Shown here: in pieces, positions 1 through 64,000 of the stretch | How positions within the stretch are numbered: position 1 is the first letter of the stretch | Layout: the number at the start of each line of letters is the position of its first letter | Assembly: GCA_018267365.1 (NCBI GenBank) | Contig: JAFDYQ010000019.1 | Span: 1 to 64,000 of the forward strand | From: Bacteroidota bacterium | Lineage (GTDB): Bacteria > Bacteroidota > Bacteroidia > Chitinophagales > LD1 | Length of the DNA stretch: 64,000 bases | Direction of reading: 5' to 3' | The notes under the pieces: model-generated | Database searches by the model: none | What the model was told of the DNA's origin: nothing | What the model saw: the letters and a program-made list of their open reading frames with translations, nothing else | Translations under genes and position numbers: made by a program

Positions 1-2
1 CC

Positions 3-65
3 GCCAAGGTACCCGTCCGTGGCAACTATGTAAAGATCGCCGAGGACCTGTTTTCACCGCTGTAG
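3..65 (+). CDS. C-terminal tail of a gene entering from the left
   Basis: The third forward frame is open from the window edge to a TAG at 63-65 and reads as a plausible 20-residue protein tail ending in AEDLFSPL. Codon choice resembles neighbouring genes. The other two forward frames also run some distance, so this is only the most plausible reading; function cannot be inferred. Confidence 0.35.
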   Translation, partial: AKVPVRGNYVKIAEDLFSPL

Positions 66-113
66 CATTAGAGTAGATGCTTGATGCTGCTCGACTATGT
101 GCAGGTGTTCAGT

Positions 114-311
114 CTATAAACTGCAGTCCTTGGTACTGTCAGATTTGAGCAGGCATTCGTTAGAGGCCTCGGCCTCGCTGCCGGCGTTGATCGTGTAGAA
201 GGAAGTATTGTTGCTGCCAAAACTGGTGCAGCCGCAGTGGTAGTCCTTGCGGCAGGAGCTGCCCGCGAGGGCTATGGAGAGCAGTGAGAGGAGTAGCAGT
301 AGATTTTTCAT
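114..311 (-). CDS. small Cys-rich putative lipoprotein
   Basis: A 65-residue protein with an N-terminal MKNLLLLLSLLSIALAG hydrophobic segment followed by SSC, a loose Bacteroidota-style lipobox, and then a charged, cysteine-bearing mature part (YHCGC, NECLL, KDCSL). A longer frame starts at 338, but the ATG at 311 puts the signal peptide at the N terminus and is preferred. It diverges from the hydrolase at 411 and so shares a short intergenic region with it. Family not recognised; it resembles the many tiny envelope lipoproteins of this phylum. Confidence 0.6.
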   Translation of the reverse strand: MKNLLLLLSLLSIALAGSSCRKDYHCGCTSFGSNNTSFYTINAGSEAEASNECLLKSDSTKDCSL

Positions 312-410
312 GGCCGGTATGTGATAGCGATATTGCAAGATAGCAAAAAGTGCTTTCTCCCCGGAGCGCCGCAGATAGGCGTATTTTTACGATATCTTAT
401 CTTTACGGTG

Positions 411-1664
411 ATGAAACACTACTATCTCCTCATGCTCGCCCTGGTCTGTACCCTCGCGGCATCTGCGCAGCAGCGCCACCGGGTGCTTTTCATAGGCAAT
501 AGCTACACCTATGTCAATGACCTGCCGCATACCATCGCACAGTTTGCCGGTGCGCTGGGAGATACGCTGGACTATGATAGCAATACTCCCGGCGGCTATA
601 CCCTGCAGCAGCACAGCACAGATGCTACTACCCTGGCCAGGATAGCGCAGGGTGGCTGGGACTTTGTCGTGCTGCAGGAGCAGAGCCAGCTGCCGTCCTT
701 CCCGCCGGCACAGGTAGAGCAGGACGTATATCCGTATGCCCGCACGCTGGATAGCCTCATACATGCCGCTGACTCGTGTGCAGAGACTGTCTTTTACCTC
801 ACCTGGGGCAAGAAGAATGGAGACGCGTCCAACTGTGCCAGCTATCCGCCTATCTGCACCTATCAGGGCTGCCAGGACCGCCTCTCTGCCTCCTATGTAG
901 AGATGGGCCGGCTCGATCAGGCTACCATAGCGCCTGCAGGTGAGGCCTGGCGCCGGGTCATAGGAGAGGGGCAGGCTTTTGACCTCTATCAGAGCGACCA
1001 GAGCCACCCCAGTATCTATGGCACCTATCTCACGGCGGCAGTATTTTATGAGGTACTCTTCGGCAGAAATGTCACCATAGATACCTACGTCACTGCCGGG
1101 ATATCGGCAGCCGATGCCCTCGATCTGCGTCAGGCAGCCCACGCCACAGTATCAGATAGCCTCGCCAAATGGCTGGAGCCCGGTCATATACCCGTCGCTA
1201 CCTTTAGCGCTCACGCCACCACGCAGGGCGTTGCCACCTTTACGAGCAGCAGTATCAATGGCGATTCTTTTGTCTGGGATTTTGGCGATGGCACCGGCGG
1301 CACAGGAGCCACTACCACACACACCTATGCCACCTCAGGTATCTACACCATCACGCTGACGGTGACAGACCACTGCCTCAGCACGCACTATACCAATGCA
1401 CTCGGCGTGATAGCAGATCATACGGGTATAGCGCAGCAGCAGGCCCGCACGATACAGCTCTACCCCAATCCTGCGCAGCAGCGCTACTATATCTACTGCG
1501 ATGGCCCGCCCGTAGACGCAGTGCTGTATGACGCCCTCGGCCGGGAGGTCAGCCGCCTCGCTATCCACACGGGCGATAATACGTTTGATACGCCTGCGGC
1601 GAAAGGCGTGTACAGGATCATCACCTCCGGTGAAAGAGATAAGTACGAACTGGTAGTAGAGTAA
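411..1664 (+). CDS. secreted SGNH-like hydrolase with PKD domain and T9SS type A tail
   Basis: A 417-residue exported protein. Residues 1-19 form a signal peptide ending ASA-QQ. The next block, LFIGNSYTYVNDLP, carries the GNS variant of the SGNH/GDSL nucleophile motif (Ser31), and D196-x-x-H199 in DQSHPS fits the catalytic Asp/His block; DUF4886-like proteins look like this. Residues about 260-335 form a PKD domain (FVWDFGDGTG). The last 70 residues (YPNPAQQ ... DALGREV ... GVYRI) match the T9SS type A C-terminal signal, so the enzyme should cross the outer membrane and may be surface anchored. Probable activity is deacylation or esterolysis of a glycan; the substrate is unknown. The ATG at 411 was chosen over upstream 321 because it starts the signal peptide. 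Confidence 0.85.
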   Translation: MKHYYLLMLALVCTLAASAQQRHRVLFIGNSYTYVNDLPHTIAQFAGALGDTLDYDSNTPGGYTLQQHSTDATTLARIAQGGWDFVVLQEQSQLPSFPPAQVEQDVYPYARTLDSLIHAADSCAETVFYLTWGKKNGDASNCASYPPICTYQGCQDRLSASYVEMGRLDQATIAPAGEAWRRVIGEGQAFDLYQSDQSHPSIYGTYLTAAVFYEVLFGRNVTIDTYVTAGISAADALDLRQAAHATVSDSLAKWLEPGHIPVATFSAHATTQGVATFTSSSINGDSFVWDFGDGTGGTGATTTHTYATSGIYTITLTVTDHCLSTHYTNALGVIADHTGIAQQQARTIQLYPNPAQQRYYIYCDGPPVDAVLYDALGREVSRLAIHTGDNTFDTPAAKGVYRIITSGERDKYELVVE

Positions 1665-1685
1665 GGAAACAAGAAAACGTACATC

Positions 1686-1837
1686 GTCATTGCGATGAAT
1701 TTTTCCCGCAGAAAATGGATAGCGTGAAATTCAGAAGCAATCTGGAATTAAAGACATCGTAGCGCGTCAGTAGTACGCATAGTGTAAAGCGTGACAGGTA
1801 CATTCCAGATTGCTTCGTCGTTCCTCCTCGCAATGAC
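1686..1837. repeat. imperfect palindromic dispersed-type repeat
   Basis: A 152-base inverted repeat lies between the hydrolase and pnp. The inner arms GAAGCAATCTGGAAT (1734-1748) and ATTCCAGATTGCTTC (1802-1816) are perfect complements over 15 bases. The outer arms GTCATTGCGATGA (from 1686) and TCCTCGCAATGAC (to 1837) pair with one mismatch. Repeats with these words are scattered in many bacterial genomes, including Bacteroidota. No ORF lies inside. Confidence 0.7.
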
Positions 1838-1848
1838 AAGACACAAAT

Positions 1849-1874
1849 AAAAAAAGCGGGGCCAAAACCCCGCT
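1849..1874 (-). terminator. rho-independent terminator of pnp
   Basis: On the minus strand a perfect 7-bp stem AGCGGGG/CCCCGCT with a 6-base loop is followed by a run of seven Ts. It lies about 50 bases beyond the pnp stop codon. Confidence 0.85.
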
Positions 1875-1925
1875 CTCTTTATGTATTTCCTGTCACCTGC
1901 CAACTGGCATCTGACAACTGGATGC

Positions 1926-4061
1926 TTACGCTTCAGCCTTCTTCTCTTCCTTAGGCAGGAGGACCTTGCGGCTCAGCTTAAACTTGCCGGTCTTCTGATC
2001 TACGTCGAGGAGTTTTACCTTGATCACCTCGCCTTCCTTCAGTACACCGTCCATGGTCTCCAGACGCTTGTGAGAGATCTCAGAGATGTGGAGCAGGCCT
2101 TGCTTGCCCGGCATAAACTCTACAAAAGCACCGTAAGGCATGATAGACTTCACAGTAGCCTCGTATACTTCGCCTACTTCCGGCGTAGCTACGATACCCT
2201 TGATGATGCGCAGGGCAGCATTCACAGAGTCAGCATTAGGGCCGAATACCTCTACGCGGCCACGGCCATCAGCCTCCTCGGAGATAGTGATAGTAGTACC
2301 GGTGGTCTTCTGCATCTCTTGTATGATCTTGCCTCCTGGCCCGATGATCGCACCGATGTATTCATTGGCTACAAACATTACCTCGATCTTAGGAGCGTGT
2401 GGCTTGTAGTCTGCATTAGGCTGTGGCATGGTCTCTACCAGCTTGCTCAGGATGTGCAGGCGGCCTTCCTTCGCTTGCTCGAGAGCAGCGGTGAGGAGCT
2501 CCTTAGAGAGGCCGTCTATCTTGATATCCATCTGGCAGGCAGTGATACCCTTGGCAGTACCGCACACCTTAAAATCCATATCACCCAGGTGATCCTCATC
2601 GCCGAGGATGTCAGACAGGATAGCGTGCTTACCGCCATTGTCAGTCACGAGGCCCATAGCGATACCCGATACCGGAGCGGCTATCTTGATACCGGCATCC
2701 ATCAGCGCCAGTGTACCTGCGCACACAGTAGCCATAGATGAGGAGCCGTTAGACTCCAGGATATCAGATACCACGCGTACTACGTATGGTATATCAGCAG
2801 GCATTACCTTCTGCAGCGCACGGAATGCGAGATTGCCGTGGCCTGTCTCCCTGCGGCTGGTGCCACGCGGTGTGCGTGCCTCGCCGGTAGAGAAAGGAGG
2901 GAAGTTGTAATGCAGCATGAACTTCTTCTCTTCATTGATCACTACACCGTCTACAGTCTGCGCGTCCAGAGACGTGCCGAGGGTCACGGTAGTGAGGGAC
3001 TGTGTCTCACCGCGGGTGAAGATAGCCGAGCCGTGTGGGCTAGGCAGGTAGCCTACCTCGCACCAGATAGGGCGTATCTCGTTCATCTTGCGGCCATCGA
3101 GGCGCACGGTCTTATTGAGCATGGTCCAGCGTACAGCCTCTTTCTCCTCATGGTGAAAGTACTGGCCGATCAGGAATGCCTTTTCTTTCAGCTCCTCTGG
3201 TGTGAGGGTAGCCTCAAACTCTGCCTGTACAGCGTCAAACAGTTCCTTGCGCTGATGCTTGTCAGCCAGGCCCTTTGATGCGATCTCTACATATTTGTCA
3301 TATGCATGAGCGTGGATCTTGGTACGCAGCTCTTCGTCGTGTGTCTCATGTGAGTAGGTACGCTTGGTAGCAGTGCCGGCCTCAGCCTGCAGCTCCAGTA
3401 TCACAGCCACTTGCTTCTTGATAGCCTCATGTGCGTAGGCGATAGCCTCTACCATCTCAGCCTCGCTCACCTCTGCCATCTCGCCCTCTACCATCACGAT
3501 AGACTTCTCAGTGGCAGCTACGATCATATCGAGCGTCGTGTTCGGGCCTTCTACGTCAGACTTGCTTGGGTTGATCACCAGTTGCCCGTTGATCTTGGCC
3601 ACGCGGCACTCAGAGATAGGACCGTTGAATGGTATGGTAGATACCGCTAGTGCAGATGACGCTGCGAGGCAGGCCAGTGCATCAGGCAGTTCATTTTCAT
3701 CGGCAGATATGAGGGTCAGGTGTACTACTACATTGGCGTGGTAGTCATCCGGGAAGAGCGGGCGGAGTGCGCGGTCTACCAGGCGGCTGGTCAGGATCTC
3801 ATTCTCGCTAGGGCGTGCTTCACGCTTGAAGAAACCACCCGGGAACTTGCCCGCTGCGGCAAACTTCTCCTGGTACTCTACCGTGAGCGGCATGAAGTCT
3901 ACACCTTCCTTGGCATTGACATCTGCGCAGGCGGTAGCGAGGATCATGGTCTTGCCATACTTCACTACTACGGAGCCGTCGGCCTGCTTGGCCAGGCGGC
4001 CGGTCTCGATCTCTACGGTACGTCCGCCGCCGAGGTCTACTGTCTTTTTGATTACTTTCAT
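1926..4061 (-). CDS. pnp: polynucleotide phosphorylase (PNPase)
   Basis: A 711-residue protein of normal length. It degrades RNA 3' to 5' with phosphate and is a core enzyme of mRNA turnover. The order is RNase PH domain 1 (about 10-140, with [10 protein letters not shown]), a linking helical region, RNase PH domain 2 (about 325-540, with [13 protein letters not shown] and SSSMATVC), KH (about 555-615, [11 protein letters not shown] as the GxxG loop) and S1 (about 620-700, [21 protein letters not shown]). The C-terminal tail is Lys/Glu-rich and short, with no obvious degradosome-scaffold extension. It lies downstream of rpsO, an order common across bacteria, but a rpsO terminator separates the two, so pnp is expressed at least partly from its own promoter. 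Confidence 0.98.
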
Positions 4062-4258
4062 CTTTGTTTGTTTTTGCCCTGGCGGTATTGCCGGAGCGGG
4101 TTATGATTATTGATTACTTACTTTGGGAAAATAGCGATAAACGCCTATCAGTCAGCAGACTAAAGGGGGAATTGGGGATTGTATGTTAAGAGGAATGACT
4201 GCCTCAGGCAATCATAGATCATAAATCAACAATCAGAAATACGGTGCCCCCTTTAAAA

Positions 4259-4288
4259 GCAAAAAGGTCGGTGTATCCACCAACCTTT
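4259..4288 (-). terminator. terminator downstream of rpsO
   Basis: The minus strand reads AAAGGTTGGTG-GAT-CACCGACCTTT followed by a T-run. The stem is 11 bp including one G-U pair, starting just after the rpsO stop. Read-through past this hairpin would couple rpsO to pnp. Confidence 0.8.
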
Positions 4289-4298
4289 CTGAGGGTCT

Positions 4299-4568
4299 TT
4301 ATTTTCTGATGCCGAGCTTTTCGATCAGGGCACGGTAGCCATTGAGGTCCGTCTTGCTCAGGTAGTTCAGCAGCCTGCGGCGCTTGCCTACCAGCTTGAG
4401 GAGGGCGCGTGTGTTGGAGTGGTCCTTCTTATTAGTAGAGAGGTGACCGGAGATGTGGTTGATACGGTGAGTGAAAAGAGCGATCTGGCCTTCTGTAGAG
4501 CCTGTATTCTTCTCAGAGCCGCCGTATGTCTTGAAGAGTTCGTTTTGTGTTTCTGCAGTCAGTTTCAT
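4299..4568 (-). CDS. rpsO: 30S ribosomal protein S15
   Basis: Eighty-nine residues, the standard S15 length. S15 is a primary binder of the 16S rRNA central domain in small-subunit assembly. The conserved signature is intact: [21 protein letters not shown], then [25 protein letters not shown], the helix pair that contacts the rRNA three-way junction. The N terminus [23 protein letters not shown] is family-like. It stands upstream of pnp and has a near-consensus promoter at 4603-4633. Confidence 0.98.
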
Positions 4569-4602
4569 CTGTGCTTGACTTTGTTTTATTTCTTGTGAGG
4601 CG

Positions 4603-4633
4603 CAAAGATAACCTCATTTTTCATAAATGCAAA
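4603..4633 (-). promoter_or_regulatory. Bacteroidota-type promoter of rpsO
   Basis: On the minus strand a -33 TTTG (4630-4633) is followed after exactly 19 bases by TATCTTTG (4603-4610), a full match to the TAnnTTTG -7 box. The start codon is 34 bases downstream. Confidence 0.8.
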
Positions 4634-4700
4634 CGGTGGTCGAAAATGAATAATCCGTGTGGATAGGAAGGTATTGCATACAATAGAAGACATCGGTTCT

Positions 4701-5060
4701 CTATGCCGCATCCAGCCCCTCTATCTGCATCGTGCTCAGGCGCGGCAGAAAGAGGCGCAGGTTGCCCCGGCGGAGGGCCTCTTGGTTAAACTTATCTCTG
4801 CCCGTATACGCAAGGTCAGCCATAAAGTGGTCGGTGGCCAGGCTCGTGATCACGGTGGTAGAGGTGAGCACGGCTTCACATACATATTCACCCACTATCT
4901 CGCGGTAGTCGCCATATAGCCTGAGGGTGTAGCGCAGTACCACCCTGTGAGGCTCTGAGATATGATAGTGATAGATGTCCCTGCAAAAGGGGCTCTCTGG
5001 CAGCCGGCTGGTGTCCAGCTCTATATACTTATCGTAGATGTCGGTCTTGATCGCATTCAT
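4701..5060 (-). CDS. hypothetical protein, 119 residues
   Basis: A soluble protein with no signal peptide or membrane segment. It is rich in Tyr, Arg and acidic residues (DIYDKYIELD, YGDYREIVGEYVCEAV) and seems a compact alpha/beta fold; I do not recognise a family. Reality is supported by codon use like its neighbours and by a near-perfect promoter whose -7 box ends 4 bases before the ATG at 5058-5060, which would give a leaderless mRNA. It is a single-gene unit between the lipoprotein gene on one side and rpsO on the other. Confidence 0.7.
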   Translation of the reverse strand: MNAIKTDIYDKYIELDTSRLPESPFCRDIYHYHISEPHRVVLRYTLRLYGDYREIVGEYVCEAVLTSTTVITSLATDHFMADLAYTGRDKFNQEALRRGNLRLFLPRLSTMQIEGLDAA

Positions 5061-5064
5061 TGTC

Positions 5065-5096
5065 CAAATATAGCATTAGCTAATTAAAATAGCAAA
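5065..5096 (-). promoter_or_regulatory. promoter abutting the start codon of the 119-residue protein
   Basis: The minus strand has TTTG (5093-5096), a 20-base spacer and TATATTTG (5065-5072), both boxes perfect. Only GACA separates the -7 box from the ATG, so transcription probably starts at or next to the start codon. Confidence 0.75.
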
Positions 5097-5117
5097 TACT
5101 AAGATAAGGGCGGGTAA

Positions 5118-5144
5118 ATAAAAGGGAGACTCAATGGTCTCCCT
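5118..5144 (-). terminator. terminator of the YXWG-rich lipoprotein gene
   Basis: Minus strand AAGGGAGAC-CATTGA-GTCTCCCTT is a 9-bp perfect stem followed by a TTTATTT tail, just downstream of the stop at 5167. Confidence 0.8.
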
Positions 5145-5166
5145 TGTCTGATTGCTTTTTGTGATT

Positions 5167-6759
5167 CTAGTGTGGTCTCGGTGCAGGATGAGATATAGGT
5201 GCACTCTGACGCGGCTGTGCCTGAGGTGCAGAGCGCGGCTGCATCTGCGGTACGGAGCGCTGCTCTATGCGCGGTTGTACTCTCTGTATCTGAGGTGAGG
5301 TAGAGGGACGCTGCATCGGCTGCTGCTGTGGAGCAGTGCGCTGCGGCTGCTGTAGCTGTGGCTGTACTGGTCGCTCTGCCGGGCGCTGCTGTGGAGCACT
5401 GCGTTGCGGCTCCTGTAGCTGCTGCCGCACGGGGCGCTCTGTAGGGCGCTGCTGCGGGGTAGGGCGCTCTACAGGCCTTTGAGTCGGTGTCTCCTGAGGG
5501 CGCTGTACAGGCTGTGTCTGTGGCCTGGTCTGTGGCTGTCGCGTAGGCTGGGTCTGTACCGGCTGCTCCTGAGGGCGGCTGGCAGGCTCCCGTGTGCGAG
5601 GTATCGATTGATATGGATTAGATGGATTGTTAGGATTGCTATGCTCTGCAGGTGGTATGGTATTCTTCTGCTGGTCCAGGCCATTCTGGCGGATGATGCC
5701 ATGCACAGCAGTGGCATTGATCGCCTTCACCTCGGCGGGAGGCACCACTTTCGGCGGAGCCGCCTTAGCGGGATTAGCATTTTTCAGATCGGGGCGGTAC
5801 AGGTTCAGTCTGCCACCGGCCTCTCTGGCGCCGGTAGCTACCGGCTTATTCACATCTGCCACAGTCACCGTATTGACTCTATGGCCTGTAGCCCGCTCTA
5901 CATTATTCAGTGTAGGGCCTGCATTGAAGGTCACATTGTTGTATACGTTCGTATTGTTGATCACCGTGATGTTGGTCACATTGTTATTGATAATGGTAGT
6001 GTTGGTATTGTGGTCCACTATATGGTTGTACACATCGTGGTCTACGATGTGGTTTTGCGGGCAGAAGTTCCAGTAGTCTGCCCCGGGCCTGTAGCCGGCG
6101 TAGTAGTTCACATTAGGGCTGATGGGGGCCCAGCCGTAGTAGCCGCCGTAGGTACCCCAGGTCACCCATGCCGGTGCCCAGGTAGAGCCCGGTACCCACA
6201 TCCAGCCGTAGCCCGGCTCATAAAACCAGCGGCCATAGTGAAATGGTGCCCAGCCCCAGCGGTAGCCTGATACCCAGGTCCAGCCATACTGGGTGTACTC
6301 CCAGTGGCCGTTGGTAGCGTAGGGGCGGAAGCCCGGTCCCTGTGCCGGCACCCATACGTAGCCATAGCTGCCATAGCTCATCCAGGAGCCGTAGGGAGCC
6401 AGCTCATCATAGAAGGTCTGATAGGATGGCTGATAGTAGTCCACACGCTGCTGGTGGGTAGCATAGTACTGGTCATCATCAGCATACTGATCATTGTAGG
6501 CTTGCGTATTGTCATAGCTCTGTGCCGGCTGGCTGTACTGATCAGGAGCTACATACTCCTGCTGGCTGGTGGTAGCGGGCGGAGGTGTCTGTACAGGAGC
6601 TGCAGTATAGTCAGATGGAGATGGCACGTACGGTTTGTCATCTGCTGAGGGGCTGGCCACAGGTGGCGGTGAGCTGGTGGTAGCAGAGCTGTAGTGTCGT
6701 GTCTTGCAGGCGGCCAGGGAGGCGGCGAGCAGCAGGGCTATAAGGATGCTTCTGGTCAT
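5167..6759 (-). CDS. large Trp/Tyr-rich lipoprotein (DUF6600-like) with Q/P/R-rich tail
   Basis: A 530-residue lipoprotein with lipobox LAAC (Cys18). After a Ser/Pro/Gln-rich linker with many Tyr, residues about 105-235 carry repeated aromatic units: YGSWMSYGSYGYVWVP, GHWEYTQYGWTWVSGYRWGWAPFHYGRWFY, YGWMWVPGSTWAPAWVTWG. This is the pattern of DUF6600 / WxxGxW-type envelope proteins. An Asn/Thr/Val-rich stretch follows (TTIINNNVTNITVINNTN), which looks like beta-helix strand repeats. The last ~150 residues are low-complexity Gln/Pro/Arg (repeats of QRPxERPxQ), strongly basic and probably disordered. Anchoring in the envelope is inferred; no catalytic residues are evident. It is transcribed alone, with its own terminator. 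Confidence 0.85.
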   Translation of the reverse strand: MTRSILIALLLAASLAACKTRHYSSATTSSPPPVASPSADDKPYVPSPSDYTAAPVQTPPPATTSQQEYVAPDQYSQPAQSYDNTQAYNDQYADDDQYYATHQQRVDYYQPSYQTFYDELAPYGSWMSYGSYGYVWVPAQGPGFRPYATNGHWEYTQYGWTWVSGYRWGWAPFHYGRWFYEPGYGWMWVPGSTWAPAWVTWGTYGGYYGWAPISPNVNYYAGYRPGADYWNFCPQNHIVDHDVYNHIVDHNTNTTIINNNVTNITVINNTNVYNNVTFNAGPTLNNVERATGHRVNTVTVADVNKPVATGAREAGGRLNLYRPDLKNANPAKAAPPKVVPPAEVKAINATAVHGIIRQNGLDQQKNTIPPAEHSNPNNPSNPYQSIPRTREPASRPQEQPVQTQPTRQPQTRPQTQPVQRPQETPTQRPVERPTPQQRPTERPVRQQLQEPQRSAPQQRPAERPVQPQLQQPQRTAPQQQPMQRPSTSPQIQRVQPRIEQRSVPQMQPRSAPQAQPRQSAPISHPAPRPH

Positions 6760-6883
6760 AGTGATAGGATGAATGTGGGTAAAGATATTAAAATCATGTA
6801 TGCGCAGCTATGATACAAGACCATGCCATGCGCTGATCTACATGATCTTACTCACAGATTTTAACAAAAAGGGTGGGAGAGGA

Positions 6884-7177
6884 CTAGGCCTTCTTTTCTT
6901 CCGCCTTGCCTGCTACAGCCTGGGTCAGGTCTGTAGAGATACCGGACTTCTCTATGCGGATCTTGACATTGGAGGCTATCTCTACGAGAAAGGTCGTATC
7001 GTCCACCTTGTCTATCCTGCCGTGGATACCATTGGTGGTCACCACCTTGTCACCCTTCTGCAGGCCATCTACAAAGGCGCGTTCTTTCTTTACCTTCTGG
7101 CTCTGCGGGCGTATAAAGAAGAAATATATCACAGCAAACATCGCTGCATATATGAGTATCATGATTTTAGGATCCAT
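6884..7177 (-). CDS. yajC: Sec translocase accessory subunit YajC
   Basis: Ninety-seven residues with one N-terminal membrane helix (IMILIYAAMFAVIYFFFI) immediately followed by the family signature RPQSQKVKKE and a cytosolic domain GLQKGDKVVTTNGIHGRI. YajC associates with SecDF-YidC in protein export. It lies 3 bases after the stop of the DUF1573 lipoprotein gene, so the two are co-transcribed; this yajC neighbour is frequent in Bacteroidota. Confidence 0.95.
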   Translation of the reverse strand: MDPKIMILIYAAMFAVIYFFFIRPQSQKVKKERAFVDGLQKGDKVVTTNGIHGRIDKVDDTTFLVEIASNVKIRIEKSGISTDLTQAVAGKAEEKKA

Positions 7178-7180
7178 TGC

Positions 7181-7666
7181 TTATTTTTTGTCGTCTTTTT
7201 TATCTTCTTTCTTATCGTCAGCATCGTGAGGGGTCACCTCGCCGGAGAGGAATATCTCCTCATTGTGCATCAGGGTATTCATCTGCATGGTCACAGACTT
7301 GTGCTGCTCGCCCCTTTTGCCGGCAGAGTTGAAGGTCACTTTGACCTCAGCCGTAGCGCCCGGTGCGATCGGTTCCTTAGGGTATTCCGGTACAGTACAG
7401 CCGCAGGAGCCCCAGGCATTGGCTATGATCAGGGGCTTGGCACCGGTGTTTTTTACCTGGAAGATGTGCGTCACTTTATCGCCTTCGGCAATCGTACCAA
7501 ACTTGAATTCTTTCTCCGGAAACTCTACCGAGGTGGTATCCTTCAGGATAGACTCCGGCAGGCCGGCATATGGATTTCCTTTTTTGAAAAAGGGGTTGTG
7601 TTCCTTGTCGCAGCTGGTCAGGATCAGACCTGACAGGCACAGCGTAGCAAATATTACTTTCCTCAT
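7181..7666 (-). CDS. DUF1573 domain lipoprotein
   Basis: A 161-residue protein. Lipobox LTSC (Cys19) follows a hydrophobic MRKVIFATLCLSGLI segment. The mature part has the DUF1573 Ig-like fold: FKFGTIAEGDKVTHIFQVKNTG, then the signature WGSCGCTVPEYPKEPIAPG and VTFNSAGKRG. The tail is a run of Asp/Lys (DDKKEDKKDDKK). The function of DUF1573 is not established; its fold resembles ASH/MSP domains. An upstream frame starts at 7696, but the ATG at 7666 is the natural start of the signal peptide. First gene of the DUF1573-yajC unit. Confidence 0.9.
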   Translation of the reverse strand: MRKVIFATLCLSGLILTSCDKEHNPFFKKGNPYAGLPESILKDTTSVEFPEKEFKFGTIAEGDKVTHIFQVKNTGAKPLIIANAWGSCGCTVPEYPKEPIAPGATAEVKVTFNSAGKRGEQHKSVTMQMNTLMHNEEIFLSGEVTPHDADDKKEDKKDDKK

Positions 7667-7674
7667 AGCGCGGG

Positions 7675-7682
7675 CAAATATA
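7675..7682 (-). promoter_or_regulatory. -7 box of the DUF1573-yajC unit
   Basis: Minus strand TATATTTG is a full TAnnTTTG match ending 8 bases before the ATG at 7666. No good -33 TTTG is seen at the expected distance, so the call rests on one box. Confidence 0.5.
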
Positions 7683-7792
7683 ACATAAACCACCAAAGAC
7701 CTTAAAACCTGCGTTTATTGCCAAACTAAATGTTTTTCCTTATGCTTGCAGAGGGTGTGGGGGCACACACGATCCTCCCTATCCAATCTGAT

Positions 7793-8578
7793 ATGAAGCA
7801 GCTACTCAGCCTGGTACAAAAGATAAACGGTTTCCTATACTACCTCATCCAGCTGGGGGCCAAAGACGGATGGAAGGCCTACCGGCGGTCTGTGTCCGAG
7901 CCGGCGGGTACATATGCAGTACAGATGAAGCACCTGCGTGCTCCCTTTTACCTGCGGAGCGGTACGTCAGACCGCGGGGTGTTTGAGCAGGTCTTTTTGC
8001 ATAAGGACTATGAGCTGTCCCAGGACTTGAACCCAGCCGTGATAGTGGACTGCGGGGCCAATATAGGACTGGCTTCCGTCTTCTTTGCCAATAGGTACCC
8101 GAAGGCTAAGATCATAGCCGTGGAGCCTGAAAAAAACAATGTAGACATGGCCCGGCGCAATCTGCAGCCCTACCCGAATGTAAGCATAGAGGCAAATGGA
8201 GTATGGAATAAGGACTGCCACCTGGAGGTGGTAGCGGGGCCGGACGGGCAGCCCTGGAGCTTTATGGTGAGACCGGTGGCGCAGGAGCGGCCGGATACGA
8301 TCCCCGCTATCAGCATACAGGGGATCATAGATAAATACAACCTCTCCCGGATAGACATTCTCAAGATAGATATCGAGTGCTCGGAGTCTGAGCTTTTTGC
8401 CGAGAATGTAGACCTATGGATAGGCAAGATAGGTACTATCGTGATAGAGCTGCACGACTGGATGAAGCCCCTCACCAGCAAGACTTTCCTGCAGACGATG
8501 GCCAGGTATGACTTTGCCGTGACCCAAAAGGGAGAAAATATCATAGCCCGCCAGATATTTGACCGGCAGGTCTCATAG
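7793..8578 (+). CDS. FkbM-family SAM-dependent methyltransferase
   Basis: A 261-residue methyltransferase. The Rossmann core is clear: VIVDCGANIGLASVFFANRYP (motif I), IIAVEPEKNN (acidic end of strand 2), and RIDILKIDIECSESELF with TIVIELHDW later, the FkbM pattern. These enzymes usually O-methylate sugars or lipids of surface polymers. The N terminus MKQLLSLVQKINGFLYY is amphipathic with no signal. A longer frame from 7730 exists, but the ATG at 7793 gives a normal family length. No glycan cluster surrounds it, so the substrate is open. Confidence 0.88.
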   Translation: MKQLLSLVQKINGFLYYLIQLGAKDGWKAYRRSVSEPAGTYAVQMKHLRAPFYLRSGTSDRGVFEQVFLHKDYELSQDLNPAVIVDCGANIGLASVFFANRYPKAKIIAVEPEKNNVDMARRNLQPYPNVSIEANGVWNKDCHLEVVAGPDGQPWSFMVRPVAQERPDTIPAISIQGIIDKYNLSRIDILKIDIECSESELFAENVDLWIGKIGTIVIELHDWMKPLTSKTFLQTMARYDFAVTQKGENIIARQIFDRQVS

Positions 8579-8671
8579 GTGGTATACTGGCAAAGTAAGC
8601 TGGTATCATTTATGTGTTAGCATATGGCCGCATCGGCGTTTACCTTTGCCGGCCAGTAAAGCACAAAAGAT

Positions 8672-9235
8672 ATGTACCAGCTCAAAATCATCACCACTAC
8701 CACCCGCCCGGGCCGCAAAGGACCCGCCCTCGCTGCCTGGATAGCCGATATAGCCCGGCAATATCCCGACTATCAGACCGAGGTCATAGACCTGGGGGAG
8801 CTAAAGCTACCTCTCATGGACGAGGCTGAGCATCCGCGCTTCCGCAAATACCACCATGAACACACCAAAAAATGGAGCGCAACCATAGACGGTACGGATG
8901 CCTTTATCTTTGTGACAGCGGAGTATAACTACTCTATGACCGCTCCGGTCAAGAATGCGATAGACTACCTCTTTCACGAGTGGGCGGACAAGCCGGCTGC
9001 CTTTGTGAGCTATGGCGGAGCCTCGGGTGGCACCCGCGCCGTACAGATGCTCAAGCAGGTACTCACCACGCTCAAAGTGGTGCCTGTCACAGAGGCTGTA
9101 GTATTACCTTTCTTTACAAAGATGTTTAACGACGAGGGATCGTTTGTGTCTAATGATGGTATAGACCAGTCGGCTCATGTCATGATGAAGGAACTGCTCC
9201 GCTGGACGCACATGCTGAGAGCCAAGAGGGTATGA
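8672..9235 (+). CDS. NADPH-dependent FMN reductase family oxidoreductase
   Basis: A 187-residue flavodoxin-fold protein of the azoreductase/chromate-reductase type. It shows the N-terminal phosphate-binding stretch TTTTRPGRKGPALAAWI, the hallmark TAEYNYSMTAPVKNAIDYL, and SYGGASGGTRAVQML. It reduces FMN, quinones or xenobiotics with NAD(P)H; the physiological substrate cannot be read from sequence. It is monocistronic, 93 bases after the methyltransferase gene. Confidence 0.92.
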   Translation: MYQLKIITTTTRPGRKGPALAAWIADIARQYPDYQTEVIDLGELKLPLMDEAEHPRFRKYHHEHTKKWSATIDGTDAFIFVTAEYNYSMTAPVKNAIDYLFHEWADKPAAFVSYGGASGGTRAVQMLKQVLTTLKVVPVTEAVVLPFFTKMFNDEGSFVSNDGIDQSAHVMMKELLRWTHMLRAKRV

Positions 9236-9420
9236 TCTTGGTTAGTAATGTTTATCTGCATCAAGGTACCTCTGTGGTTATACGTATTTCGTTTAGCGTT
9301 TTTGCACTTTGGCGGTAAAACGATTTAATCTACCACTGGTAGGTAAATTTGTGCATCCAAAAGCTAGGTTAGTACGCGGTGAATACACTACTTTAGGTCT
9401 ACACAAAAACCAAAGTACAA

Positions 9421-10593
9421 ATGTCACCGTTTACAGAGAGCCATCAGTTGCTGCGCCAGTCATTCCGCCAGTTTGTAGACAAAGAGATCATCCCAAACGT
9501 CAAGTACTGGGAGGAGAATAAAATATGCGAGCGCGAGGTCTTTACCAAGATGGGCCAGCAGGGCTTCTTTGGGGTGAGCTTCCCAGAGGCATATGGTGGC
9601 AGCGGTATGGATATGTGGTCTGCTGTGGTGATCAGCGAGGAGCTGACCCGTGCCAATATAGGTGGCCTGGCCATGTCGCTCTATGCGCACTGCTACCTGC
9701 CACTGCCGGTGATCAATGCCCTCGGCACAGAGGAGCAGAAGCAAAACTACCTCGTACCCGCTCTCAAGGGTGAGAAGATAGCTGCCCTCGGCATCACTGA
9801 GCCGGGTGCCGGCTCTGATGTAGGTGGTATCAAGACTACTGCAGAAGATAAAGGCGACTACTTTGTGGTCAATGGCTCTAAGATGTTTATCACCAATGGT
9901 ACGATGGCAGACTTCATCGTGCTGGCCGTGCGGACGGGAGAGGGGCACGCGCTTTCGCTGCTGCTATTTGATACCAAGACCACCGGCTTCTCTGCCGTAC
10001 CGGTACACAATAAGCTCGGCATGCACAGCTCTGACACAGGGCAGCTCTTCTTTGAGAACTGTGTGGTGCCTAAGAGCGCACTGTTGGGAGAGAAAGACTT
10101 CGGCTTCTACTATATCATGAGCAACTTCCAGGAGGAGCGCCTCATAGCTTCTGTCACAGGTACAGCGTCTGCAGAGAATGCACTGGAGAAAGCCAAGCAA
10201 TACATGAAAGAGCGTGAGGCATTTGGCAGGCCGATAGCTAAGTTTCAGGTGCTGCGCCATAAGATAGCTCAGATGGCTATCAAGGTAGAGGCCTGCCGCT
10301 CTCTCTCATACCGCGCCGTAGGCGAGTACATAGAGAAAGGCCCGGCAGCCTACTACATCGTATCAGTAGCTAAAGCTTATGTCTGCGAGGAAGCCTTCAA
10401 TGTGGCCAACGAAGCCCTGCAGATACACGGCGGCTGGGGGTATATGGAGGACTATGGTATCGCGCGTTCCTTCCGTGATCTGAGGCTCCTGACCGTAGGG
10501 GCAGGCACCACTGAGATCATGCACGAGATCATCTCAAAGATAGAGATGGACGAGGTGCGCCATGAGAAGGTGCAGATCAAGGCGCGGGTGTGA
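9421..10593 (+). CDS. acyl-CoA dehydrogenase, catalytic base in the IVD/LCAD position
   Basis: A 390-residue flavoprotein that oxidises acyl-CoA to trans-2-enoyl-CoA. Signatures: GITEPGAGSDVGGIKTTA (FAD/substrate loop), FVVNGSKMFITNG, REAFGRPIAKFQVLRHKIAQM, LQIHGGWGYMEDY. At the site where most family members have the catalytic Glu (YEGTxE) this protein reads TVGAGTTEIM, as in isovaleryl-CoA dehydrogenase. A candidate base is Glu239 in NFQEERLIA, matching the IVD/LCAD location on the preceding helix. Substrate is therefore more likely branched or long-chain acyl-CoA, but that is inference. No other beta-oxidation gene is adjacent. Confidence 0.93.
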   Translation: MSPFTESHQLLRQSFRQFVDKEIIPNVKYWEENKICEREVFTKMGQQGFFGVSFPEAYGGSGMDMWSAVVISEELTRANIGGLAMSLYAHCYLPLPVINALGTEEQKQNYLVPALKGEKIAALGITEPGAGSDVGGIKTTAEDKGDYFVVNGSKMFITNGTMADFIVLAVRTGEGHALSLLLFDTKTTGFSAVPVHNKLGMHSSDTGQLFFENCVVPKSALLGEKDFGFYYIMSNFQEERLIASVTGTASAENALEKAKQYMKEREAFGRPIAKFQVLRHKIAQMAIKVEACRSLSYRAVGEYIEKGPAAYYIVSVAKAYVCEEAFNVANEALQIHGGWGYMEDYGIARSFRDLRLLTVGAGTTEIMHEIISKIEMDEVRHEKVQIKARV

Positions 10594-10618
10594 TGCCTCG
10601 CTGTAGGCAGGTGACGCC

Positions 10619-10927
10619 TTACTTATAATCAATATGCTTCAACCATAGCCTGGAGACCACCTCCGGTTTCCCGTCTTTAATATACACTTTATCACCGTTC
10701 TTTACATTCAGCGGGCCTGTGGGTGTCGAGATCACAGCATTGGAGCAGCCCTTGATCGTTACCGGCCCGGTACGGTTGTGATGAAGTGTGATCGTAGATG
10801 TTTTGCCGCAGGCTGTGACAGTATAGGTATGGTTGGTAGAGTCATCGTTGTACACCTTCAGGTGAGTCTGGGCAGTGGCGGCTGCCGATATGCCGACTAT
10901 TATGAGTAAGAGAAATAAACTTTTCAT
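10619..10927 (-). CDS. small secreted protein, paralogue of the 94-residue protein at 11895
   Basis: A 102-residue protein with signal peptide MKSLFLLLIIVGISAAATAQ. The mature part consists of short beta-strand-like segments and has two conserved cysteines (VTACGK, IKGCSN). Aligned to the protein at 11895-12179 it shares YN-DS-, CG-, HNRT/HSRT, GCS-A-ISTP-G and NGDKVYIK/DGDKIHIK: clear paralogues. The two Cys could form a disulfide. Function unknown. It ends 26 bases beyond the convergent acyl-CoA dehydrogenase stop. Confidence 0.8.
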   Translation of the reverse strand: MKSLFLLLIIVGISAAATAQTHLKVYNDDSTNHTYTVTACGKTSTITLHHNRTGPVTIKGCSNAVISTPTGPLNVKNGDKVYIKDGKPEVVSRLWLKHIDYK

Positions 10928-11136
10928 GTGCAGACTTTATGGTTGGGTATCATTTATCATGCCATGCCCTGACTAAAAGTTGTACTATCTACCATCATAA
11001 AAGATCCGATAAAATCAAAGCGCAGGACTTTAATGTGTGTGTGAATGAGTTAGTTAGGTGAATATGCCGCGCTTTGGCACGATGGTTGGGTTACTTAGGG
11101 CGTATCATTATTTTCTAAGTAAAAAATAGAAACGCA

Positions 11137-11733
11137 ATGAAAAGTCTCAAGATGAAATCCGCTGTGCTCGCTACGATATTTGCCGGTGCAGTGGTGATCG
11201 GTAGCATCACACCAGCTATGGCAGGTGCCCCGGTCCTGACAGTAGAGAAAACGGCTATCAATAAAGACCTTGCGCATGTGAGCGCCACCAGGGCACGCGT
11301 AAATACGCTACAGTCCCAGCTCAAAGGCGACCGCAAAGCTGGCCTCAATACAGTAGCACTGCAAAAAGAATTGAGCAAGGCGAAGGCCGACCATAAACAC
11401 GCCAAGGCGTATCTCCGTGCAGATAAACATGACCTGGTAATGGACCATCAGGCATACATCAAGGAGAAGAGATCTGCACTGCGAGAAGATCGGTATGCAC
11501 TTGCCAAAACCAGGTTTGACGTAAAGCGTAGCCCATCTCAGAAAAGCGCAGAGATCATGAATAAGCGCATGGAGATAAACGATGATAAGTCAGCACTAAT
11601 ACAGGCCAAAACAACACGTAACAATGACCTGCTGGCTGCCAATGAAAAGATAGAAAAGGCACAAGGCCAGAATGTAGCCGCGCTCAAAATAGAAAATGCC
11701 GGAGCGAAGCTGCAAAACCTCGCGATGAAGTAG
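11137..11733 (+). CDS. secreted Lys/Ala-rich helical (coiled-coil) protein
   Basis: A 198-residue protein with signal peptide ending TPAMAG. The rest is almost entirely predicted helix, rich in Ala, Lys, Asp and Arg with heptad-like spacing (LQSQLKGDRKAGLNTVALQKEL, KADHKHAKAYLRADKHDL). No cysteine and no catalytic motif. Probably a periplasmic or extracellular helical protein; family not recognised. It lies between the two paralogous small secreted-protein genes on the opposite strand and has its own terminator. Confidence 0.75.
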   Translation: MKSLKMKSAVLATIFAGAVVIGSITPAMAGAPVLTVEKTAINKDLAHVSATRARVNTLQSQLKGDRKAGLNTVALQKELSKAKADHKHAKAYLRADKHDLVMDHQAYIKEKRSALREDRYALAKTRFDVKRSPSQKSAEIMNKRMEINDDKSALIQAKTTRNNDLLAANEKIEKAQGQNVAALKIENAGAKLQNLAMK

Positions 11734-11754
11734 TCAAGGTAAAACTTGATAGGA

Positions 11755-11788
11755 AGAAGGGCTCCACGTAAGGAGTCCTTCTTTTATT
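11755..11788 (+). terminator. terminator of the secreted helical protein gene
   Basis: AGAAGGGCTCC-ACGTAA-GGAGTCCTTCT then TTTATTT. The stem is 11 bp with one mismatch, beginning 21 bases after the stop. Confidence 0.85.
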
Positions 11789-11843
11789 TGCTACTGTGTA
11801 GTTTTCTGTCCCTCGACACTATGCGTCCCTCGCCCCTCGTACT

Positions 11844-11875
11844 AAAAACAACAAAGCCCCCTTTCGGGAGCTTTG
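11844..11875 (-). terminator. terminator of the 94-residue secreted protein gene
   Basis: Minus strand CAAAGCTCCCGAAAGGGGGCTTTG forms a GAAA-type capped stem followed by TTGTTTTT. It lies 20 bases past the stop at 11895. Confidence 0.8.
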
Positions 11876-11894
11876 CAGATGCCTTTGGGGCACA

Positions 11895-12179
11895 TTAGAG
11901 GCTGCTTACGACCTCTACCTTGCCACCCTTGATATGGATCTTATCTCCGTCCTTTACCTTGATATCGCCGTTAGGCGTGCTGATCGTGGCATCACTACAT
12001 CCCTGAATAGTGAGGGTGGCAGTACGGCTGTGCTCAAAGGTCACTTCTTTGTTATTGCCGCAGGTCACGGCTTTGAACGTATAGTCTTTAGAGTCTTCAT
12101 TATAATAGCGCAGAGTAGTACCGGCAAAAGAAGCTACTGCGATACCGGCAGCAGCCAGAGTGAGGATCAGTTTTTTCAT
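11895..12179 (-). CDS. small secreted protein, paralogue of the 102-residue protein at 10619
   Basis: Ninety-four residues: signal peptide MKKLILTLAAAGIAVASFAG, then a beta-rich mature part with two cysteines (VTCGNN, IQGCSD) placed as in its paralogue about 1 kb away. ISTPNGDIKVKDGDKIHIK is the most conserved block. No known domain recognised. It has a complete promoter and a terminator, so it is a single-gene unit. The two copies probably arose by local duplication followed by insertion or inversion of the helical-protein gene between them. Confidence 0.85.
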   Translation of the reverse strand: MKKLILTLAAAGIAVASFAGTTLRYYNEDSKDYTFKAVTCGNNKEVTFEHSRTATLTIQGCSDATISTPNGDIKVKDGDKIHIKGGKVEVVSSL

Positions 12180-12213
12180 GTCAGGAATGATTTAATGAGT
12201 GATTTAATGACCG

Positions 12214-12244
12214 CAAAGGTAAGAGCAGTGACTGTGGGGCGCAA
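12214..12244 (-). promoter_or_regulatory. promoter of the 94-residue secreted protein gene
   Basis: Minus strand TTG (12242-12244), 20-base spacer, TACCTTTG (12214-12221), a full -7 match. The 5' leader would be about 30 bases. Confidence 0.75.
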
Positions 12245-12464
12245 TCACAAAATCAAACAGAAATCGGAACTTTGAATGCAATGTCTTTACCGCAAAAGCG
12301 CGAAAACGCAAAAGAAGTAAAGCGTATCCTCCGCGTCTTTGCAATCATAAATCATACATCATCAATCACCATTCGCCTCAGGGTACATATTCTCAGCCTC
12401 AGTAGATACTCCTTGGCTCTTTGCTTTTTGTGTAGTAATCTTGCACCCGCAAACTGTCGGTATC

Positions 12465-13232
12465 GTGAATAAAAGTAATCTCAGCATTGTAGCACTGCTA
12501 CTGGTGATCGGGGCACCGGTTTTTTTCTTTCTGGTGTTTCACCCGCTGAGCCAGATACCACGCCCGCTGTCTCCCAGGCATTATTACCCCACGGGTGCCA
12601 TAGAGCGCAGGGATGATGGCGGCGAGGCCTGGATAGACTCTCAGTACCAGACCATAGCCAATGACACCTTTACTACCCAGACGGGAGACCAGATGGTGCT
12701 GGATAGCCTGCGCGGCAATATCTATGTGGCAGACTTCTTTTTTGCTACTTGTCCCGGCATCTGCCCTACGCTGACCCGCCACCTGGATACCGTGCAGAAG
12801 TACTTTATCAAGGATGAGAATTTTCGCCTGGTTTCCTTTACGGTAGATCCTGATAAGGACTCTGTACCGGCGCTACGCGAATATGCCAGGAATCATGGCG
12901 CTGTGACCGGCCGCTGGTACCTGCTGCGGGCGCCCAAGGCCAAAACGTTTAAACTGGCCAACGAAAGCTTTCATATCATAGCCAAGGAAGATGAAGACGG
13001 CGGCCCGGATGCGCTGGTACATAGTGAGAAGCTGGTACTGGTAGACTACAACGGTGTGATACGCGGCTACTATGATGGTACGGACAGCGCCAGTGTCAAT
13101 AGGCTGATGGCAGATATCGTGCTGGTACTGCGCGAGACAGAGCGCACTTACAGCTTCCGCAAGAACCCGCACGAGGAAAATCTGTTCAGGAAAATAAAGA
13201 AGTGGTTTAAAGGAGATAAAAAGCAAGCATGA
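12465..13232 (+). CDS. SCO1/SenC family copper chaperone-like protein
   Basis: About 255 residues with an uncleaved N-terminal membrane anchor (LSIVALLLVIGAPVFFFLVF) and a thioredoxin-fold domain outside. The copper site is intact: FFATCPGICP (CxxxC) and the distal histidine in LVHSEKLVL. SCO proteins deliver copper to the CuA centre of cytochrome c oxidase. The gene overlaps the following DUF420 gene by 4 bases (ATGA), a family linked to cytochrome oxidase assembly, which supports that role. I prefer the GTG at 12465; a TTG at 12441 is possible but overlaps a promoter-like TAATCTTG. Confidence 0.9.
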   Translation: MNKSNLSIVALLLVIGAPVFFFLVFHPLSQIPRPLSPRHYYPTGAIERRDDGGEAWIDSQYQTIANDTFTTQTGDQMVLDSLRGNIYVADFFFATCPGICPTLTRHLDTVQKYFIKDENFRLVSFTVDPDKDSVPALREYARNHGAVTGRWYLLRAPKAKTFKLANESFHIIAKEDEDGGPDALVHSEKLVLVDYNGVIRGYYDGTDSASVNRLMADIVLVLRETERTYSFRKNPHEENLFRKIKKWFKGDKKQA

Positions 13233-13792
13233 TAAAGGCAGTACTACAGAGGAACGACAAAATGGCCTACGGCCTCATAGCTGTACTTTCAGTGGTAGTC
13301 TTTATGCTGGTGGTGCTGATAGGCAAGTTTAAGATCTATACTTTATTTCCGGGTATTCAGCTCGGATTTGACCCGCATATCTTTGCCAAGATCAATGCCG
13401 GTCTCAACTCTCTGGTGTCGGTCCTGCTCATCCTGGGCCTGCTGCTGGTGAAGCAAAAAAAATATGAAGCGCACCGTACTGTGATGATAGTGGCCTTTGT
13501 GGCGTCGGCCATTTTCCTTCTTTCCTATGTAGCGCATCACTTCACTACCTACGATACGCACTTTGGTGGCCTGGGTGCTATCCGCTGGTTTTACTATCCA
13601 CTGCTGATCACGCATATCATTCTGGCAGCTACGGTGTTGCCATTTATTCTCATGGCTATGTACCGTGGCCTCACAGCAGACTGGCGCGAGCACAAAAAAA
13701 TAGTGCGTGTGACCTATCCTATCTGGCTCTATGTCAGTATCAGCGGGGTCATCGTATATCTGCTGATCGCGCCATACTACCAGCCCATGTAG
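13229..13792 (+). CDS. DUF420 (CtaM-like) membrane protein
   Basis: A 187-residue protein with about five membrane helices, including YGLIAVLSVVVFMLVVLIG, NSLVSVLLILGLLLV, VMIVAFVASAIFLLSYVAHH and ISGVIVYLLIA. Intramembrane histidines (AHH, ITH) and the HRTVM stretch fit DUF420. Members are associated with haem-copper oxidase assembly (CtaM in Bacillus/Staphylococcus). Translation is likely coupled to the SCO gene through the ATGA overlap. Confidence 0.9.
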   Translation: MIKAVLQRNDKMAYGLIAVLSVVVFMLVVLIGKFKIYTLFPGIQLGFDPHIFAKINAGLNSLVSVLLILGLLLVKQKKYEAHRTVMIVAFVASAIFLLSYVAHHFTTYDTHFGGLGAIRWFYYPLLITHIILAATVLPFILMAMYRGLTADWREHKKIVRVTYPIWLYVSISGVIVYLLIAPYYQPM

Positions 13793-13827
13793 ATCTGATC
13801 TGGTCCGCTGTTTGTATATTGAGTCTT

Positions 13828-14280
13828 ATGATATATATCCTCCCTGGTACCTGGCATCTGCATTATTCCACCTTTCCTATGTGGCAAAGGAAGGGTATGC
13901 ACAGTGTGACTTTCAATTACGGTATAATAGACCGCCAGGGTATAGCAGCGCTGCTAGATGAGGTGCGGTATCAGAAGCACGATCGCTATAAATGCATAAC
14001 CGGCTATGACTATCCTGATCATAACGACCATCACGGTTTCATCTGGCGGGGTAAAGGTTTTCTAAGTTTATTTAAAAGCAAATGGCGTGTAGAGTGGATG
14101 AGCGAAGATCAAATGGCGATGGTCATATCATTTGAGAAAACCATAATGACTCCTTCGGGCATTGATATACTGACCAAAGATGGAGCAGATGCCTCACAGC
14201 TACTTATAGCCAGGGAAATAGGAGGTCAGAGAGGCCTGCTGAAAGGGATCAATGATCCTCTGCTGCCGGTAAGTATATGA
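13828..14280 (+). CDS. hypothetical protein with lipocalin-like opening
   Basis: A 150-residue soluble protein. It opens with LPGTWHLHYSTFPMWQRKG and later has DHHGFIWRGKGFLSLFKSKWRVEW and MVISFEKTIMTPSGIDIL. The GTW-(~30)-alternating strand pattern resembles lipocalin-like intracellular beta-barrels, but I cannot name a family. The ATG at 13828 was chosen over a TTG at 13819. It follows DUF420 by 35 bases on the same strand and may be co-transcribed, though nothing ties it to oxidase assembly. Composition is slightly more AT-rich than its neighbours. Confidence 0.65.
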   Translation: MIYILPGTWHLHYSTFPMWQRKGMHSVTFNYGIIDRQGIAALLDEVRYQKHDRYKCITGYDYPDHNDHHGFIWRGKGFLSLFKSKWRVEWMSEDQMAMVISFEKTIMTPSGIDILTKDGADASQLLIAREIGGQRGLLKGINDPLLPVSI

Positions 14281-14307
14281 TGGCAAGGGGCATAGCCGGA
14301 TACAGGG

Positions 14308-15330
14308 TCAGAATAGAGAATTAATACTACCGGGAGGTACTTTACCTATATGCTTGTAGGCTAGTTCTGTGGCTTCACGGCCCCGCGGCGTGCGCTTGAG
14401 GAAACCGAGCATGATCAGGTATGGCTCGTAGACTTCCTCTATAGTGCCGCTTTCTTCTCCCACTGCTGTGGCTATCGTATTGATCCCTACAGGGCCGCCT
14501 TTAAATTTCTCAATAATAGTAGCCACAATACGATTGTCCATCTCATCCAGGCCTATAGGATCCACATTCAGAGCGCTGAGAGCGTGGCGGGCTATGTCGA
14601 TAGTAATGGTTCCGTCGCCCTTTATCTGGGCGAAATCACGCACACGGCGCAGGAGTAGATTTGCTATACGGGGAGTACCGCGGCTGCGGCGCGCTATCTC
14701 GAGCGCTGCCTGGTCCTCAATGGGTGCCTCCAGGATATCTGCCGAGCGACGGATAATACCAGAGAGCACCTCGGGACCGTAGTACTCCAGCCGGCAGGTG
14801 ATGCCAAAGCGGGAGCGGAGCGGAGCCGTGAGCAGTCCCGATCTGGTGGTAGCACCCACCAGGGTGAAAGGATTCAGGCTTATCTGTATAGAGCGGGCAT
14901 TGGGCCCGGTATCTATCATGATATCTATTTTGTAGTCCTCCATGGCGCTATAGAGGTACTCCTCTATGACCGGAGAGAGGCGGTGTATCTCATCTATGAA
15001 GAGGACGTCATTCGGTTCCAGATTGGTGAGGAGTCCGGCCAGGTCGCCGGGTTTCTCGAGCACCGGGCCCGAGGTGATCTTCATATTTACGCCCATCTCA
15101 TTGGCCACTATGTGCGAGAGGGTAGTCTTGCCCAGGCCCGGGGGGCCGTGCAGCAGCACATGGTCCAGCGCCTCACCACGGCGCTTGGCAGCCTCTATGA
15201 AGACAAACAAATTATCAATGATCTGTGGCTGCCCCTGAAAGTCGCTGATGCTTCTGGGCCTGAGCGCTTTCTCTACCTCAGAGTCTTCTGATGAAAAATG
15301 TTCCTTATCGGGATCGAGATTGGGATTCAC
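14308..15330 (-). CDS. ruvB: Holliday junction branch-migration ATPase RuvB
   Basis: A 340-residue AAA+ helicase of standard length. RuvB hexamers drive RuvA-bound Holliday junctions. Seen: [15 protein letters not shown] (N-terminal RuvB signature), Walker [10 protein letters not shown], Walker [10 protein letters not shown], sensor [19 protein letters not shown] with the arginine finger, and the winged-helix end [22 protein letters not shown]. The start is GTG at 15328-15330. It points toward 13828-14280 (convergent) and lies 80 bases after the lipoprotein gene on the same strand; no terminator is obvious between them. Confidence 0.98.
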
Positions 15331-15410
15331 ACTGTGAAAATAGCAAAAGCCTGATAGGTTGGTCCTATTTGTGGATAGAATAGGGCCGTCTGCGGTGACC
15401 CAATAGTTTC

Positions 15411-16151
15411 TTAATGCTCAGCAGATAACCCGCCGGTCACCGTGATATACTGACCTGATGTAGATTTAAACCTGGCGCTGCACAATGCCATAGTGATATC
15501 TATTGAGTTTGACGTCAGGTATATCTTACCGCTCACGGAGTGGTAGTCCCCATAGCTGATGTAGCATGCGCCAGAACTAAACGTACCTGTAGAATCGAGA
15601 TCCAATTGGCTCGGTGTATAGATGCTACCGGATGTGTTTTGTATGTATACGTATATTGGAAGGCCAGTTGTGTTAGATGTATTAGAGTATCTCTGGCAGT
15701 TGTACCCCGATAGCGTGGAAGACCAAAAGTATGGGTCATTGTAAAAATAGTCGCTGCCGTATGCTGTAGAGGTGAGCTGATCATAGTTGCCCGCATTACA
15801 TGGTACGGTCAGATACGACGTGACTTGAAATGTAGCCGGATCGCTTTCGCAGTTAGTTGTCACGGCTTTGACAGAATAGCTGCCGTATATAGAACTGCTA
15901 CCAGAATAATATTCTACTGATAATGCCGGGCCCGTATAGGTGGTATTATCCGGTCGTGTCCAGACGAGTGTCACACCCGGATCCGCATTAGCATATACTA
16001 TGGTGCTACCACCCTGAGGCACTACTACCGGACCAGCTACTATAGGTGTGGTAGGCTTTACGCCGGTGCATGGCAGTTTTTCTTCAGTGACTTTGGCGCA
16101 TCCTCCCAGTATGATCGCTACTGACAGCAGGCTTATGATTATCTTTTTCAT
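15411..16151 (-). CDS. hypothetical lipoprotein, 246 residues
   Basis: Lipobox LGGC at Cys18 after [14 protein letters not shown]. The mature part starts with an Ig/PKD-like segment ([40 protein letters not shown]) and continues as a Ser/Thr/Tyr/Asn-rich beta domain with several cysteines. No catalytic signature. The gene begins 26 bases after the upstream beta-barrel-like gene and is probably in one transcript with it and the M48 protease. Likely cell-surface; function unknown. Confidence 0.75.
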
Positions 16152-16176
16152 TTTCTTTTGGCGTTGATATTAAGGA

Positions 16177-16893
16177 TCAGAAAAGAAGCGCTCCGATACC
16201 TATCTTGATCTGGAGGAGGTTAGACAGCATCGCATCTATAGAGTTCAAGTGCTTATAGGGAGCATCTGAAACTTTTGGGGCGCTCAGGGTGCTGCCTGAC
16301 ATAGCTGCACGGATGCCTGAGCTGAGAGGTACATTCACATCACCTTCTATCGTGAGCAGCAGCCTGTTTGCCAGGATGATATTGCGGCCCATGCCAAAAC
16401 GGAATGACACATCATGCGATACTACTTTAAAGTTTCTCTGGTAGCTGCTGTAATCTACCTCCTGCTCGGTCCGCACGCGATCGGTCGTCATCTGGTAGTT
16501 TAGCCCCAGTATGATGTACCTGCCCACCGGCGCTATGAAGCCCTTCTTTTCTCTGAAGAACTTGACATATGCTCCTATGGAGTTCATGGAGATCTGACGA
16601 TAGGGGACGTAGATAGAGCTGGCGGAGTAAAAGTCGGTGATATACCTGTTCACATTAGATGAGAAATCGAGCCGGGTGTACTGCAGGCCTACAGCATGCC
16701 TGCGTGTGACGACGTAGTCTGCCTGCACATTGTGGTAGAGGTACGGGCGGTGTGTGCCGTGAAAGTCATTCCACTGCGGGCTGATGCCCCCCTGATACTG
16801 CAGTGAGCACTTCAGGCCCATGTATCCGGGTACCTGGGCATAGCCCGTGGCACAGAGCAGTACTATGGCGATGGAGGATAGTAGTTTTCTCAT
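16177..16893 (-). CDS. outer-membrane beta-barrel-like protein, 238 residues
   Basis: Signal peptide MRKLLSSIAIVLLCATGYAQ, then alternating amphipathic strands: HNVQADYVVTRRHAVGLQYTRLDF, YIILGLNYQM, VSFRFGMGRNIIL, LLTIEGDVNVPL, ending LQIKIGIGALLF, a hydrophobic C-terminal strand with terminal Phe typical of barrels. Its ATG overlaps the stop of the M48 protease gene (ATGA), so expression is coupled. A sensory, transport or structural role cannot be distinguished. Confidence 0.75.
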   Translation of the reverse strand: MRKLLSSIAIVLLCATGYAQVPGYMGLKCSLQYQGGISPQWNDFHGTHRPYLYHNVQADYVVTRRHAVGLQYTRLDFSSNVNRYITDFYSASSIYVPYRQISMNSIGAYVKFFREKKGFIAPVGRYIILGLNYQMTTDRVRTEQEVDYSSYQRNFKVVSHDVSFRFGMGRNIILANRLLLTIEGDVNVPLSSGIRAAMSGSTLSAPKVSDAPYKHLNSIDAMLSNLLQIKIGIGALLF

Positions 16894-19226
16894 TTGCTTG
16901 CGGTTTCTTTGTTCTTATCGTCTTTTTTAGACTCTTTAGGTTTAGCATGCAGCTGCATGAATGTGTCATAGATGTGCGAGTTGAGCACACTAGGCGAGGT
17001 GCGGCTATAGACCTCACGGAAATTGGCCATGGTGACCTGATCCGTCTTTACATCATACATCATATTGAAATAGAAAGTATAATGCCCACCATTGATCAGG
17101 TAGCTGAGTGTGAATGGCAGCATATATGGCAAGAACGCCGACAATACTCCTAAAGTGATCTTGCGCTTCTGGTTTTCCTTGTAGGAGACGACCCCCGTCC
17201 ATAGGAAATAATCTGTATTGTATTTCTTGGCCAGTTCAGTGATCTTCTGACGGTCCGGGAAAGGTGTCGGCTGGTCGTCACTCTCCAGGCGGTCTGCTAC
17301 ATACTCCTCCAGTAGGGTGATGTCATTCATCTTGTCTATATCATTGCTGGCCAGATTGCGCGCGTCTAGTATCTCTACATCCAGTTTTGCTTTGTGGCCG
17401 CAAGAGACGAGGCGATGCGCAAAGTCACGCTGGCCGCCTTCGGCCTTTACGTATCTGATCTTGTGCTTATTATTAGCATCCAGGCGAGCATAGTATGGAT
17501 TTATCACCAGCACCCTATCCAGGCCCATGGCGTATACCTTCTTGCTTACACTGCTTTTCTTGCTAAAGGTGACTTCTTCGGCTTCGTCATTATTACCCTT
17601 TTTGTCGGCGGCCTCTTTAAAGTATTCTGCTACCCAAGGTTCTTTATAGTATTCTACGATAGCATACTGGGTATAGTAGCCCTTGCCGGCTTTGACCTCC
17701 TGCTTCTTCTCTACTTGCTGGTTTTTGATCTTAGCGTATTTGCTGGTTTCTTCTTCCTTCTCTGTACTGGTGGTGTTCTTGGCCGGGGTAGCAGCAGTGT
17801 CTGCGCCTGCAGCGGTAGCTGAGTCTGCGAGTGCAGTTGCCGTTGGCTCGGTCACTTCGCCGGCTTTTGGCGCTGCATCGCTGAAGTAATCCAGGTCTAT
17901 ATCCTGCTTGGCCAGCAGGCGGATAATGTATTTCGTGTGCTCGTCTATATCCTGATCTTTAGGATATTCATGCTTCAGTTTTGCTGCGTATGCCAGGGCC
18001 AGCACTGTGAGTTCCTTTGCATCTGTAGAGTCCATCCGCTCTATGAGATAGTTGACCGCTTGCCCTTTGCCTTCTATTTCTTTTGAAGCGCTGTGTGCCT
18101 TCTCCCAGTTAGATCCTGTGCGGGCATAGCAGGCCAGGTTCTCCAGGCACTCCAGTATATTCTTTTTGAGGTAAAGATTGTTTGGGTACTTGCGCAGGAG
18201 CAGGTAGGAATTGTACAGGCCCTGCTCATAGTCGTGGTGTAGTGTATAGAGCCTGCTCAGCTCAAACCGTGCCGTAGTACGCATGAGTTCAAACTGCTCC
18301 TTGCTGACCAGGTAGTCACTTTTGCCTTCGTTGTCAGCCTTTGCCAGTTTGCCTGACATCAGCTCCCTACGCGCTTTGATACTAGGGTGAGAGCTTTTGG
18401 GATTGTCGTTTTCGTCCTTTGTGTTGATAGGTGCTGTTTCTTTCAGGTCATACAGGGCCGGTATCTTGTAGGTACTGTTTTCAAATATTGACTTATCAAA
18501 CGCTACATCGTCAAATGGCAGGTATGAGTATTTCAATACATCATATACTCCCAGCAGATTGGCAGAGCTGTATTGCGTCTTCTGAAATAGCTCATAGCCC
18601 TCCACATCCGCCTGTGTCTCCAGCTCGCGACTGAAGGTCATAGTAGCCAGGAATTTGTCATTCTTGTTAAACGTTTTATAGGAGCCCTTACCTTTGGTGA
18701 TCTTGTCTGCCTCTACAGCATGGGTGATCATGTGCTTCTTCTTGTAGTGCGTCAGCTCATGGCTCAGAATGAATGCCAGTTGTGCTTCATTTTCCAACTG
18801 TGCCAGCAGGCCCATATTCACGAGTATGATACCCTGATTGGTAGCTGCCGCATTGACATAGGTAGACTTCAGGATATAAAAACGGACCTTGCCTCTGGTC
18901 TCCGGATCTTTGGCGAGGATCTTGTCGGCTACTTTATTGACGTAGTCACTCATAGGATCGTTAAAAACGACCTTGCCGCTCTGCAGCAGATTGTCCAGCT
19001 CAAAGCTGCTCTCCAGCAGAAACTGATCCTTGGCCTTTTTTGCGGCACCTTTATCATTTTTCAGTTTCGCCCTTTCGGCAGCGTACTTTTCAGAAGAATG
19101 GGTAATAAGGTCAGCGGGGAGGGGACCTTTGCTCACGATTGGTTTATAATCCTGCTCGAAACGGGCCTGGCCAAATGCAGCAGATACCAACAGTAGCGCG
19201 CCTAATGCGGCAACATATGTTTTCAT
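16890..19226 (-). CDS. periplasmic M48-family metalloprotease, large form
   Basis: A 778-residue exported protein (signal peptide ending AAFGQ). Zinc site HELTH at about residue 155-159 (FILSHELTHYKKKH), and the third ligand Glu in RELETQADVEGYELF at about 200, as in M48B (BepA/LoiP-like) proteases. Behind the catalytic domain comes a helical region that may hold TPR-like repeats, an Ala/Thr/Glu-rich linker (about 470-510), and a C-terminal domain of unknown type ending in Lys/Asp. It is much longer than typical M48 enzymes (250-490). It heads a run with a barrel protein and a lipoprotein, which points to outer-membrane quality control or assembly; that is inference. Confidence 0.88.
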   Translation of the reverse strand: MKTYVAALGALLLVSAAFGQARFEQDYKPIVSKGPLPADLITHSSEKYAAERAKLKNDKGAAKKAKDQFLLESSFELDNLLQSGKVVFNDPMSDYVNKVADKILAKDPETRGKVRFYILKSTYVNAAATNQGIILVNMGLLAQLENEAQLAFILSHELTHYKKKHMITHAVEADKITKGKGSYKTFNKNDKFLATMTFSRELETQADVEGYELFQKTQYSSANLLGVYDVLKYSYLPFDDVAFDKSIFENSTYKIPALYDLKETAPINTKDENDNPKSSHPSIKARRELMSGKLAKADNEGKSDYLVSKEQFELMRTTARFELSRLYTLHHDYEQGLYNSYLLLRKYPNNLYLKKNILECLENLACYARTGSNWEKAHSASKEIEGKGQAVNYLIERMDSTDAKELTVLALAYAAKLKHEYPKDQDIDEHTKYIIRLLAKQDIDLDYFSDAAPKAGEVTEPTATALADSATAAGADTAATPAKNTTSTEKEEETSKYAKIKNQQVEKKQEVKAGKGYYTQYAIVEYYKEPWVAEYFKEAADKKGNNDEAEEVTFSKKSSVSKKVYAMGLDRVLVINPYYARLDANNKHKIRYVKAEGGQRDFAHRLVSCGHKAKLDVEILDARNLASNDIDKMNDITLLEEYVADRLESDDQPTPFPDRQKITELAKKYNTDYFLWTGVVSYKENQKRKITLGVLSAFLPYMLPFTLSYLINGGHYTFYFNMMYDVKTDQVTMANFREVYSRTSPSVLNSHIYDTFMQLHAKPKESKKDDKNKETASK

Positions 19227-19244
19227 AAATCTTTGAATGTGGGG

Positions 19245-19276
19245 CGAAATAACGCAACCGACCTAAAAAATGCAAA
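19245..19276 (-). promoter_or_regulatory. probable promoter of the M48 protease run
   Basis: Minus strand TTTG (19273-19276), 21-base spacer, TATTTCG (19245-19251). The -7 box departs from TAnnTTTG by one base and is one base short. Confidence 0.45.
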
Positions 19277-19350
19277 GATTCACCGTATCATATAAAACAT
19301 ATATTTATTCGTCATTTGTGAGGCGGCACTCGTCACCATCCAGTTTCTTC

Positions 19351-19358
19351 TATATTTG
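19351..19358 (+). promoter_or_regulatory. -7 box abutting the PhoD-like gene
   Basis: TATATTTG is a perfect -7 box ending 5 bases before the ATG at 19364. No -33 TTTG stands at 19-21 bases. If used, the message would be leaderless. Confidence 0.5.
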
Positions 19359-19363
19359 TCTAT

Positions 19364-20440
19364 ATGTATAAACGCAGTGCGGTACTCGGTCTGATCCTCA
19401 TGGCAGAGGTTATGGTCTTTCATTTATTGACGTCCTTTTCCGCCGGGCAGGTGCTGTGGTGCGAGCGCCCGTTTCGCACAGATACTATACAGCGTCTCCA
19501 GCGTATTGCATTCGGCTCCTGCGCGCATCAGAAGAAGCAAGAATATATACTGGCAGAAATAGCCCGCCTCAGACCTGATCTCATGATCTATCTGGGTGAC
19601 AACATATATGGTGATAGCAAGAATATACGTGTACTGCGCGAGAAGTATGGTGTGCTGAGTTGCAAAGATGAGTTTCGCAAGCTGCTGGAGGCCACCCATG
19701 TGATCGCTACGTGGGACGATCATGACTATGGTCAGGACGATGCAGGTAGTGAGTACCCGCTCAAAAAGGAATCAAAAGATCTCTTTCTGGAGTTTTGGAA
19801 TGAGCCTAAGAACTCAGATCGCTACCAGCATGACGGCATCTATACCTCCTACTACTATGGCGACACGGCTCATCGTGTGCAGGTGATCCTGCTGGACCTC
19901 CGCTGGTTTCGATCGCCACTGATAGGCAGGGACTATCACTACCAGATAAACAATGACAGCCTGGCCATAATGGTAGGAGCGGAGCAGTGGGCCTGGCTGA
20001 GACAAGAACTGCAAAAGCCTGCACGCGTCAGGATCATAGGCAGCAGTACACAGTTTTGCACGGATCACAATGGATGGGAAACCTGGTCCAACTTTCCGCG
20101 TGAGCAGCAGCGGATGTTTGATCTGATCAGAGAGACCAGAGCTGAGGGTGTAGTATTCATCAGCGGTGATGTGCACTACGCTGAGCTCTCTGTGCGCCGG
20201 GTGCCCGGACTATATCCTATATATGATATGACCGCAAGCGGTCTCACACAGGTAGAACTCATGGCATCGCACAATCTGTACCGGATAGGTAGTCCTATTA
20301 ATACACGAAACTTTGGCATGATAGATATCGATTGGAGCAAGAGTGATCCTGAGCTGCTGATACGTGGTTTTGACTTTGCCGCCAAAGAACGGATCGTCCA
20401 CACTGTCAGGCTTAGTGAGCTGAAGTTTCGAGCTAACTAG
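19364..20440 (+). CDS. PhoD-like metallophosphatase, exported
   Basis: A 358-residue protein with an N-terminal export segment (LGLILMAEVMVFHLLTSFSAGQ). The catalytic blocks of alkaline phosphatase D / PhoD-like enzymes are present: IAFGSCAHQKK, LMIYLGDNIYGD, VIATWDDHDYGQDDAG, RIIGSSTQF and VFISGDVHYAEL. The Cys in GSC and the Asp/His set are the expected metal ligands. Substrates are phosphodiesters or phosphomonoesters; the exact one is unknown. It diverges from the M48 gene. No Pho box was recognised. Confidence 0.92.
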   Translation: MYKRSAVLGLILMAEVMVFHLLTSFSAGQVLWCERPFRTDTIQRLQRIAFGSCAHQKKQEYILAEIARLRPDLMIYLGDNIYGDSKNIRVLREKYGVLSCKDEFRKLLEATHVIATWDDHDYGQDDAGSEYPLKKESKDLFLEFWNEPKNSDRYQHDGIYTSYYYGDTAHRVQVILLDLRWFRSPLIGRDYHYQINNDSLAIMVGAEQWAWLRQELQKPARVRIIGSSTQFCTDHNGWETWSNFPREQQRMFDLIRETRAEGVVFISGDVHYAELSVRRVPGLYPIYDMTASGLTQVELMASHNLYRIGSPINTRNFGMIDIDWSKSDPELLIRGFDFAAKERIVHTVRLSELKFRAN

Positions 20441-20618
20441 CCTTCCCATATTATTACCTTTTCCCACCCGGATTTACGCACTTTTTTGTGAGGTTACAAT
20501 GATGTATTTGTGTCATACCAGTCTCTGGTTTTGAGTACAAGCGTTGCATTGTTTCTTACAACCCTGAAATCCGCTCTGCTATTGGCATTCACGCGTAAAC
20601 GTGAACAAAACCAGAGCA

Positions 20619-23600
20619 ATGAGATCCGGACTTTTTACCCTTTTTATTTTTGTATCTATCTGCACCTTCGGGCGCGTGGTACCATCTTTTAGCTGCGATG
20701 TGGTGAGCGGATGCTCTCCACTGGTAGTCAATGTGACAGACCACACTGCCGGAGCCACATCCTGGAGCTGGGACCTGGGCAATGGTAACACCGCTACACA
20801 GCAGAACCCCTCTGCTACCTATTTCGCTCCGGGTATATATAGGATCATGCTCACTGTCTCTGATGGCCAGTCTACAGACACTATGACCCGTATGATCACC
20901 GTATTTGCAAAGGCTACTGTCGATTTTGCGGCGGATATACGGAGTGCCTGCCCGGGAGATACTGTCACTTTTACATCCCTGGTGACTGCGGGCAGTGCCG
21001 GTATCGCTCAGTATGCATGGGGCTTTGGCAATGGTATAGCCAGCAGGGCTACCAATCCGGGCTATCGGTATGCGCAGGCCGGAGACTACGATGCGACACT
21101 CGTAGTGCAAGACTCCAATGGCTGTACGGCCAGTCTGACCAGGCGCAACTTCATACATATATGGGCAGCTCCGCAGGCCGCATTCACCCCGTCACCTGCG
21201 GTCACCTGCGGTACCAGCCAAAACGTGACCTTCTCCAATCAATCTATCGGTGGGGGCCTCAGCTACCTTTGGAGTTTCGGTGATAGTACCTCCTCTGCCG
21301 CTGCTGCACCCGCCCACCTTTATCAATATAGAAAATATAAAGCAACCCTGACGGTGACAGATAGCAACGGATGCCACGCCGCCGTGAGCAAGAATATAGC
21401 AGTGGTCAATCTGCAAGCGGCCTTTGTAGCTGACAAGCAGCAGGTGTGTGCAGGAGAGGAGGTGAATTTTGAAAATCGCTCTCCTATGTCCGGTACAGCC
21501 TGGTGGTGGACCTTTGGCGATGGAGACAACTCTAACAAGCAAAATCCCAGGCATATCTATACCACACCCGGCGTATATACTGTGACCTTTACAGTAAAGG
21601 ATGCTACCTGCCGTGATTCCATATCGCGCACGGCTTATATCACTGTCAGCCAGGGTTTCTCCGTGTCTGTAGCGGCAGATAACCGCAACTCCTGCGTAGC
21701 ACCCTTTACTGTCAACTTTACCAGCCAGACCAACGGTGGGGGCGCCACCTATGCCTGGTCTTTTGGCGACGGACATACCTCCAATGATCCGAATCCCAGC
21801 AATGTATATCATTCAGCCTCTACATTCAACGTGAGCCTGACTGTAATAGATACGAATGGCTGCAAGGAGGTCATCTCTATGCCTGGCTACATCACTACAT
21901 CCCGGCCATGGACACGGTTTACGTCAGATACACTGACCTGCCCCGGTGCCGCGGTACGATTTATAAACAGGACTACCGGTGCCAGCAAATTTCTTTGGAA
22001 TTTCGGTGATGGAGATACCTCTACTGCGCCTAATCCTCTCCATACCTATCGCAACTATGGCAGCTATAGCGTGAGCCTGACAGCCATCGATACATCGGGT
22101 TGCGATTCTACGTTGACCAAGAATTCGCTGGTCAAAGTAGATTCTGCTGCTATTGATTTTCATGTAGACCGTACTTTCTCTCCCTGCCCGCCGCTGGTAT
22201 CTGTATTCAGCAGCGTGAGCAATCGTAGCGACCTGAAGTTTACCTGGGATTTCGGTGATGGCTACAAGGATACAGCGGCTAATCCTACGCACATATTTTT
22301 TCACCCCGGAGTATATACTGTGAAACTGATCGGCACCAGCAAGCTGGGCTGTACAGACACGGTGATCTATCCCGGCCTTATCACTGTATTGGGACCTACG
22401 GGAAGCTTCTCCATGACCCCTGACCGCGGCTGTGGTATAGTGCCGGTGGAGTTTTCCGGCACCGTATCTGCCAATACACAGAGTATCACCTGCGACCTGG
22501 GCGACGGACACCTCTATAGCGATTCGCTCAACTTTAGCTACAACTATACGCAGCCACGGGTATACCACCCCAAGTTTATACTGACAGATGCAGTGGGCTG
22601 CTCAGTACCATATGAGCTCGACTCTGTGGTGGTGGGCGCCGTACCGGTCATGCACCTGCGCGATACAGTGATCTGCCCCGGCCAGACAGTCAGGGTGACC
22701 CTCGGCGCTGATCACTATAGCTGGATAGCCAAGGCCTGTGATACTTGTGGCCGCGTGCCAAACATACAAGATACTACTGCCCAGCTGGTAGCTAATCCGT
22801 CAGTCACCACTACCTATACGGTGACTGCTGTGACCACGGGCGGCTGTACAGCTACCGATCATTTTACCGTGCAGATAGCCGCCCCACCTGTATTCCCGGT
22901 TCTGGATAGTATCAGAGCGTGTATGAACGAAACAATTCAGTTTCCGGCTATACAGGCAGACAGTGTGCGGTGGTTTCCGGCATCCTATCTGAGCAGTGCT
23001 ACAGCACTGGCACCCGTATGCTCTCCGGGCTCGTCTATTACCTATACTGTCACAGCATACAATAGCACCGGCTGCGCTGTCTCAAAGGAAGTACCGGTCA
23101 AAGTACTCTCACATGTATATGCTACCCTGACAGGAGACACTGCCGTATGCGGCGGCTCACCGGTGCAGCTGCACCTCCACCTGATAGATACCTCCTATAG
23201 CGGTGTGAGCTATGAATGGCAAGCCACCGGGCTGGTACAGAGCAGTGCTGATCCTGTCATCACCACCGGTCAATCGTCGGAGACGGTGCGGGTGATCACG
23301 CATAGCGGCACCTGTATAGCGGATACGGATATAGTGACTATCCATGTGAATCCATCTCCCTCCGTGAAACTCTCAGGCAATATGCTGGCTACTGCGGGCG
23401 CTGAGCTCACGCTAGCCGCAGATGCCCATGACGCTACAGGATACTACTGGTCGGCACCGGAGACACTGAGCTGTACAGACTGCCGTATCACTACACTGGT
23501 GCCACATAGGGCTCAGACTGTCTCAGTGTCAGTGGCTAACCAGTATGGCTGTACCGCCAGTGATAGCATACAGATACAGGTGCAGCAGTGCGATCCGTCT

Positions 23601-23873
23601 TCGGTTTTTATTCCCAATACTTTCACGCCCAATGGAGATGGTACCAATGACGTACTCTACGTGCGCTCACGGACACTCGCTCAGGTGGAGTCCTTCCGGA
23701 TATTTGACCGCTGGGGAGCTATGATATATGAAGGCAAGGACCTGGAGCATGGGTGGGATGGCACTGCCAACGGCACTCCCGCCGAGCAGGGAGTCTACAT
23801 ATATACTCTGACAGGCAAATGCGAAGCCGGCTACGATATACAAGCCAATGGATCAGTGACGCTCCTCCGCTAG
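20619..23873 (+). CDS. giant secreted multi-PKD protein with T9SS type B (CHU_C) tail, copy 1
   Basis: A 1,084-residue protein with signal peptide (MRSGLFTLFIFVSICTFG). Eight consecutive PKD-like domains can be counted from their (F/L)G(D/N)G cores, for example WSWDLGNGN, WGFGNG, WSFGDS, WTFGDGD, WSFGDGH, WNFGDGD, WDFGDGY and CDLGDGH. Several Ig-like segments without that core follow. The last ~90 residues (PNTFTPNGDGTNDVL ... FDRWGAMIYEG ... GWDGTANG ... QGVYIYTL) are the gliding-motility/T9SS type B sorting domain. It is probably a cell-surface adhesin or filament protein. ATG 20619 was preferred over GTG 20601. With the next gene it forms a tandem duplication. Confidence 0.93.
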   Translation: MRSGLFTLFIFVSICTFGRVVPSFSCDVVSGCSPLVVNVTDHTAGATSWSWDLGNGNTATQQNPSATYFAPGIYRIMLTVSDGQSTDTMTRMITVFAKATVDFAADIRSACPGDTVTFTSLVTAGSAGIAQYAWGFGNGIASRATNPGYRYAQAGDYDATLVVQDSNGCTASLTRRNFIHIWAAPQAAFTPSPAVTCGTSQNVTFSNQSIGGGLSYLWSFGDSTSSAAAAPAHLYQYRKYKATLTVTDSNGCHAAVSKNIAVVNLQAAFVADKQQVCAGEEVNFENRSPMSGTAWWWTFGDGDNSNKQNPRHIYTTPGVYTVTFTVKDATCRDSISRTAYITVSQGFSVSVAADNRNSCVAPFTVNFTSQTNGGGATYAWSFGDGHTSNDPNPSNVYHSASTFNVSLTVIDTNGCKEVISMPGYITTSRPWTRFTSDTLTCPGAAVRFINRTTGASKFLWNFGDGDTSTAPNPLHTYRNYGSYSVSLTAIDTSGCDSTLTKNSLVKVDSAAIDFHVDRTFSPCPPLVSVFSSVSNRSDLKFTWDFGDGYKDTAANPTHIFFHPGVYTVKLIGTSKLGCTDTVIYPGLITVLGPTGSFSMTPDRGCGIVPVEFSGTVSANTQSITCDLGDGHLYSDSLNFSYNYTQPRVYHPKFILTDAVGCSVPYELDSVVVGAVPVMHLRDTVICPGQTVRVTLGADHYSWIAKACDTCGRVPNIQDTTAQLVANPSVTTTYTVTAVTTGGCTATDHFTVQIAAPPVFPVLDSIRACMNETIQFPAIQADSVRWFPASYLSSATALAPVCSPGSSITYTVTAYNSTGCAVSKEVPVKVLSHVYATLTGDTAVCGGSPVQLHLHLIDTSYSGVSYEWQATGLVQSSADPVITTGQSSETVRVITHSGTCIADTDIVTIHVNPSPSVKLSGNMLATAGAELTLAADAHDATGYYWSAPETLSCTDCRITTLVPHRAQTVSVSVANQYGCTASDSIQIQVQQCDPSSVFIPNTFTPNGDGTNDVLYVRSRTLAQVESFRIFDRWGAMIYEGKDLEHGWDGTANGTPAEQGVYIYTLTGKCEAGYDIQANGSVTLLR

Positions 23874-23921
23874 AGCTGTATAGCTCTCACTACATCTGTC
23901 CAGAATTTTAGAATTATTCCT

Positions 23922-23950
23922 CCCCGGATTGTAACATAATCCGGGGTTTG
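23922..23950 (+). terminator. terminator-like hairpin between the two giant genes
   Basis: CCCCGGATT-GTAACAT-AATCCGGGG, a perfect 9-bp stem followed by TTTGGAG. The T-tract is short, so it may attenuate rather than stop transcription. Confidence 0.65.
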
Positions 23951-24068
23951 GAGTATACCTAGCCATACGCCCGATACCCTTTAGGTGTACAAAAGACTGA
24001 TTGTGATATACAATCTGCAAAAAGTACCCCGGACCGAGCATCAGCCGTATACCCGATCAAACAAGATT

Positions 24069-27000
24069 ATGAAGCTCGTTACCCTTACTTGCTTATTGTT
24101 CATCTCGGCTATATCTATGGCCACAGGCACAGCCAGCTTTAGCTGCGATGTGACTCACGGCTGCTCGCCGCTGCTGGTCCATATGACCGACCACTCCACC
24201 GGGGCCACTACCTGGCGCTGGAATCTGGGCAATGGCAATACATCTACCCAGCAAAATCCATCTGCTACCTACGCCGCTCCGGGCATATACCACGTCACCC
24301 TGGTGACCACTATAGGTGCCCGTACTGACTCTGCTACCCAGATCATCGTGGTGAATGGCATACCCTCTATAGACTTTGTCGCAAGCCGCAATACTGCATG
24401 TATAGGCGACTCTATAGGCTTCTCTGCAGTGATCAGTACCGCAGGCTCTGCTCCGATAGATCACTATGCCTGGAATCTGGGCAATGGCACCGGCAGCAGC
24501 CTCATGAATACATCGTACCGCTACAGCCAGAGCGGTCTATATGATATCACGCTCGTAGCGCGGGATACTAATGGCTGCACCTCGAGCCTCACCAAGCCGG
24601 CCTATATCCGTATATGGCCATCTCCTGTGGCCAATTTCTCAGTGACACCAGCTATCAGCTGTGGCACCTCGCAGGTGGTGACCTTTGCAGATCAGAGCCA
24701 GGGTACCGCCCTGAGCTATGCCCTGGCATACGGCGATGGAGGCACTGCTACCACAGCCAATACTACTCACACCTATAGCTATGGCAGGTACAACTCCCGC
24801 CTGACCGTGACCAGCGCCAATGGCTGCTCTGCCAGCGCGGTGAAAGGAATAGCTGTGATAAACCTCGGTGCCAACTTTCGCGCAGATAAGCAGACCGTAT
24901 GTACGGGCGAGCAGGTCACTTTTGAAAACCTGTCACCTATGTCTGGCACCAGCTGGCTGTGGCTCTTCGGAGATGGTACTACCTCTAACCGTCAGAATCC
25001 TACTCACGTTTACACCTCTACTGGTGTATTTGATGTCAAGTTTATCATTCGCGATGGTGGCTGTACGGATACTATCGTCCGCCCTCAGTTTATCACTGTC
25101 AATACAGGCTTTGCCGTATCCTTTACTCCTGACAACCGTCGCTCCTGCGATGTGCCATTTGTGGTGCATTTTACCAGTCAGGTCTCTACCACCGCACCCG
25201 TCACGTACGCCTGGCAGTTTAATAATGGCCATCTCGACTCTGCTGCCAATCCTACCACCACCTATACTGTGCCCTCTACTTACAACGTATCTCTCACTGT
25301 GACCGATACAAACGGCTGCACGGTCAGTACAGCGGTACCGGGCCTCATCACGGCAGGCCGCCCTACGCCTAAGTTTCTGTGTGATACAGCGACCTGCCCA
25401 GGTGTTAGGGTCTCCTTTGTCAACCGCAGCCAGAATGCTTCTTTTTACTACTGGAGCTTTGGTGATGGCGATACAGCTATAGGACAGGCACCTTCACATA
25501 TCTTTCAAACCTCGGGAGACTATACCGTCAGGCTGCGTGCTATGGATAGCACGGGATGCGACTCTACGTACTCTGTAGTGATCCACGCCACTGCACCGCT
25601 AGTAGACTTTCGCGCCAGCCAGTCATTCAGCACCTGCCCACCGCTGGTCACTACCTTTCGCAGCATGACCAATAGATCTGGCCTGCATTTCAAGTGGAGC
25701 TTTGGAGATGGTACTACAGATACTGCATCTAACCCTACTCACATCTACTCTCAGCCCGGTGTCTATACCGTGAGCCTGATAGCTACGGCTACTCAGGGAT
25801 GCAAGGATTCTGTGGTATACAATAACCTCATCACCGTGCAGGGGCCTACGGGTCATTTTGCAGTGAGCGGCAATTCGGGCTGCGTGCCACTGACTGTGTC
25901 TTTCTCAGGGTCGTCATCCTCCAATGTACAGACTGTGACCTGTGACCTGGGCAATGGTATCCTTCATACCGGCGCTATGAATTTCACCTACACCTATACG
26001 GATCCACGCGTCTACTATCCGCGGTTTGTACTCACAGACCAGGTGGGCTGCAGCATACCTTTTGACCTGGATTCTATCTACGCTGTGACCAGCCCCGTGC
26101 TGCATGTGCGTGATACCTCTATCTGCTATGGCCAGGCTGTGCAGATGACGCTCGGTACTGACCACTATAGCTGGACGGCCACCGCCTGCGATACATGCGG
26201 ACGTGTACCATCTACTACAGACACTGTAGCTACGGCGCTGCTATCGCCGTCGGTCAATACTACCTATACTATCCATGCATCCAATGGTCTGGGCTGCAGT
26301 GCTACCGGTACATTTCATGTAGATGTAAAGGGCCTGCAGGTACTGCCTGCCCATGATACCATCAGGATATGCCATGGTGAGGCTGCCCAGCTGGGCCCTC
26401 TGCCGGGAGATAGCCTGATCTGGTCACCATCCTCATACATCAGTGATACTACATCGGCTGCACCGCTGAGCTATGCGCCAAACTCGATGAAGTATAACGT
26501 ACGGGCATACGATGTACACGGCTGTGCCTACTCGCAGGATATACCGGTGAAAGTAGTGCAGCAGGTGCGTGTGCTCATCACGCCGGATACTGCTGTATGC
26601 CCGGATGCGTCCATCCTACTGCATGTAGCAGCTATAGACTCATCTGTGCAGTCGGGTGTGCAGTATCACTGGTATGCCTCACCGGACCTGGACCGCACTA
26701 CAGGCCAGACAGTGACCGCACAGATGCATACGGGTGAGGAGACCTTTCATGTGGTCACTACCAGCGGCACCTGCTGGCCGGATACATCAGCCATCACCGT
26801 ACATGTACGCGGTCATGCTCATGTGACACTGCCTGAGCAGATGACTGTAGTGGTGAATGGCGAGATACCGCTGCATATAGAGTCAGGGGACCTCACTACC
26901 TATCACTGGACCGTGGGTGGCGCAGGAGACCTGAGCTGCAGCGACTGTATGAAGCCGACCTTCAAACCGGCCGAGGACCAGGTGGTACGCCTGACCGGCG

Positions 27001-27338
27001 CGGACCAGTATGGATGTACTGCCAGCGATACCATGCTCATACATGTAATGCCATGCGATCCGGAGGAGATATTTGTGGCCAATACTTTCACGCCTAATGG
27101 AGATGGCCTGCATGATAAAGTACTGCTCCACTCACGCACCCTCACACAGCTCGATTACTTCCGCGTGTACAATAGGTGGGGGGCCATCGTATTTGAAGGA
27201 CATGATGTGGCCGAAGGGTGGGATGGGATGATCAGCGGCGAGCCTGCGGCCCAGGGTGTGTACCTCTATACCGTGCGCGGCAAATGTGACAGCGGCTATA
27301 CGCTGGAAAAGAACGGAACGATCACACTGGTGAGATAA
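24069..27338 (+). CDS. giant secreted multi-PKD protein with T9SS type B (CHU_C) tail, copy 2
   Basis: A 1,089-residue protein, collinear with the preceding one: same signal/ASFSCDVTHGCSPL opening, eight PKD-like domains in the same order, the same conserved cysteine pairs (ATACDTCGRVPS, TSGTCWPD), and the same CHU_C ending (NTFTPNGDGLHDKV ... YNRWGAIVFEG ... GWDGMISG). Some PKD cores are degenerate (LAYGDGG, WQFNNGH), which points to divergence after duplication. The ATG at 24069 starts the signal peptide; an upstream GTG at 23985 is rejected. It is followed by a terminator and then a PorP/SprF gene, the usual partner of such cargo. Confidence 0.93.
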   Translation: MKLVTLTCLLFISAISMATGTASFSCDVTHGCSPLLVHMTDHSTGATTWRWNLGNGNTSTQQNPSATYAAPGIYHVTLVTTIGARTDSATQIIVVNGIPSIDFVASRNTACIGDSIGFSAVISTAGSAPIDHYAWNLGNGTGSSLMNTSYRYSQSGLYDITLVARDTNGCTSSLTKPAYIRIWPSPVANFSVTPAISCGTSQVVTFADQSQGTALSYALAYGDGGTATTANTTHTYSYGRYNSRLTVTSANGCSASAVKGIAVINLGANFRADKQTVCTGEQVTFENLSPMSGTSWLWLFGDGTTSNRQNPTHVYTSTGVFDVKFIIRDGGCTDTIVRPQFITVNTGFAVSFTPDNRRSCDVPFVVHFTSQVSTTAPVTYAWQFNNGHLDSAANPTTTYTVPSTYNVSLTVTDTNGCTVSTAVPGLITAGRPTPKFLCDTATCPGVRVSFVNRSQNASFYYWSFGDGDTAIGQAPSHIFQTSGDYTVRLRAMDSTGCDSTYSVVIHATAPLVDFRASQSFSTCPPLVTTFRSMTNRSGLHFKWSFGDGTTDTASNPTHIYSQPGVYTVSLIATATQGCKDSVVYNNLITVQGPTGHFAVSGNSGCVPLTVSFSGSSSSNVQTVTCDLGNGILHTGAMNFTYTYTDPRVYYPRFVLTDQVGCSIPFDLDSIYAVTSPVLHVRDTSICYGQAVQMTLGTDHYSWTATACDTCGRVPSTTDTVATALLSPSVNTTYTIHASNGLGCSATGTFHVDVKGLQVLPAHDTIRICHGEAAQLGPLPGDSLIWSPSSYISDTTSAAPLSYAPNSMKYNVRAYDVHGCAYSQDIPVKVVQQVRVLITPDTAVCPDASILLHVAAIDSSVQSGVQYHWYASPDLDRTTGQTVTAQMHTGEETFHVVTTSGTCWPDTSAITVHVRGHAHVTLPEQMTVVVNGEIPLHIESGDLTTYHWTVGGAGDLSCSDCMKPTFKPAEDQVVRLTGADQYGCTASDTMLIHVMPCDPEEIFVANTFTPNGDGLHDKVLLHSRTLTQLDYFRVYNRWGAIVFEGHDVAEGWDGMISGEPAAQGVYLYTVRGKCDSGYTLEKNGTITLVR

Positions 27339-27365
27339 AGATTTAAGGGTAACGGGTTTATAAGA

Positions 27366-27395
27366 GGGCTGCCGGAGGGCGGCCTTTTCTTTTTC
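27366..27395 (+). terminator. terminator after the tandem PKD genes
   Basis: GGCTGCC-GGAG-GGCGGCC followed by TTTTCTTTTT. The stem is 7 bp with one G-U pair. Confidence 0.8.
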
Positions 27396-27524
27396 CCTGC
27401 CCCTGGCTGTCAGAGCCGCACTGTCACAAGCCTTTCATTGTGTTTTTTATGGTAGAAAGTGTAGCTATTTCAGGGATGTGCCGTATAAGAAAGCATTAAG
27501 ACCCCTGTATAAAGTAATATTCAC

Positions 27525-28592
27525 ATGAAAAGAATAAAACCCTTACTGATCCTCCTGATAGTAGCAGCCACCTCCGTGGCCCGTGCTCAGGATGTACACT
27601 TCTCGCAGTTTGCTATGTCGCCTATGATGCTCAATCCTGCACTGTCAGGCTTTAGCTCAGGGGACATCCGCATGTATGCCAACTTTCGTACGCAGTGGAA
27701 TACTGTAGCCGGATCCGGAGCCTACCGCACCTTTGCAGGCGGGGTGGATGCCGCGCTGGGCAAAGCGACCAAATATAGCAGCTTTGCAGGCCTGGGTGTC
27801 TCTTTCTTCTCAGATCAGGCCGGTACTGCGGGCTTTCAGACCAATAGGGTAGACCTCACCTTTGCCTATCACTTTGTGCTGAGCAAGCGTCACAATACTT
27901 CTTTATCTTTTGGCATTCAGGGTGCCTTTAATCATAGGGGATTTGACCCAAGCAAGTCCACCTATGATTCCTATTATGATCCCACTACCGGTACTGCCAG
28001 CAGCAGCAATGGTACACAAGAGCAGTTTACGCGCAATAAGGTTTACTTTGGCGATGTAGGTGTCGGAGCATTCTTCTCTACTACGCTAAAGAAAAGGACT
28101 GACCTCTACTTTGGCCTCAGCTTCAATCATCTCAACCAGCCTTCCATTTCCTTTTTTGCCACAGGCAATAACAACACTGCTGCAGACAAGCTCTATATGA
28201 AGACCACACTGCATGGCGGTGTATCTGCCCCCGTGAGTGACAAAGTGTGGATCATTCCCAACTTTTTTGTGATGATACAAGGGCCGGCACAGCAGTATAA
28301 TATCGGTACGCACGTCAAGATGCAGCTCGGCTCAAAAGCCATCAGCAGGACATACCTCACTCTCGGACTGCAGGCACGTATAGCCAAGGGACTCGAGACA
28401 CCGATGGGCGATGCGGTGATCGTGCAAACTCGCCTGGACTACAAGGCATTTACACTCGGCCTCTCGTATGACATCAATGTATCAAAACTGCGCACGGCAT
28501 CTTCTACCTTTGGCGCACCGGAGGTGGCGCTGATGTATACCATCACCACCAAGCACAAACCACGTGCAGTCTTCTGTCCCTTCATGCTCTGA
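27525..28592 (+). CDS. PorP/SprF family outer-membrane protein
   Basis: A 355-residue protein with signal peptide ending ARAQ. The family opening is textbook: DVHFSQFAMSPMMLNPALSGF, then NFRTQWNTVAGSGAYRTFAGGVDA. The rest is beta-barrel-like and ends ALMYTITTKHKPRAVFCPFML. PorP/SprF proteins are outer-membrane partners that anchor or assist type B T9SS cargo; SprF is needed for SprB in Flavobacterium. Its place directly after the two CHU_C proteins matches the cargo-SprF pairing. It probably forms a functional unit with them, although a terminator separates the transcripts. Confidence 0.93.
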   Translation: MKRIKPLLILLIVAATSVARAQDVHFSQFAMSPMMLNPALSGFSSGDIRMYANFRTQWNTVAGSGAYRTFAGGVDAALGKATKYSSFAGLGVSFFSDQAGTAGFQTNRVDLTFAYHFVLSKRHNTSLSFGIQGAFNHRGFDPSKSTYDSYYDPTTGTASSSNGTQEQFTRNKVYFGDVGVGAFFSTTLKKRTDLYFGLSFNHLNQPSISFFATGNNNTAADKLYMKTTLHGGVSAPVSDKVWIIPNFFVMIQGPAQQYNIGTHVKMQLGSKAISRTYLTLGLQARIAKGLETPMGDAVIVQTRLDYKAFTLGLSYDINVSKLRTASSTFGAPEVALMYTITTKHKPRAVFCPFML

Positions 28593-28754
28593 CCTCCGGT
28601 TTGTCACAGTATTGTCATGGTGTACAAGTTGTTTATTGTGTATCGGATACATAAGCATTACAATTGTATAGTCGCTGCTGCATATTCACTTTCGCAAAAG
28701 GAAATTGCAGCATTTATACCTAGAAAAGGTGATTTTCGTATAAGTTAATTTGTC

Positions 28755-28762
28755 TATGTTTG
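28755..28762 (+). promoter_or_regulatory. -7 box abutting the NtrC-type regulator gene
   Basis: TATGTTTG matches TAnnTTTG fully and ends 6 bases before the ATG at 28769. TTTT at 28733-28736 lies 18 bases upstream as a weak -33. Confidence 0.5.
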
Positions 28763-28768
28763 TGAGTA

Positions 28769-30094
28769 ATGAATAAAACAGTACTCATCATAGATGATGA
28801 CAAGGCCCTCCAGATGCTGCTGGCTCGTATCATCAGCAAGGAGGGTTTTGACGTGCTGACAGCCGGAGATGCGCGGTCAGGACTGAAAGTGCTGGAGAAG
28901 GAAAAGGTAATGGTGGTGATGAGTGATGTAAACCTGCCCGATGCCAACGGTATAGAGCTGGTGCAGACCATCAAGACCAAGTACCCCTTTACCGAGATCA
29001 TCGTGATCACCGGCTATGGCACCATAGCAGACGGTGTGATGGCTATCAAAAATGGCGCCTTCGACTATCTGGTGAAAGGAGATGACAATACGAAGATCAT
29101 ACCTCTGATCAATAAGGCGATAGAAAAGTCACAGCTGCAGGCGCGCATAGACCAGCTGGAAAATAAGATCATAGACAAGTACGGATTTGACAGCATCATA
29201 GGTGCCTCCCCTGCCCTGGAAGCTGCCAAGGGCTTGGCTATGAAAGTAGCTCAGACAGACGCGACTGTACTGCTGCTGGGAGAGACGGGTGCGGGCAAAG
29301 AAGTCTTTGCTCAGGCTATACACTACGCCAGCAAGCGCAAGAATAAACCTTTTGTAGCGGTCAATTGCAGCACTTTTGGCAAAGAACTGCTGGAGAGTGA
29401 GCTATTCGGACACAAGGCCGGCTCCTTCACCGGTGCTACCAAGGATAAGCAAGGCCTGATGGAGGAGGCCAGCGGAGGTACGATCTTCCTGGATGAGGTG
29501 GGAGAGATGAGCATAGACCTGCAGGCCAAGATGCTGCGCGTACTGGAGACACAGCAGTTTTACAAAGTGGGCGATTCAAAGCCCACTACGGTAGATGTAC
29601 GCGTGATCACTGCTACCAATAGAGACCTGCAAAAGGAAATAGAGAAGGGACTCTTTCGGGCTGATTTATTTTACCGCCTGTCCGTATTCCAGATCACGCT
29701 GCCATCTCTGAGTGAGCGCATACAGGATATAGATCTGCTCACGGAGCATTTCCTGCGCATGTTTGCAGACAAGATGGCCATATCAAAGCCAAAGGTGGGC
29801 AGGGCTTTTCTCGATACGCTGAAAAAGCACAGCTGGAAGGGCAATATCCGTGAGCTGCGCAATGTAATAGAGCGCGCCATCATCCTTTGCGATGGAGAGC
29901 TGCGCCCGGAGTTTCTGCCTATGGAGTTTACCTATCAGGAGAGTGGCACTAACTCTCTGGTGCTGGAAGAGGTGGAGAAGCAGCACATCAAGCGGGTACT
30001 CAATATCACCAAAGGCAATAAGGCTGAGGCTGCCCGCGTGCTGGATATAGGGCTCAATACGCTCTACAGAAAGATTGAAACATTCAATCTCTGA
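28769..30094 (+). CDS. sigma-54-dependent response regulator (NtrC family)
   Basis: A 441-residue three-domain activator. Receiver domain (1-120): acidic pocket D9-D11, phospho-acceptor D53 in [13 protein letters not shown] and the lysine in YLVKGD. AAA+ domain: Walker A GETGAGKE at about 171-178, the loop GSFTGA in place of GAFTGA, Walker [13 protein letters not shown], and [10 protein letters not shown] with [14 protein letters not shown]-terminal Fis-type [32 protein letters not shown]. It should be phosphorylated by a histidine kinase and open sigma-54 promoters; no kinase gene is adjacent. Regulation of the nearby adhesin genes is possible but unsupported. Confidence 0.96.
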
Positions 30095-30109
30095 TTTCTT
30101 TGCCGGCAC

Positions 30110-30150
30110 CATAAAACATCTGAACAGATTTGCTGTTTTATGATTTTTAT
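30110..30150 (+). terminator. terminator of the NtrC-type regulator gene
   Basis: CATAAAACA (30110-30118) and TGTTTTATG (30134-30142) form a perfect 9-bp stem followed by ATTTTTAT. Confidence 0.75.
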
Positions 30151-30185
30151 CAGTATTTTCAATTCAAGTTCTTCGATCTCATCAT

Positions 30186-30731
30186 TTGCCTACACGTCTG
30201 AATATATCTGAACAAGAACTGGTAGCACGCCTCCAGCGCAATGACCGTGTGGCATATGAGCACCTCTACGACAACTACAGCACGGCGCTCTACGGAGTCA
30301 TAAACCGCGTCATAACGGATGAAGAGATGGCCTGTGACGTTCTACAGGAGGCCTTTGTCAAAATCTGGAACAATATACACGGCTATGATGCTGCGAAGGG
30401 AAAGCTATTCACCTGGATGCTCAATATCTGCCGCAATCTGGCTATAGACAAAACGCGATCCAAGGACTACAGCAATAATCAGAAAAACCAGAGTGCGGAA
30501 AAATCCGTAAGTCAGTTAGAACGGATACATACAGAGACTATCAAGCCTGATCAGATAGGACTCCGTGAGGTAGTAGGCCAGTTAGACCCCAACGAACGCT
30601 TCCTCATAGATCTGATGTACTTCAAGGGATACACACAAGCAGAAATAGCGGAGGAATACAATATGCCACTCGGTACGGTCAAAACCCGTCTCCGCAGTGC
30701 TACTATGAATTTGCGTAAATTATTTAAATAG
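30186..30731 (+). CDS. ECF RNA polymerase sigma factor
   Basis: A 181-residue sigma-70 family protein of the ECF type. Region 2: YEHLYDNYSTALYGVINRVI ... DVLQEAFVKIWNNI (core binding), KLFTWMLNICRNLAIDKTR (-10 recognition). Region 4: LDPNERFLIDLMYFKGYTQAEIAEEYNMPLGTVKTRLRSA, a classic HTH. The start is TTG at 30186, since no ATG is better placed. The next gene, 38 bases downstream, is its probable anti-sigma factor, so activity is likely controlled by release from the membrane. Confidence 0.95.
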   Translation: MPTRLNISEQELVARLQRNDRVAYEHLYDNYSTALYGVINRVITDEEMACDVLQEAFVKIWNNIHGYDAAKGKLFTWMLNICRNLAIDKTRSKDYSNNQKNQSAEKSVSQLERIHTETIKPDQIGLREVVGQLDPNERFLIDLMYFKGYTQAEIAEEYNMPLGTVKTRLRSATMNLRKLFK

Positions 30732-30769
30732 CTAAGGAAAACAGAAGATAAACGACAAGGATAAATAAG

Positions 30770-31564
30770 GTGGAAACCAGGGAATACATAGAATCAGGAG
30801 TGCTCGAGCTATATGTCTACGATCAGCTGTCGCCGGCTGAGCGCAGGGACGTAGAGGCTATGTGCGCACTGCACCCTGATGTGCGGGCAGAGATGGAGGC
30901 TATACAGGCCAGCATGGACGCCTATGCCACTGCCGGCCCTGTACAGCCGCCTGCGGCGCTGAGGGAGCGTATCCTGTCGCAGCTGGAGCTGACAGAGGCT
31001 CCGGAGCCCCCGGTAGTGAAGATGCCAGCACCACAGCCATCGTATAACTGGATGGCCGCGGCAGCTGCCGTACTACTGCTCGTGAGCCTGAGTATCAACT
31101 ACTATCAGTATGATCAGAATAAGGCGCTAAACGGCCAGGTAGCTCAGCTACAGACAGACCGCAATGTGATGGCAGACAACAATGCCCACCTGACCAAACA
31201 GATCAATATCGTGACCGCAGACCTGGCCGTACTGAGCAATCCTGCCAATGTGAAGATAGAGCTAGCCGGACTGCCGCTCTCGCCTGCGGCGAAAGCGCTC
31301 ATCTACTGGGACCGGCAGCGCAAATCTACCTACATCAATACCACGGGCCTGCCACCGCTGGCCGAGGGAAAGCAATACCAGCTCTGGGCGATAGTAGATG
31401 GCAAACCTGTAGACCTTGGGGTATTGCCTTTGACTCCACAGGAAACTATTCTTGCACAGATGAGAGATGTGTCTGAGCCACAGGCTTTTGCCATCACGAT
31501 AGAGCCTAAGGGTGGTAGTGCAGGCCCTACGCTGGATCAGATGATCGTTCTGGGCAAGATGTAA
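30770..31564 (+). CDS. RskA-type membrane anti-sigma factor
   Basis: A 264-residue protein starting with GTG. N-terminal cytosolic part (IESGVLELYVYDQLSPAERRDVEAM) matches anti-sigma zinc-finger-like domains but lacks the HxxxCxxC zinc ligands. One membrane helix lies at about 92-112 (WMAAAAAVLLLVSLSIN), followed by a short coiled coil (NGQVAQLQTDRNVMADNN) and the C-terminal RskA domain (LPPLAEGKQYQLWAIVDGKPVDLG, AFAITIEPKGGS). It should hold the upstream ECF sigma at the inner membrane. The signal that breaks the complex is unknown. Confidence 0.92.
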   Translation: METREYIESGVLELYVYDQLSPAERRDVEAMCALHPDVRAEMEAIQASMDAYATAGPVQPPAALRERILSQLELTEAPEPPVVKMPAPQPSYNWMAAAAAVLLLVSLSINYYQYDQNKALNGQVAQLQTDRNVMADNNAHLTKQINIVTADLAVLSNPANVKIELAGLPLSPAAKALIYWDRQRKSTYINTTGLPPLAEGKQYQLWAIVDGKPVDLGVLPLTPQETILAQMRDVSEPQAFAITIEPKGGSAGPTLDQMIVLGKM

Positions 31565-31956
31565 CCAAATATTTACGGTGATACGCGGATGACATTTTCT
31601 GATAGCAGAAATATAGAAAGCCCCAGAACATTCCGGCGCCTTTGATTTACTCCCTATGAGATTTCTAGGATGTTTCCAGTCTCTTCCTCAGGAGAAGGTC
31701 GTCCCGATCTGCATAATGGGTTATACTACATCTATCTTGCCTTAAATTTATCCTGTCTATAAGGCGGTGGATAGCTAAAAAGCCAACACAGGCTACCGCT
31801 GAATAATATCTGAATACCGATATCCCATTTTTTTAACTACATGAGATACTATTCTCGCACCTGCATTGGCACGGATTTTTCTATAGATGCGTTATCAACC
31901 TGACTGTAGCCTGAGCTTTTTGTTTTGAGGCAAGTCGTCCTTGCCTTGATGTGTAA
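31565..31956 (+). other. 392-base intergenic region without a gene
   Basis: No credible ORF on either strand. It contains a weak hairpin TTTCTG-ATAG-CAGAAA soon after the anti-sigma stop, and a better one just before the next gene: AGGCAAG (31928-31934) and CTTGCCT (31940-31946), a 7-bp stem whose loop is TCGTC. The second would lie in the leader of the MsrB-like mRNA. No clear TAnnTTTG promoter seen. Confidence 0.5.
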
Positions 31957-32529
31957 ATGAATATGGTTATGAAGAAGGTTCACATTCCCTTTATGCTTTT
32001 GATAGCTGTGCTGTGCTTTAGTTTCTCGCAGAGCGGACACAATGGTGCCGACTACGATCACAGCAAAAATCCGTACTACTCGCATACCGATAGCCGCCCG
32101 CTCAATGTAGATGACAAGGCCTGGAAGCAAATACTACCACAGGGACTCTACCACCTATCGCGTGAGATGGGTACAGAGCGCGTCTATACCGGAAAGTATT
32201 GGGACGACTATGAGAAGGGCACCTACTACTGTGCTATCTGTGGTAATCCGCTCTTCAGCTCCGCTAGTAAATATGATAGTCATACGGGGAGGCCGAGCTT
32301 CTCTGCTGCGCTAAAGGATCAGAGCCTGCTGGTACAGAAAGACGAGGATGGCAAGGATAATGAGATAGTCTGCGGGCGCTGCCACTCGCACATGGGCTAC
32401 CTACTAATGGATGGACCTACAGCTACCAAGAAACATTATGCGCTGAATGGCGATATCCTGGACTTTGAGGCGGGGAAACCAGGTGAGATAAAGCCATATA
32501 ATGGCGCCCAAAATCTGGCCGATAAATAG
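31957..32529 (+). CDS. MsrB-fold exported protein lacking catalytic and resolving cysteines
   Basis: 190 residues with an export segment (FMLLIAVLCFSFSQS). The fold of methionine-R-sulfoxide reductase B is recognisable: NPYYSHTD ... LSREMGTERVYTGKYWD ... YYCAICGNPLF ... VCGRCHSHMGYLLMDGPTATKKHY. Both CxxC zinc pairs are kept. However, the family motif with the catalytic Cys (RYC/FCxNS) reads HYALNG here, the resolving-Cys region (SCGWPSF) reads SHTGRPSF, and the substrate Trp is Arg. By the known mechanism it should not reduce Met-sulfoxide. It may bind oxidised protein, or have another role. ATG 31969 is an equally good start. No frameshift, so it is a diverged protein rather than a pseudogene. 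Confidence 0.85.
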   Translation: MNMVMKKVHIPFMLLIAVLCFSFSQSGHNGADYDHSKNPYYSHTDSRPLNVDDKAWKQILPQGLYHLSREMGTERVYTGKYWDDYEKGTYYCAICGNPLFSSASKYDSHTGRPSFSAALKDQSLLVQKDEDGKDNEIVCGRCHSHMGYLLMDGPTATKKHYALNGDILDFEAGKPGEIKPYNGAQNLADK

Positions 32530-32531
32530 GT

Positions 32532-33194
32532 CTATCTGCTGCCAAAAATATCGCTGCCTACGCGTACTAGTGTGGCACCATGCCGTAGGGCTATGTGATA
32601 GTCTGAGGACATACCCATAGATAGCTCGCAGAAGGAAGGTTGCTCTGCAAAATACTTCTCCCGGAGCTTATCAAAGAGCTTTTTCAGCGAAGCGAATTCT
32701 GTATTTATTTTTTGCTCATTATCTGTATTGGAGGCCATGCCCATGAGGCCGGCGATCCGGATATTCTTTAGCTGCGCGAAAGACGGATCATTTAGTAGGG
32801 CAAATACTTCTTCTTCAGTGAGACCAAATTTTGTCTCCTCGCCGCTAATGTGTATCTGCAGCAGGCATGGGATGATACGATCATGCTTTGCCGCCTGGCG
32901 GTCTATTTCGCTGAGGAGGACGAGAGAATCTACGGAATGGATCATACTGACGTAGGGAGCGATGTATTTGACTTTATTGCTCTGGAGGTGGCCTATGAGG
33001 TGCCACTGGATGTCGTGAGGTAGTGCTTCGTACTTACTCGTCATCTCTTGTACTTTATTCTCACCAAAGATGCGCTGGCCGAGATCGTAGAGGGTCTGGA
33101 TATCAGCGGCGGGCTTGGTCTTGCTCACGGCTACGAGGCGGGCGTGGTGCGGGGCGAGGTCGGCGAGTATCTGGTGGTAGCGGTCGAGATTCAT
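32532..33194 (-). CDS. YggS/PLPBP family pyridoxal-phosphate binding protein
   Basis: A 220-residue single-domain TIM-barrel protein. PLP lysine in RLVAVSKTKP near residue 25; further signatures IFGENKVQEM, WHLIGHLQSNK, IHSVDS, GLMGMAS and the phosphate-binding SMGMSSDYHIAL with GSDIFGSR at the end. The family keeps PLP homeostasis and has no known catalytic activity of its own. It converges with the MsrB-like gene (2-base gap) and diverges from the DUF4296 gene. Confidence 0.95.
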   Translation of the reverse strand: MNLDRYHQILADLAPHHARLVAVSKTKPAADIQTLYDLGQRIFGENKVQEMTSKYEALPHDIQWHLIGHLQSNKVKYIAPYVSMIHSVDSLVLLSEIDRQAAKHDRIIPCLLQIHISGEETKFGLTEEEVFALLNDPSFAQLKNIRIAGLMGMASNTDNEQKINTEFASLKKLFDKLREKYFAEQPSFCELSMGMSSDYHIALRHGATLVRVGSDIFGSR

Positions 33195-33218
33195 TTATTT
33201 CCTATTTTCGGCTGTGCA

Positions 33219-33226
33219 CAAAGGTA
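33219..33226 (-). promoter_or_regulatory. -7 box of yggS inside the divergent leader
   Basis: Minus strand TACCTTTG is a perfect -7 box 24 bases before the ATG at 33194. It overlaps the start region of the divergent DUF4296 gene. No -33 TTTG at the right distance. Confidence 0.45.
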
Positions 33227-33228
33227 CG

Positions 33229-33579
33229 ATGAAGCAGGCACTGATAGGCATACTGTTATTGACACTGGTGAGTTGCCATAGCAAGAGTGGCGCTCCGGCA
33301 CCGGATCATCTGATCTCAAAGGACAGCATGATCAGTGTGATGGTGGACATCCATATAGCTGATGCCGTGGGCGACCAGCGCTACGGTACGGACAAGCCAA
33401 ACCGTGACTTCACTAATGCGGTCTATGCGCGCATCTACCAAAATCACCACATCACTGCCGATCAGTACAAAACCAGCTTCGCCTACTACGAGGCGCACCC
33501 CACGGATATGAATAAAATGTATGAGCAGGTGATCACGGAGCTGAGCAAGAAGGAGGCGGATCTGAAGAAGGTGAAGTGA
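33229..33579 (+). CDS. DUF4296 lipoprotein
   Basis: A 116-residue lipoprotein: MKQALIGILLLTLVSC lipobox, Cys16. The mature part fits DUF4296: HLISKDSMISVMVDIHIADAVG, then a helical region with FTNAVYARIYQNHHITADQYKTSFAYYEAHPTDM, which is the most typical block. The family is confined to Bacteroidota and has no known function. GTG at 33214 was rejected in favour of the ATG that starts the signal peptide. Confidence 0.88.
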   Translation: MKQALIGILLLTLVSCHSKSGAPAPDHLISKDSMISVMVDIHIADAVGDQRYGTDKPNRDFTNAVYARIYQNHHITADQYKTSFAYYEAHPTDMNKMYEQVITELSKKEADLKKVK

Positions 33580-33594
33580 GGAAATAGTTTAGCT

Positions 33595-34251
33595 ATGAAA
33601 TCGACCCTTAGTTTTTTGTTAGGGACCTTCGCACTTGTCGCAAGCGGGCAGTCCCTGACCCGTCACTATGAAATTCACCTTAGTAACGGACTTGGTTTAG
33701 TCGTAGTGGATATTCCAAACCGCTATGATACTATACATCATTGGACCCGTCATGGATGTGCCGGCTACGATGATGCGCAAGTGTACCGTATTCAGTCGTC
33801 TGCTAATAACATGGAAGAGGAAAACGGTGATTGGGGTGTCAGAGCAAAAGATACTCTCGATGATATTACTATTCTGCACCCGACAGATGCAGGACAACAT
33901 TCGCGTAACACCTTACCAGTAAATCCATTGTTATTCTCATTTGTCGATACTGTAGGTTTAATGATAGTTAATGGGCAAAAAATGGAGTACTTGTTTGCGA
34001 CAAAATATGATAAAGGTTTTGATACTAGCGGTAAAGCGCCGCTTCGTATGCAACCACCGCCTCACCGTAAATTCAAGAAAGCCGCTTTGCCTCAGAATAG
34101 ATGGTTTCAGCAATATGGGCTAGTCAAATTTGGGATAGGACAGGAGCCTGTTACAGTTGAATTTTGCAGGAGAAGTCCTTGTGGTTTGAAAGAGGACTTT
34201 ATCACGGAATGTATGGCGATAATAGGGACTTTGCAGGTAAGGAAACTTTGA
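33595..34251 (+). CDS. hypothetical secreted protein, 218 residues
   Basis: Signal peptide MKSTLSFLLGTFALVASGQ; mature part of mixed strands and loops with LSNGLGLVVVDIPNRYDTIHHW, VDTVGLMIVNGQKMEYLFATKY, and two late cysteines (VEFCRRSPCGLKEDF ... ITECM). No family recognised. Codons are clearly more AT-rich at third positions than in the adjacent yggS or DUF4296 genes, suggesting recent acquisition. It follows DUF4296 by 15 bases and may ride on its transcript. Confidence 0.7.
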   Translation: MKSTLSFLLGTFALVASGQSLTRHYEIHLSNGLGLVVVDIPNRYDTIHHWTRHGCAGYDDAQVYRIQSSANNMEEENGDWGVRAKDTLDDITILHPTDAGQHSRNTLPVNPLLFSFVDTVGLMIVNGQKMEYLFATKYDKGFDTSGKAPLRMQPPPHRKFKKAALPQNRWFQQYGLVKFGIGQEPVTVEFCRRSPCGLKEDFITECMAIIGTLQVRKL

Positions 34252-34312
34252 CCTCGCAGTTAGACACAAAGTGTGATTTTTGAGTGGAGACGGGTGCTGG
34301 ATAGTTAGTAAA

Positions 34313-34340
34313 GATCCTTCGCTGGCGCTCAGGATGACAA
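34313..34340. repeat. GATCCTTCGCTGGCGCTCAG-type dispersed word
   Basis: The 28 bases beginning GATCCTTCGCTGGCGCTCAG and ending GATGACAA resemble a dispersed repeat word that recurs in intergenic DNA of many bacteria. Here it stands alone, without an inverted partner, in the 160-base gap between convergent genes; GGATGACA is followed by a G-run. Confidence 0.45.
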
Positions 34341-34412
34341 TGGGGGGGAGAATGAGGCGCTATATCATGATGGATGTACTAAGGTGCACATCAATCATAA
34401 ATCAACAATAGA

Positions 34413-35036
34413 CTAGTACCTATCCTTGGTACTCTTCATCAGATTGTAGAGCATGTCTTTGGCGCGGAAGAGCTGGGCTTTGACGGTGCCCAGGGGCAGG
34501 TCGCAGCGCTCGGCTATCTCCTCATAGCTGAGTTCCTCAAAGTAGCGGAGCTCGATGAGCTGCTTGTACTTGGGGCTGAGTTCTTGAATCACCTCACGGA
34601 TCTTGATGGCACGCTGATCTTTGATGATGCGCTCCTCGGGGGTCATAGCCTTATCCTTGACGGCTATCGGCACTGATTCGCCATCGTCATTAGGCGTGCT
34701 CTGGTCTATAGAGGTGGTCTGGAGTTTCTTTTTGCGGATAAAGTCGATACAGTTATTGGTAGCGATGCGGAAGAGCCAGGTACTGAAGGCAAAATCCGCG
34801 CTGTAGTTAGCCAGGTTATTAAAAGCCTTGCTGAAGGCTACCATCGTGAGATCATCTGCATCGTCACGGTTGTGCACCATTTTCAGGATCATGTAGTAGA
34901 CGGACTCCTTGTAGCGGGCCATCAGCTTGCCAAAGGCTACCTGGTCGCCCTCTTTGGCCTTATTGACCAGATCGAGATCGGGGTTTGCTTTGGGCTGCGG
35001 GGCAGGAGCCGGGGTTGGGTTGTTTTCTACTTCCAT
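34413..35036 (-). CDS. ECF RNA polymerase sigma factor
   Basis: A 207-residue ECF sigma factor with a Pro/Ala/Asn-rich N-terminal extension (TPAPAPQPKANPD). Region 2: DQVAFGKLMARYKESVYYMILKMVHNRDDADDLTMVAFSKAF and FSTWLFRIATNNCIDFIRKKK. Region 4: LSPKYKQLIELRYFEELSYEEIAERCDLPLGTVKAQLFRA. No anti-sigma gene is adjacent, unlike the ECF at 30186. Its ATG overlaps the end of the upstream glycosyltransferase gene by 10 bases, so it should be translationally coupled. A longer frame from 35111 lies inside that gene and is rejected. Confidence 0.93.
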   Translation of the reverse strand: MEVENNPTPAPAPQPKANPDLDLVNKAKEGDQVAFGKLMARYKESVYYMILKMVHNRDDADDLTMVAFSKAFNNLANYSADFAFSTWLFRIATNNCIDFIRKKKLQTTSIDQSTPNDDGESVPIAVKDKAMTPEERIIKDQRAIKIREVIQELSPKYKQLIELRYFEELSYEEIAERCDLPLGTVKAQLFRAKDMLYNLMKSTKDRY

Positions 35037-36130
35037 TCGTGGTTGGGTCTGAATAAGGATACCATAAATATATAGAATAAGTAGACAACATAAAGCGGGT
35101 CCAGCAGCCAAAGCCAGCCAGAGAGGTCGCGCTGCTCCAGTTTATTGTTGATTCTGACGGTCACGATATGCTTGGTAGCGATCACAAAAAAGCCTGAAAG
35201 CAAGATAAACAGCGGTATGGCTGATAAAATACACAGCGCTATAAATGTTGTGTAAAATAAAAAGTCGCTGAGCGCAAAGAGGAAGAGCAGTGCCTTGTGG
35301 TGAAACTTGTAGTGTGTGGCGGAACTGATATGGCGGCTCTTCTGGCGGATCCACTCGCTCCAGGTGCGCTTGGGCTCAGAGAAGGTGAAAGCATCCTTAT
35401 GCAGCGTGAGCGCTGTCGTGCTGCCTTTGGCCTGCGCATTGACGAATAGGTCATCATCTCCGCTCTGTTTTTTACGGCCGCCTGATCTGTCCTTCCAGCC
35501 GGTGAATACTTTCTTGCGGAAGCTCATGTTGCGACCCACACCCATGTACGGCATACCCGCCTGGGCAAAGGATAGGTACTGCGTGGCCGTCATGACATTC
35601 TCGTAGCGTATGAGCATATTGAGCAGGCCGCGATAGCGGTAGAAAGGGGAGTAGCCCAAGACAAAATCGGTATCGCTGAGATAGGCACCCACCAGATGCT
35701 CCAGCCAGTGGGCAGAGGCCGGCTTGCAGTCGGCATCGGTCACTACTATTATGTCGTATTGAGCCGCCTCGACACCTACCTTGAGGGCAAACTTTTTGCC
35801 CGGCATCGGCTTTTCGCCCGGCTTGATATTGAAGAGGCGGATATTGTCGTTCCGCTTGAAATAGTCTGCTACTACGTCTACGGTGCCGTCGGTAGACTGA
35901 TCATTCACGATGATCACCTCAAACTTTGGGTAGTGCTGTATCATGACTACCTTGAGGTACTGGCGGAGATTGTCGGCCTCGTTGCGCGCGCAGATCACAA
36001 TAGATACGGGCGGATAGCTCTCCGGCTCGTAGTGCGGCTCACGACTATAGCTGAGCCGGCTGAAGACCAGTATATAATAGGACAACTGCAAAACAACCGC
36101 CCCGATGAATAAAGCGTACAGGATTAACAT
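35027..36130 (-). CDS. membrane-bound family 2 glycosyltransferase
   Basis: A 367-residue protein: an N-terminal membrane helix (MLILYALFIGAVVLQLSYYIL), a GT-A catalytic domain (VSIVICARNEADNLRQYL; EVIIVNDQSTDGT; DIIVVTDADCKPAS with the DAD/DxD site; GDDDLFVNAQ), then the QKSRH motif position, and two or three C-terminal helices (FLFALSDFLFYTTFIALCIL; LFILLSGFFVIATKHIV). It resembles processive-type GT2 enzymes that make envelope polysaccharides or glycolipids. An upstream frame to 36217 exists, but ATG 36130 starts the helix. Confidence 0.9.
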   Translation of the reverse strand: MLILYALFIGAVVLQLSYYILVFSRLSYSREPHYEPESYPPVSIVICARNEADNLRQYLKVVMIQHYPKFEVIIVNDQSTDGTVDVVADYFKRNDNIRLFNIKPGEKPMPGKKFALKVGVEAAQYDIIVVTDADCKPASAHWLEHLVGAYLSDTDFVLGYSPFYRYRGLLNMLIRYENVMTATQYLSFAQAGMPYMGVGRNMSFRKKVFTGWKDRSGGRKKQSGDDDLFVNAQAKGSTTALTLHKDAFTFSEPKRTWSEWIRQKSRHISSATHYKFHHKALLFLFALSDFLFYTTFIALCILSAIPLFILLSGFFVIATKHIVTVRINNKLEQRDLSGWLWLLDPLYVVYLFYIFMVSLFRPNHEWK

Positions 36131-36223
36131 CTTGCAAAGAAACGGATAAAGAAGCGTGCCGAAAACGGAGTAATACACATCTGACAGAGGATGTGGGAGA
36201 TAGTAGACAAAAATCAATGGTCG

Positions 36224-36700
36224 CTAGTCCTTGGGTATATACGGCCCACCTGTCTCACCCCAGCCCCACTTCGGCATGGGTTCCTCTTTGGACATCGGGT
36301 TTTCTGTGATCACAGAGTTGATGACCGCTATACGGCTGCCCCACTCCAGATAACCCACGAGTGCAGAACGAAACTCCGGGTCTGACGGCAGGCCTATCTC
36401 ATCGCAGCTCTCCAGCAGCAAGCCTACCCATCTCTTTCGCTTGTCTTCATCCAGCATTTTGCCGAGGTGCTTAGAGATCATAAAGTGATGGCTGCCGCCA
36501 TCGCCTTCGCTGTACAGCTTTGGGCCACCAAAGACCTCTGCTATGAAATGGGCTACATGCTTCGTGTGATCGCCGGACATATTTTTGAACACAGGATAGA
36601 GCAGGTCGTCCTGAAAGACTTTACCGTAAAAAACCTTTGTGAGCCTCTCCAGGGCTTCCTGACCTCCGGCCCATTCGTATAAAGTGGGAATGTGGGACAT
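36224..36700 (-). CDS. group II truncated haemoglobin
   Basis: A 158-residue globin. Seen: LYEWAGGQEALERLTKVFYGKVFQDDLLYPVFKNM (A-B-C helices with the short-globin Gly pair), HVAHFIAEVFGGPKLYSE, and HHFMISKHLGKML whose His is the proximal haem ligand. The C-terminal PMPKWGWGETGGPY motif is typical of this TrHb2-like subfamily. Likely O2/NO binding and detoxification; a partner reductase is not adjacent. It is in a single-gene unit, divergent from tgt. Confidence 0.93.
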   Translation of the reverse strand: MSHIPTLYEWAGGQEALERLTKVFYGKVFQDDLLYPVFKNMSGDHTKHVAHFIAEVFGGPKLYSEGDGGSHHFMISKHLGKMLDEDKRKRWVGLLLESCDEIGLPSDPEFRSALVGYLEWGSRIAVINSVITENPMSKEEPMPKWGWGETGGPYIPKD

Positions 36701-36788
36701 AGTAGTATTGCTTTTCTTTTAGGACGATACAGAGATAGGTGTATTTTGAAAAAATGCCAAACGCAGGGCTAAGTTATTAAGATATATC

Positions 36789-36796
36789 TATTTTCG
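36789..36796 (+). promoter_or_regulatory. -7-like box abutting tgt
   Basis: TATTTTCG differs from TAnnTTTG by one base and ends 7 bases before the tgt ATG. No -33 TTTG at the usual distance. Confidence 0.35.
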
Positions 36797-36803
36797 GCCT
36801 CAG

Positions 36804-37934
36804 ATGAAATTCACGTTACAATCTACTGATACGAACAGCAAGGCCCGCGCGGGTGAAATCACCACCGACCACGGGGTGATACAGACGCCGATCTTTATGC
36901 CGGTGGGTACAGCAGGCACTGTCAAGGCCGTACACTTCAATGAGTTGCGCGCTGATATCAATGCGCAGATTATCTTGGGCAATACTTATCACCTATATCT
37001 GCGTCCGGGTCTGGATACGATACAAAGGGCGGGTGGGCTGCATAAATTCATAGGATGGGACAGGCCGATACTGACGGATAGCGGCGGCTATCAGGTCTAC
37101 TCGCTGTCTGATATCCGCAAGATAAAAGAAGAAGGCGCGGAGTTTCGCAGTCATATAGATGGCAGCAAGCACCAGTTTACCCCCGAGAATGTGATAGACA
37201 CGCAGCGAAAGATCGGTGCGGATATTATGATGGCCTTTGATGAGTGTACGCCATATCCTTGTGAGTACGACTATGCCAGGAAGTCGCTCGCTATGACGCA
37301 TCGGTGGCTGGACCGCTGTATCAGCCGCTACCGCGAGACGGAGGGGCTGTATGGGTATACGCAGACTTTGTTTCCGATCGTGCAGGGCTCTACTTATAAG
37401 GACCTCCGCAAGCAGTCTGCAGAGTACATAGCCGAGAAAGGCATGGAGGGCAACGCCATAGGCGGCCTGAGCGTAGGCGAGCCGGATGAAGATATGTATG
37501 AAATGACCGAGCTGGTCTGTGACATCCTGCCAAAGGACAAGCCGCGCTACCTGATGGGCGTGGGTACGCCTGCCAATATACTGGAGGGCATCTCTCTGGG
37601 CGTGGATATGTTTGACTGTGTGATGCCGACGCGCAATGCACGCAACGGAATGCTCTTTACCACGCAAGGGATCATCAATATTAGAAATGAGAAATTTAAG
37701 AATGACTTCACGCCGATAGATGCGGGTGGTGCGTGTGAGCTAGTACATACGCATACCAAGGCCTATCTGCGCCATCTGGTACACTCCGGCGAGATGCTGG
37801 GGGCGATGATCTCGTCTGTCAATAACCTGAGCTTCTATCTCTGGCTGGTGGGCGAGGCGCGGCAGCATATCCTGGCGGGAGATTTTGCCGCGTGGAAGAA
37901 GGAAACGCTGGCGAGGGTGATGACGAGGTTGTGA
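36804..37934 (+). CDS. tgt: tRNA-guanine transglycosylase
   Basis: A 376-residue TIM-barrel enzyme that swaps guanine-34 for preQ1 in GUN-decoding tRNAs, on the queuosine pathway. Conserved blocks: TPIFMPVGTAGTVKA, ILGNTYHLYLRPG, ILTDSGGYQVYSL (catalytic/binding Asp), GADIMMAFDEC, FPIVQGSTYKDLR, IGGLSVGEP, MFDCVMPTRNARNG. The C-terminal zinc region, normally CxCxxC ... H, reads IDAGGACELVHTHTKAYLRHL, so only one of three Cys ligands remains; I recall Bacteroidota enzymes often lack this site. No other queuosine gene is nearby. Confidence 0.97.
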   Translation: MKFTLQSTDTNSKARAGEITTDHGVIQTPIFMPVGTAGTVKAVHFNELRADINAQIILGNTYHLYLRPGLDTIQRAGGLHKFIGWDRPILTDSGGYQVYSLSDIRKIKEEGAEFRSHIDGSKHQFTPENVIDTQRKIGADIMMAFDECTPYPCEYDYARKSLAMTHRWLDRCISRYRETEGLYGYTQTLFPIVQGSTYKDLRKQSAEYIAEKGMEGNAIGGLSVGEPDEDMYEMTELVCDILPKDKPRYLMGVGTPANILEGISLGVDMFDCVMPTRNARNGMLFTTQGIINIRNEKFKNDFTPIDAGGACELVHTHTKAYLRHLVHSGEMLGAMISSVNNLSFYLWLVGEARQHILAGDFAAWKKETLARVMTRL

Positions 37935-38056
37935 CCTCACCCCGGCCCTCTCCGAAGGAGAGGGAGGAATGTAGCAATAGCTTTAAGAAAATGATAATTG
38001 AACTGTAAATAAGCATACTAATATTATTCCTCCCCTTCGGGGAGGTCAGGAGGGGT
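37935..38056. repeat. paired GC-rich hairpins between tgt and the LptF/G gene
   Basis: Two hairpins of the dispersed CCTCACC-type bracket this gap. First, CCCTCTCC-GAA-GGAGAGGG (37946-37964), 11 bases after the tgt stop. Second, CCTCCCC-TTC-GGGGAGG (38029-38045), followed by TCAGGAGGGGT right before the next ATG. The second hairpin and its flank resemble a common Bacteroidota intergenic repeat. They could terminate, protect or regulate either gene. Confidence 0.6.
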
Positions 38057-38057
38057 G

Positions 38058-39134
38058 ATGAAGAAGATCGACTGGTACATATTGAAGAAGTTTCTCGGCA
38101 CGTTTGTGTTTATCATCGTGCTGCTGAATCTTATCACTGTAGTGGTGGATGTATCAGAGAAGATCGACAACTTTCTGGATGGCAGCGCTACTGTATGGGA
38201 GATCATCTTCTCCTACTATATGGCGTTTATCCCCTATATCTCGTCTATGCTGGCACCGTTCTTTGTGCTGGTGGCTGTCATCTTCTTTACTTCACAGCTG
38301 GCGGATAGGTCGGAGATCATAGCAATACTCAATAGCGGTACGAGTTACTTCCGTTTTCTTCGGCCCTATGCTGTCGGCGCGGTGATACTTGGTGCGAGTC
38401 TTTGGGTGTGCAATAACTACCTGGTGCCGATGGCCAATCATAAGCGGCTGCAGTTTGAGAGCACATATATCAATAAGTTCACCCGGTCTATGAGCTATAA
38501 TTATCACAGGACCATCAGCCCGGGTACTTTTATGTACGTGGAGAACTACCGGCCGGCAGATGCTGTGGGTAGCAGGTTTTCCATAGATAAATTTGAGAAA
38601 GGAAAGATGGTCATGAAGCTGCGCAGTGAGAGCATCATGTGGGATACGATCAAAAAGACATGGAGAGTACACAATTACTACATACGTGAGCTGCACCCGG
38701 ATGGAGATGTGATACGTACGGGGACAGATATGGATTCGCTTTTCCCTTTCCGGCCAGAGAACTTTGCCATCACTACAGACAGGAAGGATGAGATGACCAC
38801 GCCTGCTCTGAAGGATTTCATCAGGCATATGCAGAAAGCAGGGTCTAATGATATCGAGTTCTATGAGGTGGAGCTGTATAGGCGCACATCGGGAGCATTC
38901 AGCGTACTGATCATGACGCTGATAGGCGTGAGCCTGGCCTCGCGCAAGATACGTGGAGGCTTGGGTTGGCACCTTGTATTAGGCATCGCGCTTTGCGCTA
39001 CCTTTGAGATCATCATGAAGTTCTCTGTGACCTTTGCTACCAACTCCTCTCTGCATCCCTTTATAGGGGTATGGATACCAAACTTTATCTTTGGGTGTGT
39101 CGCAGTCTATCTGCTGAAAACTGCACCTAAGTAA
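38058..39134 (+). CDS. LptF/LptG family permease
   Basis: A 358-residue inner-membrane permease of the lipopolysaccharide exporter (LptBFG). N-terminal signature KKIDWYILKKFLGTFVFIIVLLNLITVVVDVSEKIDNF, further helices (FIPYISSMLAPFFVLVAVIFF; LRPYAVGAVILGASLWV), a periplasmic beta-jellyroll middle, and a C-terminal block (GAFSVLIMTLIGVSLASRKIRGG; PFIGVWIPNFIFGCVAVYLL). LptF and LptG cannot be told apart here, and the ATPase LptB is not in the window. ATG 38058 is preceded by a GGAGGGG stretch from the repeat. Confidence 0.93.
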   Translation: MKKIDWYILKKFLGTFVFIIVLLNLITVVVDVSEKIDNFLDGSATVWEIIFSYYMAFIPYISSMLAPFFVLVAVIFFTSQLADRSEIIAILNSGTSYFRFLRPYAVGAVILGASLWVCNNYLVPMANHKRLQFESTYINKFTRSMSYNYHRTISPGTFMYVENYRPADAVGSRFSIDKFEKGKMVMKLRSESIMWDTIKKTWRVHNYYIRELHPDGDVIRTGTDMDSLFPFRPENFAITTDRKDEMTTPALKDFIRHMQKAGSNDIEFYEVELYRRTSGAFSVLIMTLIGVSLASRKIRGGLGWHLVLGIALCATFEIIMKFSVTFATNSSLHPFIGVWIPNFIFGCVAVYLLKTAPK

Positions 39135-39164
39135 AAAGCTTATCTTAGGCTTCAAATATTGATC

Positions 39165-40643
39165 ATGAAAACAAGTTTTCTCTTTTTTTCTCTCTTTCTA
39201 CTATCAATGGGAGCCAGGGCACAAACCTGTACACCTGAGGTTTTTATCAGACCTGTAGATTCCACTTTTCTCTCTATCTATTGTAATCCTGCCAGACTAG
39301 TGTATTTGTATGTCGACTCTACGGTGCATAGCGGGTCATCACCACAATATAATTGGTATTTCAATGACAGCCTGATAGCTAGTTCCACTGATTACGTAAA
39401 CTTCACAGGGGAGATAGATGAAAGCGACACGATCTATGTAGAGATGACGAGCAATGATCCCTGCGCTAACGCTGCTACGGTCAGGAGTAATCTTTTGATA
39501 CTGCATACAGATGCATCTACACCTTTCGTGCTGTCCGGCGGCACATCTATGCAAGCCGGCTGCCAGGGTGCCCAAGTAATGTATTATTTCACCACAGTAG
39601 ATGTCGATTCAGTGATGATCGTTTCTAATCACTACTACATGAAAAGGCTGTCTCCACCCGGTACCTGGGCTGCACCACGTACGGATACTGTAGTAGGACC
39701 CGCTATGCCGGGTGAACGTTTAGACCCATATGTACGCGCTTATAATTTAGTGAGCATAGGTTACTGCTCGACTGGTTTTGCTTTTGATACAGGACTGTAC
39801 GCTATAGGCGATACGATACCCACTCAGAACCTATGTATGGTGTCGATAGATAGTACCACTCAAATGCCTCATGTGATATGGGAGAAGGCCGACAAGGCCG
39901 CCACAGATAGCTTCTACATCTACCGAACCAGTTCCCCGGATTCCGCTTATAGCCAGGTCGCCGTTTTGAGCAGAGACTCTCTGAGCGAGTGGGCAGATCA
40001 GACAGCCAGTGCTGACAGTTTCAGCTATAGATATATGATTGCATTGATGGATACCTGCTGTAATCTATCGCCACAGAGCCCCTACATACAGACACTGTAT
40101 CTATCGGCTACCGGAAACGGAGGATTCACCTGGGTGCCATATGCTGTGGAGGGAGATACTAGTAGTCTGACGTATGCGCTGTACAGAGACTCTGCCGGAC
40201 TCGGAGATTGGCAACTGATACAGACTGCTGCGCGGGGTCAAACCTCTCTGACTGATCCTCAGTATTCATTGTATCCAGGGGCCAACTATCGCCTGGTAGT
40301 AGTCCTACCGTATACCTGCGTACCTTCCAGAAACACCTCCACTATTTTATCCAATACGCTACAGCGCCCATACCTGATATCAGGTCTTGATCTGGTCGGT
40401 CAGGAGTTATCTATAAGCGTATCACCTAACCCCGTGGCAGATAAGCTTAGTATATCGTGTGCGGCATCTATGAGTAACCCGATCCGGCTGGAGGTGAGCG
40501 ATGCGATGGGACAAATAGTTTTGGCAACCACTACCCAAAAAGAACAACTTGTTATATCCACTGCGCCTTTTCCTCCGGGAGTGTATCATTTGAAGGCATA
40601 CACAAACAATGAAATGAAGCTGATCCGGATTGTCAAACAATAA
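39165..40643 (+). CDS. secreted T9SS type A cargo protein
   Basis: A 492-residue protein with signal peptide MKTSFLFFSLFLLSMGARAQ. The middle has Ig/fibronectin-like beta domains (NWYFNDSLIASSTDYVNF; DSFYIYRTSSPDSAYSQVAVLS; SLTYALYRDSAGLGDWQLIQ). The C terminus (SVSPNPVADKLSISC ... VSDAMGQIVLATT ... GVYHLKAYTNNEMKLIRIVKQ) is a clear type A T9SS sorting signal. No enzymatic motif. Surface-exposed or released; function unknown. It lies just ahead of the KAS/ACP locus. Confidence 0.9.
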   Translation: MKTSFLFFSLFLLSMGARAQTCTPEVFIRPVDSTFLSIYCNPARLVYLYVDSTVHSGSSPQYNWYFNDSLIASSTDYVNFTGEIDESDTIYVEMTSNDPCANAATVRSNLLILHTDASTPFVLSGGTSMQAGCQGAQVMYYFTTVDVDSVMIVSNHYYMKRLSPPGTWAAPRTDTVVGPAMPGERLDPYVRAYNLVSIGYCSTGFAFDTGLYAIGDTIPTQNLCMVSIDSTTQMPHVIWEKADKAATDSFYIYRTSSPDSAYSQVAVLSRDSLSEWADQTASADSFSYRYMIALMDTCCNLSPQSPYIQTLYLSATGNGGFTWVPYAVEGDTSSLTYALYRDSAGLGDWQLIQTAARGQTSLTDPQYSLYPGANYRLVVVLPYTCVPSRNTSTILSNTLQRPYLISGLDLVGQELSISVSPNPVADKLSISCAASMSNPIRLEVSDAMGQIVLATTTQKEQLVISTAPFPPGVYHLKAYTNNEMKLIRIVKQ

Positions 40644-40664
40644 TGCTTTTGCTATTATTGACCT

Positions 40665-41282
40665 ATGCAATCTTATATCACCCGCTATGTACAGGTCAAT
40701 GGAGCAGCCATCCATGTGGATGGTGGCTTGTACTACAGAGGCGAGGCATCGGGAGCAGAATTTCTGGCGGAGGCATATAAGGGCATCGGGCTGGACTATC
40801 CTAAATTTTACAAGATGGACCCGCTGAGCAGGCTGGCCGTACTGGCTACGGAGATGCTGCTAAAAGGTCGCAAAATCACGCAGGAATATAAGCCTGAAGA
40901 TGTAGCTGTCATCGTGACCTCTGCGCACTCGAGCCTGGATACTGACCTGCGCTACCAGCAGTCGGTGGCTACCGCGCCGAGCCCATCGCTATTCGTATAC
41001 ACGCTGCCTAATGTGATGATAGGAGAGGTCTGTATACGGCAAGGGATAAAGGGGGAGAATACCTGTTTTGTATCAGCAGATTTTGATCCGGAGTTTCAGG
41101 CGGGCTATGTGAATGGGCTGCTGGTAGAGGGCAGAGCAGAGGTGTGTATCTCTGGCCGGGCAGACTATCTGCGGGGCGGGATGAATGCTTTTTTTATGCT
41201 GGTAGAGAAAAATCCTGCATCTTTGGGAGAATACAATACACAAACCATCAAACAACTATACGACCGGCAATGGAAGAATTAA
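40665..41282 (+). CDS. half-length beta-ketoacyl-synthase-like protein, no active-site Cys
   Basis: A 205-residue protein that aligns with the N-terminal half of KAS enzymes: YPKFYKMDPLSRLAVLATEMLL, DVAVIVTSAHSSLDTDLRYQQSV, SPSLFVYTLPNVMIGEVCIRQGIKG, then GLLVEGRAEVCISGRADYL. Where full KAS proteins have TACSSS it reads CFVSADFDPEFQAG, so no nucleophile, and the His-containing second half is absent. Such half-KAS genes occur with ACP and KAS genes in Bacteroidota flexirubin-type clusters, where they may be structural partners. Its stop overlaps the ACP start. A TATTATTG box 4 bases ahead of the ATG could be its promoter. Confidence 0.82.
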   Translation: MQSYITRYVQVNGAAIHVDGGLYYRGEASGAEFLAEAYKGIGLDYPKFYKMDPLSRLAVLATEMLLKGRKITQEYKPEDVAVIVTSAHSSLDTDLRYQQSVATAPSPSLFVYTLPNVMIGEVCIRQGIKGENTCFVSADFDPEFQAGYVNGLLVEGRAEVCISGRADYLRGGMNAFFMLVEKNPASLGEYNTQTIKQLYDRQWKN

Positions 41283-41527
41283 TGCAGACACTCAAGGGGC
41301 AGATAGTAGAGCAGCTCAATCTGCAACATATCAAACCGGAAGATATCGGAGATGATCAGCCACTCTTTATCGAAGGCCTTGGGCTGGATTCTATAGATGC
41401 GCTGGAGCTGATCGTGCTGCTGCAGCAGAAATATGGCATCAAACTAGCCAATCCGTCTGAAGGGCCGACTGTATTCAAGACCGTGCGCAGTATAGCGGAG
41501 TATATCACGGCGCATAAGGCGGCGTAA
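41270..41527 (+). CDS. acyl carrier protein
   Basis: 85 residues. The phosphopantetheine serine is S41 in GLGLDSIDALELI, with a typical helix 1 (LKGQIVEQLNLQ) and end (FKTVRSIAEYI). Being in a KAS locus rather than next to fabF/fabD, it is likely a dedicated secondary-metabolism carrier. I chose ATG 41270, which overlaps the half-KAS gene by 13 bases; ATG 41282 (overlapping by one base) is possible. Confidence 0.93.
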   Translation: MEELMQTLKGQIVEQLNLQHIKPEDIGDDQPLFIEGLGLDSIDALELIVLLQQKYGIKLANPSEGPTVFKTVRSIAEYITAHKAA

Positions 41528-41540
41528 ATGGGCTTTACTT

Positions 41541-41948
41541 ATGGCAAGATACCAGATCGTGTTTTTAGTGATAGCCGTCATTGGGTTCACAGCCTGTGAT
41601 CCATTTAAACTTGTAGAGTTTAAAAATCGAACTGGTAGTCCGGTAAATGTCAAAATCGTGCAGGGTGGTACAGATGAATATCGATTTCAAAATTACCTTA
41701 CTCAGTACAAATATTTAGATACTATTAGGTTTCAGCTTTTGCCTCATTCAAGTACGGTTTTTGATTTGGGAATGGGATCAATAAGTGAATATGAATTAGA
41801 AAGACTGGCTCATTCCATCAAGTTTATTGAAATAGGAACTCCGACTGCAACAAAAATTTACAAAGATTCAACTCAAGTTTTGAATCTTTTCAAAGCGAAT
41901 TTAAAAGGCAATTTTATGCATCAAAGAGTGGAGGTAGATATTGAATGA
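41541..41948 (+). CDS. AT-rich hypothetical lipoprotein inside the KAS locus
   Basis: A 135-residue protein. MARYQIVFLVIAVIGFTAC gives a plausible lipobox (FTAC), followed by a small beta-rich domain (LVEFKNRTGSPVNVKIVQGG; DTIRFQLLPHSSTVFDLG). Third positions are much more A/T-rich than in the ACP gene before it and the KAS gene after it, so it looks inserted. Yet its end overlaps the KAS start by 4 bases (ATGA) and transcription would pass straight through. Family not recognised. Confidence 0.7.
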   Translation: MARYQIVFLVIAVIGFTACDPFKLVEFKNRTGSPVNVKIVQGGTDEYRFQNYLTQYKYLDTIRFQLLPHSSTVFDLGMGSISEYELERLAHSIKFIEIGTPTATKIYKDSTQVLNLFKANLKGNFMHQRVEVDIE

Positions 41949-43138
41949 AATCTCCCATCTACATAGCAGGCATCGGCATCATCTCTGCCATAGGTGATAA
42001 TGCGGCGGAGACACTGGCGCACCTGACGGCGTCTGAGACGGGTGTGAGCGGTATGGAGATACTACCATCTGCTTATGCTGGCACACTGCCTGTAGCGGAG
42101 GTGAAATATACCAATGCACAACTGGCAGCAAAGAGCGGTCTGGAACCGTGGCAGACGCGCACGGCGCAGCTGAGCATGATAGCAGCGCGTGAGGCGAAAG
42201 AGAATAGTAAGATAGACTTTAGCAAATGGCGCTGTGGTTTTATCTCGGCCAATACAGTGGGTGGGATGGACAGGACGGAGGACTTTATGAAGGACTTTCT
42301 CGCGGATGCGAGTAGTGGCGACCTGCATGATGTGATCAATCATGACAGCGGCGATGCTACGGAGATCGTGGCGGAGAAGCTGGGCTGCACAGATTACATT
42401 ACTACGATCAGTACGGCATGCTCTTCCTCTGCAAATGCGATGATGTACGGCGCACGGCTGATACAGAATGATATAGTGGATGTGATCGTAGCTGGTGGTA
42501 CAGATGCGCTTTCACGCTTTACACTGAATGGCTTTAAATCTCTGATGATACTGGATGAGCAGTTGTGTCAACCTTTTGATGAGAACAGGAGAGGACTCAA
42601 CCTGGGTGAAGGGGCCGGCTATGTGGTACTGGTGTCGCAGCGTGTGCTGGATAGCGAGCAGGTAAAACCGCTCGCCATCCTCAGCGGCTATGCCAATGCC
42701 AATGATGCCTACCATCAGACGGCTTCATCGCCCGAAGGGAATGGAAATTATGCGGCGATGACAGGTGCACTGGCTATGGCCAGACTGACACCTGCACAGA
42801 TAGACTATATCAACCTGCACGGTACAGGCACGCCTAATAATGATGTGTCAGAGGGTACGGCTATCCGACGTGTATTTGGTGATACGCCGCCGGTGATGAG
42901 CTCGACTAAAGCCTATACGGGGCACACCCTCGGCGCGAGCGCTGGGATAGAGGGTGTGATCAGTGTGCTGGCATTGCAGCATGGTGTGGTCTTCCCAAAT
43001 CTGCGTCATCAGACGCAGATGAAAGAATTGGCATTCGGTCCCCAGACCAGCCTTCTGAAAAGGCCACTTGCACACGTGCTCTCCAATTCATTTGGTTTTG
43101 GCGGCAACTGCTCATCTGTGATCTTCTCAAAAAGCTGA
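41945..43138 (+). CDS. beta-ketoacyl-ACP synthase (complete active site)
   Basis: A 397-residue condensing enzyme. Catalytic set is intact: C159 in TISTACSSSANAMMYGA, H292 in NLHGTGTPNND, K322 in MSSTKAYTGH and H327 in the same block. Also FGFGGNCSSVIFSK at the end. It should extend an acyl chain on the ACP two genes upstream. Similarity in layout to aryl-polyene/flexirubin KAS genes suggests a polyene-forming role in complex with the Cys-less KAS at 44647. Confidence 0.95.
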   Translation: MKSPIYIAGIGIISAIGDNAAETLAHLTASETGVSGMEILPSAYAGTLPVAEVKYTNAQLAAKSGLEPWQTRTAQLSMIAAREAKENSKIDFSKWRCGFISANTVGGMDRTEDFMKDFLADASSGDLHDVINHDSGDATEIVAEKLGCTDYITTISTACSSSANAMMYGARLIQNDIVDVIVAGGTDALSRFTLNGFKSLMILDEQLCQPFDENRRGLNLGEGAGYVVLVSQRVLDSEQVKPLAILSGYANANDAYHQTASSPEGNGNYAAMTGALAMARLTPAQIDYINLHGTGTPNNDVSEGTAIRRVFGDTPPVMSSTKAYTGHTLGASAGIEGVISVLALQHGVVFPNLRHQTQMKELAFGPQTSLLKRPLAHVLSNSFGFGGNCSSVIFSKS

Positions 43139-43139
43139 T

Positions 43140-44636
43140 ATGCCGGCTTCCCGCATCACTGAGGCTGGCCTGGCTCTGACATCTCCACGCGTGATGCGGT
43201 ATATAGCGGGCGGCATCATACTGCTGGGTATAGTCATGCGCTTGGCTGTCTACATGCAAAACAGGAATCTCTTTATAGACGAATCTAATATAGCGCGCAA
43301 TGTTTATGAGCGTGGATTTGGTGCCCTGGCGCAGCCACTGAGCTATGAGCAGTACGCGCCCCCGGTATTCCTCTGGGTGGTCAAGGTCAGTGCGATACTC
43401 TTTGGGTATAGGGAGCAGGCGCTAAAACTGTTTCCTCTCCTATGCGGTTTACTGAGCCTGGGTTTGCTCTACAGGATACTACTATTGATGGATATCAAGC
43501 GAGCCGCCTGGTACCCGCTGATCCTTTTTGCTACGGGGCATATCTATCTGCGCTATGCCACAGAGCTAAAGCAGTACTCCTCAGATGCGCTGGTGGCGCT
43601 GGCGCTGGTGTGGCTGGCGCTGATAGCCGATATCCGCACGCTGCGGTGTGTACGATTTGTGGTGCTATGGACCCTGTGCGGATCGCTGGCTATCTGGATC
43701 TCTATGCCATCCGTATTTCTACTCGCCACAGCAGGGATTTATTATCTGGTGATTTTGTGGCGGGATAGGGACTATGCCCGAATCTGGATCGTATTGATAC
43801 CAGCTTTGGCCTGGCTCTCTGAGTTTGGATACTATTACCTGACGATTCTCAGGCCGGAGGCAGAGTCTGCCTATTTGCAAAATTTTCATAGAAATGCTTT
43901 TATCTATCTGCCTCCGCATACAGCCGGCGAGTGGCTATATGATGGGAATGCTGTAATACAAATACTGGGTGTGGCGGCAGGGCACTGGACACTTTCTCTG
44001 ATCTTTCACCTGATATGTCTGGGGGCTGCGATGGCTGTAGCTATCAGAAGCAGGCAAATCAGGCTGATACTGGTCGCTATGCCTTTATTCTTTTTGCTAT
44101 GTGCCGCGGGACTGCATAAGTTTTCCCTGCTGCCCAGAGTGATCCTGTTTGTCATGCCTCTGCTGCTGGTATGGATCGGACTGGGCCTTGAGGCATTACT
44201 ATCACTACGTTTATCGGCTATGATCCTCCTGCCGGTGTCTGCTATATGCCTGATCAACTACGGTCAGCTCCATTATCTATGGCGGCCACTGCTAGTCACG
44301 GAGGTGACAGATTGCCTGGTATATATGCAGCAGCATAGCAGTGCTAACGAGAAGTTTTACATAGAGGGGTCTGCCGTGCCTGCTTATGTCTATTACACAG
44401 AGATTCATCCCGATCGTGGCAGATGGTCTGCGCTCAGGGGCGCTACCTGCCTGCCCTATGCGGTAGATATGGATCCTGTGGCCAGTGCTATGCCAGACAG
44501 TAGCATGGTACTGATCAGCTATCAGGAGCCGGATGTGATACGCTCTGATATGGAGGCTCTAGACAGGCACATGAAGAAAGAAGATGTGTATAAAGGCAGA
44601 TCAGTGGGCCAGGTCGTACTCCTGAGAAAAAGATAG
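43140..44636 (+). CDS. GT39-like polytopic membrane glycosyltransferase
   Basis: A 498-residue protein with about 10-12 membrane helices. The first extracytoplasmic loop has the acidic pair FIDESNIARNVYERG, the place of the catalytic Asp/Glu in GT-C enzymes, and YEQYAPPVFLW resembles the PMT/ArnT family. The C-terminal soluble part (VTDCLVYMQQHSSANEKFYIEGSAVPAYVYY) is typical as well. It uses lipid-linked sugars. Its gene begins one base after the KAS stop and sits between that gene and the CLF-like gene, so it may glycosylate the product or carrier lipid; that is inference. Confidence 0.8.
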   Translation: MPASRITEAGLALTSPRVMRYIAGGIILLGIVMRLAVYMQNRNLFIDESNIARNVYERGFGALAQPLSYEQYAPPVFLWVVKVSAILFGYREQALKLFPLLCGLLSLGLLYRILLLMDIKRAAWYPLILFATGHIYLRYATELKQYSSDALVALALVWLALIADIRTLRCVRFVVLWTLCGSLAIWISMPSVFLLATAGIYYLVILWRDRDYARIWIVLIPALAWLSEFGYYYLTILRPEAESAYLQNFHRNAFIYLPPHTAGEWLYDGNAVIQILGVAAGHWTLSLIFHLICLGAAMAVAIRSRQIRLILVAMPLFFLLCAAGLHKFSLLPRVILFVMPLLLVWIGLGLEALLSLRLSAMILLPVSAICLINYGQLHYLWRPLLVTEVTDCLVYMQQHSSANEKFYIEGSAVPAYVYYTEIHPDRGRWSALRGATCLPYAVDMDPVASAMPDSSMVLISYQEPDVIRSDMEALDRHMKKEDVYKGRSVGQVVLLRKR

Positions 44637-44646
44637 ATTTGACACG

Positions 44647-45705
44647 ATGAAACCACTATTCATAAATGGCGCGAGCTGTATTTCTCCTCAACCTACTTTC
44701 GGGACAGAGTTTCCTTTTGAGGCGAAGGAGTATACGGGTTCCAGGCTATCCTGTATAGAGCCGGATTACGCACCCTATATCGATCCGAAGCTATCCCGTC
44801 GTATGGGAAGGCTGCTGAAGTACGGCACCACTGCGGGACTGCAGGCGCTGCGAGACGCCGGTATACAGGTGCCTGATGCTATCTCTACAGGCACGGGCTT
44901 TGGCCTGCTGGATGACTCAGGTAAGTTTTTGAAGAATGTGATAGAGGCCGGCGAGGGCGTGGTGAGTCCTACGGCGTTTATTCAGTCTACACATAATACA
45001 GTCAGCTCAAACATAGCGCTGGCCATAGGCTGTCATGCGCACAACAATACTTTTGCGCATAAGGGCTTTTCCTTTGAAAGTGCGCTGGTGGACGCTCAGA
45101 TGCTCGCTACAGAGGATGACAAGATGGCCAATATACTGGTGGGAGCCTACGATGAGGTCACAGACTATAGCTATCAGATCATGCAGCGGCTTGGGCTGAT
45201 AAGGTCCGGAGGGGAGAGTAATACGGAGCTGCTAAAAACCACCGGTAGAGGCACCATAGCAGGGGAAGGGGCTGCTTTCTTTGTCCTGTCTACCCAAAAA
45301 GCGGAAAATACCTATGCTACGTACCGCGGTTGTAAACTGATCTATAAACCATCTTCAGCTCAAACGCTGTCAGAAGCTATTGAAGCTTTTCTGGCCGGTC
45401 ATGGACTGGACCGTTCTGAGGCGTCAGTGTTGTCGGGAGTTTGCGGCGATGACCGCCGGGATACCATCCTGAGAGCAATCAATGAGGGGCTCTTCAAAGG
45501 TAATACCGTATTGGCCTACAAGCACCTGTGCGGCGAATATATGACGTCCTCGGCTTTTGGCATGTGGGCGGCCGTGAACATACTCCGTACCCGGGGGGTG
45601 CCTGAGTATATGCTCCTCAGCGGCACCCCATCGTGTCCACAGCATATCCTAATATGCAATTCTTATAAGAATGATTACTCACTGATACTCTTGTCAGTGG
45701 CCTGA
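44647..45705 (+). CDS. KAS-like protein lacking active-site Cys (chain-length-factor-like)
   Basis: A 352-residue thiolase-fold protein. Alignment to the KAS at 41945 places TFAHKGFSFESALVDAQ over the TACSSS segment: no cysteine. The other half keeps AGEGAAFFVL, GVCGDDRRD and LAYKHLCGEYMTSSAFG, but the GH pair of the active site is not clean. This is what chain-length factors of type II PKS and the Cys-less partners in aryl-polyene clusters look like. It probably forms a heterodimer with the complete KAS. It is last in the run; no terminator is obvious. Confidence 0.85.
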   Translation: MKPLFINGASCISPQPTFGTEFPFEAKEYTGSRLSCIEPDYAPYIDPKLSRRMGRLLKYGTTAGLQALRDAGIQVPDAISTGTGFGLLDDSGKFLKNVIEAGEGVVSPTAFIQSTHNTVSSNIALAIGCHAHNNTFAHKGFSFESALVDAQMLATEDDKMANILVGAYDEVTDYSYQIMQRLGLIRSGGESNTELLKTTGRGTIAGEGAAFFVLSTQKAENTYATYRGCKLIYKPSSAQTLSEAIEAFLAGHGLDRSEASVLSGVCGDDRRDTILRAINEGLFKGNTVLAYKHLCGEYMTSSAFGMWAAVNILRTRGVPEYMLLSGTPSCPQHILICNSYKNDYSLILLSVA

Positions 45706-45840
45706 GGCGTACCGAAAAAATCTCAAATCCGACAATTTGATCGTGCCATGGTACGTTTTTAGTACTGTGACTGTCAATGGGTTGTTTTCAAAAATAGACA
45801 GCAAACAATTTGTTAACTTTTTCATATTTTTTGCGTAAAA

Positions 45841-45848
45841 TAATTTTG
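45841..45848 (+). promoter_or_regulatory. -7 box upstream of hpf
   Basis: TAATTTTG matches TAnnTTTG and is preceded 19 bases upstream by TTTT, a weak -33. It would give a leader of about 55 bases. Confidence 0.5.
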
Positions 45849-45908
45849 AAAGTCCTCCCTGTTTAGTAGTTTCAAACAACAATTTTTCATCATTAAAATC
45901 GAGCAATT

Positions 45909-46208
45909 ATGAACATTGTCATTCATCCGGTGCGGTTCGACGCATCTACTCAGCTCATCTCATTTGTCAATAAAAAACTCCAGAAACTGGAAACATTCTT
46001 TGATCGCATCGTAGAGGCGGAGGTCTTTCTCAAGATGGATACGAAGCAAAATATCAAGGACAAGACGGTGGAGATAAAGCTGCACGTCCCGGGCAAGACG
46101 ATATTCGTGTGTGAAACGTCCAAGACCTTTGAAGAGAGCACAGACCTGGCTATAGACACCATGTCGCGCCAGCTAAAGAAGCAAAAAGAAAAGGCCAGAG
46201 CGGTATAA
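45909..46208 (+). CDS. hpf: short ribosome hibernation-promoting factor
   Basis: A 99-residue HPF/YfiA-family protein: beta-alpha fold start MNIVIHPVRFDASTQLISFVNKKLQKLETFFDRIV, then EVFLKMD, VEIKLHVPGKTIF and a terminal helix TDLAIDTMSRQLKKQKEKAR. The short form (no C-terminal dimerisation domain) promotes 100S formation or subunit inactivation at stationary phase. It is ahead of the tRNA-tuf operon but separated from it by a strong hairpin. Confidence 0.95.
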   Translation: MNIVIHPVRFDASTQLISFVNKKLQKLETFFDRIVEAEVFLKMDTKQNIKDKTVEIKLHVPGKTIFVCETSKTFEESTDLAIDTMSRQLKKQKEKARAV

Positions 46209-46234
46209 GCCCTCCCGACATAATCTAATAGTGA

Positions 46235-46275
46235 CGGCCCCGTATGCAGTGAATGTATACGGGGCCGGTGCTTTA
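46235..46275 (+). terminator. strong hairpin terminator after hpf
   Basis: CGGCCCCGTAT (46235-46245) and ATACGGGGCCG (46257-46267) pair perfectly over 11 bp with an 11-base loop. The T-tract that follows is poor (GTGCTTTATA). Confidence 0.7.
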
Positions 46276-46310
46276 TACACAAAATTTGTGGAGAAAATAG
46301 TAAGCGGCGT

Positions 46311-46341
46311 TTTGCAATCTGAAAATATGTCGCTATAATTG
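46311..46341 (+). promoter_or_regulatory. promoter of the tRNA-tuf operon
   Basis: TTTG (46311-46314), exactly 19 bases, then TATAATTG (46334-46341), one base from the TAnnTTTG consensus. It lies 65 bases ahead of the first tRNA. Confidence 0.75.
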
Positions 46342-46405
46342 CGTCCCGTTTACGAAAGGGCGGGAAAATTCGTTGTTTGACAGAATAGATGAGCGTAAGA
46401 AATAA

Positions 46406-46478
46406 GCCGAAGTAGCTCAGCTGGTAGAGCTACTGATTTGTAATCAGTAGGTCGGGGGTTCGATTCCCTCCTTCGGCT
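46406..46478 (+). tRNA. tRNA-Thr(TGT)
   Basis: Acceptor GCCGAAG pairs with CTTCGGC; D-arm GCTC..GAGC; anticodon loop TTTGTAA (anticodon TGT); T-loop GGTTCGATTCC. Discriminator T; CCA is not encoded. Confidence 0.97.
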
Positions 46479-46499
46479 CTATATGTCTCCAATGGCGAC

Positions 46500-46582
46500 G
46501 GGTAGGTAGTCAAGTGGCCAACGACAACAGACTGTAAATCTGTCCTCTTCGGAGTTCCGTGGTTCGAATCCACGCCTGCCCA
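46500..46582 (+). tRNA. tRNA-Tyr(GTA)
   Basis: Acceptor GGGTAGG pairs with CCTGCCC (one T-G); anticodon loop CTGTAAA (GTA); a long variable arm (CCTCTTCGGAGTT) as expected of tyrosine tRNA; T-arm CCGTGGTTCGAATCCACG. Discriminator A; CCA not encoded. Confidence 0.97.
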
Positions 46583-46619
46583 CACTTTTTTTAATGATTT
46601 TCCGCTCATCACTTAGTAT

Positions 46620-46692
46620 GCGGGAGTAGCTCAGCTGGTAGAGCGACAGCCTTCCAAGCTGTAGGTCGCGGGTTCGAACCTCGTCTCCCGCT
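46620..46692 (+). tRNA. tRNA-Gly(TCC)
   Basis: Acceptor GCGGGAG pairs with CTCCCGC; anticodon loop CTTCCAA (TCC); T-arm GCGGGTTCGAACCTCGT. A CCA is encoded at 46693-46695, unlike the first two tRNAs. Confidence 0.97.
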
Positions 46693-46740
46693 CCAGTAGC
46701 AACGGAGACACAGATCACATCTGTGCCGATAGTGCGAAAA

Positions 46741-46812
<72 letters not shown>

Positions 46813-46901
46813 CCATTTTAATAAATAGCGGAGCAGATATACGGAGCTGGAATTTTATTAAAACATAAAGAATTTAAAACAACAATTAAAAAACAATAAC
46901 A

Positions 46902-48098
46902 ATGGCTAAAGAGAAATTTATCAAAGACAAGCCGCACGTAAACATTGGTACCATCGGTCACGTTGACCACGGTAAGACTACCCTTACTGCTGCGATCACT
47001 ACTGTACTGTCAAAGAAGGGCCTCGCTGAGGTGCGTGACTACTCTTCGATAGATAACGCTCCTGAGGAAAAAGAACGTGGTATCACGATCAACACAGCTC
47101 ACGTAGAGTACCAGACGGCTAACCGTCACTATGCTCACGTGGATTGCCCGGGCCACGCCGATTATATCAAGAACATGGTAACTGGTGCTGCCCAGATGGA
47201 CGGCGCTATCGTGGTAGTAGCTGCGACTGACGGTCCTATGCCTCAGACTCGTGAGCACATCCTGCTCTGCCGTCAGGTGGGCGTGCCTAAGCTGGTAGTA
47301 TTTATGAATAAAGTAGACCTGGTAGAAGATCCTGAGTTTCTCGAGCTCGGCGAAATGGAGATCCGTGACCTCCTGACCTTCTACGGTTTCGAAGGTGATA
47401 AAACGCCGGTGATCCAAGGCTCTGCCCTGGGTGGCCTGAATGGCGAAGAAAAGTGGGTAAAGAAGATCGACGAGCTGATGGAAGCTGTGGATACCTTCAT
47501 CCCGGTTCCTCCACGTGCTGTAGACCAGCCGTTCCTGATGCCGGTAGAAGACGTATTCTCTATCACAGGTCGTGGTACAGTAGCTACAGGTCGTATCGAG
47601 CGTGGTGTGATCAACTCTAACGATCCGGTAGAAATCATCGGTCTGCAGAAGGAAGGTGAGAAGGCTCTCACATCTACTGTGACAGGTGTGGAAATGTTCC
47701 GCAAGATCCTCGATCGCGGCGAAGCTGGTGACAACGTAGGTCTCCTCCTCCGTGGTATAGAAAAAGAGCAGATCAAGCGTGGTATGGTTGTTTGCAAGCC
47801 AGGCTCTGTAAACCCTCACTCTGAGTTCAAGTGCGAAGTATACGTACTGAGCAAGGACGAAGGTGGCCGTCACACTCCGTTCTTCAACGAGTATCGTCCT
47901 CAGTTCTACTTCCGTACTACGGACGTGACCGGTACTATCACTCTGCCAACAGGCACTGAGATGGTAATGCCTGGTGACAACGTAACACTGGACGTGAAGC
48001 TGATCTACCCTATCGCAATGGAGAAAGGTCTCCGCTTTGCGATCCGTGAAGGTGGCCGTACCGTAGGTGCAGGTCAGGTGACAGAAGTGACTAAGTAA
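46902..48098 (+). CDS. tuf: elongation factor Tu
   Basis: A 398-residue GTPase that brings aminoacyl-tRNA to the ribosome. G1 [14 protein letters not shown], switch-[14 protein letters not shown]3 [13 protein letters not shown]4 NKVD and G5 SAL; domains 2 and 3 are complete, ending [13 protein letters not shown]. Codon choice is strongly biased (ATC, CGT, GGT, AAG) compared with neighbours that use many ATA codons, the mark of very high expression. It is the last member of the Thr-Tyr-Gly-Thr-tuf transcript and has a strong terminator. Confidence 0.99.
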
Positions 48099-48121
48099 TC
48101 ACTAAGATCAACATAAGAATG

Positions 48122-48152
48122 AAAGGCGAACTTCGGTTCGCCTTTTGTTTTT
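48122..48152 (+). terminator. terminator of the tRNA-tuf operon
   Basis: AAAGGCGAAC-TTCG-GTTCGCCTTT with a TTCG tetraloop, then TGTTTTTT. Perfect 10-bp stem. Confidence 0.92.
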
Positions 48153-48222
48153 TATCTCATGGATGGCCAAGGAGAAAGAGAGAATACCGCTAGATGAGGA
48201 TGCGGCCTCAAAGTCCCGGACA

Positions 48223-48250
48223 CAAAAAAGCCTGAGTAAATACTCAGGCT
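48223..48250 (-). terminator. terminator of the convergent lipoprotein gene
   Basis: Minus strand AGCCTGAGTA-TT-TACTCAGGCT followed by TTTTTTG, 23 bases after the stop at 48273. Confidence 0.88.
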
Positions 48251-48272
48251 CCCGTATGATGGTGTATCTATA

Positions 48273-48725
48273 TCAGTGACGAGGTATCCCATTGAAATAT
48301 CCGTACTGTATGTCCATTGTCTTGCTGTGGTCATTTTTGTCTCTGGCCTTGAAGCTGAAGCTCCCGTTCATCACGTGAAGAGAATCATTGAAATACTGTG
48401 AAATGGATATGGTGCCATCTATGGACTGCCAGGTGGTGGTGCCATCGAGATAGTAGGCCGTATTGTAGCCCGTATCCAGATGCACATCGCCTATGGTATC
48501 AGTGTTGGATAGCGTTATTTTGAGAATATCTGCATTATTGATCTGACCGTGGATCGTAGTGCCCAGGCTGCGCTGATAGAAAGCAGTATCTGTCACATAT
48601 TCCTTGCCGCCCGCAGCAAACCTTAAACCCGGAAATCCCGGCTGGTCAAGGTTATCCTTTTTGCACGATAGAGCAGCTGCAGCGATCATACCCGCTGAGG
48701 CGAGTATCAGAAATGTCTTTTTCAT
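48273..48725 (-). CDS. hypothetical lipoprotein, 150 residues
   Basis: Lipoprotein with LSC at Cys21 (MKKTFLILASAGMIAAAALSC), then a short KKDN tether and one beta-rich domain: LRFAAGGKEYVTDTAFYQRSLGTTIHGQINNADILKITL and GTISISQYFNDSLHVMNGSFSFKARDK. This resembles the immunoglobulin-like or DUF-type small lipoproteins frequent in Chitinophagaceae, but I cannot name the family. Converges with tuf; own terminator. Confidence 0.8.
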   Translation of the reverse strand: MKKTFLILASAGMIAAAALSCKKDNLDQPGFPGLRFAAGGKEYVTDTAFYQRSLGTTIHGQINNADILKITLSNTDTIGDVHLDTGYNTAYYLDGTTTWQSIDGTISISQYFNDSLHVMNGSFSFKARDKNDHSKTMDIQYGYFNGIPRH

Positions 48726-48870
48726 CTAATGAATATTGATATCTGATTGTAAAGATGCATTATTCGTGAAACACCGTAAGCGCTTTAACTAATTTTGAGG
48801 TGAAAAGCTGATGTGCTTCGGTACATAGTGTTTTCGCGATCAAACATTTAACATTATCATTGACTCCGAA

Positions 48871-49320
48871 ATGGAATCATACACACTCCCTATCCAGATA
48901 CGGTGGTCAGATATAGACGCCAATAATCATATGCGCCACTCGGCCTTTTATGACTATGGCGCCTGGATGCGGATCATGTTTCTCGCTGCGAAAGGAATCG
49001 ATATGAAGTGGATGAAAGCGCATCAAAATGGTCCGATCCTTTTTCGCGAAGAAGCGATATTCAAGAGGGAGATACGCTTTGAAGACAAGGTGACCATCAA
49101 CGTAGAGATCACCAAATCTACGGCAGACTACAGCAGATGGTCGCTGCGCCATAGCTTCGTGAAAGAGGATGGAACACTGGCCGCGATCATCAATGTAGAC
49201 GGGGCCTGGTTTAGCACGGCAGAGCGCAAACTGATAGTGCCGGATGAAACCCTGGTGAGGGCTTTTGAAGCATTCCCGAAAGCTGCCGAATTTGAATGGA
49301 TAGAAAGGACAAAGAAGTAA
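48871..49320 (+). CDS. 4HBT-type acyl-CoA thioesterase
   Basis: A 149-residue hotdog-fold enzyme. The active-site block IRWSDIDANNHMRHSAFYDYGAWMR holds the typical D...N-H-M pattern of YbgC/FadM-like thioesterases. Also IFKREIRFEDKVTINVEIT. It hydrolyses acyl-CoA; substrate chain unknown. The next gene (DinB-like) begins 3 bases after its stop, so they are co-transcribed. Confidence 0.92.
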   Translation: MESYTLPIQIRWSDIDANNHMRHSAFYDYGAWMRIMFLAAKGIDMKWMKAHQNGPILFREEAIFKREIRFEDKVTINVEITKSTADYSRWSLRHSFVKEDGTLAAIINVDGAWFSTAERKLIVPDETLVRAFEAFPKAAEFEWIERTKK

Positions 49321-49323
49321 GCC

Positions 49324-49857
49324 ATGACACATGCGAAACTAAGTGACCGAATAGACGCGCTGGAGCAAAAGCGCGTAGCCATGTTTGAGAAGCTAACGGC
49401 CTATGATCACGAGACTCTGAACAGGAAGCCATCTGCCGAAGCGTGGTCTGCCATACAGACGCTGGAGCACATGATGACGGTGGAAATGGCGGCAACATCT
49501 TATGTCAAGAAGAAGGCACTGGATAAGACCTCTGCTAGGAAGACCGGAATAAAGCAATGGTTTCGCTCGCTGATGCTGGATAGCTATCTGCGCAGCCCAA
49601 AGAAGTTTCCCGCGCCGTCATCGGTAGTGCCGGTTCTCACGCAGGCCTCCCTGCACGAAATACGCCGCCAGTGGGATACCGTACGCCTGGATATGCGCAA
49701 CGCTATCAAAGATATGCCGGAGGAACTGCTGAGTCACGGCTGGTTCAAGCATCCTGCTGTAGGGATGCTAAACTTCAAGCAGATGCTGACATTTATGGAG
49801 GCGCACTATGACCGCCATGAGAATCAGGTATGGCGCACACTGCAGGCCATGGCCTAG
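49324..49857 (+). CDS. DinB-like four-helix protein
   Basis: A 177-residue helical protein of the DinB/YfiT-like type: RIDALEQKRVAMFEKLTAY, NRKPSAEAWSAIQTLEHMMTVEM (first metal His is in LEHMM), and FKQMLTFMEAHYDRHENQVWRTL, where HYDRHENQ offers the other two histidines. The family includes metal-dependent thiol transferases and many proteins of unknown role. Co-transcribed with the thioesterase. Confidence 0.9.
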   Translation: MTHAKLSDRIDALEQKRVAMFEKLTAYDHETLNRKPSAEAWSAIQTLEHMMTVEMAATSYVKKKALDKTSARKTGIKQWFRSLMLDSYLRSPKKFPAPSSVVPVLTQASLHEIRRQWDTVRLDMRNAIKDMPEELLSHGWFKHPAVGMLNFKQMLTFMEAHYDRHENQVWRTLQAMA

Positions 49858-49936
49858 ACCGCTGCACCGTGTATGGTGGAGAACTTATCCCTCATGTTTT
49901 TTACGCATTCTGCAAGATTGACTTACTTTACCCTAT

Positions 49937-51646
49937 ATGCCGGAGATGGTGCAGGCACAGAGTAAGTACATGAAGATCACTATAGCTGTGATAGCAGTAG
50001 TGGCCATCATCATGCTGCTGCCCTACCTGATACTGGGAGATAACTGCTATATACGCCTGCACGATAACCTGGAGGGAGAGTGGATATGGCTACAACTGAT
50101 GGCACAGAGCCACACATCCTTTGGCATCTACAGCTGGGTACGCGTGCCACAGGTCATGCAGGGCATACAGCGTAACGTACTGCCCACCGGACTCTCTGTG
50201 AATATGCTACTCGTGATATGGCTCGGTATGTACAGAGCGTACATCGTGAGCGGCATCCTGATCCGCATTATCGGATTCATAGGGATGGTGCTGGTGCTGA
50301 AAGATTACTTTGTCAAGGATCCTAAAGACCGGCATATAGTCTATCTCTGTGCGCTCATCTTTGTCGTGCTCCCGGTCTATATACCCTTTGGCCTTACCGT
50401 GCTGGGGCAGCCACTGCTATTTTGGGCATTTCTCAATCTGCAGGACCGGATACGCATAGGCCTGAGCTATGCCATCATTATTTTATTCCCTTTTTACTCC
50501 TCTATGGTATGGCTGGTAGTACCATTTGAGGTCCTGCTCGCTGTCGCTGTGTGGTACTTCTACCAGCGGGAGCAGATCAGCGTGCATCTCGTAGCAGGTG
50601 GTGGCCTGCTGGTGGTGATATATATCCTGGTCAATCTGCCTATGCTCAGCCTGTCAGTACTGAATCCCGATTTTATCTCTCACCGGCTGGCATACAATCT
50701 ATATATGCTGGAGAAGCCCAACCTGCTCCAGTCTATTGGCGAATTTGCCACATTGTTCTTTTTCTCACATTATCACGTGGCCACCTTTGTGCCGATCATG
50801 GTCATGATAGCCATGGGCCTGACGCTGCACAGAAGAGCTACACTGCCCACTATTCTTTTCTGGGCCATCATCGCTATCTGCTTCGTGCAAGCCTTTTACA
50901 GCTTTGGCGAATATGCGCTGATGAATAAGTTCGCGTTTCTGAAGAGTTTCCGCTTCAACAGGTTTTCTATACTGCTACCTCTGGTGTGGGTTTTGTCTTT
51001 TGCGCTGGCGCTGCAGACGATGGACCATAGCCGTGCCCTGCGCTGGCTTGTGATGCCGTTTCTGATGATACAGCTGGCCATAGCCCTGTATGGCAATGAC
51101 GAGGTATTGCATGACTACCGTACTATGCTGGGACATCAGAAGTTTCCCACGTTCAAAAACTATATGGCGGTAAACCAGTTTGACTCGATCAAGGCATACA
51201 TCCATGAACCGGTGGATAGCTACTCCGTAGTGAGCCTGGGTATCAGTCCTAGTATCGCCTGGTATAATGGCATGTATACTCTGGATGGATTGCTGTCCAT
51301 ATATGACCTCCGCTACAAGACTTATTTTCGCCGCATCATAGCAGGCGAGATAGACAAAAGCGCTGCACTGCAGCAGTACTTTGATGGATGGGGTAACCGG
51401 TGCTATGTTTTCAGCTCTGAGCTCGGTATCAAACATAAGGATATCAACTGCTCAAAGTACGACCACAGGAGTATATCTCATTTTAGCTTTGACACGGGTG
51501 CGTTCAGGGATATGGGAGGGAGGTATATCCTCTCAGGAGTGGAGATCAGGAATGCAGAAGCTATAGGCCTGCATCTGGAGAAGCTTTTTGTGGACAAGGA
51601 AAGCTGGTGGAACATATATTTATATTCTGTAAAAAAGAAGGTATGA
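49937..51646 (+). CDS. large polytopic membrane protein, GT-C-like
   Basis: A 569-residue protein with about 11-12 membrane helices. After the first helix comes DNCYIRLHDNLEGEWIW, an acidic first loop resembling the catalytic loop of GT-C glycosyltransferases (DUF6044-like). A soluble C-terminal region (QFDSIKAYIHEPVDSYSVVSLGISPSIAWYNGMYTLDGL) follows the helices. Its sugar donor and acceptor are unknown. The ATG at 51643 of the next small gene overlaps its stop. Confidence 0.75.
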   Translation: MPEMVQAQSKYMKITIAVIAVVAIIMLLPYLILGDNCYIRLHDNLEGEWIWLQLMAQSHTSFGIYSWVRVPQVMQGIQRNVLPTGLSVNMLLVIWLGMYRAYIVSGILIRIIGFIGMVLVLKDYFVKDPKDRHIVYLCALIFVVLPVYIPFGLTVLGQPLLFWAFLNLQDRIRIGLSYAIIILFPFYSSMVWLVVPFEVLLAVAVWYFYQREQISVHLVAGGGLLVVIYILVNLPMLSLSVLNPDFISHRLAYNLYMLEKPNLLQSIGEFATLFFFSHYHVATFVPIMVMIAMGLTLHRRATLPTILFWAIIAICFVQAFYSFGEYALMNKFAFLKSFRFNRFSILLPLVWVLSFALALQTMDHSRALRWLVMPFLMIQLAIALYGNDEVLHDYRTMLGHQKFPTFKNYMAVNQFDSIKAYIHEPVDSYSVVSLGISPSIAWYNGMYTLDGLLSIYDLRYKTYFRRIIAGEIDKSAALQQYFDGWGNRCYVFSSELGIKHKDINCSKYDHRSISHFSFDTGAFRDMGGRYILSGVEIRNAEAIGLHLEKLFVDKESWWNIYLYSVKKKV

Positions 51647-51858
51647 TATCCTCTGTACACCGCCTGCGCATCACTGCCATTTGCTGCTTTTTCCCATTGG
51701 CACTCATTGGATTGGGTAAAGAAAAAAAGGCGGCGCATACGGCCATCCGCTATTATTATTCCGCCATACTGGCGTTTGGTGTTTTTATGGTCGGGCTGGC
51801 AGTATACACATACACCCGTGGAGGAAATTTCATTCCTGTGCTCGGAACTTTCTATTGA
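51643..51858 (+). CDS. small two-helix membrane protein, translationally coupled
   Basis: A 71-residue protein read from ATG 51643, whose ATGA overlaps the stop of the GT-C-like gene. Two hydrophobic segments (ITAICCFFPLALIGLG; YYYSAILAFGVFMVGLAVY) flank a short basic loop KEKKAAH. The overlap and the two membrane segments support a real gene; it may be a subunit of, or an assembly factor for, the preceding enzyme. Family not recognised. Confidence 0.55.
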   Translation: MISSVHRLRITAICCFFPLALIGLGKEKKAAHTAIRYYYSAILAFGVFMVGLAVYTYTRGGNFIPVLGTFY

Positions 51859-51915
51859 AATGCTTCATTTTTCCAGTGAAAGCAGTATTTTTCGCCCTGT
51901 AATACATGCAGTATA

Positions 51916-53208
51916 ATGAAGCAACGCAGCTATAACTATGTGACCGGTACAGCCGCTACCGGCTATCAGGTACAGAAAGTCAATATAGAATCAGAAGATC
52001 TGTATGACAAGGAACTCGTGCTGCTGGCTTTCCACATCAGTGAGCTGCATAATGCAGATAAGATACTCAAGCTATTTGGCCTGAGGGACGATACGAACTA
52101 TTTCTACGAGCAGTGCCGTAGCGTGATCTCTGCTGCAGAGAGCCACCAGCAGGAGGATGGCGGCGGCGGGTTTTCGTTCCAGGCTTACTTCCACAACTTC
52201 CCCGAGTCCGTCATCCATATCAATGACCGTGCGATAGTGGTCGTGGCCCTCGAGCCAAAGGATGAGACAAATGCCAACGGCCTGAAAGACTACTGGCTCG
52301 TAGGCTATATCCACGCCAATATCTTTGACCTGCGCGATCGCGATGGCAGCCTGCATGAGGGCTTCTACTACAATATGCTCCGTATCAGCGAGCGTGCAGC
52401 GGGTGGTGTGAAAGTATACCGCCGCAAGAAGATCTTTACGATGATCTTCTCTGTGCTGCATAGCCTCGTGGAGGTGTATGGGGTACACTTTGCCTATGCT
52501 TCTATGGGCAAGCAGAATAAGGCTATACACGATGCGCTGGTGCTAAACTCAAAGAAGTACAATAAGCATTTTGAGACCTTCTCTATGCGCACCGATCAGG
52601 TGATCAATAAGCTCTATGGCAGCAAGAGCGCGGCTAAGCAGATGGTAGATATCACGCACGATATACCAAAGCTGAAAGAGATGTATAAGATGCTGATGGC
52701 GGAGAAGCGCGACTATGTATTTAATAACCTGCACTCAGAGGACCTCTGGCTGAAACTGATAGAGAATATCAGCAAGTACTCCAAGACCAGCCGCGTATGG
52801 ATGATACCGGATGCCAATGGCAATATGGCAGCAGCTGGCGTAGGTATGAACTGGGGCGACTACTTTGCGCTCACGCTGGAGAATCCAAAGGGACTGTTCA
52901 AATTCCTTGCCTCGCTGAAGCTGACTGACAGGCTGCTGTATCCTATACACCTCGTAGGATCACGTGATGCGGTGAAGACGCTGCTCAAAGGGATGGCTAG
53001 TCACTATCTCAAAAATCATAAGGTCTACCTGTCTGTCATCAACTCATACGAGGCAGACAAATACAAAGACCTGAAAAAGGGCTTTATACACGATGATTAC
53101 ATTAACTTCATCATCTCAGACCGTCCGGAGCATCTCGTAGCTCTCAAGGAGCAGTCTAAGTCGGAGGGAGGGCACGTGAGGTACTTTATAGATAATCCGA
53201 TATTGTAA
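51916..53208 (+). CDS. hypothetical protein, 430 residues
   Basis: A soluble protein with no signal or membrane helix. It has an N-terminal alpha/beta region (DLYDKELVLLAFHISELHNADKILKLFG; SVIHINDRAIVVVALEP), a middle region (KIFTMIFSVLHSLVEVYGVHFAYASMGKQNKAIHDALVLN) and a C-terminal part that seems a second alpha/beta domain (GVGMNWGDYFALTLENP; LLYPIHLVGSRDAVKTLLKGMASHYL). I do not recognise a family. A GNAT-like or structural fold is possible but not supported by a clear motif. Codon use is native. Confidence 0.7.
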   Translation: MKQRSYNYVTGTAATGYQVQKVNIESEDLYDKELVLLAFHISELHNADKILKLFGLRDDTNYFYEQCRSVISAAESHQQEDGGGGFSFQAYFHNFPESVIHINDRAIVVVALEPKDETNANGLKDYWLVGYIHANIFDLRDRDGSLHEGFYYNMLRISERAAGGVKVYRRKKIFTMIFSVLHSLVEVYGVHFAYASMGKQNKAIHDALVLNSKKYNKHFETFSMRTDQVINKLYGSKSAAKQMVDITHDIPKLKEMYKMLMAEKRDYVFNNLHSEDLWLKLIENISKYSKTSRVWMIPDANGNMAAAGVGMNWGDYFALTLENPKGLFKFLASLKLTDRLLYPIHLVGSRDAVKTLLKGMASHYLKNHKVYLSVINSYEADKYKDLKKGFIHDDYINFIISDRPEHLVALKEQSKSEGGHVRYFIDNPIL

Positions 53209-53211
53209 AAA

Positions 53212-53670
53212 GTGGCAAACAGCGAATCTAGCGAAGAACCGCTTCTTACGTCAAATCGTAGGGATGTATGGCGCTTCTGGATTTTCGCTACTGTGGTTTC
53301 TATACTTTTACTCTATTGTCGGGTATCTAATCCGGACTTGTTTTCTAATGTCTTTAAAGGAGAAAAATTTGGAGCCATTCTGGTGTCTATCGTTTACGGC
53401 TTGCTGCTGTTAGCAGGGATAAGGCTTACTTTAATTTGTAGTGTTGTCCGAATATATCCTGATCGCATACTTCAGAAGAAACCTTTCGCCGTGCAAGAAA
53501 CTTTCCCGTTAGATCAGATCAGCGGCTGGCAGGCCTCATATGGCCGTGGAGGACTCAATGGAATATGGATACATTTCGGAAATAGGAAAATCCATATTCT
53601 AGGCACAGGTAATATAGAAGAGTTTTACAATTTCCTTAAAGAAAGAGGATATCCGAGATCCAAGGGCTGA
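53212..53670 (+). CDS. hypothetical membrane protein with PH-like tail
   Basis: A 152-residue protein from GTG 53212, 3 bases after the preceding gene. Two membrane helices (FWIFATVVSILLLYC; FGAILVSIVYGLLLLAGI), then a beta-rich cytosolic domain (VRIYPDRILQKKPFAVQETFPLDQISGWQASYGRGGLNGIWIHFGNRKIHI) like bacterial PH domains. Codon use is more AT-rich than its neighbours, suggesting later acquisition. Function unknown. Confidence 0.7.
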   Translation: MANSESSEEPLLTSNRRDVWRFWIFATVVSILLLYCRVSNPDLFSNVFKGEKFGAILVSIVYGLLLLAGIRLTLICSVVRIYPDRILQKKPFAVQETFPLDQISGWQASYGRGGLNGIWIHFGNRKIHILGTGNIEEFYNFLKERGYPRSKG

Positions 53671-53831
53671 CAGCCATTTTTTCAGGCAAATGACGCCCGT
53701 CATAGCCAGACTGTCAGTCATTTATTTGTTTCACCTGACAAAATTTCCCCATCAGCGGGGTGGTGAGCATTTTGCTATATGTCCGGCGTGCGAACCGGGT
53801 TTCCGGTCGCGATCACAAACAAATACCAACC

Positions 53832-56432
53832 ATGAATCTGAACAACTTAACTACTAAGGCGCTGGAGGCAGTCAGCGCTGCCCAGCAGGAGGCCTTCAAT
53901 AATGGCAACCCACAGCTGGATACACTGCACGTGCTGAAGGCCATGCTCGATGGCGATCAGGACTCACTGCCATTTGTACTCGAGAAGGCGGGCGTGAACC
54001 GCAATATCCTCCTCGGTAAGGTGGAGGAGAAATTGAAGGCCTTGCCGAAGGTATCCGGCCAGAGCGCCGATATCACGCCCTCGCAGGGCTTTTCAAAACT
54101 CATACTTCAGGCTAATAAGCTGCTCAAGGATTTTGAGGATAGCTATATCAGCGTAGAGTTGCTGCTGCTGGCTATGATCAGCGTGGGCGATGATACATCT
54201 AAACTGCTCAAGGATACAGGACTGGAGGAAAAGAAGCTCCGCGCCGCTATACTGGAGCTGCGCAAGGGGGCGAAGGTCTCTGAGCAAAGTGCAGATGCCC
54301 GCTACAACTCACTGGATAAATACGCCATCAATCTGAACAATCAGGCCAAGAGTGGTAAACTCGATCCGGTCATAGGCCGTGATGAAGAGATACGCCGTGT
54401 GATGCATATACTCAGCCGCAAGACCAAGAACAATCCGCTGCTCGTAGGTGAGCCGGGTGTGGGTAAGACGGCGATAGCTGAGGGCATTGCGCACCGCATC
54501 GTGAAAGGCGACGTGCCGGAGAACCTGAAAAGCAAGACCATCTTTGCACTCGATATGGGGGCGATGATGGCTGGGGCGAAGTACCGCGGCGACTTTGAGG
54601 AACGTCTGAAAGGCGTGGTGAAAGAAGTGAAAGAGAGCGAAGGCAGGATCATCCTCTTTATAGATGAGATACATACGCTCGTAGGCGCGGGTGCCACGGA
54701 GGGAGCGATGGATGCAGCGAATATCATCAAGCCGGAGCTGGCGCGCGGTGAGCTGCGTGCGATAGGTGCCACCACGCTGAATGAATACCAGAAGTACTTT
54801 GAGAAGGATAAAGCGCTGGAGCGGAGATTCCAAAAGGTGATGATAGATGAACCTACGCCGGAGGATGCAATATCGATACTGCGCGGCCTGAAGGAGCGCT
54901 ATGAGAACTACCATAAAGTCAAGATACAGGACGATGCGATCATCCAGTCGGTGATGCTGAGCTCGCGGTATATCACAGACCGCTTTCTACCGGACAAGGC
55001 TATAGACCTCATAGACGAGGCTGCGGCCAAGCTGCGCATGGAGATGGACAGTCTGCCGGAGGAGATGGACGCCATAGAGCGCCGCATCATGCAAATAGAG
55101 ATCGAGCTCGAGGCTATAAAGCGCGAGAATGATAAAAAGAAAATGGAAGAGCTGACCGCGGAGCTGGCTAATCTGAAAGAGGAAAGGAGCCAGTTTAATG
55201 CTAAGTGGCAGAAGGAAAAAGAAATAGTGGACAAGATCACTGCCCGCCGCCAGGAGCTGGAGAACCTGAAACTGGAGGCTGAGCGCTATGAGCGCGAGGG
55301 CGACTACGGCAAAGTAGCAGAGATCCGCTATGGCAAGGTGAAAGAGGCTGAAGCTGATGTAAAGAAACTGGAAGCCGACCTGGCCGCGATCTCTCCAGAC
55401 AAGCGCACCATGCGCGAAGAAGTGACCGGTGAAGACATAGCAGCCATTATCAGCAAGTGGACCGGCATACCTGTGACACGGATGCTGGAGGGTGAAAAGG
55501 AAAAACTGCTCCATCTGGAGGACCGCCTGCACGAGCGGGTAAAAGGTCAGGATGAGGCGATAGAAGTAGTGGCTGATGCCATACGTCGCAGCCGTGCGGG
55601 ACTACAGGATGAGCGCAAACCGATAGGCTCTTTCCTCTTCCTCGGTACCACGGGTGTGGGTAAAACGGAGTTGAGTAAGGCGCTAAGCTATGTCCTCTTC
55701 AACGATGAAAGCGCGATGATCCGTATAGACATGAGCGAGTATCAGGAGAAGCATAGCGTGAGCCGTCTGGTGGGTTCGCCACCGGGATATGTGGGATATG
55801 AGGAGGGTGGACAGCTGACTGAGGCAGTGCGCCGCAGGCCGTATAGTGTGATCCTCTTTGATGAGATAGAGAAAGCACATCCGGATGTATTCAATACACT
55901 CCTGCAAGTGCTGGACGATGGCAGGCTGACAGATAACAAGGGCCGCACGGTCAACTTTAAGAATACGATCGTGATCATGACGTCCAATATCGGCAGCGAT
56001 ATCATCCAGAGGAACTTTGACCATGTGAAGGAGGAAAATCTGATGGCTGTGACCGAGACTACCAAGCTGGAGGTATTGGAGAGGCTGAAGCAAACTGTGC
56101 GTCCGGAGTTTCTCAACCGGATAGATGAGATCATCATGTTTCATCCGCTGCTCAGGAGCCAGATCCGCGATATCGTGGCACTGCAGCTGGGGTATATACA
56201 GGAGCTGCTGACCCAAAAGGAGATCACGCTGGAGATAGACAACTCCGCTCTGGACTGGCTGGGCGAGGAAGGATTTGATCCGCAGTTTGGCGCACGTCCG
56301 CTCAAGAGGACTATCCAGAAAGAGGTAGTGAACGAGATATCCAAAATGATACTCTCCTCACAAGTGCACAAGGGCGACCATATCAAGGTGTCGTCAAAGG
56401 ACGGGGCCCTTGCCTTTAGTACCACCCGATAA
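53832..56432 (+). CDS. clpB: ATP-dependent disaggregase ClpB
   Basis: An 866-residue Hsp100 chaperone that reactivates aggregated proteins with DnaK. N-domain ([33 protein letters not shown]); first AAA+ domain with Walker [10 protein letters not shown] near residue 206 and Walker [10 protein letters not shown]; long coiled-coil M-domain (about 405-530); second AAA+ with [12 protein letters not shown] near 605 and [12 protein letters not shown]. The M-domain distinguishes it from ClpA/C. The ATG at 53832 was preferred over an upstream frame. A TATTTG (53723) upstream may be part of its promoter; no CIRCE element seen. Confidence 0.98.
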
Positions 56433-56458
56433 TGACTGGTTAATTTTTGAGATAGAGG

Positions 56459-56492
56459 ACGCCCGATGCTTACATCGGGCGTTACTATTTTG
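56459..56492 (+). terminator. terminator between convergent clpB and methyltransferase genes
   Basis: ACGCCCGATG-CTTA-CATCGGGCGT, perfect 10-bp stem, followed on the plus strand by TACTATTTTG. It could also serve the minus-strand gene, though without a good T-run there. Confidence 0.8.
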
Positions 56493-56494
56493 TA

Positions 56495-57274
56495 TCAGTA
56501 GCGAAGTATAAAATCCTCTTTCGCTATTTTCTCCTTTCTGAGGAAGGCGATACCAAAGCGGTAAATGTCTATAGTCAATGTGACGCGTGGATCTGCCTTG
56601 ATCTCGTCCCAGGCCTGTGTCATCTCAGTGCTCCAGTAGATATCGTCAAAGATAAGGATCGTGTTTTCGTCAGCTTTATTCATAATCATGTGGAAATAGC
56701 GCATAGTAGGCTCGTAGCGGTGGTTGCCATCTACATATGCCAGGTCTACCTTGGCGATTGTCTCTAGCAGCTCGGGCAGCCTGTCATCAAAATTGCCTAC
56801 AATCGAAGACACATTAGCAATGCCAAGCGCCTCCAGATTTTTAACAGCTTCGGCTGCCAGCGCCTCGCTGCCTTCTACCGTCATAATGGTGGATGAGGGT
56901 GCTCCGGCTGCCAGATAGGCGGTACCGATGCCCAGGCAGGTACCCAGCTCAATGATGGTGTGTGGCTGAAATTGCCGTGTAATATTGTATAGGACATGGC
57001 CATAGTGGGCTGGTACTGTGGCCTTTGCTGCAATACTGGATACCAGCCTTTTTTTGTGCCCCGGCTCACTGCCCATATCTTCGATCAGTAGGCTATAGTG
57101 TGTGTTAAGAAGTTGATTGCGGAGCTTGTTGATATTTTGTAATTCTGCGGCGTGTACTTTGTCCAGCACCTTAAGGTAAAACTGGTACACAAATGGTGAA
57201 TGGAGGTAATACTTGGTCTTGGCCAGGCGTTGATATTTTAGAAACTCTTTAACCCGATGTATCGTATTAGTCAT
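56495..57274 (-). CDS. class I SAM-dependent methyltransferase (O-methyltransferase-like)
   Basis: A 259-residue enzyme. SAM-binding motif IIELGTCLGIGTAYLAAGAP, acidic TVEGSEALAAEAVKN, then FDDRLPELL, VDLAYVDGNHRYEPTMRYF and ILIFDDIYWSTEMTQAW, the DGNH and DD stretches of class I O-methyltransferase-like proteins. An N-terminal helical extension of about 100 residues (YYLHSPFVYQFYLKVLDKVH) precedes the core, as in related Bacteroidota proteins. Acceptor unknown. Confidence 0.9.
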   Translation of the reverse strand: MTNTIHRVKEFLKYQRLAKTKYYLHSPFVYQFYLKVLDKVHAAELQNINKLRNQLLNTHYSLLIEDMGSEPGHKKRLVSSIAAKATVPAHYGHVLYNITRQFQPHTIIELGTCLGIGTAYLAAGAPSSTIMTVEGSEALAAEAVKNLEALGIANVSSIVGNFDDRLPELLETIAKVDLAYVDGNHRYEPTMRYFHMIMNKADENTILIFDDIYWSTEMTQAWDEIKADPRVTLTIDIYRFGIAFLRKEKIAKEDFILRY

Positions 57275-57324
57275 AATAATAACGGCCCAGCTGTACCTGA
57301 TTCAAAGTGAATTTAACCCAAACC

Positions 57325-58212
57325 ATGAGTAAAATTAAACTTACCCTTGTAGTTATCGCTACTTTTCTGGCTATGACGGCCTCTGCCCGGTCCAAGATGA
57401 GGAAGTATACTTACGACGGTATGCTTCGCAAGGGCTTTTATATGGGTGTGAGCGGCTCATTTAATAACTCATGGATCCTCAATCAGAATAACTATAATAC
57501 ACTCGACCTCTTTTATGTGCCTATCGTGAGGCAGTCTGAGATGAATTATATATTCACTCCGGGCGGCAACGCCGGGGCAAATTTTGGCTATAACTTTAAG
57601 AATAAGTGGGGGATCGAGTTTGAGCCTTCCTTCTCCTGGGGAGGGCAGATCTATGACGATGCCTTTAGCGGGCCCGTAGCGGCTGTGTATGACAAGCCTA
57701 CAAAAACATTCAAGCCGGACTATGTGAATGTGCCTAACGCAGACTTTTACTTCAGGGATGATTATAGCTATGTAAATGTGCGCCGGGTCATCAAGTTCAA
57801 TTATATCAATTTCCCCATCTACGCTAAGTTTCAGACGCATATAGGTGATGTGGCAAATTTTTACCTCATGCTGGGGCCGCAGTTTTGCTATCGGACCTTT
57901 GCCTCCGAGTATGTGGAGGTAAACCACCATGAGTGGAATGGTCTCAATGGAGATCGCATACCGGCTGACCAGAAATTTCAGAAGGTCGATGTAGGCCTGA
58001 GCCTCAAGCCGGGGGTAGATGTATATGCCAAGGACTGGATGTACTTTAGCATGGGGCTTAACACGTACATAGGTCTGACGGACCTCAACGGGTCCTCGCT
58101 GAAGGATCTCGGTTGGTTTTCGAAGAATGATGTTGACTATCAGAAATCTCGAAATTTCTACATTGGTATTCAACTAGGGGTACACTTCTTCCTGACGCCC
58201 AAGCCTTACTAA
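57325..58212 (+). CDS. PorT-family-like outer-membrane beta-barrel protein
   Basis: A 295-residue protein: signal peptide (MSKIKLTLVVIATFLAMTASA), then strands with the outer-membrane barrel pattern: GFYMGVSGSFNNSWILN, GGNAGANFGYNFKNKWGIEFEPSFSWGGQIYDD, IKFNYINFPIYAKFQTHIG, NFYLMLGPQFCYRTFA, and a last strand FYIGIQLGVHFFLTPKPY. This resembles PorT-like barrels, some of which belong to the T9SS, but here no porT synteny exists. ATG 57325 is preferred over GTG 57307. Confidence 0.88.
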   Translation: MSKIKLTLVVIATFLAMTASARSKMRKYTYDGMLRKGFYMGVSGSFNNSWILNQNNYNTLDLFYVPIVRQSEMNYIFTPGGNAGANFGYNFKNKWGIEFEPSFSWGGQIYDDAFSGPVAAVYDKPTKTFKPDYVNVPNADFYFRDDYSYVNVRRVIKFNYINFPIYAKFQTHIGDVANFYLMLGPQFCYRTFASEYVEVNHHEWNGLNGDRIPADQKFQKVDVGLSLKPGVDVYAKDWMYFSMGLNTYIGLTDLNGSSLKDLGWFSKNDVDYQKSRNFYIGIQLGVHFFLTPKPY

Positions 58213-58235
58213 GACATTACTATCAGTACAATATC

Positions 58236-58259
58236 AGGCCGGGTATATTCCGGCCTTTA
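58236..58259 (+). terminator. terminator of the PorT-like gene
   Basis: AGGCCGG-GTATATT-CCGGCCT followed by TTAG: perfect 7-bp stem, short T-run. Confidence 0.7.
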
Positions 58260-58351
58260 GTGTATAAGGCTATAAATCAAGAATCTGTTGCGATTGATTG
58301 TTGTTTATAGTACACATCTTTTGATCTGAGCCTATGCTGTGGATAAACCCC

Positions 58352-58382
58352 TTGCATTTATCGGTAAATCTTGTAAAGTTTG
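58352..58382 (+). promoter_or_regulatory. promoter abutting the CoA-transferase A gene
   Basis: TTG (58352-58354), 19 bases, TAAAGTTTG (58374-58382), the -7 box with one extra base, ending 4 bases before the ATG at 58387. Confidence 0.5.
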
Positions 58383-58386
58383 TTTG

Positions 58387-59088
58387 ATGATAAACAAAGT
58401 AGTGTCCGGTGCGGATGAGGCGATACAAGATATCACTGACGGGTCAGTGCTGATGCTAGGTGGGTTTGGCCTGTGCGGTATACCGGAGAATACAATTTCA
58501 GCCCTGATCCGAAAAGGTGTCAGGGATCTGACCTGTATCTCTAACAACGCCGGCGTAGATGATTTTGGCATCGGGCTGATGCTCAAAACACGCCAGGTAC
58601 GCAAGATGATATCCAGCTACGTAGGCGAAAATGCGGAGTTTGAGAGGCAACTGCTCTCTGGAGAGCTGGAGGTAGAATTGATACCCCAAGGCACGCTGGC
58701 TGAGCGGATACGTGCCGGTGGGGCAGGGATACCCGCTTTTTTCACGCCGACAGGGTATGGCACAGAAGTGGCAGAAGGTAAAGAGGCACGCCAGTTTGAA
58801 AATGGCAAATGGTACATTCTGGAAAGCTGGCTGAAGGCTGACTTTGCGATAGTGAAAGCCTGGAAAGGTGACAAAACAGGTAATCTGGTATTTCGCGGCA
58901 CAGCGCGAAATTTTAATCCTATGATGGCTACTGCGGGTCGGATCACTATAGCTGAGGTAGAAGAACTGGTAGAGCCCGGCGAACTAGACCCCAATCAGAT
59001 ACATACGCCGGGAGTATTCGTACAGAGGATATACCAGGGAGCAGCATATGAAAAAAGAATAGAGCAAAGAACAACCCGCAAGGCTTAG
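58387..59088 (+). CDS. scoA: 3-oxoacid CoA-transferase, subunit A
   Basis: A 233-residue subunit of family I CoA-transferase (succinyl-CoA:acetoacetate type). Signatures: [18 protein letters not shown] (CoA-binding), [37 protein letters not shown] and [41 protein letters not shown]. Subunit B is 489 bases downstream, after an unrelated small gene. It interconverts acyl-CoA and 3-oxoacids in ketone-body or amino-acid catabolism. Confidence 0.95.
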
Positions 59089-59187
59089 ATGTCGTAAAGA
59101 TACTTTAGTTGCGATGTCATAAATCTAACGACTACAATAAGTTATTTGTAGCCATCCGGAAACCGTGAAAACTCTAAAATAACTGAA

Positions 59188-59550
59188 ATGCAAAAAGTAC
59201 TCGTAAGTATCAATCAAAATCTGATGACGCTGCACGCCAAATTTGGCGAGATGGTGTTCATGGTATATGACAAGCAGGTCAAAAAGCTGCTCGAAAAATT
59301 TGTCTCAAAGATGAGCGTTCGGTTCTTTGATATCATTCACGCTGTAGAGCGCCTGAATGTGAAGAAGGCTACGGGGCTGCTCCTGGAGATGGTGGAAGAG
59401 GCAGACGCCATGATGGACAGCTTGGCCTGGCGTGTGGCCTCCAAAAAGTTTGAGAAAATTTCTCATGTCATAAGGGAACTCCTTCAGGTTTTGCGGTCGG
59501 AGGTGATCTTTCTCGATCAGTATGTGCAGTCCCGTTTTGTTTTTTTCTAG
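59188..59550 (+). CDS. hypothetical helical protein between scoA and scoB
   Basis: A 120-residue, almost fully helical protein: VSINQNLMTLHAKFGEMVFMVYDKQVKKLLEKFVSKMSVRFFDIIHAVERL, then EEADAMMDSLAWRVASKKFEKISHVIRELLQVL. No signal, no metal motif, high Lys/Phe/Val. The ATG is 99 bases after scoA and 26 bases separate its stop from scoB, so it may be in one transcript with them. I cannot assign a family or say whether it affects the transferase. Confidence 0.65.
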   Translation: MQKVLVSINQNLMTLHAKFGEMVFMVYDKQVKKLLEKFVSKMSVRFFDIIHAVERLNVKKATGLLLEMVEEADAMMDSLAWRVASKKFEKISHVIRELLQVLRSEVIFLDQYVQSRFVFF

Positions 59551-59576
59551 TCTACACTTAAACCCACGACCTCGAT

Positions 59577-60233
59577 ATGGCCCTCGATAAATTTCAGATA
59601 GCTAAGCGCATAGCCCGTGAGCTACGGGATGGCTATTATGTAAACCTAGGTATAGGGATACCGACGCTGGTAGCCAACTATATACCTGCAGGTGTCAATG
59701 TAGAACTGCAGTCAGAGAATGGCCTGCTGGGCATGGGGCCATTTCCTCTGGAGGCCGAGGTAGATGCAGACTACATCAATGCCGGCAAGCAGACTATCAC
59801 TACACTGCCGGGATCCTCTATATTCTCATCTTCAGATAGTTTTGGTATGATACGCGGCGGGCATATACAGCTCACGATACTCGGTGCTATGGAAGTCTCT
59901 GAAAACGGCGATATAGCCAATTGGAAAATACCAGGGAAAATGGTAAAAGGTATGGGAGGCGCCATGGACCTGGTAGCCTCTACAGATAATATCGTAGTGG
60001 CTATGATGCACACCAATAAGGAAGGCGAATCCAAACTACTGCCGAAATGTGAACTACCTCTCACAGGTAAAGGCTGTATCAAGAAAGTCTGCACAGATCT
60101 CGGATTTTTTGAGATCAGGGATGGTGCATTTCATTTACTGGAGCTGGCGCCGGGTGTGACTGTAGAGGAAGTCAAGTCCAAGACGGCCGGTAAACTCGTG
60201 ATAGCTCCTGACGTAAAGGAGATGACTTTCTGA
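59577..60233 (+). CDS. scoB: 3-oxoacid CoA-transferase, subunit B
   Basis: A 218-residue subunit. The catalytic glutamate lies in ELQSENGLLGMGP; also RELRDGYYVNLGIGIPTLVANYIP, DSFGMIRGGHIQLTILGAMEVSENGDIANWKIPGKMVKGMGGAMDLV and PLTGKGCIKKVCTDLGFFE. Complete and of standard length, so the A/B pair should be functional despite being interrupted by another gene. Confidence 0.96.
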   Translation: MALDKFQIAKRIARELRDGYYVNLGIGIPTLVANYIPAGVNVELQSENGLLGMGPFPLEAEVDADYINAGKQTITTLPGSSIFSSSDSFGMIRGGHIQLTILGAMEVSENGDIANWKIPGKMVKGMGGAMDLVASTDNIVVAMMHTNKEGESKLLPKCELPLTGKGCIKKVCTDLGFFEIRDGAFHLLELAPGVTVEEVKSKTAGKLVIAPDVKEMTF

Positions 60234-60252
60234 ATAGTACTAATAATAACCC

Positions 60253-60756
60253 ATGTACAAAGAGCACCTCTACATAAATATGGAGCGCGAACTGCTCCTA
60301 CTCAAGCAGCATGCTACGCTAATCCAGGATGGCGAGCTGGAATACCGGACTACTGATAAGACACGTAGTACTCTGGAACTCATGCGATACCTCTCTGGTG
60401 TAGGCGCTACCATGCTGCGCTGGTATATAGACAATGACCTGACCAAAGAAGAATGGGACAAGATAAATTCTTACAGGGCTTCCCTTACCTTGGAAAATTT
60501 TCCCGCACGGATAGATGAACAGATGCTGCAAATACGCAGCTATATGGATCGTATCACTGAGGATGATCTTTTGCACAAAATGGTAGAGATGCCCAATAAG
60601 GAAAAGCTGCCGCTCGGCGCGGCTATCATGATGGGGCCGGTGAAGTGGCTGACCACCTATCGTATGCAATTATTCAATCATCTCAAGGCAAATGGGCGTC
60701 CGGATCTGGGGACTGCAGAGGCATGGAGGCTGCAGGCCGCCCCGCCAGTGGTATAG
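60253..60756 (+). CDS. DinB-superfamily-like protein
   Basis: A 167-residue helical protein that follows scoB by 19 bases. RSTLELMRYLSGVGATMLRWYI and LGAAIMMGPVKWLTTYRMQLFNHLKANGRPDLGTAEAWR give the fold of DinB_2 / DUF1569-like proteins. The usual three metal histidines are not clear; only one (FNHLK) stands where expected. Function unknown; probably in one transcript with the CoA-transferase. Confidence 0.7.
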   Translation: MYKEHLYINMERELLLLKQHATLIQDGELEYRTTDKTRSTLELMRYLSGVGATMLRWYIDNDLTKEEWDKINSYRASLTLENFPARIDEQMLQIRSYMDRITEDDLLHKMVEMPNKEKLPLGAAIMMGPVKWLTTYRMQLFNHLKANGRPDLGTAEAWRLQAAPPVV

Positions 60757-60795
60757 TAGATATTCTCTATATTGGCGGACGTATAAAGCCACTCC

Positions 60796-62322
60796 TTGAT
60801 ATCCTCGCGACTCACTATTACAGATATTACATTTGCGATACTGCTTTGGGCGCTGATGATCGCCAAGTATGGCTATACCTACGGTACCAGCGATCATGAA
60901 GAGTTGCTCGTATATGTGCAGTATCTGACTCATCCCGGTCTCTATACTCATGACTTTTTTGTGCAAAGTCTCAGCGGCTCAGTACCCAATGAGCGTACAG
61001 TCATGACACTGCTGTTGCTACCATTTGAGGCGCACCTGGGCATTACCATTTTTCTGGCCCACTTTCTCAATACTGTAGTGATGATCCTGGCGCTGATCAG
61101 AATTGCCAGACTTTTTATAGCTGATCGATATGCCTCGTGGGGGGCTGTATTTTTATCCTTCTTCTTATTGTACAATAGGGCACTGGGCGGCGTAGACCTT
61201 TACTCAGCAGCCTTTCAGACCGGAGACCTGAGCGCTACAATAGCGACGTGGGGCCTGTTGTACTTTCTGGAGCACCGCTACATCCGGGCCAGTGTACTGG
61301 TATCTATCGCCTCGGTTATTCATGTGCTCGTCGGATTTGACCTCATGGTGGTGCTATGTGGTGTGATGGTATGGCGGTGGCTCCTGACGCGCGAGGTCTC
61401 TTTCATAGAGGTTGCCCGTTTCATGGGGCTATATGTATGTACTGCAGGTATCTATCTTATCCTGGTCTTCCGCGCTAAGTCTGCCGGCAATGGAACAATA
61501 CCTGATGAGGAGCTTTTTAATATCATGTTCCTCTTCCGGCATCCGCATCATTTTATTTTTCACCTTTTCTCATGGGGCAGCCGATTGTTGTTTTTGGGGT
61601 ACACGGTCTGGGCTTTGATCTTTTACAGCCTTCGGTCCAGGATTGTATTTCAGTTTATCATGGTTAGCTTGCTGATACTGGTGCCGTATGTGATCGCTAC
61701 AGATTATTTTCACTGGGTGCTTGCGGCCAGCTTTCAATGGTACAAGGTGACGCCATGGGTCAAGATGTTTGCCTCGATAGCCATAGTTTCAGTAGTATAT
61801 GAGCGCTTGCCAAACATTATGGCACAGTATTCTGTTTGGATAAATAGAGGTATCCGGGTAGCGGGCGTGCTGGCCGGAATGATCATGTTTATGTTATACT
61901 TTCACGGAGATATAGCGCATGGATATAAGCAGTACAACGATGCTGAGATCAGGCTCAGCCTCCGGCTGAAAGAAATAGTACCACAGGATGCGGTATTCAT
62001 CCAGCCATTTGAGATCACCGGGTTGAAATTTTATGGACAGAGGTCTTCCTATATAGACTTCAAAGCCATAGCCAAGACCAAGCAGGATACACGCGAGTGG
62101 TATAGGCGGATACAGGAAGTATATGGACTGGACTATGATATGCCGGAGAAAGGATTTGCTCTGGAGAGCAAGGCGGATAGATACCTCAATGAACTATCTG
62201 AAAGCCAGCTGGCCAAACTGAGGCAAGAGGGAGTGACTCACATGATCACCACCTGCAAAAGACCAGGAACCGGGCATCGGCTGATACTGCAAACCGAAGG
62301 ATACTACGTATATCAACTCTGA
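60796..62322 (+). CDS. large polytopic membrane protein, GT-C-like
   Basis: A 508-residue protein with about 11 membrane helices. The first loop YGTSDHEELLVYVQYL has the acidic D-x-E type pattern; SAAFQTGDLSATIATWGLLYFLE and helix-loop stretches such as IATDYFHWVLAASFQWYKVTPW follow. The C-terminal soluble part (IFIQPFEITGLKFYGQRSSYIDFK-like, then EKGFALESKADRYLNEL) ends in a YYVYQL tail. This looks like a GT-C glycosyltransferase-type protein. The start is TTG at 60796. It overlaps the next gene by one base. Confidence 0.72.
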   Translation: MISSRLTITDITFAILLWALMIAKYGYTYGTSDHEELLVYVQYLTHPGLYTHDFFVQSLSGSVPNERTVMTLLLLPFEAHLGITIFLAHFLNTVVMILALIRIARLFIADRYASWGAVFLSFFLLYNRALGGVDLYSAAFQTGDLSATIATWGLLYFLEHRYIRASVLVSIASVIHVLVGFDLMVVLCGVMVWRWLLTREVSFIEVARFMGLYVCTAGIYLILVFRAKSAGNGTIPDEELFNIMFLFRHPHHFIFHLFSWGSRLLFLGYTVWALIFYSLRSRIVFQFIMVSLLILVPYVIATDYFHWVLAASFQWYKVTPWVKMFASIAIVSVVYERLPNIMAQYSVWINRGIRVAGVLAGMIMFMLYFHGDIAHGYKQYNDAEIRLSLRLKEIVPQDAVFIQPFEITGLKFYGQRSSYIDFKAIAKTKQDTREWYRRIQEVYGLDYDMPEKGFALESKADRYLNELSESQLAKLRQEGVTHMITTCKRPGTGHRLILQTEGYYVYQL

Positions 62323-63170
62323 TGGCAATAGCATTTTATAATAACACATATGTGGAAGATACGCTGCCGGTGATACAGGCAGATAACAGGGCATTTCGCT
62401 ATGGTGATGGACTATTTGAGTCTATGGTCGCTTTTGACAGTGTGGTGCCTCTGCTGCCGTACCACTATGAGCGCCTCAGGCATTCGGCTGAGATACTCAT
62501 GATGGAGCTGCATCAGTACATGGATTTCGACTGGTTTAAAGCGACCGTCATGGACCTGCTGAGCCGCAATAAGACGGCCAATGCCCGCATCCGTATACAA
62601 CTGACGCGGGCAGGAGCCGGCCTGTACAAACCGGAGATAAATACTACAGATCTACTCATCACCTGTACTGCTATTCCCAATAACAGATTCGAATGGAGCT
62701 CTATCAATGCTACTTTTTCGCCATATCGAGTAGACACCGGTGTATTATCTAATCTGAAAACTACGAGTAAGATACAGTATGTGCTATCCGCGCTCCTGGC
62801 GGAGAAAAAGGGTGCGAGTGAAGCTTTCCTCTTTAACACTAAAGGTACGCTGGCCGAGGCGGTACAATCGAATGTATTTCTGATCAAAGGGGACCTGATC
62901 ATGACTCCGGCGCTGACCAATGGAGGAGTAAATGGTGTCATGCGCCGCTACGTGATAGGACAACTCGAAGAGACATTTAACGTGGTACAAGCAGATGTGC
63001 TGATGAATGATATAGATGAGGCAGATGAGATTTTTGTGACCAATGCAGTGCGCGGCATACAATCTGTAGCTGTAGTGGGCAGTGTAGTCTATTCTGATGC
63101 TAAGACCAGGGATATTTTTGCTATGATCAATCAAGGGATCAGGCAGATGGTGCTGGCCGGTAAATCATAG
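62322..63170 (+). CDS. class IV PLP aminotransferase (branched-chain / PabC type)
   Basis: A 282-residue PLP enzyme: YNNTYVEDTLPVIQADNRAFRYGDGLFESM (family opening), PYHYERLRHSAEIL, NARIRIQLTRAGAGLYKPE, NLKTTSKIQYVLSALLAEKKGASEAFLFNTKGTLAEAVQSNVFLIKGD and the end EIFVTNAVRGIQSV. The PLP lysine is in TTSKIQ. Branched-chain transaminase and aminodeoxychorismate lyase (PabC) cannot be separated from sequence alone. TGATG overlap with the upstream membrane protein. Confidence 0.92.
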   Translation: MAIAFYNNTYVEDTLPVIQADNRAFRYGDGLFESMVAFDSVVPLLPYHYERLRHSAEILMMELHQYMDFDWFKATVMDLLSRNKTANARIRIQLTRAGAGLYKPEINTTDLLITCTAIPNNRFEWSSINATFSPYRVDTGVLSNLKTTSKIQYVLSALLAEKKGASEAFLFNTKGTLAEAVQSNVFLIKGDLIMTPALTNGGVNGVMRRYVIGQLEETFNVVQADVLMNDIDEADEIFVTNAVRGIQSVAVVGSVVYSDAKTRDIFAMINQGIRQMVLAGKS

Positions 63171-63178
63171 AGAAGGCG

Positions 63179-64000
63179 ATGAGATCAAAACCGATAGCGA
63201 TCTACTGGATGCGGCGGGACCTGCGCCTGGAGGACAATGCAGCGCTCTATCACGCACTCCGAGCGAGCGAGCCGGTACTGCCCCTGTTTATCTTTGATAC
63301 CATGATCCTGGATAAACTACATGATAAAAAGGATAAGCGGGTGCAGTTTATCTACAATGAACTGAGAGCTATCACTACGGAGCTGCACAAGCATGGCTCA
63401 GACCTGGTAGTAAAGATCGGCCAGCCTATGGACATATGGAAGGAGCTGATCTCCGAATACAATGTAGCAGCAGTATACACAAATGAAGACTACGAGCCAT
63501 ATGCGCGCGAGCGTGATGGCAGGGTAGGGGAGATGCTATCCGGGCATAACATAGCTTTCAATACCTACAAGGACCAGGTGATCTTTGATAAGGCGGAGGT
63601 GGCTAAAGCCGGTGGACAGCCATATACGGTATACACCCCCTACAGCAAACGCTGGAAAGAAAGGCTCACCCCCTTTTTTTATAAATCCTACCCTGTCTCA
63701 AAGTATCTTCATAATCTGTCGAAGGTGTCTGAGCACTTTCATTTTCCTACACTTGAGAGTATTGGTTTTGAGCGGGTGGAGTTTGAGTATCCGCCACGTG
63801 TGGCTAAGGCTGAGATCGTAAATAGATATGATCGGCAGCGGGACTATCCTGCCATAGAAGGTACTACACACCTTGGTCTGCACCTCCGTTTTGGTACGCT
63901 GAGTATCCGGAAGCTGCTGGTCTATGCGCTGAAGCATAACCAGACCTTTGTAGGTGAGCTGATCTGGCGTGATTTCTTTCAGCAGATACTGTGGCATTTT
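63179..64000 (+). CDS. deoxyribodipyrimidine photolyase / cryptochrome, 5' part
   Basis: 274 codons without a stop before the window edge. N-terminal Rossmann domain: IYWMRRDLRLEDNAALYHALR, VLPLFIFDTMIL, KRVQFIYNELRAI, VAAVYTNEDYEPYARERDG. Then a linker and the start of the FAD domain (LGLHLRFGTLSIRKL; ELIWRDFFQQILWHF). These match class I CPD photolyases; the C-terminal half is outside the window, so photolyase and cryptochrome cannot be separated. It follows the aminotransferase by 8 bases and may share its transcript. Confidence 0.93.
   Translation, partial: MRSKPIAIYWMRRDLRLEDNAALYHALRASEPVLPLFIFDTMILDKLHDKKDKRVQFIYNELRAITTELHKHGSDLVVKIGQPMDIWKELISEYNVAAVYTNEDYEPYARERDGRVGEMLSGHNIAFNTYKDQVIFDKAEVAKAGGQPYTVYTPYSKRWKERLTPFFYKSYPVSKYLHNLSKVSEHFHFPTLESIGFERVEFEYPPRVAKAEIVNRYDRQRDYPAIEGTTHLGLHLRFGTLSIRKLLVYALKHNQTFVGELIWRDFFQQILWHF

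Follow-up and report, generated by a model that had tools for sequence, protein, structure and literature searches.

The locus at positions 40,665-45,705 of the window (the whole 64,000-nucleotide stretch of Bacteroidota DNA analyzed) encodes a complete beta-ketoacyl synthase (KAS3), a KAS without its cysteine (KASl), a half-sized KAS and an acyl carrier protein (ACP). This raises the question of whether these genes form a biosynthetic module of their own or one part of a larger pathway, and of which inactive protein serves which KAS. An earlier sequence-only reading had proposed a minimal polyketide-like condensing module with aryl-polyene or flexirubin chemistry.

All six ORFs of the locus were found to be intact and to lie on the forward strand with intergenic gaps of -13 to +13 nt (Table 1). 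The same-strand arrangement with tiny gaps, the gene contents and the missing residues described in the sequence-only reading were confirmed by the ORFs, domain matches and alignments. Compared with congeners, all six genes are under purifying selection (dN/dS 0.00-0.24; 0.00-0.13 for the core genes), and they are therefore real genes rather than chance ORFs. In the focal genus, the flx block lies downstream of tgt-lptF. It was noted that the Bacteroidota-type promoter pattern TTTG-N17-22-TAnnTTTG does not occur near the locus, and the only two occurrences in the window correspond to the chance level.

Table 1. Features of the KAS/ACP locus and its upstream context.
Feature	Coordinates	Strand	Remarks
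LptF/LptG permease and T9SS sorting-tail protein	38055..40643	+	Upstream context, outside the pathway
Half-KAS, chain-length-factor-like, without nucleophile	40665..41282	+	205 aa; partial PF00109 match; family of 78 sequences
Acyl carrier protein, S41	41270..41527	+	85 aa; start 41270 inferred from orthologue alignment
AT-rich lipoprotein-like gene	41541..41948	+	G+C 34.8% (window 50.1%); lineage-specific insertion, no conserved pathway part
Catalytic KAS3, ApeO-like, C159/H292/H327	41945..43138	+	Domain matches, alignment, profiles, tree
PMT/GT39-like polytopic membrane protein	43140..44636	+	Inserted between KAS3 and KASl
Cys-less KAS (KASl), full-length ApeC-like chain length factor	44647..45705	+	Ketoacyl-synt_2; ApeC profile matches

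The three catalytic residues of KAS3 and a Lys are kept in 69/69 homologues. In the KAS tree (ignoring the row L040_KAS2_minus, which looks like a spurious reverse-strand ORF), the protein sits in the KAS3 clade of flexirubin clusters (support 100/98) rather than with FabF, the genome's own copy of which falls outside. From profile comparison, ApeO scores above ApeR for KAS3. KASl matches Ketoacyl-synt_2 (PF13723; 35.8 bits, cut-off 25), its profile recovers the ApeC chains 6qsp_B (E=5e-9) and 7f28_A, and ApeC scores 33 bits in profile comparison; its best profile match is PDB 9S5H, for which no relevant paper was found. The nucleophile Cys is missing from 68/68 KASl homologues and His1 is also lost, while the AF2 model (pLDDT 92.7) shows a whole KAS fold. 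KAS3, with its Cys-His-His set, and the Cys-less KASl thus have the sequence features of an ApeO-ApeC-type ketosynthase-chain length factor (KS-CLF) heterodimer, which they may form.

Pfam ketoacyl-synt covers no more than residues 84-199 of the half-KAS (28.2 bits against a cut-off of 20.8); in the alignment, its nucleophile column holds no Cys and the C-terminal half carrying the His is missing. The ishigamide CLF 6kxe_B was among the top Foldseek matches of its AF2 model (pLDDT 89, pTM 0.87). It gave no match to PF13723, and its profile reached only E=1.2 against ApeC, the likeness to 6qsp_B being at fold level; an ApeC orthologue was therefore ruled out by profile comparison, though the fold agrees. 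Half-KAS proteins were found across Bacteroidota, nearly always within flexirubin/aryl-polyene clusters. The ACP, whose start gives a 13 nt overlap with the half-KAS, matches PP-binding (41.6 bits), with the Ser at position 41, and belongs to the PRK09184 subfamily (NF006617, 76.3 bits, cut-off 70); the protein is 100% identical to its orthologue in L020. It is not the only ACP of the genome, in which four free-standing ACPs were counted. From cluster order, the half-KAS, ACP, KAS3 and KASl are probably FlxL, FlxM, FlxN and FlxO, respectively.

Two further genes are lineage-specific insertions. The lipoprotein-like protein carries a lipobox-like GFTAC at C19 (by eye), and a homologue with 53% identity follows the ACP in L018 and is absent in L019 and L020. 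The protein encoded at 43140 scored 25.2 bits against PF13231, just under the gathering score of 26.1, so the label 'GT39-like' is tentative; it showed no similarity to two other polytopic proteins of the same genome. Its gene has a 63% identical counterpart in L019/G005 and is absent in L020/G004 and G002. The idea of a glycosylated or membrane-delivered product had rested on these two genes, both absent in close relatives, and is disfavored.

We found that the remaining pathway genes are present in the genome and are not clustered together; they form three blocks on contigs C9, C40 and C5, which makes four with the present locus on C10. The half-KAS neighborhood is conserved in most of 80 loci and matches the published flx gene list of Chitinophaga pinensis (PMC3992019), the usual Bacteroidota order being KAS1-ACP-LPLAT-4HBT-KAS2-(FAD)-half-ACP-KAS3-KASl-deacetylase-LolA-DH-exporter. 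The C9 block comprises KAS1 to FAD, and KAS1 both scores best against ApeR and groups with it in the tree (98/88). The C40 block holds the tyrosine ammonia-lyase FlxA (NF053541, 782.5 bits, cut-off 700), the acyl-CoA ligase FlxY (NF053551, 607.7 bits, cut-off 520), KR, DH and the exporter. DarB (NF053539, 553.3 bits, cut-off 550) lies on C5, together with a second ACP-KAS3-KASl copy; its 307-aa neighbor, a putative DarA, is 38% identical to the protein beside the Empedobacter DarB and received a name from no NCBIfam model. ACPs, several KAS, LolA and an MMPL exporter complete the set, with own-genome pathway matches at 64% (KR), 56% (HAL) and 41% (MMPL) identity. The lack of KR, DH and starter genes noted in the sequence-only reading thus holds for the locus itself and not for the genome, where the suggested search for unlinked KR, DH and Dar homologues was productive.

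The degree of dispersal varies within the family, from a contiguous run of KAS1 to GT2 in G014 through two blocks in G021 and G011 to more in the focal genus. The congener G004 has the block from KAS1 to FAD on the same 344-kb contig as the second module and FlxA, with spacings of approximately 80 and 40 kb. Two congeners, G005 and G006, possess half-KAS and KAS2 and no close FlxA. As the genome examined here is a draft of 76 contigs, the spacing between its blocks is only partly fixed. Taken with the neighborhood, the KAS3 clade and the ApeC match, which bear out the proposed chemistry of a KAS with a Cys-less partner, the locus very probably supplies the half-KAS, ACP, KAS3 and KASl of a flexirubin-type pathway, one for pigments combining an aryl polyene with a dialkylresorcinol, whose genes have been broken into four separated blocks in this genus.

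We then assessed which inactive protein pairs with which KAS. Fusions of KAS2 to the half-KAS were counted in 16 loci and fusions of KAS3 to KASl in 10, with no crossed fusions, although most of them are from Bacteroidales and a small number of events may account for them. Because the fusions are never crossed, each inactive protein probably acts as chain length factor for the KAS to which it is fused in relatives. KAS2 co-occurs in 28/29 genomes carrying the half-KAS. Distance matrices from 42 loci favored this pairing only weakly, with a partial r of 0.34 between half-KAS and KAS2 compared to 0.17 between half-KAS and KAS3, an order kept in 293/300 resamplings; with KAS1 included (22 loci), it was kept in only 171/300. 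On the fusion pattern, the half-KAS probably pairs with KAS2 on C9 (35935-37113) and not with the adjacent KAS3, and the heteromer with the 41945 KAS that the sequence-only reading had envisaged is disfavored. It is rather likely, on balance, that Bacteroidota flexirubin-type pathways use two KS-CLF heterodimers beside an ApeR-like KS, namely the ApeO-ApeC-like KAS3-KASl and a second pair in which KAS2 joins a half-sized CLF from a distinct family not represented in the APE cluster of E. coli, the subunits of this second heterodimer lying in different blocks in this genus.

Within the same pathway, the half-KAS could instead partner the adjacent KAS3 or be a shared subunit, with KASl serving KAS2 or acting alone. 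The genes for half-KAS, ACP, KAS3 and KASl are indeed still found together when KAS2 lies elsewhere; however, the uncrossed fusions and the match of KAS3 and KASl to ApeO and ApeC make this arrangement unlikely. Very unlikely is a role for KAS2 and the half-KAS in the resorcinol branch, supplying DarB with a beta-ketoacyl or acyl substrate. The pair is part of flexirubin clusters, and two fatty-acid intermediates give rise to the resorcinol moiety (PMC3992019), yet DarB exceeded its cut-off in 0/14 Bacteroidales genomes and not in Cyclobacteriaceae L022, all with KAS2 and half-KAS, compared to 5/5 other flexirubin-type genomes tested. The pair thus persists without DarB, which disfavors a DAR-specific role. 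Least credible of all is the view that the genes form a small polyketide-like module apart from the pathway, giving a glycosylated or membrane-delivered product of their own, or that they are a decaying remnant, since the locus, though detached from the other genes and containing the GT39-like and lipoprotein genes, lacks KR, DH, starter and release enzymes that occur elsewhere as flexirubin-cluster orthologues, its two insertions are missing in close relatives, and its core genes remain under the selection given above. A minimal stand-alone module was rejected, given the orthologues of all missing steps (KR, DH, TAL, ligase, exporter, DarB) on C40, C9 and C5.

Under the preferred assignment of KAS2 to the half-KAS and KAS3 to KASl, FlxA would convert tyrosine to 4-coumarate, FlxY would activate it, and the ApeR-like KAS1 would begin elongation on the ACPs. 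The polyene would be extended by KAS3-KASl and by KAS2-half-KAS, with KR and DH acting between elongation rounds; the half-KAS and KASl, as non-catalytic subunits, would complete the KAS dimer and shape its cavity. Acyltransferases, a LolA-like carrier and the MMPL-type protein may attach or export the polyene, and DarB would make the resorcinol. An odd-looking half-enzyme locus thereby becomes a recognizable pathway block, and scattered flexirubin pathways of this type could be missed or misnamed by cluster-based genome mining. FlxC, I, L, N and O have been given only as putative beta-ketoacyl synthases (PMC3992019); the fusion pattern offers concrete partner assignments for them and renders the division of labor in flexirubin/aryl-polyene assembly directly testable.

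Among known systems, AmcF-AmcG of cispentacin biosynthesis (PMC10698177) likewise teams a KAS with a short partner that lacks the motif. Among NCBIfam models, the half-KAS matches AmcG (NF058659) best and KAS2 has AmcF in second place, but membership was rejected as the scores are far under the curated cut-offs (29.4 vs 80 and 200.5 vs 325 bits, respectively). The pathway and genes also differ. In both profile and Foldseek comparisons, the half-KAS came closest to the CLF chain of the ishigamide KS-CLF Iga11-Iga12 (6kxd_B/6kxe_B; 6KXD/6KXE), although this CLF is full length, from an unrelated cluster and of low sequence identity (18%). By profile score, KAS3-KASl resembles ApeO-ApeC and KAS1 resembles ApeR, the latter also by tree (6QSP, 7F28, 7F27; PMC8358021, PMC8253772). 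ApeC is a half KAS whereas KASl is full length, and the E. coli APE cluster has no counterpart of the KAS2 and half-KAS pair; if the half-KAS is indeed a chain length factor separate from ApeC, the known reduced CLFs would gain a further case. The flx/dar clusters of C. pinensis and Flavobacterium johnsoniae (PMC3992019) share the condensing-block genes and their order with this genome, in which FlxA, FlxY and DarB exceed the curated cut-offs. Compared to these clusters, the present genome has the lipoprotein and GT39-like insertions and the second ACP-KAS3-KASl copy on C5, and four blocks rather than the two reported for C. pinensis (PMC3992019). The pathway itself is therefore known, its arrangement here is dispersed, and the pairing and the extra KS-CLF are testable predictions.

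All six genes that the sequence-only reading had placed in this locus were found, spaced -13 to +13 nt apart; its label "GT39-like" is weak, as PF13231 scored 25.2 bits, below the gathering score of 26.1. When the half-KAS (the ketoacyl synthase half without nucleophile) was searched against 84,980 genomes, 204 relatives were recovered. Among the best 80 of these, nearly all from Bacteroidota, one gene order recurred: (aromatic amino-acid lyase, KR) KAS1, ACP, lysophospholipid acyltransferase, hotdog proteins, 4HBT thioesterase, KAS2, (FAD enzyme), half-KAS, ACP, KAS3, KASl (the Cys-less KAS), polysaccharide deacetylase, LolA, ApeI-type dehydratase, GT2 and an MMPL-acyltransferase-methyltransferase protein. 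This order is that of the flexirubin cluster: in the C. pinensis flx list (PMC3992019), FlxC, I, L, N and O are beta-ketoacyl synthases, followed in flxP-flxU by deacetylase, acyltransferase, LolA, glycosyltransferase and exporter. The earlier aryl-polyene/flexirubin lead was right. With letters taken from cluster order, half-KAS would be FlxL, the ACP FlxM, KAS3 FlxN, KASl FlxO, KAS2 FlxI and KAS1 FlxC. It was also noted that flexirubin-type condensing genes occur in MAGs of other phyla (L024, Thermoanaerobaculia; L075, Sumerlaeota), through transfer or binning error.

Features of the window locus and of flexirubin-type genes on contigs C5, C9 and C40 of the focal genome (G000)
Feature	Location	Strand	Remarks
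T9SS sorting-tail protein	window 39159-40643		between lptF and half-KAS; absent in L019; L020/G004 copy 49% identical
half-KAS	window 40665-41282	+	205 aa; only positions 84-199 of ketoacyl-synthase N-terminal domain matched
ACP	window, best start 41270	+	start yields Ser41 and 13-nt overlap with half-KAS
lipoprotein-like gene	window 41541-41948	+	AT-rich, G+C 34.8% vs 50.1%
KAS3	window 41945-43138	+	C159, H292, H327 present
GT39-like	window 43140-44636	+	polytopic
KASl	window, 44647 protein	+	full KAS fold, cysteine missing
KAS1-ACP1-LPLAT-4HBT-KAS2-FAD	C9:33080-38395		
FAD enzyme	C9:37151-38395 (L010:3152-4396)		between KAS2 and half-KAS in many clusters
deacetylase, LolA, dehydratase, GT2, exporter, AcpS-like protein, FlxY, KR, FlxA	C40:6991-21654		
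AcpS-like holo-ACP synthase	C40:17641-18012 (L109:3642-4013)		small; inside export/starter block, adjoins FlxY; named by eye, without family model
DarA-like protein, DarB, hotdog protein, ABC transporter	C5:57067-63727		
second ACP-KAS3-KASl module	C5:86950-89458 (L011, L016)		without half-KAS; KAS 47%, KASl 37% identical to window copies

The view of the locus as a minimal module was unsupported, the remaining pathway genes lying on C9, C40 and C5. FlxA (tyrosine ammonia-lyase; 782 bits, cut-off 700), FlxY (acyl-CoA ligase; 608, cut-off 520) and DarB (553, cut-off 550) all pass their NCBI curated cut-offs. The FAD enzyme of C9 best matched the halogenase CmlS model at 149 of 900 bits, far below cut-off, and is possibly an aryl hydroxylase or halogenase acting on the pigment head group. 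The second module was found too in congeners G001, G003, G004 and G006; in other family members the second KASl copy is more distant (31-34%).

The window locus belongs to an already known pathway whose genes are dispersed here. The split is genuine and varies by degrees: across the family, KAS1 through GT2 are contiguous in G014 and 4HBT through deacetylase in G009; G021 and G011 carry two blocks, broken immediately upstream of half-KAS, and the focal genus has an additional break after KASl. In G004, a congener, a single 344-kb contig carries the KAS1-to-FAD block, the second module and FlxA at spacings of about 80 and 40 kb, so assembly fragmentation alone does not account for the dispersal. 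In those members of the genus that were examined, the flx block lies downstream of tgt-lptF. Of 81 related genomes, 29 contain half-KAS, with four very weak half matches excluded, and 28 of those 29 contain KAS2. The congeners G005 and G006 possess half-KAS and KAS2 and no close FlxA; they may use another starter or be incomplete assemblies.

The lipoprotein and GT39-like genes are insertions. In G004 (L020) the order is half-KAS-ACP-KAS3-KASl with neither gene, in G005 (L019) GT39 is present (63% identity) and the lipoprotein missing, and in G001 (L018) a lipoprotein homologue follows the ACP (53% over 88 aa). Both evolve faster than the core (dN/dS 0.21-0.24 vs 0.00-0.13). They should not serve as a basis for inferring the pathway product, which leaves the proposed glycosylation or membrane delivery unsupported.

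Given the fusions, residue losses and profile, tree and Foldseek matches, the simplest reading would be two ketosynthase/chain length factor (KS-CLF) pairs, KAS2-half and KAS3-KASl. In the alignment of homologues, active-site residues are (nearly) invariant across KAS1, KAS2 and KAS3; the cysteine is missing from KASl in 68/68 and from the aligned half-KAS column in 75/78. In Bacteroidales, KAS2 is fused to half-KAS in 16 loci and KAS3 to KASl in 10, with no crossed fusion among them. The pairing of these partners and the additional KS-CLF pair, both based on fusions and sequence only, are the most useful new point. KAS2-half is retained in 14 Bacteroidales and one Cyclobacteriaceae genome where no DarB reaches cut-off, which argues for a putative role in polyene building rather than a resorcinol-specific one; DarB is present in five other flexirubin-type genomes.

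Against the APE proteins of E. coli CFT073, KAS1 matched ApeR (281), KAS2 ApeO (209), KAS3 ApeO over ApeR (270 vs 206) and KASl ApeC (33 bits), and half-KAS matched none. In the tree, KAS1 groups with ApeR (98/88) and KAS3 forms a separate clade (100/98). AlphaFold models were confident (pLDDT 89 for half-KAS, 92.7 for KASl); the ishigamide chain length factor ranked top for half-KAS in Foldseek, with 6qsp_B among the best, and KASl profiles match the ApeC chains 6qsp_B and 7f28_A. In part of the KAS3-KASl fusions (582-600 aa; L087, L088, L092, L094-L097), KASl is reduced to its N-terminal half, the same half-size reduction as in ApeC, a single thiolase fold (PMC8358021).
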